Source: a virus
DNA length: 31,802 bases
IMG/VR virus record: IMGVR_UViG_3300042485_002742
Span: 1-31,802 of that record
Reading direction: 5' to 3' (one strand)
Shown here: positions 1 to 31,802 of the stretch, piece after piece
Numbering within the stretch: position 1 is the first letter of the stretch
Layout: every line of letters starts with the position of its first letter
The notes under the pieces: model-generated
The model's input: only the letters and a program-made list of their open reading frames with translations
The model's database searches: none
Told to the model about the DNA's origin: nothing
Position numbers and translations under genes: made by a program

Positions 1-1310
1 ATACCGGTTGGTGAAGTTTCTTGAGTAGCAACTGAGAATGTATAAGTAGGAGTTGTAGCAGTAGTTGTTAAATCCCATGGTGTCGATAATGCGAATTGAT
101 AAACAGTATTATTAGTATCTCCAATAAGATGCATTTTAGTGCCATCTGGACTAAATTCTAACCCAGTTGGCGCTGTATCTTGTGTAAATGTATATGCAGT
201 TATATAACTGGCAGTAGAAATATCCCATGCAGTTGATAAATTAAACTGTTGAACTGTATCAGTAGTTGAATCATTAGTAATATAAAACGCAGTTCCATCT
301 GGTTTAAAGAATAATGAAGTTGGTGATCCAGCAGTTGTATTTACACTAAATGATAATCCTGAATAAGTAGCGGTTGAAACACTGAAAGCAGTAGATAAAG
401 TATATTGATAGACTGCATCATTAGTTGATCCAATAATATACATTTTAGTGCCATCACTAGACATACTAACACCATATGCATTAGTGTCTTGTCCAACAAT
501 AGAAATACTATTAACATATCCCCAACCTTCAACGCCTGATGTGGTAGTTAAGGTTTCTTGTGTATTAGTAATTGCTAATTGATTTAATGTATTTTTATTT
601 TCCCATATATTAGTAGTTCCATTATATACTAATAAATCATCTTGAATTGGAGTAGTAATTAATACATTATGTAATTCATCTAATTCATATCCATTCTGGC
701 ATTTAATAAAGATTTCACCATTATTTGCATTTTTTCTACTAACAACACCTAGATATACCATATGATATGGCGCATGTGGTTTATTAGCCATTCCATATAA
801 TACACCGCCAGCAGTAGTTGGACTTAACCATATTGGGTCTCCTTCATCTGTAGCAGCAGTGGTATTTATTCCAGTTAAAACACCTTCAGTAATAATATAT
901 CCGAACCCATTAACAGTGAAATCTTGTGCTGCAAATCCAATGGTAGTAGCACTGGTTAAATCAGTATCAGCTTTTGCTTTAGAAATTAATATATTAGTTC
1001 CACTAGCACCACTAACATATACAACTTCACCTTTTAAAATAACTGACCCATTACCATTCTTTACATATTGTTTTAATATCTTTGAACTAGGTGAATCAAT
1101 AGTGATTGTTTTTGTTTGTGTATTTAAATCAATAGTGGCATGAGGACCAGCAGTGATGGTTGTACTTGAATTTAAATCATTAGCAATTGTATTAGTGCCA
1201 TTTGTAAATCCAAATGTTGCATCACGTAAATTCTTCCAATTATTATCGCCTTCTACCCATGTTAATGGTCTAGCTAAATTTTCTCTTAATGTTACAATTG
1301 GTTTAGCCAC
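1..1310 (-). CDS. Tail fibre / receptor-binding protein with beta-propeller-like repeats (3' end outside window)
   Basis: The frame is open from a GTG at 1310 to the window edge (over 436 residues). I chose GTG because AGGGAG lies 7 nt upstream, and the start overlaps the end of the previous gene. The first ~240 residues are Gly/Thr/Asn-rich, like phage fibre stems. From about residue 270 there are at least three repeats of about 50 residues built on 'SPDGTKM(Y/H)' followed by 'VYQ(Y/F)xLST', a pattern typical of YVTN/WD-like beta-propeller blades. As the last gene of the J-downstream cluster it is probably a distal side fibre or receptor-binding protein. The propeller is inferred from repeat spacing only; the fibre role is from position and composition. 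The C-terminus is not visible. Confidence 0.7.
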   Translation of the reverse strand, partial: MAKPIVTLRENLARPLTWVEGDNNWKNLRDATFGFTNGTNTIANDLNSSTTITAGPHATIDLNTQTKTITIDSPSSKILKQYVKNGNGSVILKGEVVYVSGASGTNILISKAKADTDLTSATTIGFAAQDFTVNGFGYIITEGVLTGINTTAATDEGDPIWLSPTTAGGVLYGMANKPHAPYHMVYLGVVSRKNANNGEIFIKCQNGYELDELHNVLITTPIQDDLLVYNGTTNIWENKNTLNQLAITNTQETLTTTSGVEGWGYVNSISIVGQDTNAYGVSMSSDGTKMYIIGSTNDAVYQYTLSTAFSVSTATYSGLSFSVNTTAGSPTSLFFKPDGTAFYITNDSTTDTVQQFNLSTAWDISTASYITAYTFTQDTAPTGLEFSPDGTKMHLIGDTNNTVYQFALSTPWDLTTTATTPTYTFSVATQETSPTG

Positions 1311-1716
1311 GTGTACTCTCCCTTGAAATAATTAATGTGCCTTGGATAAGACGGCGTGTTATTACACCATCAGTGATTTCTAAATCACGTACGCATTCTA
1401 ATTCTGATCCAGTAAATTTAATCTGACTGGTATCTGGTTTATAGAATATAGCTATGCCACCATTTTCTTTTAAATCACTGACTATTTCATTATTTTCAAT
1501 TTTAGCCCCTACCATGACAGTACCATCTGCAGTATTTAAATCCAACAATACTTTTGAATCATAAGTATTTCTAACTTGACAATTGCCTACAAAACCAGTA
1601 AGATCTAATGGAATAGTTTGGGCATCATCTGTGTAAAGTTGAAAGAATTCAGCGCAATTACTACCTTGTGGTATTGTGATATCTACGATTGTGGCGGATA
1701 AATCATTAATTATCAT
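1303..1716 (-). CDS. Conserved phage tail-region protein (Ig-like fold family seen next to fibres)
   Basis: 137 residues. The N-terminus 'ITIPQGSNC' followed by 'IPLDLTGF' and 'QVRNTYDSK', and the end 'RRLIQGTLIISRE', match a widespread small phage protein whose genes sit between tail-tip and fibre genes. The family pattern is 'IPQGSTF..PINLTGYTARMQIR...LLQGEFIVSPEVTR'. It is probably a structural or assembly partner of the following fibre gene, which starts inside its last codons (GTG at 1310), suggesting translational coupling. AGGAAAAAGAA precedes the ATG. A GATAAATA box lies about 20 nt upstream, so it may begin its own transcription unit. The molecular role is not established. Confidence 0.65.
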   Translation of the reverse strand: MIINDLSATIVDITIPQGSNCAEFFQLYTDDAQTIPLDLTGFVGNCQVRNTYDSKVLLDLNTADGTVMVGAKIENNEIVSDLKENGGIAIFYKPDTSQIKFTGSELECVRDLEITDGVITRRLIQGTLIISRESTRG

Positions 1717-1736
1717 TTCTTTTTCCTATTTTATCT

Positions 1737-1744
1737 TATTTATC
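1737..1744 (-). promoter_or_regulatory. GATAAATA late-promoter-like box
   Basis: Exact minus-strand GATAAATA in the 33-bp gap upstream of the gene starting at 1716. It is one of 12 such boxes, and resembles the T4 late promoter TATAAATA. Promoter function is inferred. Confidence 0.5.
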
Positions 1745-1749
1745 AAAAA

Positions 1750-2205
1750 CTATACAGGTTTTACTGGCCAGATAATTTCAAATGGGTATTTTTCTTGCAA
1801 GGTAATATCTCTTAAAACTTGACGATATGTTTGCCATTCATTGAAATTACTTAATCTTGTAGATGCAGTAAATGTATCTGTCCAGTCAGTTGTAGCTAAT
1901 AACTGTTGACGTTCTTGTTTTACTTCCATTTCTTTGGTTTTGTAAAACAGTTCTTCATCTAGTTTATAACTAAAGGTAGTAGTATCCCATACTTCATATT
2001 GCCCTTGTTGTGGTAGATGAGTTTTGAACTCAGTACCATCCCAATGCCAAGTAGTTAATACTTCAGTATCATCCGATGTAACTGAAATATGTCTGGCAAT
2101 ATAGTCACCATATTCATTACCATCTTCATACATTTGGTCATTAGCTGGACTAGCAATATATCCCACTAATTGTGTTTCTTTATTTACAAAAGCTATTTTT
2201 ATCAT
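1750..2205 (-). CDS. Phage tail assembly chaperone-like protein (Phage_tail_APC type)
   Basis: 151 residues. The C-terminal part carries the family pattern: a basic 'KQERQQLLATTDWTDTF' stretch, then 'NEWQTYRQVLRDI' and the end 'YPFEIIWPVKP'. The motif 'R..LL..TDWT...W..YRQ.LRDI...P..I.WP..P' is typical of small fibre-assembly or tail-assembly-chaperone-like proteins encoded beside tail fibres. The N-terminal ~80 residues are a variable beta-rich part that probably matches the local fibre. Its start lies directly downstream of the stop of the 222-residue gene. It probably helps a fibre fold or attach; the exact client is unknown. Confidence 0.65.
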   Translation of the reverse strand: MIKIAFVNKETQLVGYIASPANDQMYEDGNEYGDYIARHISVTSDDTEVLTTWHWDGTEFKTHLPQQGQYEVWDTTTFSYKLDEELFYKTKEMEVKQERQQLLATTDWTDTFTASTRLSNFNEWQTYRQVLRDITLQEKYPFEIIWPVKPV

Positions 2206-2874
2206 TTAAACATCCATTATTAGAAAAGTTTTATAACTGCCAAAATTTGCATTTACAGGAAATCCACTTAAACTTGTTGCAAGACAATAAGTAGTAAAAG
2301 AGTTATTAGTAACAAATTTACCTAATCTTGAGATAATGAAACCCGTGGTTCCATTCCATATGAAGCCAGTATGTCGAGCTTCTAAAATTGAAAAATATCG
2401 TTTCTTACTACCAATTGGAGCGCCTGGAATACTAGCTGTTAGTGTTGTATAACTTCCATCTTGGGTTGGGGTAAGATTAACTGCTGCTTGGATTGTACCA
2501 ACCTTGATTGTTGAAGAATAAGCAACATTACCGTCTGGTTTATAAATATTAAGTCCATAAGTATTATTATTTATTGAAACAGTTGAATATTTCCTAATGA
2601 TTATATATTCAACTGTTATATTTGATGCAGAATCTGTACTTAAATAAAGAGCTGTACTTCCGCTAGAAAATCCAAATGCATAGATATAGATACCAACATT
2701 ATAAGTATCTGACCTAACTAATACAATATCAGTGGATAGGTCACATGTAATTGGAGCAGATACTGATGAATTTGATGCCAATATAGACCCAGATGAATAA
2801 TAAGAATAATTTTCATAATTATCATCTATAAGCACATAATCGCTGTTTGAAATTGCAGAAAAACCATAACTCAT
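2206..2874 (-). CDS. Putative tail-tip-associated structural protein
   Basis: 222 residues, very rich in Ser, Tyr, Thr and Asn with almost no charged clusters, as in beta-structured virion proteins. It begins 'MSYGFSAISNSDYVLIDD', which parallels the opening 'MAYGLQIWDETGQLTFDSD' of the neighbouring 92-residue protein. This suggests two members of one family of J-associated small proteins with a shared N-terminal beta-strand module. It is separated from that neighbour by only 3 nt, so they are co-transcribed. No catalytic motif is visible. Assignment as structural rests on location directly downstream of J. Confidence 0.55.
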   Translation of the reverse strand: MSYGFSAISNSDYVLIDDNYENYSYYSSGSILASNSSVSAPITCDLSTDIVLVRSDTYNVGIYIYAFGFSSGSTALYLSTDSASNITVEYIIIRKYSTVSINNNTYGLNIYKPDGNVAYSSTIKVGTIQAAVNLTPTQDGSYTTLTASIPGAPIGSKKRYFSILEARHTGFIWNGTTGFIISRLGKFVTNNSFTTYCLATSLSGFPVNANFGSYKTFLIMDV

Positions 2875-2877
2875 ATA

Positions 2878-3156
2878 TTAAAACCTAAAAACATTAAATG
2901 CACCAGCAGGTATATTTGTGTTTGGAAATGGGTAAGTGACCAATACATAACCAGTATTTACTTGTAAACTTATTGTTGGTATTTGTGGTACAACTGCCCA
3001 AGTACCATCAGTTGATATTCCTGGAACAGTTATGCTCTGCGGAGTACTGGAATTAAAAGCCGCATAAGAGTACATACCAATAAATCTAGTAATTCTGCTA
3101 TCAGAATCAAAGGTCAATTGCCCAGTTTCATCCCAAATCTGTAATCCATATGCCAT
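2878..3156 (-). CDS. Small J-associated structural protein
   Basis: 92 residues. The start 'MAYGLQIWDETGQLTFDSD' and the hydrophobic end 'PAGAFNVFRF' are typical of small proteins encoded immediately after gene J in siphoviruses ('M.YGLQVWNA.G...FDS..R..R'). There are no transmembrane segments and no cysteines. It is preceded by AGGAGAATAAT, a strong ribosome binding site, 9 nt after the J stop codon. It is probably a tail-tip or fibre attachment component; the specific function is unknown. Confidence 0.6.
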   Translation of the reverse strand: MAYGLQIWDETGQLTFDSDSRITRFIGMYSYAAFNSSTPQSITVPGISTDGTWAVVPQIPTISLQVNTGYVLVTYPFPNTNIPAGAFNVFRF

Positions 3157-3165
3157 ATTATTCTC

Positions 3166-6100
3166 CTATGCGCTCAAATTACCAAGTTTAACACGCAGTA
3201 CATTACTTGCATCATATACCTTAATCACATTATTGTCCATTTCCATTCTAGCTCCAGTTGTTGCACTTTTAACATTAAAATTATTTCCAGTCAATGATAA
3301 ACTTCCGATTTGAGCAGAACCTATAGCAGCATCGGCAATATAAGTACTTGCATTACTTGAAGTTACTTTATCCAACGTTGCAAAAGCGCCTTGGTTTCTA
3401 ATACTAGCAGCATCAATTAAAGCATCAGCATAATCCTGTGTTACATTCTGAGGTGCAGAAGTAACAATATCAATTGCCCAGCCAGATTCCCATTGACTTC
3501 GTGCAAAGCCTGAATACCCAGCAATAAAGTCTTTAACCATTACTTTAGGAATACTCCAAGAACTTGTAGGTTCACCGATATAAATACAACATTTACCCAG
3601 TGTGGAGTCATAACCAAATCTAACTCTGTTATCCGCAGCTGTTGAACCCAGTAAATTGGCTTCTGTGTTGTACCAAGTTCCTGAGTTATAGTGGTTATAA
3701 CCTGCCAAGTTCAGACTAAAAGATTTATCTTGGCTGTAGGTATAGACATTCACCGTGAATTTCATCATCGTACTAGTGAAACCTTGCGGTAATATAATTC
3801 TAATCATGCCTGTGACAGCACCTTGATTTGAATTATAACTAGCCCCGATAGGACGAGCAACAAACAAAGTACTATTTTCTTCAATAACATTAGAAACTCT
3901 TGTGTCATTGTAGTTAGTTACATCGGCATAATCTGCTGGTTTTCCAGTGCCACCAATACTATTCCAAGCATTAGATGTCATTGGTCCGAATTTAATTTTA
4001 GAAATAGATGAATTTTCATTATGGAAACTAGAATCAAAATATAATGCAGAAGGTATTAAAACACTTACAGTTCTTTTTAATGTACCATTTTGATAATATC
4101 TAATATTAGTACCATCATAAGTGATTGATAAAATATCTCCAACTGAATATGTACCATATCCTCCTATATCATTAGCACTTTCATAAATTCTTAATGTTCC
4201 ATCTCCAGTCATATACCATGCATGATCTAATGTCTCATAACTTGCATTAGTAGCTGGGTCAGTATTTAATCCAGCCATACACCATGCAGTTGTTTGGTCA
4301 GGACTAAATGATGCATATGCTCCTAAAGTATAACTTTCTTTAGAATATGCTTGTGCATTCCATACGCCATGACCTCCACCTGTTTTCTTAATAGTATTAC
4401 CATTAACAGTCATATTTGTTACATTAAATGTTAATGTATCAAGATATGCATTATTAACTACAGTTCCAGATCCACTTGAAACACCTTGAATAGACCCATT
4501 AGTATCTACGTATGTATTATTAGCATAATCAGTGGGTTTTCCAGTTCCACTTACATCAGACCATTTTTGTTGTGCATTTAATAATGCAGCATAGCCTAGG
4601 TTATCAAATAACTTACTCTCTGTACCATCTACTATTTCAACTGTTGGATAACCAAATACTTGTGTCTCTCCTGCATTAGCACAGTAGAACTGGTAAGCAC
4701 GGGTGCCTGTATATTCAACATCACTTGCCCAACAATAATTCCATCTTTCAGCAACTAATTCACCAGTGGTCAAATCAAATATACCTGAACCAGCATTGGT
4801 ATTTCCTGTACTGCCAGCCGGAAATACATAACCAACCAATAAATACCAACGATTTGCCACAAGATCGCCTCTTCCCCCATACACAAGATAAGGATTACTG
4901 TTTTTATTACTTGTGTTTAAATCACAAACTGTATTTGCACCAATACCCCAGTAGTAACTACCAGTACTTCCTCCGGTTATTTTGACCGGAACTGCAAATC
5001 TATATGGTTTATTTTTATCAACCTTGAACCAATTTTTACCAAAAGAAGGGTCTCCTTGATTTCTATCCCAACCACCTGCTTCATTACCGTCAGCATTGGC
5101 TATGCATTTCCATACAGGAACTTTTACACCATTGACATCGGTATCATAATCAATTGCATTTTCTGCGCTAGTCCCGTTAAGAACCCAAGGCGGTGTTTGA
5201 CCAACAACCCAAGCGCCAGTTTGTAGATTATTAAGAATTAAATCATTACTAGGCTGTCCAGAGATATTAGTACCCCAAGTGGCACCTACAGTTGCATTAT
5301 TAGCTGGTTTAGTTCCACTTGGATTAGAAATATAATCCCATACTGCACCACCACTTGCCATAGTAACATTACCAGCACTATCTTTGATAGTAATACTATT
5401 AAAGTTAGCTGCTCCATCTTTGTCTATTCTCCAACCAGTATAACTTCCACCACTATTACTATAATTATCTGACTCAATAATATTTCCAATCTGTGCCATG
5501 TTTGTAATATAGGCAGTGTTAGTAGCAAGAGCATTAGTTAAAAGAGAACCAGCAATTATTTGATCTCCATCTATAAATGCTTTACCAGCATCTGCTGTGA
5601 TATTATTTGCACCTTTATATGTTGCAAGTATTCTACCACCTGCAGCAACCGCAGTACTTGAACTAGTTGTTTGTTGTAATGTAGTATTTCCAGGAATATA
5701 ATACAAGTACATTGTGTTAGTTGACCAAACATAACTACCTGCATTTACAGTCACTGGTGTAGTTTCACTATTTTTATAAACTGTAAATGAACCCCAAGAT
5801 ACAGTGTTAGTAGATTCATTGGTACTAAATTGTAAACCATTATAGGTATAAGTATCCGCGTTTAAACTAATACCAGTACCAGCACTACGTGATGTTTCTG
5901 TACCAGAACCAAAAGTATCATTAGGTGTTACAGTATAATAATAAGTTGTGCCAGCAGTACTAACAAAATCAAGATAATTATTAACTGTTGTTATAGTTTC
6001 TAATAATGTACCACCAGATGCAGCACTATATTTTTTAAATGTATAACTTACTAAATCAGTTGCACTTGGAATAGCAGCTTTTAAATAAGCACCATTGATG

Positions 6101-9100
6101 GTATTACTAATAGTCATAGTAGTACTAGGTGCTGGATTATTGAATGTTTTACTACTTGATACACTTAATCTACCCATTGCATCACGGCTAAACAATTTCA
6201 ATAAAACACTTCTACTTGGAGAACCATAATCTGCTTTATTCTGTGCAAATGAATAATCATATTGACCACCTTTTGCAACATTTGGTTGAACTATAATAGT
6301 ATTAAGTTTAGTTAATCCATTAGTTGTCCATACTTCTATAACATAATCTAATAATCTATCTGTTTTATTATCATTATTTGTATTATAATCCCAAGATAAT
6401 GGTAAGAATGGATCAGTAAAAGTAACACCAGTAGTATTTCTTACATAAAAATTACTTGGTGCTTCTAAAGTGCTACTTCTAGCACTTACTTTATAATCAA
6501 ATGTACCATAAGCTTGTAATGATCTTTTACCCATTGAATTACTAACATCAATTAATACTTCATATTGACCAGGTGTTGTATCAGGTATAATGAATTCTTT
6601 TAATGATGTAGTAGGTAATGCTTCATATTCAAGTCCATCACGTCTCCATAGACAACTAAATGTAACTGCTTCTTCAATCGCAGCACTCCAATCAAATGTA
6701 ACACGAATATAATTATTTGTATTAATACCATTATTACTAAAATGCTCGAAGAATTGAATGTTAGTTGGTTTGGCTAATATATCATTAGTTAAATTACTAT
6801 AAACAGGTGTTTCAACTACCAATCCTTGTTCAATAACACTAAATTTATTTGCATCATAGAAATTAGCAGTGAAATTATATTTTCCTTTTTCTAATTCAGA
6901 TATATTAATAATTTTAAAACTACGTGCTTCTACTAATCCATTAGAATAAACATAAAATTCTTTACTAGAATAATCACCAACTGGAATAATTGAATCAACT
7001 GTTAATGTGGTATAAGTGCCTGGTGTATTAGTAATGGTTCTTTCAATAATATCATCATTTGCTAAATTAGTCAATGCTACTTTATAAGTATATCCTGCTT
7101 GAATAACAATTGGACTATCAACATTAACAACACTTGATGTTGTATAAGAACTTGCCATTTGTCCAGCTTCTAATTGGATATTAGCAACAAATACTTCTTG
7201 GCCAGCAACATCAGAATCAAAGAATAATTGGTTTATTGTTGTTGTAGTAGGTAATGTTTTAAAATAAGCCGTTAATTTCTTCCAATTACTACCCAAATCA
7301 GTTATAGTATAATTACCACCTCTAGTTATTGAATGACTAGTAAATGGTTGACAATAAACATTACCTTCTGGCCATCCTGTATCTGAGAATTTTAAAAAAA
7401 AATCATCTACTGCGCCATTGCTACTATAATAAACACATGAAATTGAATAATAAGTATTTGGTAAAACACTTAATGATGAATTAAATAAATATTTTCTTGG
7501 ATTATCTTGACTAACACCAATTATTTTCCATCCAGTATAACCACCCATTGTGGTATCTGTAGAGACTAAATTACTACCAAATAAATTAGTAGGTGCAGTG
7601 ATAACTCTACCAGCTAGATAAGTACCAGTATTAGTAACATAATCATTATCCATGATTTTAACAACATCACCAATACCAACATCAATTGAGTTTAATGCTA
7701 GTCCAAATGAAACAATATCTTCTTGTTTGGCTTCTGTATATAATACCCATTTAGCTAATCGTTTAGCAAATGATTCTGTTACTGACCCATAAGCAGTGAA
7801 ATCTTGGACATTATAACCCCATTTTTCAATACCATTATTATAATCAACTGTATTACTTGCTCCACTAGTTGTATTAACTAAACTAATAGTACGTGGTAGA
7901 TAATGGTCATCTTTATCATTAAAAGTAATATTAACTGCTGTTATGCGTTGGCTGCTATCAGTAGTACTATAATTAAAAATACCATCAAGTACATTTGAAT
8001 TATTTAATATTTTAGTAGCAGCAGTTGGTCTATCTTGAACAATACTAATTAAATTACTATTCATACTAATATTAGCTCTCATATTACTAGCTACTGCATG
8101 TAATAATTGCCAAGCATCTTCTTGTGTTTGAATCACATTATTAAAGCAATAACGGACTTCATATCCACCCATGCCATTTGGAACTAATCCATCATTGTAA
8201 ACAGCAGCATCATAAAATGCCCATTTATCAACTGCTACTGGTGTATTCATATAATTAGCAATACCATAACGTGTATTAGTAATTAAATCATATAATATCC
8301 AAGCAGTGTTATCTGTCCATGCTGTTTTAAATAATCCATTCCAAGAACCACTATAAACTCGTGTAATTGGGTCATAGTTAACTGGTACTTGAACTTTAAT
8401 ACCCATTACATCATATGCACGATTTGGGATTTGATTACCAACGGATTCACTTGGGATACTAATTGCTGCTACTGCGCTATTATTATAAGTTTCTGTAGTA
8501 GATTGTATTTCTGTCCATCTAGCAAATTTTAAATCACTTTGGCTTGCTGTATCTGGGTCATCTGCACTTATTCTTGATACTCTAACATCCCAAGTAGCTG
8601 CTGGTGCTGTTATTCTATGAGTGAATTCATAATTACTCATGGTTTTACCAGTCAATGATTTATCAATAACAGATTGCCAAGAACCAGTTCCACCTACTGT
8701 TGAACGCACATCAATTTTATAAGCAATTGTGTTACCATTAACATCACCGTTGGTTTTATTTTGAACATATAATCCATTTGGCAATGATAAAGTAATTTTA
8801 GCAAAGTCAACGCCACTGGTGGTGATTGATTGAATAACAGGAGTTGATGCAGTTACAGTAACATCTTTTTGAAATTCTGATTCTGCATCTGGGAACCAGT
8901 TGATTTTTTCTTGACTAGGTAATCCATTACGTGAATCAAACACAACATTAGTGAAATTATAGGTATTATCAGTATTTTGTAATGGTGTATTATTAATATA
9001 AACACCTTTTGGTCCACCTACTATACCTTCAATTTCACCTTCTGAAATTACTTCAAGAACACGTGCAATCGCTGCACTACGAAGAGTGTCAGCTGCTTCT

Positions 9101-9642
9101 GTTGCAACATGTGGTGTGCCACCTTTACCACCACCACCATTATGGACTTTAAACCAATCAATACCATCACTTGATACCAAATAAGTATGCATTGGTAATA
9201 CTTCAAGATTATATACAGTGAAATCAGCACTATATTCTTCTTTTGGTTGAATACTAATTTCATCAATAATAACTTGACTACCATCCATTAATGTGAATGA
9301 TTCATTAATATTAAAATCTTGTGCTTCTTTATGTTCATTAGTGATATTATCATAGATAGCATGATTACCTGTAACTAATGGCATCCCATTATGGAAATCA
9401 TATAAATCATGAGAAATATCACTACCAATATGTTTAAAAACTTGTTTAATAATACCAAACTCTAATTCACCAAATCTATCATAACCAATAATAATATCAT
9501 TGGGTTTTAATGTTTCAATTGGTGTATAACCATGCTGAGTTCTAACAAAGGTTCCAGCTGGGAAACAACTACCACTACCACTGATTCCATCATTAATAAC
9601 TTCTTCAATTGGTTCTAAATGATTTGCTGAATAATATTTCAT
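3166..9642 (-). CDS. J: Tail-tip host-specificity protein J with N-terminal intein-like Hint domain
   Basis: 2158 residues, about twice the length of lambda gpJ (1132). Residues 1-25 are a short leader, and residues 26-168 form a Hint domain (separate entry). From residue 169 the protein matches the start of lambda J: a Gly/Lys-rich segment, then 'VISEGEIEGIVGG' (lambda 'AISEGPIEGPVDG'). Further lambda-like landmarks are 'VPVNYDPITRVYSGSWNG' and 'DKWAFYDAAVYND'. Later parts include a jelly-roll-like insertion at about 695-835 ending in 'IQLEAGQMASSYTTS', fibronectin-III-like repeats at about 950-1200, a second jelly-roll-like part at about 1475-1680, a SPRY/concanavalin-like domain at about 1710-1890 and a phage fibre module at about 1930-2070. 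AAGGAAG precedes the ATG. It forms the central tail-tip hub and binds the host receptor. The extra sugar-binding-like domains suggest surface glycan recognition. Confidence 0.92.
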   Translation of the reverse strand: MKYYSANHLEPIEEVINDGISGSGSCFPAGTFVRTQHGYTPIETLKPNDIIIGYDRFGELEFGIIKQVFKHIGSDISHDLYDFHNGMPLVTGNHAIYDNITNEHKEAQDFNINESFTLMDGSQVIIDEISIQPKEEYSADFTVYNLEVLPMHTYLVSSDGIDWFKVHNGGGGKGGTPHVATEAADTLRSAAIARVLEVISEGEIEGIVGGPKGVYINNTPLQNTDNTYNFTNVVFDSRNGLPSQEKINWFPDAESEFQKDVTVTASTPVIQSITTSGVDFAKITLSLPNGLYVQNKTNGDVNGNTIAYKIDVRSTVGGTGSWQSVIDKSLTGKTMSNYEFTHRITAPAATWDVRVSRISADDPDTASQSDLKFARWTEIQSTTETYNNSAVAAISIPSESVGNQIPNRAYDVMGIKVQVPVNYDPITRVYSGSWNGLFKTAWTDNTAWILYDLITNTRYGIANYMNTPVAVDKWAFYDAAVYNDGLVPNGMGGYEVRYCFNNVIQTQEDAWQLLHAVASNMRANISMNSNLISIVQDRPTAATKILNNSNVLDGIFNYSTTDSSQRITAVNITFNDKDDHYLPRTISLVNTTSGASNTVDYNNGIEKWGYNVQDFTAYGSVTESFAKRLAKWVLYTEAKQEDIVSFGLALNSIDVGIGDVVKIMDNDYVTNTGTYLAGRVITAPTNLFGSNLVSTDTTMGGYTGWKIIGVSQDNPRKYLFNSSLSVLPNTYYSISCVYYSSNGAVDDFFLKFSDTGWPEGNVYCQPFTSHSITRGGNYTITDLGSNWKKLTAYFKTLPTTTTINQLFFDSDVAGQEVFVANIQLEAGQMASSYTTSSVVNVDSPIVIQAGYTYKVALTNLANDDIIERTITNTPGTYTTLTVDSIIPVGDYSSKEFYVYSNGLVEARSFKIINISELEKGKYNFTANFYDANKFSVIEQGLVVETPVYSNLTNDILAKPTNIQFFEHFSNNGINTNNYIRVTFDWSAAIEEAVTFSCLWRRDGLEYEALPTTSLKEFIIPDTTPGQYEVLIDVSNSMGKRSLQAYGTFDYKVSARSSTLEAPSNFYVRNTTGVTFTDPFLPLSWDYNTNNDNKTDRLLDYVIEVWTTNGLTKLNTIIVQPNVAKGGQYDYSFAQNKADYGSPSRSVLLKLFSRDAMGRLSVSSSKTFNNPAPSTTMTISNTINGAYLKAAIPSATDLVSYTFKKYSAASGGTLLETITTVNNYLDFVSTAGTTYYYTVTPNDTFGSGTETSRSAGTGISLNADTYTYNGLQFSTNESTNTVSWGSFTVYKNSETTPVTVNAGSYVWSTNTMYLYYIPGNTTLQQTTSSSTAVAAGGRILATYKGANNITADAGKAFIDGDQIIAGSLLTNALATNTAYITNMAQIGNIIESDNYSNSGGSYTGWRIDKDGAANFNSITIKDSAGNVTMASGGAVWDYISNPSGTKPANNATVGATWGTNISGQPSNDLILNNLQTGAWVVGQTPPWVLNGTSAENAIDYDTDVNGVKVPVWKCIANADGNEAGGWDRNQGDPSFGKNWFKVDKNKPYRFAVPVKITGGSTGSYYWGIGANTVCDLNTSNKNSNPYLVYGGRGDLVANRWYLLVGYVFPAGSTGNTNAGSGIFDLTTGELVAERWNYCWASDVEYTGTRAYQFYCANAGETQVFGYPTVEIVDGTESKLFDNLGYAALLNAQQKWSDVSGTGKPTDYANNTYVDTNGSIQGVSSGSGTVVNNAYLDTLTFNVTNMTVNGNTIKKTGGGHGVWNAQAYSKESYTLGAYASFSPDQTTAWCMAGLNTDPATNASYETLDHAWYMTGDGTLRIYESANDIGGYGTYSVGDILSITYDGTNIRYYQNGTLKRTVSVLIPSALYFDSSFHNENSSISKIKFGPMTSNAWNSIGGTGKPADYADVTNYNDTRVSNVIEENSTLFVARPIGASYNSNQGAVTGMIRIILPQGFTSTMMKFTVNVYTYSQDKSFSLNLAGYNHYNSGTWYNTEANLLGSTAADNRVRFGYDSTLGKCCIYIGEPTSSWSIPKVMVKDFIAGYSGFARSQWESGWAIDIVTSAPQNVTQDYADALIDAASIRNQGAFATLDKVTSSNASTYIADAAIGSAQIGSLSLTGNNFNVKSATTGARMEMDNNVIKVYDASNVLRVKLGNLSA
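9139..9567 (-). other. Hint (bacterial-intein-like) domain inside J
   Basis: J residues 26-168 (about 143). Block A starts at Cys26 ('CFPAGTFVRTQHGYTPIE'). Block B is 'VTGNHAIYD' with the TxxH pair Thr91/His94. Block F is 'VYNLEVLPMHTYLV'. The domain ends 'VHN' at His167-Asn168. These are the N-S acyl shift and Asn-cyclisation residues of inteins. The residue after Asn168 is Gly, not Cys/Ser/Thr, so canonical splicing is unlikely; cleavage as in bacterial intein-like domains is expected. The size leaves no room for a homing nuclease. The lambda-J-like sequence begins right after the Asn. Confidence 0.9.
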
Positions 9643-9655
9643 TAATTAAACTTCC

Positions 9656-10276
9656 TTATAATCTTTGTTCTACATCAATTGATGAACTAATAACAGTACT
9701 ACCACATAAATGTCTACCATATACTAATGGTACTGCTCCACCTTGTTCCATAACATTCACTGGACCATTATAGATAAATGACTTTTTCTTATCAACTGAC
9801 TGATTATCGTAGTTACCAACTTTTGGCGTATTTGTTGTAGCCATTGTAATAATACCACCAATAATTGCAAATGCGCCACCAATAGCTAACATCTGTGCTG
9901 TACCTGCTGCTAATGCAACACCAGCTGCTGGTAATAAGAATATAGCAGCTATCATTAAAACTCCCATGATAATACCCATTAGACCTGGTTTACCGCCTGA
10001 ACCACGTATTTCCGGATAGATATTAATAACATCATGTGATAATGGCATCTGTAAATCAGTTTGTGATAAGAATTTATCATTTTTACTAACACGAGCACGT
10101 GCATCATTATTGGTTATGTGCCAATTACCTACACGCAATGTTTCTTTTAATTCATTACCACATGCACATACTAATCCACGAATAGCTTCACCAAAACTAG
10201 ATGCATATATTTCATGGGTTGCTCCATATTCTTTTTTTAATTTACCATATAGATTTATGATATATCGTTGATCCAT
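9656..10276 (-). CDS. I: Tail assembly protein I (lambda gpI-like)
   Basis: 206 residues, in the lambda order K-I-J. The N-terminal ~95 residues are a ubiquitin-like half ('YGKLKKEYGATHEIYASS', 'EAIRGLVC', ending 'VINIYPEIRG'). A long hydrophobic Gly/Ala segment follows at about 100-145. The C-terminal part ends 'NVMEQGGAVPLVYGR', a signature of gpI-family proteins. Its ATG shares a base with the K stop codon (TAATG), so translation is coupled to K. Lambda gpI acts in tail-tip initiator assembly and is not found in the mature virion; the same role is inferred here. Confidence 0.88.
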   Translation of the reverse strand: MDQRYIINLYGKLKKEYGATHEIYASSFGEAIRGLVCACGNELKETLRVGNWHITNNDARARVSKNDKFLSQTDLQMPLSHDVINIYPEIRGSGGKPGLMGIIMGVLMIAAIFLLPAAGVALAAGTAQMLAIGGAFAIIGGIITMATTNTPKVGNYDNQSVDKKKSFIYNGPVNVMEQGGAVPLVYGRHLCGSTVISSSIDVEQRL

Positions 10277-10977
10277 TATTTAATCCTTAAATATTTGACT
10301 ATTTGTCTATGCCATTTAGAAAGAGTATCACTAGAAGATAATCTATTATATAAATGATGAATAAATCGATTATCACCTATATAAACACCGATGTGGTTGA
10401 TATGTCTTGAGCCAATTGAAAAAAGAATTATATCGCCTTCTTGTAATTCACTACCATCGATTTCACTAAATCCTAAATCATGATAATGTTGTTCGATATA
10501 ATGTGGGTTCCATTCTTCCCAATTAGCTGGTCTTGGATGAATACCAAAATTGATATTATAGTTATTTATATAATAATCACGTGCTAATGTAAAACAATCT
10601 GTTAATCCACTAACATAATGTCTACCTAATAATTCAGGTATATCTCGATTAATCCATAATATATCAGTAACTGATTCACCATCGCAATGAACAATACCAA
10701 ATGGAACATCATATGATTCAACAGTAATTAAGTCATTGTGACTTGGTGTACGTGGGTCATATCCAATAGCCCATTGAGTCATTGTGTGGCTATGGATAAT
10801 ACTAAAATCTTTATCTAATAATTGTTCAGTATCTTCTTTTGATATTCTGAAATTATTGATTGGGTCATCTGCAATATTATCTAATGGATAGAAGATATCA
10901 TCGATAATAACACCCACTGCTTCTTGTGGATAACACTTAATTATGTGTTCATGCATTTCTTTTATATTTGTTGCCAT
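10276..10977 (-). CDS. K: Tail tip protein K: JAB/MPN plus NlpC/P60 peptidase
   Basis: 233 residues with two hydrolase domains. The N-terminal JAMM/MPN domain shows Glu19, His62-x-His64 and Ser79/Asp82. The C-terminal NlpC/P60 domain has Cys128 ('DCFTLARDYY'), His195 ('NHIGVYIGDN') and His207/208. All expected catalytic and zinc residues are present, so both activities may be retained. Lambda gpK has the same layout; the P60 domain is thought to cut peptidoglycan stems during assembly or DNA entry. AGGAG precedes the ATG by about 7 nt, and a GATAAATA box lies 15 nt upstream of the start, so the K-I-J block probably has its own promoter. Confidence 0.92.
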   Translation of the reverse strand: MATNIKEMHEHIIKCYPQEAVGVIIDDIFYPLDNIADDPINNFRISKEDTEQLLDKDFSIIHSHTMTQWAIGYDPRTPSHNDLITVESYDVPFGIVHCDGESVTDILWINRDIPELLGRHYVSGLTDCFTLARDYYINNYNINFGIHPRPANWEEWNPHYIEQHYHDLGFSEIDGSELQEGDIILFSIGSRHINHIGVYIGDNRFIHHLYNRLSSSDTLSKWHRQIVKYLRIK

Positions 10978-10992
10978 CTAGCACTCCTATTT

Positions 10993-11000
10993 TATTTATC
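10993..11000 (-). promoter_or_regulatory. GATAAATA late-promoter-like box upstream of K
   Basis: Exact GATAAATA on the minus strand in the 100-bp gap between L and K, 15 nt from the K start. The rest of the gap (11001-11077) holds only a short hairpin (CTTGT-TATAT-ACAAG in the minus strand) and no gene. Confidence 0.5.
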
Positions 11001-11077
11001 TATTTTCAATAAAAAGAACATATCATATCACCATTAAACCCCTTGTATATAACAAGTATAGAAATATCTATAACGCA

Positions 11078-11605
11078 TTAACGCATACGTGTACGTGCAG
11101 CAGCAGGGAATCCGAGATCACGCAATATTTGTCTACGTGGTAATTTCAATCCTTGTCTATCAAGCACAGTTGACATTTCAAATTGAATAATAGTTTTAGG
11201 AGAACTGGGCAATTTTTTAGTAATGATATATTCTTCAACTGGATAATGAGCATTGATGTTAGGTTCAGTGCCAGCATCTGTGAATTTATAAAAAGTTCTA
11301 TACCTTGTCACTTTCATACCAGTTAAATTACCAAGTGTTAATATTGATTGCATAAAAAATTGATTAACATTTGAAATAGACAATGTTGGTTTATTTGGCG
11401 CAGTACCATCACTTTTAGTTTCGTAACCAGTGACTTCGAATGGAAACGGATAATAACTATTACCACGCCATATGACTGGTGCATTTAATCCTGGAGTATT
11501 GCTGAAATAATAAGTTGCACCACCAATTAATGATGCATCAAATGTATATAATTCAATATACGCATCTGGATTAAGTTTATTCCCTTCTTGATTAATAGTA
11601 GCCAT
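11078..11605 (-). CDS. L: Minor tail protein L (short form without the Fe-S C-terminus)
   Basis: 175 residues; lambda gpL has 232. Family features are 'NPDAYIELYTFD' near the start, 'APVIWRGNSYYPFPFEVTGY', 'KPTLSISNV' and 'LPRRQILRDLGFPAA' at the end. The protein stops soon after this last segment. Lambda gpL continues into a cysteine-rich part that binds a [4Fe-4S] cluster; here no cysteine is present at all. The shortened form seems genuine, since the downstream gap contains no continuation in any frame that I can see. Located between M and K as in lambda. It forms part of the tail-tip complex. Confidence 0.82.
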   Translation of the reverse strand: MATINQEGNKLNPDAYIELYTFDASLIGGATYYFSNTPGLNAPVIWRGNSYYPFPFEVTGYETKSDGTAPNKPTLSISNVNQFFMQSILTLGNLTGMKVTRYRTFYKFTDAGTEPNINAHYPVEEYIITKKLPSSPKTIIQFEMSTVLDRQGLKLPRRQILRDLGFPAAARTRMR

Positions 11606-11608
11606 AAT

Positions 11609-11959
11609 TTATCCTATATCAAATTGTTGTACTAAAGTCATTGAAATAGTATAGATTTGACCACCTTGTGTTGATTCCATAAAAGTATCTTTACTTATTC
11701 TCCATTTCTTTACTACTGAATCACCTGGGGCTGTCCAATTAAACCATTGGTCACTGCCTACTGTTTCATAAAAAGTATTTACAGTAGTGCGTTGTGTTGA
11801 TGTTAAATTACTTAAAACTATATTCCATTCGTCATAGAATGAATTTAATCCATCACGTGCATATTGTCCATATCCACCACCAAATTGAGCAACAAGTACT
11901 CTATTTTTACGTGTTTTCTTGGAATTTTGTGCGATTGCTATACTTGGAAAATCAGTCAT
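11609..11959 (-). CDS. M: Minor tail protein M
   Basis: 116 residues, the usual length for gpM. Diagnostic segments are 'RVLVAQFGGGYGQYARDG', 'EWNIVLSNLT', 'FNWTAPGD' and the end 'YTISMTLVQQF'. The order is H-M-L-K, as in lambda. It is separated by 3 nt from L and by 9 nt from H. It is a tail-tip ring component (distal-tail-protein-like). A ribosome binding site AAGGATAAT is present upstream. Confidence 0.88.
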   Translation of the reverse strand: MTDFPSIAIAQNSKKTRKNRVLVAQFGGGYGQYARDGLNSFYDEWNIVLSNLTSTQRTTVNTFYETVGSDQWFNWTAPGDSVVKKWRISKDTFMESTQGGQIYTISMTLVQQFDIG

Positions 11960-11968
11960 ATATTATCC

Positions 11969-14428
11969 TTAAAATGCTTGAATAGCTGTTCTATTAAGTG
12001 CATTACCACTTCTTGTGGCATTAACTATTTTATTATCAATTAATGATTCTAATTGTGCTCTAATTGCTGCACCAATTTTAGTGCCTTGTTCATCACTGCT
12101 TTCATCTTTAGAACCACTAACAGTTACATTGATTGCACCGATTTGGATACCACTAGTGCCACTTAATTGTACAGGAATTGATCTGCCACCTGATAATGGA
12201 ACTACGGCTTCTGGACCAGCTTCACCCGCTAATGAAAGACCACTAGTGATACCACCTTCTGCAAATTTAGGTAAACTACTAAATGATGGTGAAATACTAC
12301 CGCCCATATTCATAATACTACCGCCGAAATTACTAGCACCCATTGTTGCACTACCAACAGAACCAAATCCCATTGAATCAATTGTGGCAAATCCACTACC
12401 CACTGTACCACTACCAGCAGCAGCTCCAGCACCAGCAGAAAACAATCCAATACCTGCTTCAATTGCTTTTAATATTAATATTTTAGCAATCATTAATTCA
12501 ACTGATTTAATAACTGATAATGCTAAATCACTCCAACTAGCTTTACCACTAATTGCCATTTCAGCAAATGAACTAGCTACAGTATCAGCACTGCTCATTG
12601 TTACATCAGCTAATTGCTCATTAAAATTAACTTGATCATTCATTCTATCACGCATCTTTAGGGTTAAGTTATCAAGATAACCACCAGAAATACGTGTTCT
12701 TTGTTCAGTGAATTGGCGTTCTTTAGCAGTTACCAATGAACGATGTGCTGATTCAATAGCATCAGTAGCCATACCAGCTCGTCTTGCTGCTTCAATTTCT
12801 TTCTGATATCTTTCTTCAATAATATCCATTTCAGCTTGCTGGGTTAATTCTAATTGTTTTAATTTATCAGAATTAATTTTAGCAATATCCATAGCAGTCA
12901 TATTTTGATATTGAACAATTTTATGGCGTTCTTCTAATTGTAATTTCTCAATATCAGCAGCAGCTTTTTCATTAATAGCAATTTTTACTTTAGCTAATTC
13001 TTCTTCTGCTTTAGCTAATTCAGCACCAGTTATATGTGCATTTCTAACCTTTTCTTCTTCAGCCTTGCTCTGTGCTTCTGCTAAACCATTGATCTTTTCA
13101 ACACCATCAGTATATGTTTTACTGGTAATGGTCATATAATCATTTTGAAGATTAGACATTAAATCACGTGATCTTTCCATCATGGCTTCATGTTCACGTG
13201 CAGCTTTATCATTAGCTGTAGTTGTTTTCTTATTTTGTGATTCTATTAAAACATTCTGTTGGTCATTATATTTTTCATTAATTGCATTAAGACGTTCTTT
13301 ATGTGCTCGTTCAATATTCTCTTTCATCATGGCATTATCACCTGCCATTCTGATTGATAATTCATATGCTTGTTTTTCTGAATCTAATGCTTTCTGACGT
13401 TTATTTTCAACAATTTTTAATTTATCTTCTTCTTGATCACGAACAAATTGTGCAGTATCAGCAACATAGGCTGGAATTGTAATTTTATCAGATGGTTGGC
13501 CTACTTGTGATATACTTTTATTAATTTCTTCTTTTTGTTTTTTTAACCATACCAATTGTTGTTCTTCTAAATTAACATTAAATTCTTCTTCACCAACAGA
13601 AAGTGCCCACATAACTGGTTTAGGTAATGTTTCAACCATTGATTTATAAGTTTTGATTCTTCTTTCAGTTTTAGATATTTCATCATCTAATTTATCTGAC
13701 ATTGAAGTAGCAGCAATATCAATTACATTTGTTACTGATTTAATACTTGCATTTACAAAATCACTATCAATTATTGAATCTTTAAATTTAACCCAAGCAT
13801 TTCCTAAACGATTAAGATTAGAAGCAGCGGTATCGAATTTACCATCATTGTAAGTATCATTAATTGCCTTTGCTAAACGTGGTAATAAATCATTTGCTGC
13901 AACATCACCTTGACTAATCATTTTAATCAGTTCTTCAGTTGATAATCCCATTGAATCTGCAGCTAATTTCATAGCACCTGGTAATCTTTCACCTAACTGA
14001 CCACGTAATTCTTCCATTGATACAGTATTTTTACTAATCATTTGTGTGAAAGAATTTAACATGCCCATTAAATCACTTGTACTACCACCTAATTTAGTAT
14101 TAGCAGCACTTAATGATTCAAACATCTCACGGGTTGCTTTCCCTTCAAGTGCAGTATCTTTAGTAGCAGCCGTTAATTTAGCGAATGAATCACTGGCTGC
14201 ATAGATACTTAATCCCATTTCATCAGCAACAGTAGCAACATATTTTAGATTTACAGCACCTACTTCAGCAGCTTTTAATCCAGCCATAGAACCACTAGCT
14301 GCTTCCATCATTGAAGTCATGCGGTCTGCTTTAACAGCAGTATCCACCATTGCATTACCAAGGTCTGATATTATTGATAATGCTTGTTGACCGCCTGTTA
14401 AACTAACCGCTATATTTAATAAACTCAT
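11969..14428 (-). CDS. H: Tape measure protein (lambda gpH-like)
   Basis: 819 residues (lambda gpH 853), implying a tail of roughly similar length. The N-terminal ~200 residues match the tape-measure N-terminal domain ('FESLSAANTKLGGSTSDLMG', 'SMEELRGQLGERLPGAMKLA'). A long charged alpha-helical and coiled-coil centre (about 240-640) is followed by hydrophobic Gly/Ala segments at about 650-730. The C-terminal signature 'FAEGGITSGLSLAGEAGPEA' then 'VVPLSGGRSIPVQL' is characteristic. The ATG overlaps the T stop (ATGA), as expected for the G-GT-H block. It sets tail length and is ejected with the DNA. Confidence 0.95.
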   Translation of the reverse strand: MSLLNIAVSLTGGQQALSIISDLGNAMVDTAVKADRMTSMMEAASGSMAGLKAAEVGAVNLKYVATVADEMGLSIYAASDSFAKLTAATKDTALEGKATREMFESLSAANTKLGGSTSDLMGMLNSFTQMISKNTVSMEELRGQLGERLPGAMKLAADSMGLSTEELIKMISQGDVAANDLLPRLAKAINDTYNDGKFDTAASNLNRLGNAWVKFKDSIIDSDFVNASIKSVTNVIDIAATSMSDKLDDEISKTERRIKTYKSMVETLPKPVMWALSVGEEEFNVNLEEQQLVWLKKQKEEINKSISQVGQPSDKITIPAYVADTAQFVRDQEEDKLKIVENKRQKALDSEKQAYELSIRMAGDNAMMKENIERAHKERLNAINEKYNDQQNVLIESQNKKTTTANDKAAREHEAMMERSRDLMSNLQNDYMTITSKTYTDGVEKINGLAEAQSKAEEEKVRNAHITGAELAKAEEELAKVKIAINEKAAADIEKLQLEERHKIVQYQNMTAMDIAKINSDKLKQLELTQQAEMDIIEERYQKEIEAARRAGMATDAIESAHRSLVTAKERQFTEQRTRISGGYLDNLTLKMRDRMNDQVNFNEQLADVTMSSADTVASSFAEMAISGKASWSDLALSVIKSVELMIAKILILKAIEAGIGLFSAGAGAAAGSGTVGSGFATIDSMGFGSVGSATMGASNFGGSIMNMGGSISPSFSSLPKFAEGGITSGLSLAGEAGPEAVVPLSGGRSIPVQLSGTSGIQIGAINVTVSGSKDESSDEQGTKIGAAIRAQLESLIDNKIVNATRSGNALNRTAIQAF

Positions 14429-14778
14429 GTTGTTGTTTCCTTTAATATTTTATTGATTTGAATCACATATGCTCTATCCATTCGGCATAATAATGAAATA
14501 TAAGTTGGATGGATTTTAACTTCAAATAAATTCTGATAACTTTCAATCATTGATAATGCAATATATGAATTATATTCTGTTTTATAATGAGTTATATCCC
14601 AGAACAATAATACCAATTGTTCAAAGTAAGTAGAATATGTTGGTGGATTATCAAGCGGTGTAGGCATACCCTGTTTTTGTGCTTCTTCATACATCTTGCG
14701 TGGTGTTGAATCACCAACAGGGGTATTCAATCTAGCAGTAAATTCAATATATTCTATTAATTCTTGAAACTCATTAAA
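14425..14778 (-). CDS. T: T part of the GT tail assembly chaperone (made by -1 frameshift from G)
   Basis: This frame is open, without a stop, from the T9 slippery run at 14776-14784 through 'FQELIEYIEFTARLNTPVGD' to the stop at 14425-14427, which overlaps the tape measure start. The only independent start inside it is a TTG at 14730 with no convincing ribosome binding site. It is therefore best read as the -1 extension of G, giving a G-T fusion of about 246 residues (lambda gpGT 279). The T part has amphipathic helices ('SYIALSMIESYQNLF'). gpGT bridges the tape measure and the major tail protein during assembly and is absent from virions. Confidence 0.82.
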   Translation of the reverse strand, partial: FNEFQELIEYIEFTARLNTPVGDSTPRKMYEEAQKQGMPTPLDNPPTYSTYFEQLVLLFWDITHYKTEYNSYIALSMIESYQNLFEVKIHPTYISLLCRMDRAYVIQINKILKETTT

Positions 14779-15164
14779 AAAAAATTGTTTTCATCTAAAA
14801 TTGCAGCTTGCAATTGCTCCAATATCCAGGTATTATTTGCATCCATTAATAATTTAAGTGCTGCTTCTTCTGAATAACTTTCATTTATTGCACCATTTTC
14901 ATCCCAACCAACGATTAATTTAGCTACAAATTCTCTTGATTTTTCTGAAATACGAGAAAACAATTCATTTCGGTCATCTGACCCAGATACTTTTAATTCA
15001 CGCATAAAATCTAACCACTGATTACTATTTCTACCAACAACATGAATAATCAATTGAACTTCACTTCCATCGAGTGATTGAAAAGTTGTTTCACCTGTTA
15101 CTGGGTGTTTAATAATGACTTTGTGGACTTGTGGTATTAATGCGGGTATTAAGATTTTAGCCAT
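14757..15164 (-). CDS. G: Tail assembly chaperone G
   Basis: 135 residues (lambda gpG 140), between the major tail protein and the tape measure gene as in lambda. The N-terminal part 'KVIIKHPVTGETTFQSLDGS' and the helical C-terminal half 'EEAALKLLMDANNTWILEQL' fit the family. The last codons run over nine consecutive T residues, then end in TAA at 14757-14759. Ribosomes slipping back one base on this run would continue into T. AAAGGAG precedes the ATG, and a GATAAATA box lies 24 nt further upstream. Confidence 0.85.
   Translation of the reverse strand: MAKILIPALIPQVHKVIIKHPVTGETTFQSLDGSEVQLIIHVVGRNSNQWLDFMRELKVSGSDDRNELFSRISEKSREFVAKLIVGWDENGAINESYSEEAALKLLMDANNTWILEQLQAAILDENNFFLMSFKN
14774..14790 (-). 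promoter_or_regulatory. Programmed -1 frameshift site (T9 slippery run) joining G to T
   Basis: The minus strand reads AACAATTTTTTTTTAATG, with nine T (14776-14784). In the G frame the heptamer is T TTT TTT followed by TTA. A -1 slip enters the T frame at the codon starting at 14778, which stays open to 14425. G then stops 18 nt further on. The geometry is that of the conserved G/GT frameshift of siphoviruses. Confidence 0.82.
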
Positions 15165-15187
15165 ACTAGCTTCTCCTTTGTTATTTT

Positions 15188-15195
15188 TATTTATC
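15188..15195 (-). promoter_or_regulatory. GATAAATA late-promoter-like box upstream of G
   Basis: Exact minus-strand GATAAATA between the terminator of the major tail protein gene and the G start, so G/GT-H transcription could restart here. Confidence 0.5.
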
Positions 15196-15204
15196 TTTTT
15201 ATAT

Positions 15205-15234
15205 CATAAAAAAGGGGTCATTGCGACCCCTTTT
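15205..15234 (-). terminator. Rho-independent terminator after the major tail protein gene
   Basis: A 10-bp perfect stem, AAAAGGGGTC / GACCCCTTTT (15210-15219 with 15225-15234), has a 5-nt loop and is followed on the minus strand by a T run. It lies 11 bp past the stop of the major tail protein gene. Confidence 0.88.
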
Positions 15235-15245
15235 ATTAGTGTGGG

Positions 15246-16193
15246 TTATGAACGTGTAATTTGGATACTAGTACCAGTGGTGCTATCATATACAGCAGTG
15301 AATGGCATAGTAACAATTACTACATTGTCATTATTAATAACCTGTGTAGCAGCACTATAAACTACTGCTGGTAACAAGATATCATATGCACGTGTACCAT
15401 CACTTAATTTTACTTGTAAAGAACTTTGTGTTTCATTAACAAATTTATTATATAATGTTGCATCACTAAAATAAAATGTTGCACTACCAGTGATAGTGGC
15501 TTTAGATTTAGTAATACTACTAGCAACAGCTGAACCTAATATATGGTTAGCATCGCTGCCATCAGCAATATTAAGACTAAATGCAGTCATCAAAGTAGTA
15601 GCAGTACCACCTTCTTTGAATAAGTTATTAGCATTAATATGAACCATTGGTTGTGGAGCACTTGGTTGAGCAACATAAGTAGCACCTGTGATAATACTAG
15701 TTGCAATTGCATCTGCATCCATACCTATGAAACCAAATTTAGCTTTAACAGGAGCATTTAGTGCCACGTCAAGTGCTAAAGTAGTAGCTTGAATACCTTT
15801 AAATCTAAAATAATTATTAGTACCAGCAGTATCAGTAATTGTTTTTTCAAATGTAAATGATTTAGGTGTATTACCAATCTTTAATACATTAGATGTCCAA
15901 GCAGCGCCAAACAATGACTCAAACCATGGATCGAATAATGTATTACCAGTAGGTGCAGCACCTACACCCAATAATGTAACAGTTACATCACCACCAATTT
16001 TTTTATTGCCATGCTTAAAGAAATGATTTTGTCTATCTGCATAAATTGATGCATCAGTAAATGTATCTTTAGTTAATTGTAATGAGAAGTCATTAATTGG
16101 AAATACATTGAAAGCAGGAGTTGCTGGAGTTGTACCAGCTGTAACTTCTGTAATATATCCAATACGACTATTTGAACCAGTTGCTATTGCCAT
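15246..16193 (-). CDS. V: Major tail tube protein (gpV-like)
   Basis: 315 residues, somewhat longer than lambda gpV (246), Ala/Thr-rich and almost Cys-free. The start 'MAIATGSNSRIGYITEVTAG' and 'ATPAFNVFPINDFSLQLTKD' are characteristic of the phage tail tube family (Phage_tail_2/TTP type). Position directly upstream of G/GT and the tape measure, and its own terminator, support a highly expressed tube subunit. It polymerises as hexameric rings around the tape measure. AAGGAAAAT precedes the ATG, and a GATAAATA box lies 28 nt upstream. Confidence 0.88.
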   Translation of the reverse strand: MAIATGSNSRIGYITEVTAGTTPATPAFNVFPINDFSLQLTKDTFTDASIYADRQNHFFKHGNKKIGGDVTVTLLGVGAAPTGNTLFDPWFESLFGAAWTSNVLKIGNTPKSFTFEKTITDTAGTNNYFRFKGIQATTLALDVALNAPVKAKFGFIGMDADAIATSIITGATYVAQPSAPQPMVHINANNLFKEGGTATTLMTAFSLNIADGSDANHILGSAVASSITKSKATITGSATFYFSDATLYNKFVNETQSSLQVKLSDGTRAYDILLPAVVYSAATQVINNDNVVIVTMPFTAVYDSTTGTSIQITRS

Positions 16194-16220
16194 TTTATTT
16201 TCCTTAAATTAATATATTAT

Positions 16221-16228
16221 TATTTATC
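16221..16228 (-). promoter_or_regulatory. GATAAATA late-promoter-like box upstream of the major tail protein
   Basis: Exact box immediately after the stop codon of the upstream gp10-like gene, followed by AT-rich sequence and the ribosome binding site of the tail tube gene. Confidence 0.5.
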
Positions 16229-16813
16229 TTAATAACTAGATAAAACTTGTCCAGCTGCTAAATCTAATATTCGTTGTGATTCAGCAACAGTTGTTTTAAT
16301 CATCCCTACTGGACGATTATATAATGTACCATTTTCAATGTATTTAATATATGGCACTGGGTTGATAATATTATCATTAATACGTGTCCATCCATTACGA
16401 GCACGACCTGTTTCACCAACTGGTGTTTTTTCACGAATAGCCATTAATAATTCATCAATATATCTATCTTTTACTGCAATTAATTCATCTGCTAATTCTT
16501 TAGCCATATTTTGAGTATCAATTGATAATTGAACACTACTTGTATTAGTAAAACCATTAATAGTTGGTATATTGAAACTTAATTTTTCACCAACTGCAGT
16601 AGATGAAATATCATCTGGTTGTAATTGAGCACGTGATGTTATTAATGATGTTTTATCCTTAAATATAGGTTTGAATTCACCACCAACTTTTTTCCATTGT
16701 ATTGATTTAATAAATTCTTTTCTTTTATCTGCTGGTTGAGCTGCTATGTGTTCTCTTAACTGCTTGGTTATCTTATCTTCAAGATCAGATAAAGGTTTTC
16801 TTCCTTGTTCCAT
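16229..16813 (-). CDS. HK97 gp10-like / tail completion protein
   Basis: 194 residues. The C-terminal two thirds carry the HK97-gp10 pattern: a helical 'RYIDELLMAIREKTPVGET', then 'GRARNGWTRI', then 'NPVPYIKYIENGTLYN' and 'PVGMIKTTVAESQRIL'. The N-terminal ~80 residues are a charged extension ('QLREHIAAQPADKRKEF') that is longer than in many relatives. Position between head-tail connector genes and the tube gene fits a tail completion (lambda gpZ-like) or neck protein. The start overlaps the preceding stop by one base (16813). Confidence 0.75.
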   Translation of the reverse strand: MEQGRKPLSDLEDKITKQLREHIAAQPADKRKEFIKSIQWKKVGGEFKPIFKDKTSLITSRAQLQPDDISSTAVGEKLSFNIPTINGFTNTSSVQLSIDTQNMAKELADELIAVKDRYIDELLMAIREKTPVGETGRARNGWTRINDNIINPVPYIKYIENGTLYNRPVGMIKTTVAESQRILDLAAGQVLSSY

Positions 16814-17007
16814 TAAACTTCCTCAGATAATTGTTTATCAGCAGCTAATACTGCTAATATGCGCTTAATAGTTTCATATGGGCAAAACCAATCTTGTGAT
16901 GGTTCTAATCCATTAATAGTAAAAGATCTAGTAACTTCATCAATTGTTTCACTAACAATCCAGATACCTTTTTCTTGTTTAATTTCTAATCCGTCTATAT
17001 TATACAT
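16813..17007 (-). CDS. Small hypothetical protein in the neck gene cluster
   Basis: 64 residues, acidic, with no motif I recognise ('GIWIVSETIDEVTRSFTING'). It starts 9 nt after the tail terminator gene and its stop overlaps the next start, so it belongs to the same translational unit. A structural accessory or assembly factor is possible from context only. Confidence 0.6.
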   Translation of the reverse strand: MYNIDGLEIKQEKGIWIVSETIDEVTRSFTINGLEPSQDWFCPYETIKRILAVLAADKQLSEEV

Positions 17008-17015
17008 AATTATTC

Positions 17016-17426
17016 CTATAATTGTGGTCTATTAATATATTGTTCCCATTCAATAATAACAGGTACAACATAATAATTTGCTTCACTAGTATAACCTGGT
17101 TGAATATATGAATTAGTTATTCTAGTATTATCAAGTATTAACCCTGGTATAAAAGTGGCTATAATAGTATCTGCCATATCAAAACAGTCAACATAAGTGG
17201 CATTATTTGGATAAAATAAATCAATTTGATATAATCCATTATATTGGTTAAATCCCTGTTGTCCAACTGTTGCTATAACAGTTTTAGCTGGTAATAATGT
17301 AGCTCTACACCAAGCACTAGTACCACTGCCTAATTTAATACGAACATTTTCTTCCTGTAATCTAGGTAAACCAGTGATTGTTTTAAGTTTAGTATCTAAA
17401 CTGGCATGTATAGTTTTAAATGACAT
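17016..17426 (-). CDS. Tail terminator protein (DUF4128 / gpU-like)
   Basis: I place the start at ATG 17426 (136 residues), where TAATG overlaps the preceding stop and GGAG lies about 10 nt upstream. An upstream ATG at 17450 would overlap the previous gene by 25 bp. Family features are 'GQQGFNQYNGLYQIDLFYP', a Cys-Asp 'VDCFDMADTIIATFIPG' helix and 'YYVVPVIIEWEQYI' at the end. This is the DUF4128/tail-terminator pattern. It caps the tail tube after polymerisation stops and provides the interface to the head. Confidence 0.78.
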   Translation of the reverse strand: MSFKTIHASLDTKLKTITGLPRLQEENVRIKLGSGTSAWCRATLLPAKTVIATVGQQGFNQYNGLYQIDLFYPNNATYVDCFDMADTIIATFIPGLILDNTRITNSYIQPGYTSEANYYVVPVIIEWEQYINRPQL

Positions 17427-17731
17427 TAATCTAGCACTCCAATTTTCCACGCAAGATTGACATTATTTTGATTATAATCTTCTACTACATCAACATAATA
17501 TGTTATGCGATTAATCAATAATTGATCACCTGGTTGTATCTGATATTTGGTAGTTGAGAGATAAATTATTTTGCTTTGAATACTAACTAAATTTTTATTG
17601 TCAGCAGTAGCATCTGTTCCAAATACAGTATTGGCATAACTTACAGATCCCGATTGATGCAATACTTTACATGATTGCCCATATGATTTAAATACACCAG
17701 TGATTTTTTTCTGCATATTCAGATAATTCAT
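17426..17731 (-). CDS. Head closure / head-tail joining protein
   Basis: 101 residues. The C-terminal half 'KYQIQPGDQLLINRITYYVD' followed by 'VVEDYNQN' is the beta-barrel pattern of small head-tail joining or head-closure proteins, where 'GD.L.....Y.V' is typical. It lies between the adaptor and tail terminator genes, the expected place for a stopper protein. Its stop codon overlaps the next ATG. Family assignment rests on size, order and this motif. Confidence 0.68.
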   Translation of the reverse strand: MNYLNMQKKITGVFKSYGQSCKVLHQSGSVSYANTVFGTDATADNKNLVSIQSKIIYLSTTKYQIQPGDQLLINRITYYVDVVEDYNQNNVNLAWKIGVLD

Positions 17732-17740
17732 TTATTTTCC

Positions 17741-18265
17741 TTATCTTTTCAAGGTAATACTAGTTTTATTTTTCTTAACCAAAATAGCTGATAATAATAA
17801 ATCTATTTTTCTAAACCCTGTAAATGTTTCTGAAACTTTTTTCTCATTAGCATATTGAGTTTCTATTTCGATAACATCAATCTGAATTCTACTTAATTTA
17901 ACACCATTTTCATCATTTTCTAATGGAATAATATCTTCACCCATTAATGACATAAGTGCTAATTCACTAACAGCACGTTTCAATGTTACTGGAATAGTTG
18001 AATCAGTTATTAATTGTTGATTATTATCATAGCACCATTGTCTAGGCCATAATAATGCACCTGGTGCTTCAATTGCTTTATATGAAATATATTTCTCACC
18101 ATATAATAAATCAATTGCTTGAGTTGCTTGAATAAGTGCCAGTTCTTTATCTGCAGTAACTGCATCCCAATTGGTATTACCATAAGTGGTAAAATAATCA
18201 TCTGCTTCTTGTACAGTTAAATATGAATTGGCAGTTGAAATACCTGTGCCATCTTCTACTATCAT
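17741..18265 (-). CDS. Head-tail adaptor (DnaT-like family, PF20557 type)
   Basis: 174 residues. The opening 'MIVEDGTGISTANSYLTVQE' and 'ADDYFTTYGNTNWDAVTAD' are diagnostic of a family often labelled 'putative DnaT-like ssDNA binding protein', which by gene order is a head-tail connector. Further matches are 'ALIQATQAIDLLYGEKY' and 'LLWPRQWCYDNN'. It is encoded right after the capsid block and overlaps the preceding 63-residue gene by 4 bp (ATGA). It is expected to bind the portal on the outside of the capsid. Confidence 0.85.
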   Translation of the reverse strand: MIVEDGTGISTANSYLTVQEADDYFTTYGNTNWDAVTADKELALIQATQAIDLLYGEKYISYKAIEAPGALLWPRQWCYDNNQQLITDSTIPVTLKRAVSELALMSLMGEDIIPLENDENGVKLSRIQIDVIEIETQYANEKKVSETFTGFRKIDLLLSAILVKKNKTSITLKR

Positions 18266-18453
18266 AATTTAATTACCTTTTGTTTTAATACATTATATTC
18301 TGTTTTATTTAATACAATAGTATCACCAATATTACCAGAAAATGCACGATTATTAATATTGGCATTAAATGCTTCTAATACTTTTACAGTATATTTTTCT
18401 TCAACTATTTCAACAAATTCTTCTTCGATTGATTCGATTTTTTTCCGTGCCAT
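18262..18453 (-). CDS. Small hypothetical protein in the head-tail connector operon
   Basis: 63 residues: an acidic and basic N-terminus ('KKIESIEEEFVEIVEEKY') and a C-terminal half resembling the short 'FSGNIGDTIVLNKTEYNVLK' proteins encoded between capsid and adaptor genes in many siphoviruses. There is a strong ribosome binding site AAGGAGCTAGT before the ATG. It is the first gene after the capsid terminator, with a GATAAATA box upstream, so it probably leads the connector-tail transcript. Function unknown. Confidence 0.65.
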   Translation of the reverse strand: MARKKIESIEEEFVEIVEEKYTVKVLEAFNANINNRAFSGNIGDTIVLNKTEYNVLKQKVIKL

Positions 18454-18484
18454 ACTAGCTCCTTATTATCCTTTATTTATATAT

Positions 18485-18492
18485 TATTTATC
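18485..18492 (-). promoter_or_regulatory. GATAAATA late-promoter-like box
   Basis: Exact minus-strand box; a second overlapping variant, TATAAATA, follows about 6 nt downstream on the same strand. It sits between the major-capsid terminator and the connector operon. Confidence 0.5.
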
Positions 18493-18507
18493 ATTTTTAC
18501 TAGACAT

Positions 18508-18534
18508 AAAAAAAGGGGACCGAAGCCCCCTTTT
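18508..18534 (-). terminator. UUCG-capped terminator after the major capsid gene
   Basis: On the minus strand GGGGGC-TTCG-GTCCCC forms a stem capped by a TTCG tetraloop (18515-18530), flanked by A and T runs, with seven T after the stem. It lies 15 bp past the capsid stop codon. Confidence 0.9.
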
Positions 18535-18549
18535 CTATTTGGTTGCTGA

Positions 18550-19479
18550 TTAAGCTGCGTTCAAGCCAACAGAACTAGCACATTTACCAACCCATACAGC
18601 ATCAGTATCAACGATTTTGTATTGGAAAGCACCATACCAGCCCACGTTAACAAAACGACCCAATTTATCGAATGGACCTGTGAATGTCATACCAACTTGA
18701 CGTGATTCAGCTAAACCTAGAGCATTTTGGCCCATGAAATAGCAGTTATACAAGTCAATCAAGCCAGCACCAGTTTGGTCAGCGAAAGTAGCTTGGTTGT
18801 TACGAACGATTCTGAAACCTGCATACATACCAACTTCACCAGAAACGATTTCTGTCACGTTAGAATATTTGTTAACATCAATCCAAGAACCATTAGTTGT
18901 ATCAGCACGTAAATCAGCGATGATGTCATCATGCAATACAGCAACATAATCACCATTGAATTTAGGTACACCAGCACGTGCTAATTTGTTATAGAAATAA
19001 CCCAAGAAAGTACGTGAAGCAACATCAGTTGCCAATACTGAACCTTCTGCTTTACCACCAACAACATAAACATTGCTAGATGCATCTAGTGCTAATACTG
19101 CTAATTTATCTTTAGTAGTTGCGGCATTGATACCAACCAATTGTGGAATTGCCATATCGATTTTACCACCACTTTGCAATGATGCTAATGAAGTTTTAGT
19201 AACAACATTACCATATTCTGCTGGGGTTAAAATCACGCTAGAATCAGTAACTGCTTCAGAAACTAAATCATCAGTTTCAGTCAATGGAGTAGTAGCTAAT
19301 GCTAAACGATTGTATTTTGTGAAGTTAATAGATTTAGCTCCGACTTCAACTTTACGTGAAACCAAAGAATCCATAACATTTTCTTGACCAACTGCAACCA
19401 AGAAAGATTGGTCATATGCCAAAACAATAGAATCATCTAATGTGGCGGTTGTACTCATAGTAGTTGTAAATGCTGGCAT
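18550..19479 (-). CDS. Major capsid protein (HK97 fold, N4-gp56-like family)
   Basis: 309 residues. Features are an N-terminal arm rich in Thr/Ala ('MPAFTTTMSTTATLDDSI'), the E-loop/P-domain region with 'SINFTKYNRLALATTPLTE', 'LTPAEYGNVVTKT', and the later 'PKFNGDYVAVLHDDIIADLR' and 'YAGFRIVRNN'. This is the N4-gp56/Phage_capsid_4 type of HK97-like capsid. It is located between the scaffold-like gene and the connector genes and has its own strong terminator. Codon use seems richer in G/C third bases than its neighbours, as expected for the most expressed gene. No separate protease gene is visible. Confidence 0.93.
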   Translation of the reverse strand: MPAFTTTMSTTATLDDSIVLAYDQSFLVAVGQENVMDSLVSRKVEVGAKSINFTKYNRLALATTPLTETDDLVSEAVTDSSVILTPAEYGNVVTKTSLASLQSGGKIDMAIPQLVGINAATTKDKLAVLALDASSNVYVVGGKAEGSVLATDVASRTFLGYFYNKLARAGVPKFNGDYVAVLHDDIIADLRADTTNGSWIDVNKYSNVTEIVSGEVGMYAGFRIVRNNQATFADQTGAGLIDLYNCYFMGQNALGLAESRQVGMTFTGPFDKLGRFVNVGWYGAFQYKIVDTDAVWVGKCASSVGLNAA

Positions 19480-19491
19480 TTTATTTCCTTA

Positions 19492-20064
19492 TTAAATTTT
19501 ATTATATTTTTTAAGAACTGCGGTAATGTCTTTTTGACTTTTTGCATTTCTTAATTCTGTTTCAAAAGAAACAACCGATGTTTCTTCTGATGCTCTTTTA
19601 ATTACTGGAGTATTTATTACTGGACTGTCAAATAATACAGCATCAGTTTCCTGTAATTGTGATATAATTGCTTTAATTGATTCTGAACTAACAACACCAT
19701 CTTCTGATACGTCTATTGTACTTCTATCAATTAGTTTTTTAACAGTTTCAATTGATCTTGCATTGCTATTTTTTAATTCAGTATCTAATGCTGCATCAAT
19801 TTTACTATTAATTAATTCCTTTTCGAATGCTGTAAGTTTTTCATTAGCAGCTTCATATAACTCACGATATTTACCCTGTTCTTCTAGTGCTTTCTGAGCT
19901 TGCTCCTTTTGAGATTTCTCGTACTTGCGTAGTTGACGAATCAAATCTTGTTTTTTATTTAATTCTTCGGTAACACGTTTTAGTTCTTCTTCTGCTGATA
20001 ATGCAGTAATTTCTACTTCGGTAATTTCTTCATTTGTTTCTTCATTAATAACGTCTTCTGACAT
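19492..20064 (-). CDS. Scaffold-like minor head protein (coiled coil)
   Basis: 190 residues, acidic, strongly helical, with a coiled coil at about 20-90 ('AEEELKRVTEELNKKQDLIR', 'AQKALEEQGKYRELYEAANE'). No enzyme motif and no cysteine. Position between portal and major capsid and the composition are typical of capsid scaffolding proteins. The C-terminal 'RNAKSQKDITAVLKKYNKI' resembles the short capsid-binding helix-turn-helix of scaffolds. It is 12 nt from the capsid gene, so the two are probably one transcript from the GATAAATA box upstream. Confidence 0.8.
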   Translation of the reverse strand: MSEDVINEETNEEITEVEITALSAEEELKRVTEELNKKQDLIRQLRKYEKSQKEQAQKALEEQGKYRELYEAANEKLTAFEKELINSKIDAALDTELKNSNARSIETVKKLIDRSTIDVSEDGVVSSESIKAIISQLQETDAVLFDSPVINTPVIKRASEETSVVSFETELRNAKSQKDITAVLKKYNKI

Positions 20065-20106
20065 ATTAGTATTTCCTTGGCCGTCTAGCCTTTAATATTA
20101 TTTATA

Positions 20107-20114
20107 TATTTATC
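20107..20114 (-). promoter_or_regulatory. GATAAATA late-promoter-like box upstream of scaffold and capsid
   Basis: Exact box overlapping the portal stop codon, followed within 2 nt by a second variant (TATAAATA). It is 43 nt upstream of the scaffold ATG. Confidence 0.5.
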
Positions 20115-21498
20115 ATTGTTGATTAAAAAGTTTAATCTCATTATATTTATTAATAGCTTCATCACGAGTATATCCCTCTTCTTCCACTAAATAATCAATC
20201 ACACTTGCACGATTACCTGCAATTTTTAAATCCCAGGCTTCCTGGTTCTGCTTAATATCAACTGGTAATTTAGGTTGTGTAAATTCAACTGTTATACTTC
20301 CTGTAAATATATTATTGCCACGTGCAGTATTTAATACTGTTGATATAATAGAATATAATCTTTTAATACCAGCAGCCATTTGTTTACTGCGTTGTTGGCG
20401 TAATTCAAGATTTGGTATTTCTTCGACAACTAATTGAAATCCACTATTAGCAGTGCCATTTCCAGTTACTAAATTAACACTCCAATCATATGCATATTGT
20501 TGTATCCAACCACCAATGGTTTCATCCAATGGTTTAATATCAATTTTAGGACTCTTGTATTCGATAAATGGACTATCTACCCCTTGGCTATTTAATTGAA
20601 TAGCACGAGATGGACCACCAATAATTTCAGGAGCAGCTTGGGTTAAATGCGGATACTTACTACCATATGGAACTGATTCTTCTAATGAATCTTCTGTTTC
20701 AGCGAATTCACAATTAGTGAATAATGTTGGCAATTTAGCCCAACTAATTGCATATTCACTATCAGTTAAATGAAGATTATATAATTCATTAATACTAATT
20801 AAATCCATTCCTGGTTTATTCCAAAATCCATTACGTGGTATCTTGGTATCATGAAAAAAGGTAACTGGGATAATACCATATGGATTAGGTTCTCTATTAG
20901 TAATTGCTACACGTTTTACATTTGTATATTCATCTTCTGTTTCAATTAAATCAATATATTCATCTATAGTAATAATTCGATATGTTTCGATATTATCCAT
21001 TTCACTCGTTTTATAGACTAATGCTTGAATATGTTTCATTGATTGATCAAGCATAATTGAAGAATTAGCTCTATGTAATAATTCAAATGCCAGTGTATTA
21101 TCAGTACTATCATACTGAACTAATACTAATGCTGTTTTTACTAATCTTACAGTGCTATCAAGATTCTGGAAGAATTCAATATAATTAGCAGCTTCTAATT
21201 CGCTCATTAAGGCGTGTGTTAAGCTTTCTGTTTCAGCAGTAATAACTGGTGGATTATCTTTAAATAATTTACCTGATTTTTCAACAATCATATTAGTCAA
21301 ATTTCTAAAACGTGGTATAATACCTCTTTCACGCCAGTTTTTACGTCCTCGTTGATTATCAGATAACAATTTTTCCATTGCTTCTTCTTGATCACCATCA
21401 TAATAGCAAAGTGCTTTTTCAACATTTTCAGCATCATTGCTATCCATTGATTCGACCCACTGTTGCAATGTAAAGCCAAGAATTTTAATTTCTTCCAT
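20113..21498 (-). CDS. Portal protein
   Basis: 461 residues from ATG 21498. I prefer this to ATG 21525 because AAAGGAAT lies just upstream, and a start at 21525 would place the GATAAATA box inside the gene. Family features are 'RGIIPRFRNLTNMIVEKSGK' near the N-terminus, 'YGIIPVTFFHDTKIPRNGFW', 'LISINELYNLHLTDSEYAIS', and a long C-terminal helical stem ending 'YTRDEAINKYNEI'. This is the SPP1-gp6/DUF4055-like portal type. It forms the dodecameric vertex through which DNA enters and leaves. Order TerL-portal-scaffold-capsid is standard. Confidence 0.9.
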   Translation of the reverse strand: MEEIKILGFTLQQWVESMDSNDAENVEKALCYYDGDQEEAMEKLLSDNQRGRKNWRERGIIPRFRNLTNMIVEKSGKLFKDNPPVITAETESLTHALMSELEAANYIEFFQNLDSTVRLVKTALVLVQYDSTDNTLAFELLHRANSSIMLDQSMKHIQALVYKTSEMDNIETYRIITIDEYIDLIETEDEYTNVKRVAITNREPNPYGIIPVTFFHDTKIPRNGFWNKPGMDLISINELYNLHLTDSEYAISWAKLPTLFTNCEFAETEDSLEESVPYGSKYPHLTQAAPEIIGGPSRAIQLNSQGVDSPFIEYKSPKIDIKPLDETIGGWIQQYAYDWSVNLVTGNGTANSGFQLVVEEIPNLELRQQRSKQMAAGIKRLYSIISTVLNTARGNNIFTGSITVEFTQPKLPVDIKQNQEAWDLKIAGNRASVIDYLVEEEGYTRDEAINKYNEIKLFNQQ

Positions 21499-21515
21499 TT
21501 TTATTCCTTTTAGAT

Positions 21516-21523
21516 TATTTATC
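21516..21523 (-). promoter_or_regulatory. GATAAATA late-promoter-like box upstream of portal
   Basis: Exact box overlapping the terminase stop codon and 18 nt upstream of the portal ATG at 21498. It helps decide the portal start. Confidence 0.5.
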
Positions 21524-22755
21524 AAAACTGACGTATCGATGAACGCCCTGTTATTGGATATAAATAATGAATCACATAACCCAATGAATCAATTTGGTGA
21601 TCAAGACCAGTACTTTTATCTGGTACGCCATTATTATATCCTTGCTGCTCTAATGATTTTGTTAATAATTTACAAACACTAGTATTCACATAACAATGTA
21701 TTTCATTTTTTGCATTTCTAAATCTTGCATTAACAGAGGCAACTCTATCTTTAATATATGGGTTCTTTGAATTATATTTAACTTCAAACCCCGCTTTTTT
21801 TAATAAAGCAATATCAGAAAAACTAGCACTTGTATGACGTTGATTACCAGCAGCATCTGGATAAATTATTATCTGTCTATTTGGATATCGTTCTTTTATT
21901 TTAATAATCATATCTTCTGTATTTCTAGTACCTGATATTTCATCAATGACATATATTATATTATTTTTAATTTGACAAATAGATGCAGCTCCATTATCCA
22001 CGTTAAAATCCATTCCAATATGTAGAATATGTGTTCTAGAATCTGTTTCTTTTGTATCATGAATTTTTCTATCAAATGCATAATATACTTGTCCCCTGAC
22101 TAAATTAATAAAATGACCATTTAAATATGCTTCTAATTGTTGTTCTGAATGTGTGTTACGTAAATTTTCTATATAAGAATCATCAATAAATGGATTATCA
22201 TAAGTAGATGCTCTAATTAACTTTCTATCAGGTCCTGCATTTTCAACAAAGAATTCATATAAGAAATTAAAACCTTCTGGTGTACTAGTGGCTATTCCTT
22301 GCATTTGTTTACCTCGTGTTAAACGAGATGTAAACATATTCCAAGCGGCTGCTGCAGTTTCTTTATTTAATAAATCAATTTCATCAATTATAAAAGCACT
22401 TGCACTAATACCTGCAACTCTGGTATAATTTTCAGCACTTAATAACCAAATGCGTTTTTGAATTCCATTAATCCATATGTTATAATAACCATCTGATTTA
22501 TTCAGTTCAAACTTTAGATTTAATTTATATAAAAGTTCATCCATACATGGGATTAATACTCGTTTAATCATACCATGAGTTGGTTCTGCCATAATAACTG
22601 GCAATTCATTAACAGATATTAACTGAATGGCTTTAATACATGCAGTTACAGTTTTACCGGCACGTTCGATAGCCGCCAACAAGAGCTAAAAAACGTGTAT
22701 TGGTATCTTCAAATAATTCATACTGATGAGTTAATAATTCTAGGTTAACGGCCAT
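21522..22755 (-). CDS. terL: Terminase large subunit, frameshifted within Walker A
   Basis: The natural start is ATG 22755, with GGGAGG about 8 nt upstream and directly abutting the preceding stop. This frame encodes 'MAVNLELLTHQYELFED', then 'RFLALVGGYRT', and stops at 22654-22656. The body of the protein is one frame away (21522-22682) and resumes at '...RAGKTVTACIKAIQL'. Deleting one base near 22663-22668 restores an unbroken Walker A, GGYRRAGKT, in a protein of about 410 residues. Other motifs are intact: Walker B 'AFIIDE', the coupling motif 'ATSTPEG', and RuvC/RNase H nuclease aspartates in 'IGMDF', 'YPDAAG' and 'GLDHQIDSLGY'. It packages DNA into the prohead. Whether the shift is a sequencing error, a mutation or programmed cannot be told here. 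Confidence 0.88.
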
Positions 22756-22899
22756 TTATTTAACCTCCCTGGTCTTTGGTGATTTTCCCTTAATATATCC
22801 AATTGGCATTTCATTTGGTAAACAAATAACATTTTCATATGTTTCAGGATTATGATACCAATGTTTTCCAAATTGTGGATGTTTTTCTTTATCCATCAT
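22756..22899 (-). CDS. Small protein between terminase subunits with W-Y-H-N-P motif
   Basis: I prefer the start ATG 22899 or 22896, which overlaps the terminase small-subunit stop, giving 46-47 residues. The sequence 'KHWYHNPETYENVICLPNE' followed by 'MPIGYIKGKS' resembles a short motif ('W[YF]HNPET...P.G[YFW]I.G[RK]') found in various phage proteins, often beside homing endonuclease domains. No catalytic domain remains. It ends directly before the terminase large-subunit ATG. It could be a small DNA-binding accessory or a remnant of a mobile gene. Confidence 0.55.
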   Translation of the reverse strand: MMDKEKHPQFGKHWYHNPETYENVICLPNEMPIGYIKGKSPKTREVK

Positions 22900-23287
22900 T
22901 ATTTTCTGATCTCGATCTTGGTGGTATAACAGTAATAGTAAATCCATTATTTGTTAAATCTTCTTGTACTTGAATTACTTGATTATTTTCTGTCCATCCA
23001 CAATAATTCTTTAAACAGAACTTTAGCATTTGATCTGATGATTCTTCAAGTGCTCTTCTTAATGCGGCTTTTTTCAATTTCTGTTTTGTTTCATCTCTTG
23101 CTCGAACAATGATACTATAATAAGGATCATTATCTAATGTGGACGCACTACATCTGAAAAAAAGAGCAATTTCTGCATTAGTTGCGTGTAATTTTGCAAT
23201 ATCTTCTAATTGCTGTAAATCAATCTCATAATTTTTAATACTTCTGCGTTTGGTCTTTACTTCATCAACTTTTTCTTTTGGTGGCAT
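22889..23287 (-). CDS. terS: Terminase small subunit
   Basis: 132 residues, immediately upstream of the large subunit. An N-terminal helix-turn-helix ('QLEDIAKLHATNAEIALFFR' then 'CSASTLDND') is followed by a helical oligomerisation part ('ARDETKQKLKKAALRRALEE') and 'MLKFCLKNYCGWTENNQV', the standard small-terminase tail segment. It recognises the packaging site and regulates the large subunit. GAAAGGAGAT precedes the ATG. A GATAAATA box lies 28 nt upstream. Confidence 0.88.
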   Translation of the reverse strand: MPPKEKVDEVKTKRRSIKNYEIDLQQLEDIAKLHATNAEIALFFRCSASTLDNDPYYSIIVRARDETKQKLKKAALRRALEESSDQMLKFCLKNYCGWTENNQVIQVQEDLTNNGFTITVIPPRSRSENNDG

Positions 23288-23313
23288 CTGCCTATCTCCT
23301 TTCGGTAATACAT

Positions 23314-23592
23314 TTATTTATCTAAATTTGCAGCAATTTTTAACTCATCTTCTGCAATTTTTAACTCAAAATAATCCTTGATTAATTCATCTTTTAATGG
23401 ATGTTTATAACAATGGCATACCTTACATTTTTCTCTAAAATATTGTGCTGAATTAATCCATATATGTTCAATGGTTTGATCTGGTATTATTCTATTACAA
23501 CCATTAATCATGCATGGACGATTCTTTTCAAATAGATTTATTTTTCCATCTGAGTTTAAGATCCCAAATTGTTCATATATTTTTTTAAACAT
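23314..23592 (-). CDS. Small zinc-binding protein, paralogous to the AP2-domain protein
   Basis: 92 residues. Cys27-x4-Cys32 and Cys56-x2-Cys59 ('CMINGC', 'CKVC') followed by 'YKHP' form a four-cysteine site. The same arrangement ('CMLNGC', 'CSIC', 'YQHP') occurs in the 170-residue protein starting at 24328, so the two are paralogous over about 50 residues. The spacing recalls HNH-nuclease zinc scaffolds but no HNH histidine/asparagine triad is visible. The ATG overlaps the stop of the preceding 36-residue gene (TAATG), suggesting coupling. Function unknown; nucleic-acid binding is likely. Confidence 0.6.
   Translation of the reverse strand: MFKKIYEQFGILNSDGKINLFEKNRPCMINGCNRIIPDQTIEHIWINSAQYFREKCKVCHCYKHPLKDELIKDYFELKIAEDELKIAANLDK
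23315..23322 (-). promoter_or_regulatory. GATAAATA late-promoter-like box upstream of terS
   Basis: The box uses the last codons of the upstream gene (GAT AAA TAA = Asp-Lys-stop) and lies 28 nt before the small terminase ATG. It is followed by AATGTATT, as is the copy at 26902 (AATGTATC). Confidence 0.5.
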
Positions 23593-23702
23593 TATTTTAT
23601 TGCATCAATAATAACTGACAAAAGAGTTAATGTGACACCTGCTGTAATACCCAATAACAACACGTATATTAATAGTGCTGTTTTATCATTATAATTTTTC
23701 AT
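23592..23702 (-). CDS. 36-residue single-pass membrane peptide
   Basis: The reading frame starts at ATG 23702 after AAGGAATTC and ends in TAA that overlaps the next ATG. It has a short polar N-terminus ('MKNYNDKT'), then one hydrophobic segment 'LLIYVLLLGITAGVTLTLLS', then 'VIIDAIK'. It has a good ribosome binding site, a GATAAATA box 22 nt upstream, and coupling to the zinc-binding gene, so I consider it real. A holin-like or membrane-accessory peptide is possible; nothing more specific can be said. Confidence 0.62.
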   Translation of the reverse strand: MKNYNDKTALLIYVLLLGITAGVTLTLLSVIIDAIK

Positions 23703-23723
23703 TTGAATTCCTTATTGATATGG

Positions 23724-23731
23724 TATTTATC
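23724..23731 (-). promoter_or_regulatory. GATAAATA late-promoter-like box
   Basis: Exact box just downstream of the AP2-gene terminator and 22 nt upstream of the 36-residue membrane peptide, i.e. a fresh transcription start before the terS region. Confidence 0.5.
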
Positions 23732-23737
23732 TCAGGT

Positions 23738-23766
23738 AAAAAAAATCCCACCTTTAACAGTGGGAT
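23738..23766 (-). terminator. Rho-independent terminator after the AP2-domain gene
   Basis: Perfect 7-bp stem ATCCCAC/GTGGGAT (23745-23751 with 23760-23766), 8-nt loop, followed on the minus strand by eight T. It ends the transcript of the gene at 23816-24328. Confidence 0.87.
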
Positions 23767-23815
23767 AAGATAGGAGTTGATATTAAATGTCAGTATAATA
23801 TCAATAGTATTTATA

Positions 23816-24328
23816 TTAATTTTTACAATTATGTAATTGTTCAGCATTATCTCTAGCAATAATTGCATCATCTAATGTTTTATAATATCCAATATATTTC
23901 TTTCTACCATTAACTGTTATTGATACAATATAACTTTCTCTATTTTTTCTATAACATATATTTCTATGACCACTTAATGAATTTTTATGAACTTTTTTAT
24001 GGGTTTTCCCAGTATGAATATGTTCAACTGGTTTTTCAATATTTACTAATTCATGATAACTACTTACCAATTCTTCTTGATTAGGATGTTGGTAGTTTTT
24101 ACATATAGAGCAATGTTTTCTATAATAACCATTAATTTTAGTTATATCAATAACTTGGTTGACTACTTTACGCCCACATCCATTTAACATGCACTCATTA
24201 ATGATTGGATAAGGTTCTATCGTTATCGGAAGGGTAGTATTTTTAGTTGGGCTATCAGTTGGACTTTCTCTTATTGGGATTAGGATGCCATATTTTTTTA
24301 GTTCTTGTTTAAATTCTCTATCATCCAT
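23816..24328 (-). CDS. Zinc-site plus AP2/ERF-type DNA-binding protein (homing-endonuclease-like)
   Basis: 170 residues. Cys46-x4-Cys51 and Cys73-x2-Cys76 form the same zinc module as in the neighbouring 92-residue protein. Residues ~120-167 form an AP2 domain ('GHRNICYRKNRESYIVSITV', then 'NGRKKYIGYYKTLDDAIIAR'), with the conserved Arg/Tyr strand pattern and amphipathic helix. In phages AP2 domains usually occur with HNH homing nucleases; here I see no clear HNH triad in the N-terminal half, so it may be a degenerate or divergent member. GGATAATATAA precedes the ATG. A variant box CTAAATA lies about 45 nt upstream. Confidence 0.75.
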   Translation of the reverse strand: MDDREFKQELKKYGILIPIRESPTDSPTKNTTLPITIEPYPIINECMLNGCGRKVVNQVIDITKINGYYRKHCSICKNYQHPNQEELVSSYHELVNIEKPVEHIHTGKTHKKVHKNSLSGHRNICYRKNRESYIVSITVNGRKKYIGYYKTLDDAIIARDNAEQLHNCKN

Positions 24329-24383
24329 TTATATTATCCTGTGAATATTTAAAATCTATATATGTATTTAGTCCAGACGATAA

Positions 24384-24407
24384 AAAGCCCCATATTTCAG
24401 GGGCTTT
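24384..24407 (-). terminator. Rho-independent terminator
   Basis: AAAGCCCC/GGGGCTTT stem (24384-24391 with 24400-24407), 8-nt loop, T run on the minus strand. It ends the transcript of the 25.9-24.4 kb genes, 12 bp after the last stop codon. Confidence 0.88.
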
Positions 24408-24418
24408 ATGATTATTGA

Positions 24419-24616
24419 TTAACGTTGGTTGTAGAATCCATAATTATATTTTAATCCATCAGCACATACGATATTAGTAATCTTATTATTGACTGAGAAT
24501 ACTGCTTTAACGGCTGGATGTTTCCAATTATCTGGGATGGCACTACCTTTTAATACTTTGATATCATTTTCACTAACCATATACAATCGTTTAATGGTTT
24601 CTACATCGAATTTCAT
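24419..24616 (-). CDS. Hypothetical protein next to endonuclease VII
   Basis: 65 residues from ATG 24616, chosen because GGGAAATACT precedes it and it starts 14 nt after the nuclease stop. An upstream start at 24661 would overlap the nuclease gene and give an implausible 'QDRKRRRRD' head. The sequence 'MKFDVETIKRLYMVSENDIK' ... 'VFSVNNKITNIVCADGLKYN' is a small alpha/beta protein with no motif I recognise. Last gene before the terminator at 24384-24407. Confidence 0.6.
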   Translation of the reverse strand: MKFDVETIKRLYMVSENDIKVLKGSAIPDNWKHPAVKAVFSVNNKITNIVCADGLKYNYGFYNQR

Positions 24617-24629
24617 AGTATTTCCCAAG

Positions 24630-25010
24630 TTATCTCTTCTTCTTCTTTTTCTGTCTTGCAATCAATTTGTCAATCGGTGATTTATATGTTGGATGTAAGT
24701 AATTGCTCGTAATTTTCATATAATCATAAGCATTTTCTAATATTGTTTTTAATTGGTCATCTTGGATTTTATATCTGGTGATTGAGTTCTCAAGACGGCC
24801 GAGATAACTGTTGCAATGGCGATGTAGTACTGATCTTATGGCCCCATCGCTGTGCCGGTGATCCAATACTGGGCCATTAGTGGATGTTATATCAATAAAT
24901 TGATTACATAAGGCACAGAGATGGTTCTGTTTGAGTAACATTGCTTCTCTGAATGGCTTAATACCAGTGGTCTTTAATTTGATTTTGATATGTGGGAATT
25001 GATCGGTCAT
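24630..25010 (-). CDS. Endonuclease VII-like Holliday junction resolvase
   Basis: 126 residues. 'QNHLCALC' (Cys32, Cys35), 'GPVLDHRHSDGAIR' (Asp50-His51, His53) and 'VLHRHCNSYLGRLE' (Cys66-Asn67) reproduce the T4 gp49 / recombination endonuclease VII (His-Me finger) core. The first Cys of the second CxxC pair is His63 here, giving a Cys3His-type zinc site. T4 endo VII resolves branched DNA during packaging; the same role, or a homing activity, is possible. The C-terminal half is the helical dimerisation part, ending in a run of lysines. The ribosome binding site is weak and a GTAAATA variant lies directly upstream. Confidence 0.85.
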   Translation of the reverse strand: MTDQFPHIKIKLKTTGIKPFREAMLLKQNHLCALCNQFIDITSTNGPVLDHRHSDGAIRSVLHRHCNSYLGRLENSITRYKIQDDQLKTILENAYDYMKITSNYLHPTYKSPIDKLIARQKKKKKR

Positions 25011-25046
25011 AATGTATTTACAACCGATCTGTTAATGATGTATATT

Positions 25047-25487
25047 TTAATAATATGAAGGTTGTTGGTAAATGTAACAGGAATCTTTACCTGGTATTTT
25101 ATCAGGTATTGGTTGTTGACTTGCTTCTTCTTTAAACCAAAACCAGGTACCAATATTATATTTTTCAATATGGTGTTTTATGTCTTTCTGTATTTGTGTT
25201 TCTCGTTTTTCATACTTACTTAAGTATTGCTTATTGAATTCACTATAATTTATTGAAGGCAGATACCATAACTTTTCTACTTTATCCCATTTGATACCAT
25301 ATTTTTTGGCTTCGTCTTTATCATCATATGGTATTTTATAATATTGGCGAAAACAATAATCAGTGATGTCATCTTTAGATGCCCATTTCATAAATTTCCC
25401 ATCTTCATTAACCCAATAACCAGGTTTATAAAATGGATCGTAGTTCTCTTCTTTGACTTTCGGTGTTTTACCTATAATTAATGGCAT
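25047..25487 (-). CDS. DUF5710-containing phage protein
   Basis: 146 residues. 'YKIPYDDKDEAKKYGIKWD' then 'KVEKLWYLPS' is the DUF5710 signature (an element seen in DNA primase-like and mobile-element proteins, with the pattern 'VP...K..AK..GA.WD...K.WY.P'). Flanking parts are charged and Trp/Tyr-rich with no enzyme motif. AGAGATAAGAA precedes the ATG. It sits between an HNH gene and endonuclease VII, suggesting a DNA-handling accessory role, but this is inference from context. Confidence 0.65.
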   Translation of the reverse strand: MPLIIGKTPKVKEENYDPFYKPGYWVNEDGKFMKWASKDDITDYCFRQYYKIPYDDKDEAKKYGIKWDKVEKLWYLPSINYSEFNKQYLSKYEKRETQIQKDIKHHIEKYNIGTWFWFKEEASQQPIPDKIPGKDSCYIYQQPSYY

Positions 25488-25516
25488 TTCTTATCTCTTG
25501 TGTTAGTGTTAATGAA

Positions 25517-25993
25517 TCATAATGGTTTCTTATTTTCTAATAATGCTTGCTTTCTTCTTTCATAATCAAGTCTATTTCTTTCTTTCTTTTTCTCTCTACA
25601 TTTTCTAGTTCTTTCTGCATTAGTCATTGGTGGTTTCTTTTCTTTTCCTAATGCTTGCTTTCTTCTTTCATATGCACGTCTATTTTGTTCTTTCTTATCA
25701 ATAGGTGTTTTCTTTTCTTTTTTCTTTCTAGAAATAGTTCGTTTTAAATGATACAATGAATTACATCTATGTATTCCTTTATGGGTTAACCATTCAATAG
25801 GAATCATCCGTAATAATTTATGTGCTAATCTATGTTCCTTTGGTGTCAATAATGCAATATTCAAAACAATATCAGGACCACCATATTGCTTTGGAATTAT
25901 GTGATGAGCATCATATTCCCATGCATTACTTTTCATATTGATTCGATTGATACCTTTTTGCATTAATTCAAAATATAATTTGTAATAATTCAT
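25517..25993 (-). CDS. HNH endonuclease
   Basis: 158 residues from ATG 25993; GGAAGAT is upstream, and 'MNYYKLYFELMQKG' aligns with the start of the second HNH protein at 28976. The HNH core is 'YDAHHIIPKQYGG' (His30/His31), Asn45 and 'TPKEHRLAHKLL' (His54/His58). The C-terminal third is very basic and contains two near-identical copies of 'YERRKQAL' and a 'RTRKCREKKKERNR' segment, probably DNA-contacting. A 24-bp direct DNA repeat (25541-25564 and 25649-25672) encodes the duplicated part. Probably a free-standing homing nuclease; no intron is seen around it. Confidence 0.82.
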   Translation of the reverse strand: MNYYKLYFELMQKGINRINMKSNAWEYDAHHIIPKQYGGPDIVLNIALLTPKEHRLAHKLLRMIPIEWLTHKGIHRCNSLYHLKRTISRKKKEKKTPIDKKEQNRRAYERRKQALGKEKKPPMTNAERTRKCREKKKERNRLDYERRKQALLENKKPL

Positions 25994-26043
25994 ATCTTCC
26001 ATTGTTGTTTATTATTGAAGGGGTTATGTAAGGTGTTATACTG

Positions 26044-26183
26044 AGCAGGTAAACCTGCTATGGTCTCGCTATCGCTCTATGTTCGCTATCGCTCACATAT
26101 TCACGATACCTCACCCATGTTTTTTTATTTTCTTTTTTATTTTTTAAGAAACACATATGAGATACATGAGATACATGAGATAT
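26044..26183. repeat. Hairpin and short tandem repeats in a gene-free stretch
   Basis: AGCAGGT-AA-ACCTGCT (26044-26059) is a perfect 7-bp hairpin. TCGCTATCGCTC occurs twice (26066-26077 and 26083-26094). ATGAGATA[CT] occurs three times in tandem (26157-26183). No convincing gene lies between 25994 and 26268. A small plus-strand frame at 26300 (22 codons, AAGGAAA upstream) overlaps the RNA candidate and is unsupported. Confidence 0.6.
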
Positions 26184-26267
26184 ATGATTGATTATCTATT
26201 ATAAACAACTCATCAGGAGAGATGGATTATACAGAGTGGTATTATGCCCCCATAAAAATGGGAGCAT

Positions 26268-26722
26268 AAAAAAATATCAGTATTCGAAGGAAATACGTCA
26301 TGAGTAGAGTTACACTGATTACAGAGGCGGTTGGCCGATTACCTCGAAGTGCGTTTATGTTTCATTGAAAATATAACTTTGATCGCTACAAGTGATGCTT
26401 ATTGCACCCACGTCATTGTCTTATTTTCAAATATGTCCAACGGTGGCATTAGGAAAATACTCTACCATATTCCTAATACGTCTGGGAATTACCCAGTCTT
26501 TAGCCTTTTTTCATTTATTCAAATTTTCGAAATTGGTTGTACTGAAGGCGTATCCAATCATCATCCACAACACTAGGTGTGGGTAGTCGAAAAAGTCACT
26601 GCTTCTGCTCAGTTGTTGCGCTCAATGCGAAGAACATTCCATTGCCAACGGCACCTATCAAACCACCGGTGCGAGTGTATCAGAAGTTTTATTGCCTTAA
26701 TTTTGCCTGTCTATTGCCTAAT
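26268..26722 (-). ncRNA. Candidate ~455-nt structured RNA
   Basis: A perfect sigma70 promoter (26729-26757) reads into a gene-free stretch with many local inverted repeats. Pairs seen are GCACC/GGTGC (26651/26668), GTTG-CAATG/CATTG-CAAC (26615-26649), CTGGG/CCCAG (26482-26496), ATTAGGAA/TTCCTAAT (26448-26477), AATTT/AAATT (near 26522), and GAGG-CGG/CCG-CCTC (26324-26345). It ends with ATCAGT/ACTGAT (26313-26318 with 26275-26280) and a T run at 26268-26274, terminator-like. Open frames on both strands are short and overlap each other, with no family match and no ribosome binding site. The 5' end is inferred from the promoter. It does not show tmRNA, RNase P or group I intron signatures that I recognise. 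A degenerate host gene remnant is the main alternative, because 26511-26621 (minus) reads as a protein-like fragment. Confidence 0.45.
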
Positions 26723-26728
26723 CTTTGT

Positions 26729-26757
26729 ATTATACTAAATGTATTTATCACTGTCAA
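26729..26757 (-). promoter_or_regulatory. Perfect consensus sigma70 promoter driving the RNA candidate
   Basis: TTGACA (26752-26757), exactly 17 bp, TATAAT (26729-26734) on the minus strand; predicted start near 26722. A GATAAATA box (26742-26749) lies inside the spacer. No gene with a recognisable product lies downstream. Confidence 0.85.
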
Positions 26758-26804
26758 GTGATTTTAGTAAAATAATTTTTTTATTTTCTCTTATCCATCT
26801 AAAA

Positions 26805-26944
26805 CATCTTTTCCCGAGATGCTTCTGGCTGCGGGAAACAACCAGAAGAAGTTGAAAAGGAAACTTTCGTAATCAAGTCATGTTGCATCACTTGATACAT
26901 TTATTTATCATTTGTTGGTGAACTAACTCGCCCTAAAGGACGAG
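26805..26944 (-). other. Row of five hairpins at and beyond the 3' end of tnpB
   Basis: Consecutive stems: CATCT/AGATG (26805-26821), CTTCTGG/CCAGAAG (26822-26848), AAGTT/AACTT (26849-26866), TCAAGT/ACTTGA (26873-26895), and CTCG-CC/GG-CGAG (26927-26944). The last overlaps the tnpB stop and resembles the right-end hairpin of IS200/IS605 elements, where the omega RNA scaffold ends. The other four follow almost without gaps. Another GATAAATA box lies at 26902-26909. Tnp-associated guide RNA or phage regulatory RNA is inferred. Confidence 0.5.
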
Positions 26945-28114
26945 GCTTCCTGATTCATTGATACCTAGTAATTGACCAATCATTACTAATTGATCATACC
27001 GGGGATCTCCACAGGCATTAAGTCGGGCAGTTCCTGCCCTATCAATATTAATCGCGGCATTTAAGTCGCGATCTATTACTTCTCCACATGACTTGCAGTC
27101 ATATGTTCTACTTGATAACTCGATGTCTTGTATACTACCACAGTTTGAACAAGTCTTACTAGACGGGTAATAGCGGTCAATTATTACCGTTTTACCACCG
27201 TATAATTCAGACTTGTATTCGATAAACTGCCGAAGCATAGCAAATCCGTTATCTTTGATAATATGGCCATTCCATTGCTGTATTGATTTGACATTTAAAT
27301 CTTCCAATGAAATCACATCATAATCATCGACAAGCTGACGAGAAAGTTTATGAAAGTAATCTAATCGTTTTAGTTTAACACGATAATTCGCTTTAGTCAA
27401 CTTCAATTGAGCTTTTAAGTAATTATGACTACCTTTTTTCTTACGAGATAGCCCTCGTTGTAATTTCTTAATTTTCGCTTGGTTTTCACGAAGAAATTTA
27501 GGAATTACATAACGAATGCCATTACTTAATACGTATTCAGATGAATTCAGGTCAATACCAACTGAATTAGTAGTAGTAGTTCTCGTAGGTAATTTTGGTT
27601 TTGTACATGTAACTACAACAAACCAATTATGGGCTTCTTGTTTTATTTGACATGTCTTGAAATCACTAGGTAATGCCCTATGATAACGGCATTTAATCCA
27701 TCCGATATTAGGTATTTTAAATTTACCTGAATTGAAATCACAGTTTCTATCAGAATTGACCATAGCTAGGGTGAAGGATCCGTTAAAGTTTCGTTTTTTC
27801 TTAAACTTTGGAAATCCTTTAGTAGCTTTAGAATTCTTTTTAAAACTAGCTTTCAATGCCACATCAAGATAGCGGATAGTTTGTTGTAAGCTCGTTGATG
27901 GTGAAGATTGCAACCATTCAGTAGCTTTTTTCAAACTGGTTAAATCTGCACTGTTTTTATTGAAAAACCTGAACTTGTTATCGATCTGGTATTGTTGCAT
28001 TTCTTGATTTAAGAAATGATTCCAGACATAGCGATTGTTACCAACTACTTGGTTTAATAATTGGATCTGTTCCTGTGATGGGTACAATCGATATTTATAT
28101 TTCAGGTTTTGCAT
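26933..28114 (-). CDS. tnpB: TnpB RNA-guided endonuclease
   Basis: 393 residues, normal length. An N-terminal OrfB helix-turn-helix part ('YKYRLYPSQEQIQLLNQVVG') precedes the wedge region. The RuvC-like catalytic residues are all present: Asp188 ('VGIDLNSS'), Glu271 ('ISLEDLNV') and Asp350 ('DRDLNAAINI'). The zinc ribbon has Cys322/Cys325 and Cys340/Cys343 ('CSNCG', 'CKSCG'). The C-terminus is short. TnpB cuts DNA next to a short 5' motif, directed by an omega RNA made from the 3' end of its own gene and the flanking DNA. The predicted promoter at 28223-28251 gives a leader of about 100 nt. There is no clear Shine-Dalgarno before the ATG. Intact residues argue against a TldR-type repressor. 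Confidence 0.93.
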   Translation of the reverse strand: MQNLKYKYRLYPSQEQIQLLNQVVGNNRYVWNHFLNQEMQQYQIDNKFRFFNKNSADLTSLKKATEWLQSSPSTSLQQTIRYLDVALKASFKKNSKATKGFPKFKKKRNFNGSFTLAMVNSDRNCDFNSGKFKIPNIGWIKCRYHRALPSDFKTCQIKQEAHNWFVVVTCTKPKLPTRTTTTNSVGIDLNSSEYVLSNGIRYVIPKFLRENQAKIKKLQRGLSRKKKGSHNYLKAQLKLTKANYRVKLKRLDYFHKLSRQLVDDYDVISLEDLNVKSIQQWNGHIIKDNGFAMLRQFIEYKSELYGGKTVIIDRYYPSSKTCSNCGSIQDIELSSRTYDCKSCGEVIDRDLNAAINIDRAGTARLNACGDPRYDQLVMIGQLLGINESGSLVL

Positions 28115-28135
28115 TAGTTATTTAGTGGTAATTGC

Positions 28136-28164
28136 TTGACATGATTAAATTTTGGGTATATAAT
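28136..28164 (+). promoter_or_regulatory. Perfect consensus sigma70 promoter reading out of tnpB left end
   Basis: TTGACA (28136-28141), exactly 17 bp, TATAAT (28159-28164) on the plus strand, start near 28171. It points away from tnpB, through the left-end hairpin, and faces the tnpB promoter. The nearest plus-strand gene is at 29098. Confidence 0.82.
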
Positions 28165-28175
28165 TCGCCTTTCAT

Positions 28176-28195
28176 CCCCGCCTTAAAAGACAGGG
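28176..28195 (-). other. Left-end hairpin of the tnpB element
   Basis: CCCTGTCT-TTTA-AGGCGGGG on the minus strand forms an 8-bp stem with G-U/G-T pairs; on the plus strand two of these become mismatches, so the minus strand is the functional folded strand. Confidence 0.55.
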
Positions 28196-28222
28196 TATTA
28201 CGGCTCGATTGATAAAAACTGT

Positions 28223-28251
28223 ATTATAACAGATGACAAAAAATTTGTCAA
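28223..28251 (-). promoter_or_regulatory. Perfect consensus sigma70 promoter of tnpB
   Basis: TTGACA (28246-28251), exactly 17 bp, TATAAT (28223-28228) on the minus strand; predicted start near 28216, 100 nt upstream of the tnpB ATG. The spacer holds part of a 7-bp inverted repeat TGACAAA/TTTGTCA (28234-28250), a possible operator. Confidence 0.85.
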
Positions 28252-28288
28252 GCAAATCTTTTTCTCTTAATTCGCAGGGGTCCTCTCA

Positions 28289-28330
28289 TTCCTCTTCCTC
28301 CCCCCTCTCTCCTCCTCCACCTCTCCCCCC
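28289..28330. repeat. Polypyrimidine tract with G-run complement
   Basis: 42 bases of C/T on the plus strand with a single A (28319), followed by a purine-rich AAGGAAGGAAGGAAG (28337-28350 region). The complementary strand has several G runs (two of six G), so triplex or quadruplex structure is conceivable. Very unlike the AT-rich surroundings. Confidence 0.8.
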
Positions 28331-28370
28331 TACATAAGGAAGGAAGGAAGTACATCTATGTACTATTAGT

Positions 28371-28604
28371 GTGTAGCGGTTTTGTGTAAAATGGCTGCAG
28401 CCCAGTAAAATCAACAGTGTGTAGCGGTTTTTAGATGTGTAGCGGTTTTTAGATGTGTAGCGGTTTTTAGATGTGTAGCGGTTTTTAGATGTGTAGCGGT
28501 TTTGTGTAAAATGGCTGCAGCCCAGTAAAATCAACAGTGTGTAGCGGTTTTGTGTAAAATGGCTGCAGCCCAGTAAAATCAACAGTGTGTAGCGGTTTTT
28601 GGTA
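28371..28604. repeat. Eight-copy tandem repeat with 48-bp and 18-bp periods
   Basis: The core GTGTAGCGGTTTT starts at 28371, 28419, 28437, 28455, 28473, 28491, 28539 and 28587: spacings 48, 18, 18, 18, 18, 48, 48. The 18-bp unit is GTGTAGCGGTTTTTAGAT. The 48-bp unit adds an insert containing the palindrome GGCTGCAGCC flanked by GTAAAA on both sides. Copies are identical, so this is not a CRISPR array. Because all periods are multiples of three, long shadow frames cross it. No gene is credible in 28115-28655. Confidence 0.92.
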
Positions 28605-28655
28605 AAAAGAATTGTCAAGCACAAAAAAATCCATATTAAGAATAAATGTCAATAC

Positions 28656-28976
28656 TTATTTTTTTAATTTGAATCTAAAGTGTTCTAAATGAATCCGTTT
28701 TCTAACCCATTTCTTCATCTCTTTCATTAAAAAGTGCTTCTTTCTTTGATGGTAGAAAAAACATTCAACCGAAAACCATTGAGTTCCACCAAATATCTTG
28801 GCAAGTAATAGATGTGCAATGTAATGCTCTTTAAATGTCAAATTGACTAAATTAGGTGGTTCATCATTACCATTCATTGATCTAGGTATTATATGATGCC
28901 TCTCATAGTATTCATCAAGATATTCTCTTTTTTGTGCTTTAGTTATTAATTGATTGTAAATTTTAATGTAATTCAT
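28656..28976 (-). CDS. HNH endonuclease
   Basis: 106 residues from ATG 28976 (AAAGGCAG upstream; an ATG at 28988 is less well placed). The HNH core is 'YYERHHIIPRSMNG' (His27/His28), 'NLVNLTFKEHYIAHLLL' (Asn and His51/His55), the pattern of T4-like MobE/SegX-type free-standing HNH nucleases. The opening 'MNYIKIYNQLITK' is related to the HNH gene at 25993. The C-terminus is basic ('KKWVRKRIHLEHFRFKLKK'). A homing or mobile nuclease; no intron is seen. Confidence 0.82.
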   Translation of the reverse strand: MNYIKIYNQLITKAQKREYLDEYYERHHIIPRSMNGNDEPPNLVNLTFKEHYIAHLLLAKIFGGTQWFSVECFFYHQRKKHFLMKEMKKWVRKRIHLEHFRFKLKK

Positions 28977-29007
28977 CTGCCTTTCCATTGCCTATACCTT
29001 TAGTTAT

Positions 29008-29064
29008 CCAAAAAATGCTCTTTTTGGGCTATATGAGCCTGTTTTTAGCGTTCATGTATAAATA
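29008..29064 (+). promoter_or_regulatory. Divergent control region: two hairpins and a TATAAATA box
   Basis: CCAAAAA/TTTTTGG (29008-29027) is followed by GGCT/AGCC (29027-29038) with TGTTTTT after it on the plus strand, a weak terminator-like structure. TATAAATA (29057-29064), identical to the T4 late promoter octamer, lies 33 nt upstream of the plus-strand gene start at 29098. Confidence 0.45.
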
Positions 29065-29097
29065 CATATGTAACAAAGACAAATGGAGGTTACAACA

Positions 29098-29472
29098 ATG
29101 GAACTACTAAAATTAACTAAATCAGAATCTGCTAAACTACCAAGAACTCATGTTCACCCACGTATGACTAAAAAAGAAGTAAATTTTTACAGACAGCAAT
29201 TTCCTGAAGTTGACATAAATTATGCCTTGACTCGCTTTACCTATCAGCGCAGACATGCTGAGGTCATTCGCGGTGTTAAATTTGAAATGTCATTTGAACA
29301 ATGGCTGCAATTATGGTTAGATAGCGGACACTGGGATAAAAGAGGACGTGGTGCAGAAAACTATTGTCTCGCGAGAAACAAAGATGAAGGTGCGTATGCT
29401 GTTGATAATGTTTACATTGCTACTAATAGCCAGAATATTAAAGATAGATACATTAATAAGAAATTGGTATAA
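29098..29472 (+). CDS. Conserved phage protein (GRG...YCLAR family)
   Basis: 124 residues from ATG 29098; GGAGG (29085-29089) is its ribosome binding site, which excludes the in-frame ATG at 29083. The C-terminal half 'WDKRGRGAENYCLARNKDEG' then 'AYAVDNVYIATNSQNIKD' is a conserved phage/mobile-element motif ('RGR....Y..AR..D.G.Y...NV.I.T...N') often seen in proteins near homing nucleases. It resembles the DNA-recognition part of HNH-family proteins but lacks a visible catalytic triad. First gene of a two-gene plus-strand unit with the GIY-YIG gene. Function unknown. Confidence 0.68.
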   Translation: MELLKLTKSESAKLPRTHVHPRMTKKEVNFYRQQFPEVDINYALTRFTYQRRHAEVIRGVKFEMSFEQWLQLWLDSGHWDKRGRGAENYCLARNKDEGAYAVDNVYIATNSQNIKDRYINKKLV

Positions 29473-29484
29473 TAGAGATTTTAA

Positions 29485-30075
29485 ATGGAATTAATTATGA
29501 CAGAAACATATCTTTACATCAAACAGCACAGTATAACTGGAATGAAATATTTCGGTAAAACTACTAGAGACCCATACAAATATAATGGTAGTGGTAAACA
29601 TTGGTTGCGCCATATTAAGAAACACGGTAAGGAACACGTAAAAACCATTTGGTGTAAATTATTTACTGATATAGATGAATTAGAAAGAACTGCTATTGCC
29701 ATGAGTGAGATGTATGATGTGGTAGATAGTGAATATTGGGCTAATTTAATTAATGAAAATGGATTAGATGGTAATCCATCTGGCATTAATTTTTCTGAAG
29801 AAACCCGTGTTAAATTGAGTATTGCGATGAAAGGTGAAAAAAATCATATGTATGGAAAGACTGGTATTTTATCTCCTAATTATGGAAAAAACCATTCAGA
29901 AGAATCACGTGCTAAAATTAGTATTGCGATGAATGGAAAAAACCATTCAGAAGAATCACGTGCTAAAATGAGCAATCGTGCTAAATCAAGAACTATTACT
30001 ACATGTCCTCATTGTAATAAATCAGGAAGCACTAATATGAAGCGTTATCACTTCGATAATTGTAAATTTAAGTAA
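29485..30075 (+). CDS. GIY-YIG homing endonuclease with NUMOD3 repeats
   Basis: 196 residues, or 192 if ATG 29497 is used (GGA is 8 nt upstream; both starts are plausible). The GIY-YIG core is 'YLYIKQHSITGMKYFGKTT' with the downstream 'YNGSGKHWLRHIKKHG'. Three NUMOD3-type helices ('FSEETRVKLSIAMKG', then 'HSEESRAKISIAMNG', then 'HSEESRAKMS') are DNA-binding repeats. The end is a zinc finger 'CPHC...H...NC'. A 37-bp perfect direct repeat (29882-29918, 29933-29969) shows that one NUMOD3 unit was duplicated recently. Probably a free-standing homing nuclease. Followed directly by a strong terminator. Confidence 0.88.
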   Translation: MELIMTETYLYIKQHSITGMKYFGKTTRDPYKYNGSGKHWLRHIKKHGKEHVKTIWCKLFTDIDELERTAIAMSEMYDVVDSEYWANLINENGLDGNPSGINFSEETRVKLSIAMKGEKNHMYGKTGILSPNYGKNHSEESRAKISIAMNGKNHSEESRAKMSNRAKSRTITTCPHCNKSGSTNMKRYHFDNCKFK

Positions 30076-30116
30076 TTAAAGAAGCCCCAATCGTAATGAA
30101 AGGGGCTTCTTTAATT
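30074..30116 (+). terminator. Strong bidirectional terminator after the GIY-YIG gene
   Basis: Perfect 15-bp stem AATTAAAGAAGCCCC/GGGGCTTCTTTAATT (30074-30088 with 30102-30116) and a 13-nt loop, overlapping the stop codon. The U-rich arm works on both strands. Confidence 0.88.
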
Positions 30117-30211
30117 ATGGAGATTAATTATGCCGAGAAACTACTTCAGCATTATTATTTATCTTTTTCTTTCAATTTTTGACTAAAAAACTCATTATAA
30201 CACATACTGCA
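30117..30211. other. Intergenic stretch with a GATAAATA box and a doubtful micro-ORF
   Basis: A minus-strand GATAAATA (30156-30163) has no gene directly downstream. On the plus strand ATG 30131 after GGAGATTAATT could encode an 18-residue hydrophobic peptide ('YFSIIIYLFLSIF'). Nothing else is seen. Confidence 0.35.
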
Positions 30212-30352
30212 TTATTGTGCAACTAAATCTGCCACAATATTTACAATTGGCTCAATAGTTTCTGGTTGAATATCCATACCAAAATAACCAGCAACTAATG
30301 TTCCAATTGAAATTACTAATCCCACTATTAATTTTTTTAATTTGCTATTCAT
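30212..30352 (-). CDS. 46-residue membrane protein (possible holin-like)
   Basis: Starts at ATG 30352 after AGGAGAGTGAA, an excellent ribosome binding site. A basic N-terminus ('MNSKLKKL') precedes one hydrophobic helix ('IVGLVISIGTLVAGYFGM') and a short acidic, amphipathic C-terminus ending 'IVADLVAQ'. It directly follows the coiled-coil membrane protein gene. This resembles tiny class-III-type or accessory holins, but no endolysin gene is visible nearby, so the lysis role is only suggested. Confidence 0.65.
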   Translation of the reverse strand: MNSKLKKLIVGLVISIGTLVAGYFGMDIQPETIEPIVNIVADLVAQ

Positions 30353-30361
30353 TTCACTCTC

Positions 30362-30649
30362 CTATTTAATAAATTGCATCACAATAGTAGCAATAAAAGC
30401 AATAATACTTCCAACAATTGTTAATGTTTTCCATATATTATGCCCTGTATTATTAATATTATTAATTTTGTTATCAAGTGATACATTAACTAATCTAAAT
30501 TGCACTAACTCTTCTTTAATACCATCTAATGCGTTTCCAATTTTTTCAAATACTGTTTCAACTTTATTCTCGATAAAATCTACTCGTTTTTCTATTTCAA
30601 CCATTCGTACTTCCAAAATTGCGACCGTTTTGTCTAAATCATTCATCAT
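30362..30649 (-). CDS. XhlA/holin-accessory-like coiled-coil membrane protein
   Basis: 95 residues. A long heptad-patterned helix ('LEVRMVEIEKRVDFIENKVE', then 'TVFEKIGNALDGIKEELVQ') is followed by one C-terminal transmembrane segment ('TLTIVGSIIAFIATIVMQF') and a short tail. This layout is that of hemolysin XhlA-like proteins found in phage lysis cassettes. GGGAGTA precedes the ATG. Its position next to the 46-residue membrane protein supports a two-gene membrane unit; the biochemical role is unproven. Confidence 0.65.
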   Translation of the reverse strand: MMNDLDKTVAILEVRMVEIEKRVDFIENKVETVFEKIGNALDGIKEELVQFRLVNVSLDNKINNINNTGHNIWKTLTIVGSIIAFIATIVMQFIK

Positions 30650-30658
30650 TACTCCCTT

Positions 30659-30769
30659 TTAATTTACAATTATTGAAATGGTATCTTTTTTAGTGGTTTT
30701 ACCAAAGTATTTTAATCCAGTTATACTATGTTGCTTTATATAAAGATATGTTTCGATAGTATCACTCAT
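30659..30769 (-). pseudogene. Truncated GIY-YIG endonuclease N-terminus
   Basis: A 36-codon frame starts at ATG 30769 (AAGGATAAG upstream; ATGA overlap with the previous stop). It reads 'ETYLYIKQHSITGLKYFGKT', almost identical to the first residues of the intact GIY-YIG protein on the opposite strand, then ends 'KKDTISIIVN'. DNA identity over about 65 bp is high, so the two form an inverted repeat (about 29499-29565 against 30692-30758). It lacks the catalytic Arg/Glu helices and is a broken copy or a domesticated fragment. Confidence 0.75.
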
Positions 30770-30987
30770 ATCTTATCCTTTACAGTTATTCCAGCATCAG
30801 TTATATATTTGACAGTAATATTATTATGACTAATCAATGAAACAGTAATATTATTATTGGATATGTTGTTTATTACTGAAGTAATGTCATCATATACAAC
30901 AATTATTTTATAATATGGATATCTGATTATATCTTGAATATATCCATCATCAATATAATTAGGTTCAAAATATTTTAATATATACAT
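30766..30987 (-). CDS. Hypothetical protein following the tail fibre
   Basis: 73 residues, rich in Ile, Asn, Tyr and Asp ('KYFEPNYIDDGYIQDIIRYP', then an Asn-Ile repeat region 'NNISNNNITVSLISHNNITV'). No known motif. It begins 2 nt past the fibre stop and its stop overlaps the next ATG, so it is co-translated. A fibre chaperone or attachment protein is possible from context only. Confidence 0.55.
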   Translation of the reverse strand: MYILKYFEPNYIDDGYIQDIIRYPYYKIIVVYDDITSVINNISNNNITVSLISHNNITVKYITDAGITVKDKI

Positions 30988-30988
30988 T

Positions 30989-31801
30989 TTAATGGCTCAC
31001 CCAAGCTGAACCATTATAAAATACTGGACATTTAACTGCACCACCACCTGTTAATGCACCAAGATATGTTGGTGCAACAGCATCAGCAACATAAGCAATC
31101 ATACCTTCTGTTCCAGCTGGTAATGTTGCTACAGTATAACCTCTTAATTTAACAGGATTATTTAATACCATATTACCATATACAGTTAAAGTACCATTGC
31201 CAGCAGTCCCATTACCACCAGTGGCAGTAATTCTTGTATCATAATCTACGGGTGTAGCACCACTATTGAAATCAATATAAGGAGATGAAGCAGTATTATC
31301 TATTCTTCCTAATGAAATACTACCACCACTATCAGTTCCGATACCAACTCTACTTGTAGCACTAACTATAGCTGTTGATCCATTTATAGTAATACCGTTA
31401 GTTGCACCACTAGTAGCACTACCTATATTAACACCAGTTGTTGAACCACTTACGCCACCTGTGCCAATATTAATGGTTTTTGTTGCACCACTAATAGTAG
31501 CACCAGCATCAATATTCAAGGTATGTGTAGCTGTAGATTGACCAAGGGTAATTAAACCAGTTTGACTTATTCCACCAATAGTTGTTGTTCCAGTTGTTGC
31601 TGCAGTTCCAATTGTTGTTGCACTAGTGGTTGCACCGCTTAATGTTATTGTTGAAGATGCTATTAAAGTCCCAGCAACACCTAATGTAGAATTAACTTGA
31701 ACAGGATTCCAAAAATGCGCATTACCACGTGTTATTAATTCATTATTAAATATAGTTTTAGGATCAATTATAACATGATTACCAATAACTTTTAATGCAT
31801 T
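30989..31801 (-). CDS. Tail fibre protein (5' end outside window)
   Basis: The frame is open from the window edge to TAA at 30989 (271 residues seen). I extend it past the TTG at 31519 because the upstream codons continue in frame with the same Gly/Thr/Ile-rich repeat style. Repeats of 'G.T...I.IG(T/S)' ('TKTINIGTGG', 'TTGVNIGSATSGA') are typical of trimeric beta-helical stems. The C-terminal 'LPAGTEGMIAYVADAVAP' and 'FYNGSAWVSH' form a common phage fibre tip module. The N-terminus is not visible. It probably encodes a side or central fibre. Confidence 0.8.
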   Translation of the reverse strand, partial: NALKVIGNHVIIDPKTIFNNELITRGNAHFWNPVQVNSTLGVAGTLIASSTITLSGATTSATTIGTAATTGTTTIGGISQTGLITLGQSTATHTLNIDAGATISGATKTINIGTGGVSGSTTGVNIGSATSGATNGITINGSTAIVSATSRVGIGTDSGGSISLGRIDNTASSPYIDFNSGATPVDYDTRITATGGNGTAGNGTLTVYGNMVLNNPVKLRGYTVATLPAGTEGMIAYVADAVAPTYLGALTGGGAVKCPVFYNGSAWVSH

Positions 31802-31802
31802 A

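What the first reader, a model, noticed from the sequence alone, without database searches (positions are those of the whole stretch)
26268..26757. Promoter-driven ~455-nt structured RNA candidate downstream of tnpB
A perfect TTGACA-N17-TATAAT promoter reads into a gene-free region with at least six clear hairpins and a terminator-like end (ATCAGT/ACTGAT plus T7). No ORF has both a ribosome binding site and a recognisable product. The size and density of stems recall large ornate phage RNAs, but I recognise no known signature. An alternative is a decayed host gene, since 26511-26621 (minus) reads as a hydrophobic protein-like fragment.
Basis: partly seen in the sequence, partly recalled or inferred. 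Interest (0 to 1): 0.68.

Follow-up and report, generated by a model that had tools for sequence, protein, structure and literature searches.

The report
Large phage RNA extending Polynucleobacter-1
The region encodes a large, strongly folded RNA made by phages; only its first third was catalogued before (as the orphan "Polynucleobacter-1" RNA), and relatives in more than 100 uncultured phage contigs show that the whole molecule is conserved, knotted and of unknown function.

Summary
The minus-strand promoter (26757..26729) is perfect and the region encodes no protein. Conservation runs far beyond the 141-nt Rfam model. Motif scans gave 145 related loci (57 non-redundant, window included) in six sequence families, three without Rfam match. 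All share a 3' domain: a long hairpin whose loop pairs with a strand downstream (pseudoknot in 41 of 42 loci tested, 25 different sequence pairs, 4.5% expected), plus GGUA-nCGGCCAACCG-CC or a B-type variant of it. Covariation is strong. In 53 of 57 loci the RNA lies in a T4-like phage locus, between gp55/gp47/gp46/nuclease genes and gp26/portal genes. The window is an exception: a siphophage copy with its own consensus promoter and a compensatory change in the pseudoknot. The "T7 terminator" is internal; conserved elements continue to about 26044. tnpB is incidental. Single-sequence folding energy is no better than shuffles. Most likely this is a trans-acting large phage RNA, comparable in kind to GOLLD and ROOL but not homologous. 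Function is inferred, not shown.

The parts
26729..26757 (-). sigma-70 consensus promoter TTGACA-N17-TATAAT
   Evidence: 12/12; nearest relative L070 has an 11/12 promoter upstream of its RNA; most T4-like copies have none and start just behind an upstream gene
26686..26722 (-). predicted RNA 5' leader with repeated AGGCA boxes, conserved in subtype A
   Evidence: alignment of subtype A; start of transcription inferred from the promoter
26521..26677 (-). RF01718 Polynucleobacter-1 RNA (5' domain), full model 1-141
   Evidence: cmscan 63.3 bits, GA 37, E 2.1e-11
26651..26672 (-). hairpin P1 GCACC...GGTGC
   Evidence: conserved in subtypes A and C
26588..26594 (-). 5' strand of core closing stem UUUUUCG, pairs with 26529..26523 CGAAAAU
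   Evidence: covaries: GATATA/TATATC (L008), TTACTG/CGGTAA (L007), CATTCG/CGAATG (L070)
26523..26529 (-). 3' strand of core closing stem CGAAAAU
   Evidence: as above
26480..26498 (-). hairpin GACTGGGTAATTCCCAGAC
   Evidence: L010 and L070 have compensatory CCAGG/CCTGG
26446..26479 (-). long hairpin H2 whose loop carries pseudoknot strand PK5
   Evidence: equivalent helix in subtype B: all 7 pairs change on both sides;
26459..26465 (-). pseudoknot strand PK5 GUAGAGU
   Evidence: pairs with 26310..26304; 41 of 42 nr loci keep at least 6 Watson-Crick pairs here
26304..26310 (-). pseudoknot strand PK3 ACUCUAC
   Evidence: window and L070 share the compensatory version
26437..26441 (-). GUUGG, 5' strand of second pseudoknot helix PK2, pairs with 26334..26330 CCAAC
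   Evidence: invariant in A, C and D; in B it covaries, GUCA/UGAC with GUUA/UAAC
26357..26435 (-). linker with about 65-70 nt of extra, hairpin-forming sequence found only in the window copy
   Evidence: alignments
26313..26353 (-). 3' core GCACU-UC-GAGG-UA-nCGGCCAACCG-CCUC-UGUAAUC-AGUG
   Evidence: motif shared by subtypes A, C, D1, D2 and E; stem pairs covary
   Evidence: followed by a conserved hairpin in relatives
26244..26267 (-). conserved terminal hairpin AUGCUCCC...GGGGGCAU
26066..26094 (-). two copies of GAGCGAUAGCGA, the first in a short hairpin loop
   Evidence: only two such sites in the window (0.04 expected); found behind 8/8 A and 12/12 C RNAs, 5% of control stretches
26044..26059 (-). 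hairpin AGCAGGTTTACCTGCT, likely 3' boundary of the module
   Evidence: a hairpin follows GAGCGAUAGCGA in subtypes A, B, C and D2; boundary inferred

Best explanation
The site is a gene for a stand-alone, trans-acting phage RNA, transcribed from about 26722 (-) to at least 26244 and probably to about 26044 (roughly 480-680 nt). Rfam Polynucleobacter-1 is its 5' domain. The 3' domain folds into a pseudoknotted core followed by a terminal hairpin, which in most relatives is flanked by two identical short sequences. Shown here: homology, extent, conserved fold, genomic placement. Inferred: that it is expressed during infection and acts in trans as a structural or recognition RNA (possibly with a nucleic-acid partner read by the twin repeats), working like other large ornate phage RNAs such as GOLLD and ROOL rather than as a leader or a coding remnant.
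For: RF01718 hit. Full-length homologs. Strong covariation with controls (95.6-99% of cells paired against 28-57% when slid; 0/500 shuffles reach the covariation score). Pseudoknot in 41/42 nr loci against 4.5% expected. 53/57 nr loci in a T4-like locus, where the next gene is mostly convergent, so the RNA is not its leader. In a new context (window, L070) it has a consensus or near-consensus promoter, and the 3' GAGCGAUAGCGA element travels with it. Copies also sit among ordinary chromosomal genes of Methylococcaceae.
Against: No expression data. No isolate phage record carries it (blastn), so no genetics exists. In most T4-like copies the RNA starts a few nt after a nuclease gene without a clear promoter, which would also fit a 3' UTR role. 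The window copy lacks recognisable twin repeats and has an insertion, so it may be partly degenerate.
Confidence: 0.72

Rival explanations
1. It is a cis-acting element: a leader of the downstream genes (HNH, then terminase and late genes in the window), or a 3' UTR stabiliser or terminator of the gp46/nuclease operon.
For: Weinberg 2010 rated Polynucleobacter-1 as probably cis-regulatory (PMC2864571). In most T4-like copies the RNA follows a nuclease gene directly. In the window it precedes the packaging and structural genes.
Against: In most loci the next gene is convergent (gp26-like on the other strand). In D1 phages RNA and nuclease gene are flipped, so the RNA precedes it instead of following it. 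Neighbours in the window, L070 and bacterial chromosomes are unrelated, yet the fold is kept.
Confidence: 0.2
2. It is the guide (omega) RNA of the adjacent TnpB.
For: Same strand, 175 nt downstream of tnpB (26933-28114, -; Pfam OrfB_IS605 and Cas12f1-like_TNB).
Against: No other locus has tnpB within 5 kb (the tnpB cluster has one member). The RNA has its own promoter.
Confidence: 0.02
3. It is a decayed protein gene.
For: ORFs of 53-81 aa exist on the plus strand of the region.
Against: Relatives show indels and compensatory base changes incompatible with a frame; covariation in several helices; Rfam hit.
Confidence: 0.01
4. It is a self-splicing intron or ribozyme remnant with its homing endonuclease.
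For: HNH gene downstream in the window; homing-type GIY-YIG gene upstream in many T4-like copies.
Against: No group I or II intron match at E<=1 in the 801-nt region. It lies between whole genes, not inside one. Nuclease neighbours differ between families (GIY-YIG, PD-(D/E)XK, HNH).
Confidence: 0.05

Closest known systems
Polynucleobacter-1 RNA (Rfam RF01718; Weinberg et al. 2010, PMC2864571)
   Same: The 5' domain 26677..26521 matches the full 141-nt model above the curated cut-off; other matches come from uncultured phages.
   Different: The RNA is 3-4 times longer. The 3' pseudoknotted domain, terminal hairpin and repeats are not in the model. Three subfamilies that share the 3' motif do not match the model.
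GOLLD and ROOL RNAs
   Same: Large, pseudoknotted, phage-borne RNAs without known function; [quoted passage not shown] L070 carries our RNA next to a cluster of 13 tRNA genes.
   Different: No Rfam match to either at E<=1. Different length. Oligomerisation untested.
T4-like phage gp46/gp47 region
   Same: The locus with gp55, gp47, gp46, a nuclease gene, then gp26-like and portal genes.
   Different: No matching RNA was found in isolated phages held here (DNA-level search only).

Membership tests
Polynucleobacter-1 (RF01718) | covariance-model score above gathering cut-off, full model | tested here: met
   63.3 bits against 37, positions 1-141 of 141
Polynucleobacter-1 (RF01718) | RNA limited to the 141-nt motif | tested here: not met
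   conserved structure continues for at least 250 nt 3' of the motif, in the classical subtype B as well
Polynucleobacter-1 (RF01718) | cis-regulatory element (2010 rating) | tested here: inconclusive
   next gene is convergent in most loci, which argues against a leader; no expression data
GOLLD | match to the Rfam model | tested here: not met
   no hit at E<=1
ROOL | match to the Rfam model | tested here: not met
   no hit at E<=1
GOLLD / ROOL | homo-oligomeric nanocage | not testable with these tools
   needs cryo-EM or native gels
TnpB omega RNA | linked to tnpB across relatives | tested here: not met
   tnpB only in the window
Group I / II intron | match to intron models | tested here: not met
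   no hit at E<=1

The most novel reading that the evidence does not exclude
A superfamily of large pseudoknotted phage RNAs, conserved at one locus of T4-like phages and moving to other phages and to bacterial chromosomes, acts in trans by presenting two identical, fast-changing recognition sequences around a hairpin to one nucleic-acid partner that co-evolves with them. RF01718 is only its 5' domain and several subfamilies are undescribed.
Probability: 0.35. Interest if true: 0.82.

Novelty: new variant of a known kind. Interest (0 to 1): 0.64.

Why it matters
An orphan motif from 2010 turns out to be a fragment of a large, widespread phage RNA with a well-supported long-range pseudoknot. 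Its fixed locus in T4-like phages, its presence in a siphophage behind a consensus promoter, and its three families without Rfam match give concrete handles (consensus fold, boundaries, repeats) for tests of what large phage RNAs do.

Tried and rejected
Single-sequence folding energy: z = +0.5, no support. Terminator at T7: not conserved. Link to tnpB: only in the window. Decayed gene: rejected. Intramolecular partner for the twin repeats: no consistent one found with 6-mers and at most one G-U. Enrichment of the repeat or its complement in the flanking phage DNA: none (complement 47 seen, 50 expected). Relatives among 50,697 isolate phage records by blastn: none for nine query RNAs. MAFFT of A, C and D1 together shifts the D1 pseudoknot by one column on each side, so the families were counted apart. 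Nineteen loci found with the 17-base motif look like chance matches (mostly coding) and were left out. One early pseudoknot scan mis-anchored many B sequences; one search repeats it with fixed anchors.

Full report
WHAT IS THERE. On the minus strand a perfect TTGACA-N17-TATAAT promoter lies at 26757..26729. cmscan against Rfam 15 gives one hit in the whole 31.8-kb window: RF01718, Polynucleobacter-1, at 26677..26521 (-), 63.3 bits against a cut-off of 37, complete model (the only hit above its cut-off in the 801-nt region at E<=1). The literature held here mentions this family only once, in its 2010 discovery table (PMC2864571), with 'y' for RNA, 'y' for cis-regulatory and '?' for switch.

EXTENT. 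A pattern from the RF01718 core found 12 IMG/VR contigs and 3 Methylococcales MAG contigs, all confirmed by Rfam. Their alignment with the window stays conserved far past the core, well outside the Rfam model, through a GCTCCC..GGGGGC hairpin and (in relatives) a GTAATCTAGATGAA box. Further scans brought the set to 145 loci by 3' motif after removal of chance matches. Clustering of the 139 that are long enough gave 57 non-redundant RNAs in six sequence families (the window clusters apart because of its insertion but is type A, 86-93% identical over about 270 nt): A (window, methanotroph MAGs), B (classical Polynucleobacter-1), C, D1, D2 and E. C carries the RF01718 5' domain together with the A-type 3' motif, which ties both halves to one molecule. 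D1, D2 and E have the 3' motif but no RF01718 match. The RNA regions of D1 and D2 have no match even at E<=1, apart from an unrelated lncRNA model at E 0.86. Counts are lower bounds, since the scans ask for exact motifs.

FOLD. The window's single-sequence energy is no better than shuffles; the evidence is comparative. In subtype B (24 sequences) hairpin H2, its loop pseudoknot, PK2 and the GG-stem form 95.6% standard pairs; sliding the partners gives 30-46%, and 0/500 shuffles reach the covariation score. Fourteen of fifteen pairs of H2 and the loop pseudoknot change on both sides in some sequence. Subtypes A+C with the window included (99.0%) and D1 (98.9%) agree. Across families 41 of 42 non-redundant loci have at least 6 Watson-Crick pairs between loop and downstream strand, in 25 different sequence pairs, against 4.5% in shuffles and 4.3% when partners are swapped between families. 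Six C members with a longer spacer have 8 pairs, one of them a compensatory variant. The D2 and E families were not included in that count; D2 shows weaker or shifted pairing. The window has GUAGAGU/ACUCUAC where most A members have CUAGAGU/ACUCUAG, a compensatory change shared with its nearest relative L070. So the window copy keeps the fold despite 65-70 nt of extra sequence in a linker.

3' END. The window has exactly two GAGCGATAGCGA sites, both directly downstream (26066-26094; 0.04 expected). The same element follows 8/8 A and 12/12 C RNAs (and some B and D2) but only 5% of control stretches, often in a hairpin loop with varying stem and followed by another hairpin. I therefore place the 3' boundary of the module near 26044. 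This boundary is inferred.

TWIN REPEATS. In most relatives the last hairpin is flanked by two direct repeats, [ACUC]-X and [AUCU]-X, whose X is the same within an RNA and different between RNAs: AGATGAA, AGTTGAA, AAATGAG within A; GGATGAA, GCATAAT, ACATAAT, AGATAAT, GGATAAT within C; ATGAAGAG, ACGAAGAG in E; GGTCAAGT, GTGTCAAGT in B. A single such repeat is weak evidence: a free search finds a 7-mer repeat in 20% of shuffles, against 47 of 57 loci, with relatedness not removed and some hits not being R1/R2. The concerted changes at a fixed position are the stronger point. I found no consistent partner inside the RNA and no enrichment near it. The window lacks recognisable repeats. This remains unexplained.

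CONTEXT. In 53 of 57 non-redundant loci the neighbours are T4-like: gp55-like late sigma factor, SbcD/gp47, SbcC/gp46, then a GIY-YIG (SegE-like) or PD-(D/E)XK nuclease, the RNA, then a gp26-like baseplate gene on the other strand and tail/portal genes. In most of these the RNA starts close behind the upstream stop codon without a clear promoter; the window (12/12), L134 (12/12) and L070 (11/12) have strong promoters. The window is a siphophage (terminase 39% identical to that of Salmonella phage LSPA1 and similar phages, tape measure and lambda-like tail genes). RF01718 occurs in 6 of 237 Methylococcaceae genomes, on three long contigs among ordinary chromosomal genes beside a small conserved gene. 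No isolate phage record matched.

HOW IT PROBABLY WORKS. A promoter of its own in new contexts, conservation of a compact knotted fold, and indifference to neighbours speak for a trans-acting structural or recognition RNA. That it is expressed, that it acts in trans and that the repeats contact a partner are inferences. GOLLD and ROOL are the closest in kind (PMC12286853), but no homology was found, so it is not filed as a member of either.

Noticed in passing
L178, L183, L186, L188 (Methylococcaceae genomes): The RNA sits beside a conserved, divergently transcribed small gene starting MRINELL/MKIQELL, without Pfam match; downstream genes of subtype A phages also start MKIxEII-like, which recalls capsid-targeting N-termini of T4 internal head proteins (from memory, not tested).
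   Followed up: partly
L070 (IMGVR_UViG_3300042317_001647): The nearest relative of the window RNA lies in a 10-kb phage stretch with 13 predicted tRNA genes.
   Followed up: no
window 28360-28600: Repeats of GTGTAGCGGTTTTTAGAT and GTGTAAAATGGCTGCAGCCCAGTAAAATCAACA upstream of tnpB; nature unknown.
   Followed up: no
window 28136-28164 (+) and 28223-28251 (-): Two further perfect sigma-70 consensus promoters that face each other, upstream of tnpB.
   Followed up: no
window 3166-9642 (-): The 2158-aa tail protein begins with a Hint/intein-like segment (GSGSCFPAGTFVRTQHGYTPIETLKPNDII...VHNGGGG), read by eye.
   Followed up: no
all RNA families, around the 3' hairpin: Concerted change of the two direct repeats that flank the terminal hairpin; partner unknown.
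   Followed up: partly
G092:C45 (L184, L186): A chromosomal copy with a full RF01718 hit (64.4 bits) but no recognisable 3' motif within two mismatches.
   Followed up: no

What the first reader, a model, noticed from the sequence alone, without database searches (positions are those of the whole stretch)
28371..28604. Composite tandem repeat with 48/18/18/18/18/48/48 periods
Eight identical GTGTAGCGGTTTT cores have two alternating unit lengths, the long one carrying the palindrome GGCTGCAGCC. Perfect identity implies recent amplification or strong constraint. It sits in a GC-rich, gene-free gap next to a pyrimidine tract and promoters. Possible roles: iterons of a replication origin, a repressor array, a packaging or recombination site, or a mini-satellite.
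Basis: partly seen in the sequence, partly recalled or inferred. Interest (0 to 1): 0.58.

Follow-up and report, generated by a model that had tools for sequence, protein, structure and literature searches.

The report
Young tandem repeat in a phage
A bacterial virus carries a short, perfectly repeated stretch of non-coding DNA beside a jumping gene; it is real but most likely a recent copying accident rather than a new kind of genetic device.

Summary
Eight identical GTGTAGCGGTTTT cores start at 28371, 28419, 28437, 28455, 28473, 28491, 28539 and 28587, with spacings 48/18/18/18/18/48/48; the last core ends at 28599. The order is long, four short, long, long, so the units do not alternate. 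The window is a linear IMG/VR phage contig (siphovirus-type terminase, capsid and tail genes). The array lies between a truncated HNH homing-endonuclease gene (28988-28656, minus) and a strong consensus promoter whose start point is occupied by a mobile tnpB-only IS605-type element (26918-28217). No other copy of the array was found, but no relative contig covers this region. It fails most iteron features I could test: no initiator gene among the proteins scanned, no perfect DnaA box nearby, no helical phasing. RNA folding shows no signal. One frame is open across the array, but its product has no significant family match. Best reading: a young minisatellite made by slippage or unequal recombination in an insertion-prone intergenic zone. 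An upstream regulatory array for the adjacent promoter remains possible. One curiosity: the core matches the loop and 3' arm of a small palindrome common in Alphaproteobacteria, but the palindrome is absent here. Interest is low to modest.

The parts
28371..28418 (+). Long unit A1 (48 bp): core + GTGTAAAATGGCTGCAGCCCAGTAAAATCAACAGT
28419..28490 (+). Four short units B1-B4 (18 bp each): GTGTAGCGGTTTTTAGAT
28491..28586 (+). Long units A2 and A3 (48 bp each), identical to A1
28587..28599 (+). Eighth, terminal core without a full unit
28281..28333 (+). Polypyrimidine (C-rich, G-poor) tract, purine/G-rich on the minus strand
28349..28364 (.). Small palindrome AGTACATCTATGTACT between pyrimidine tract and array
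   Evidence: read directly
28223..28251 (-). Perfect sigma-70 promoter with TG before the -10 (TTGACA-17-TATAAT), pointing left, away from the array
26918..28217 (-). tnpB-only IS605-type element, 1300 bp (TnpB ORF 28114-26933); lies outside the array
28656..28988 (-). Truncated HNH homing-endonuclease ORF (110 aa against 222 and 224 aa in two homologues), ends 56 bp to the right of the array
28245..28254 (+). TTGTCAAGCA, left copy of a 10-bp direct repeat flanking tract + array (it overlaps the promoter's -35)
   Evidence: such a repeat is found at 122 of 4479 placements (2.7%)
28612..28621 (+). TTGTCAAGCA, right copy of the 10-bp direct repeat

Best explanation
The array is a young non-coding minisatellite in the genome of a siphovirus-type phage. 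It sits in an intergenic zone already opened up by homing endonucleases and an IS. Two unit lengths sharing one 13-14 bp core arose by replication slippage or unequal recombination between core copies. The perfect identity of all copies means recent expansion or homogenisation, and copy number probably varies between individual phages. Shown: the array, its anatomy, the truncated neighbour gene, the IS boundary and the adjacent perfect promoter. Inferred: the slippage origin, the young age and the lack of a required function.
For: All 8 cores, the 4 short units and the 3 long units are letter-identical. The array was not found anywhere else: the exact and gapped patterns drew 0 hits in IMG/VR; blastn found nothing in 50,697 phage records, and against plasmids nothing at E 1e-5 and only short matches at E about 5; nothing in E. 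coli genomes. Whole-genome searches with 251 bp gave only 20-32 nt matches: 5 of 292, 2 of 300 and 0 of 296 genomes, 0 of 4 and 0 of 5, and 0 of 13 viral records with the 443-bp gap; the 251-bp search does ring in the window's own record. The neighbouring HNH ORF has lost its C-terminal half and an IS sits on the other side, as expected in a region tolerant of insertions. Neither strand folds better than shuffles (z 0.76 and 0.57), and the ORF across it has no family match better than E 0.012.
Against: Such strong arrays are not routine here: 0 of 29 related or comparison viral loci (270,408 bases) carry a TRF row of score 150 or more, the best being 131. The array lies just upstream of a perfect promoter, where a functional array would be expected. 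The core matches a repeated alphaproteobacterial motif, which slippage alone does not predict. No population data exist to show instability.
Confidence: 0.57

Rival explanations
1. The array is a cis-regulatory binding array (repressor or activator sites) controlling the strong leftward promoter 28251-28223, which before the IS inserted would have driven a leftward transcript, perhaps a small RNA, ahead of the Polynucleobacter-1 RNA.
For: Perfect TTGACA-17-TATAAT with TG before the -10, 119 bp from the array. All three perfect sigma-70 promoters of the window lie at 26.7-28.3 kb, two of them pointing left. A structured stretch lies downstream of the IS. Unexplained intergenic direct repeats exist in T1-like phages (PMC11447400, passages read).
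Against: Sites are not on one face of the helix (mean vector 0.06 at 10.5 bp). The nearest core is 119 bp from the -35. No regulator gene was identified among the neighbours scanned. No conservation could be shown.
Confidence: 0.2
2. The array is part of a replication origin: iterons for a phage initiator.
For: Direct repeats of 18 bp next to an AT-rich stretch (60-bp window at 28620: 83% A+T, 99th percentile).
Against: No replication initiator among the ORFs scanned (not every ORF was scanned). The only perfect DnaA box is at 10925, 17 kb away; the nearest one-mismatch boxes are at 29004, 29400 and 27080. No helical phasing. The contig is probably incomplete, so the replication genes may simply be missing.
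Confidence: 0.07
3. The copy number or unit order is an assembly artefact of short reads over a repeat.
For: The whole array (229 bp) is longer than a typical short read, and the record comes from a virus collection built largely on metagenome contigs (recalled). A 42-bp phage minisatellite in CL31 could not be assembled by the usual methods and needed Sanger sequencing (PMC8002715, passages read).
Against: Flanks are unique and continuous, and an assembly graph with long k-mers could resolve 18- and 48-bp units (inference). An artefact would not create the two unit types or the terminal core.
Confidence: 0.08
4. The array or its surroundings came in as a small insertion (about 360 bp) bounded by the 10-bp direct repeat TTGTCAAGCA, possibly derived from a host palindromic repeat whose core it shares.
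For: 10-bp direct repeat at 28245 and 28612 with TCTTTTT in inverted orientation just inside each end. The core is 14-16 nt identical to the loop and 3' arm of an alphaproteobacterial palindrome: among the genome stretches found with the core, 46 copies carry AAAAG directly before it, against 119 core hits in all.
Against: A 10-bp direct repeat turns up at 122 of 4479 similar placements in this window (2.7%). It overlaps a promoter -35 motif. No second copy of the insertion is known, and the palindrome arms are absent from the array.
Confidence: 0.08

Closest known systems
Phage minisatellites (for example the 42-bp repeats in gene clg55 of corynephage CL31, PMC8002715)
   Same: Tandem units of tens of bp in a phage; copy number varied between plaques (4, 6, 8) in CL31 (passages read)
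   Different: CL31's lies inside a minor tail protein gene; this one is non-coding, with two unit lengths and no variation data
Intergenic 21-nt direct repeats of T1-like phage TLS (PMC11447400)
   Same: Repeated short motifs in phage intergenic DNA; function unknown (passages read)
   Different: TLS has 18 copies dispersed upstream of many genes; here all 8 are in one tandem array and the core is found nowhere else in the window
Iterons of lambda-type origins (four tandem repeats in the replication gene, as described in PMC11447400)
   Same: Tandem short direct repeats
   Different: No initiator gene found, no phasing, not inside a replication gene
Small palindromic intergenic elements of Alphaproteobacteria (seen; family name not established by any search)
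   Same: Shares AGTGTGTAGCGGTTTT, the loop and 3' arm
   Different: The array has no paired arms, and the repeats are tandem, not dispersed

Membership tests
Minisatellite / tandem repeat | Head-to-tail copies of a 10-100 bp unit, well above chance | tested here: met
   TRF scores 172 and 222; 8 exact cores with 0.0002 expected
Minisatellite / tandem repeat | Copy number varies between individuals | not testable with these tools
   No reads held and no relative contig covers the array
Iteron origin | Initiator (Rep/O-type) gene nearby | tested here: not met
   None among the neighbouring or other ORFs scanned; contig probably incomplete and not all ORFs scanned
Iteron origin | DnaA box close by | tested here: not met
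   Only perfect box at 10925; near the array only one-mismatch boxes at 27080, 29004, 29400
Iteron origin | AT-rich unwinding region next to the repeats | tested here: met
   83% A+T over 60 bp at 28620, 99th percentile
Iteron origin | Helical phasing of repeats | tested here: not met
   Mean vector 0.06-0.12 for 10.4-10.6 bp per turn
Operator / enhancer array | Located at a promoter | tested here: met
   Perfect promoter 28251-28223 (minus), 119 bp away
Operator / enhancer array | Specific binding protein | not testable with these tools
   Needs a binding assay
Structured non-coding RNA | Folds better than shuffled sequence | tested here: not met
   z 0.76 (+) and 0.57 (-); no Rfam match inside the array
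Protein-coding repeat | Open frame whose product matches a family | tested here: inconclusive
   One of six frames is open across the array; best PHROG E 0.012
Alphaproteobacterial palindromic element | Core AAAAGTGTGNNGCGGTTTT flanked by complementary arms | tested here: not met
   Core part present, arms absent
IS605-type tnpB element | Array lies inside the mobile element | tested here: not met
   The shared element ends at 28217; L145-L147 and L149 carry it (L149 in part) without the array

The most novel reading that the evidence does not exclude
The array is a decoy or regulatory array: a phage has amplified eight copies of a core (TGTGTAGCGGTTTT) that some bacteria carry as the loop of a widespread intergenic palindrome, beside a very strong promoter, so that it captures or responds to a host factor that recognises that core.
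Probability: 0.06. Interest if true: 0.6.

Novelty: new member of a known kind. Interest (0 to 1): 0.2.

Why it matters
If it is a minisatellite, it is one more example of tandem repeats in phage genomes and a possible marker for following strains of this phage in its habitat. If it binds a protein, it would be an unusual composite operator array. Its place beside an IS that has landed at the start point of a perfect promoter makes the locus a small case study of insertion in phage intergenic DNA.

Tried and rejected
Searches for other copies with exact, gapped and long-unit patterns in IMG/VR: 0, 0 and 0 hits. A relaxed core pair gave 26 loci. On inspection most are repeats in multiples of 3 nt that look like coding low-complexity repeats, and none has the 18/48 architecture. 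L164 looked non-coding at first but, read by eye, both cores lie in one open frame (not run through a translator).

Origin inside the IS: rejected, because the shared element ends at 28217. Coding repeat: not supported. RNA element: not supported. Insertion with target-site duplication: kept only as a weak rival.

Host: an alphaproteobacterial host was not tested. A Burkholderiales host is hinted at only by the Polynucleobacter-1 RNA (2 of 300 genomes over the cut-off). The terminase search found nothing in the 4 genomes of one such genus.

Relatives through the neighbouring genes: the endonuclease VII-like protein gave 6 distant loci and the protein at 29083-29472 gave none; neither brought a contig with the array.

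All 118 loci returned were examined: 117 have one core and one (L092, Mesorhizobium) has two, 60 bp apart, both inside the palindrome.

The paper on tandem repeats in Brevibacterium phages is not held and was seen only as cited in PMC8002715. The other paper searches gave no report of this array in their listings; they were not searches for its sequence.

Full report
What was claimed and what is there. The claim is accurate to the base for the cores: eight copies of GTGTAGCGGTTTT at 28371-28599 with spacings 48/18/18/18/18/48/48. The true order is A-B-B-B-B-A-A followed by a lone core, where A is 48 bp and B is 18 bp. All A copies are identical, and so are all B copies. In all eight copies the shared part is really 14 nt, TGTGTAGCGGTTTT. 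Allowing three mismatches, four more sites turn up elsewhere in the window, which is chance level. The array is 42% G+C in a 32% window, next to a 53-nt pyrimidine-rich tract at 28281-28333.

The genome. The window is a linear IMG/VR virus record of 31,802 bases. Its proteins match siphovirus-type structural families: terminase large and small subunits, major head protein, tail tube, tape measure, minor tail and tail fibre proteins. In the 15 rows listed, the terminase is 37-39% identical to those of 40-56-kb phages of Salmonella, Escherichia, Citrobacter, Edwardsiella, Serratia and Pasteurella and of a cyanophage. Three contigs are 99-100% identical to the window's terminase and 99.0-99.95% over their shared DNA (L127, L128, L129), but their matches stop at 22803, 23945 and 24340. 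No relative covers the array, so conservation cannot be judged. This is the main limit of the study.

Neighbours. Right of the array, an HNH homing-endonuclease ORF (28988-28656, minus) matches only the first half of its family: two homologues of 222 and 224 aa align over their residues 1-95 and 1-102, and the rest is missing at that place. Left of the array lies a 1300-bp tnpB-only IS605-type element, 26918-28217. The same element, 97.6% identical, sits in a different context in three larger contigs (L145-L147), and its first 292 bp are 100% identical in L149, which has that same other context. In those contexts the array is absent, so the array does not belong to the IS. A perfect promoter (TTGACA-17-TATAAT with TG before the -10) lies at 28251-28223 on the minus strand, between array and IS. 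Its expected start point, about 28216, falls within a base or two of the IS edge; this last point is inference.

Tests of function. Iterons: no initiator among the ORFs scanned, no perfect DnaA box near, no helical phasing; only an AT-rich neighbour is met. RNA: neither strand folds better than shuffles, and Rfam finds nothing in the array. Protein: one minus-strand frame stays open because both periods are multiples of three; its product has no match better than E 0.012. Operator array: the promoter is near, but no binding factor is known and the sites are out of phase.

Is it unusual? In 29 viral loci fetched for other reasons (270,408 bases), no TRF row reaches a score of 150; the window has two, both from this array. 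So it is uncommon, though 29 loci are a small sample and some of them are near-duplicates.

Relatives of the array. None was found in IMG/VR by three patterns, in phage, plasmid or E. coli collections, or in sampled genomes: 5 of 292, 2 of 300, 0 of 296, 0 of 4 and 0 of 5 genomes gave a match at E 0.01 or better, all of 20-32 nt. The search does find the window itself.

A curiosity. A strict filter marks 37 of the 119 as palindrome-like, and the form AAAAG-TGTGTAG-CGGTTTT is seen 46 times in the same stretches. These are mostly Bradyrhizobium, Mesorhizobium and other Alphaproteobacteria: small intergenic palindromes of the form arm-AAAAGTGTGTAGCGGTTTT-arm. The phage array has AACAGTGTGTAGCGGTTTT at its long-unit junctions, one letter from that core, but without the arms. 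Since these loci were chosen by the 14-mer itself, the resemblance is partly built in. It may be coincidence, and I rate a functional link at a few per cent.

Conclusion. The most likely explanation is a recently expanded non-coding minisatellite in an insertion-prone stretch of a phage. Regulatory use is the main rival. The habitat is not known: the only hint is the Polynucleobacter-1 RNA in the window, a family listed for Burkholderiales and fresh water/estuary (PMC2864571, one table passage read); no sample record was seen.

Noticed in passing
window 26521-26677 (-): A Polynucleobacter-1 RNA (RF01718, 63.3 bits, cut-off 37) in a phage genome, 52 bp downstream of a perfect sigma-70 promoter (26757-26729, -). 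The family is listed as Burkholderiales, fresh water/estuary (PMC2864571). Found over the cut-off in 2 of 300 genomes of one order.
   Followed up: partly
window 26790-26917 (-): Stretch just downstream of the IS right end that folds into two hairpins (-30.4 kcal/mol, no shuffle control run); it could be a small RNA once driven by the promoter at 28251 before the IS inserted.
   Followed up: partly
window 26918-28217: tnpB-only IS605-type element shared at 97.6% with larger viral contigs L145-L147 (51-94 kb) in another context, so it seems to have moved between phages; it sits at the start point of a perfect promoter.
   Followed up: yes
window 28136-28164 (+): A perfect sigma-70 promoter inside the IS left end pointing out of the IS, towards the pyrimidine tract and the array.
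   Followed up: no
window 28281-28333 (+): C-rich, G-poor tract that resembles a Rho utilisation site on the + strand (resemblance recalled, not tested) and a G-rich purine run on the - strand.
   Followed up: no
window 23816-30075: Cluster of nuclease genes: HNH, endonuclease VII-like, two HNH homing endonucleases, a NUMOD3 homing endonuclease. The close relative L129 departs from the window at 24340 into a sequence 76% like the NUMOD3 gene.
   Followed up: partly
L092 and other Alphaproteobacteria loci: Small intergenic palindromes with variable complementary arms around a conserved core of the kind AAAAGTGNNNNCGGTTTT.
   Followed up: partly
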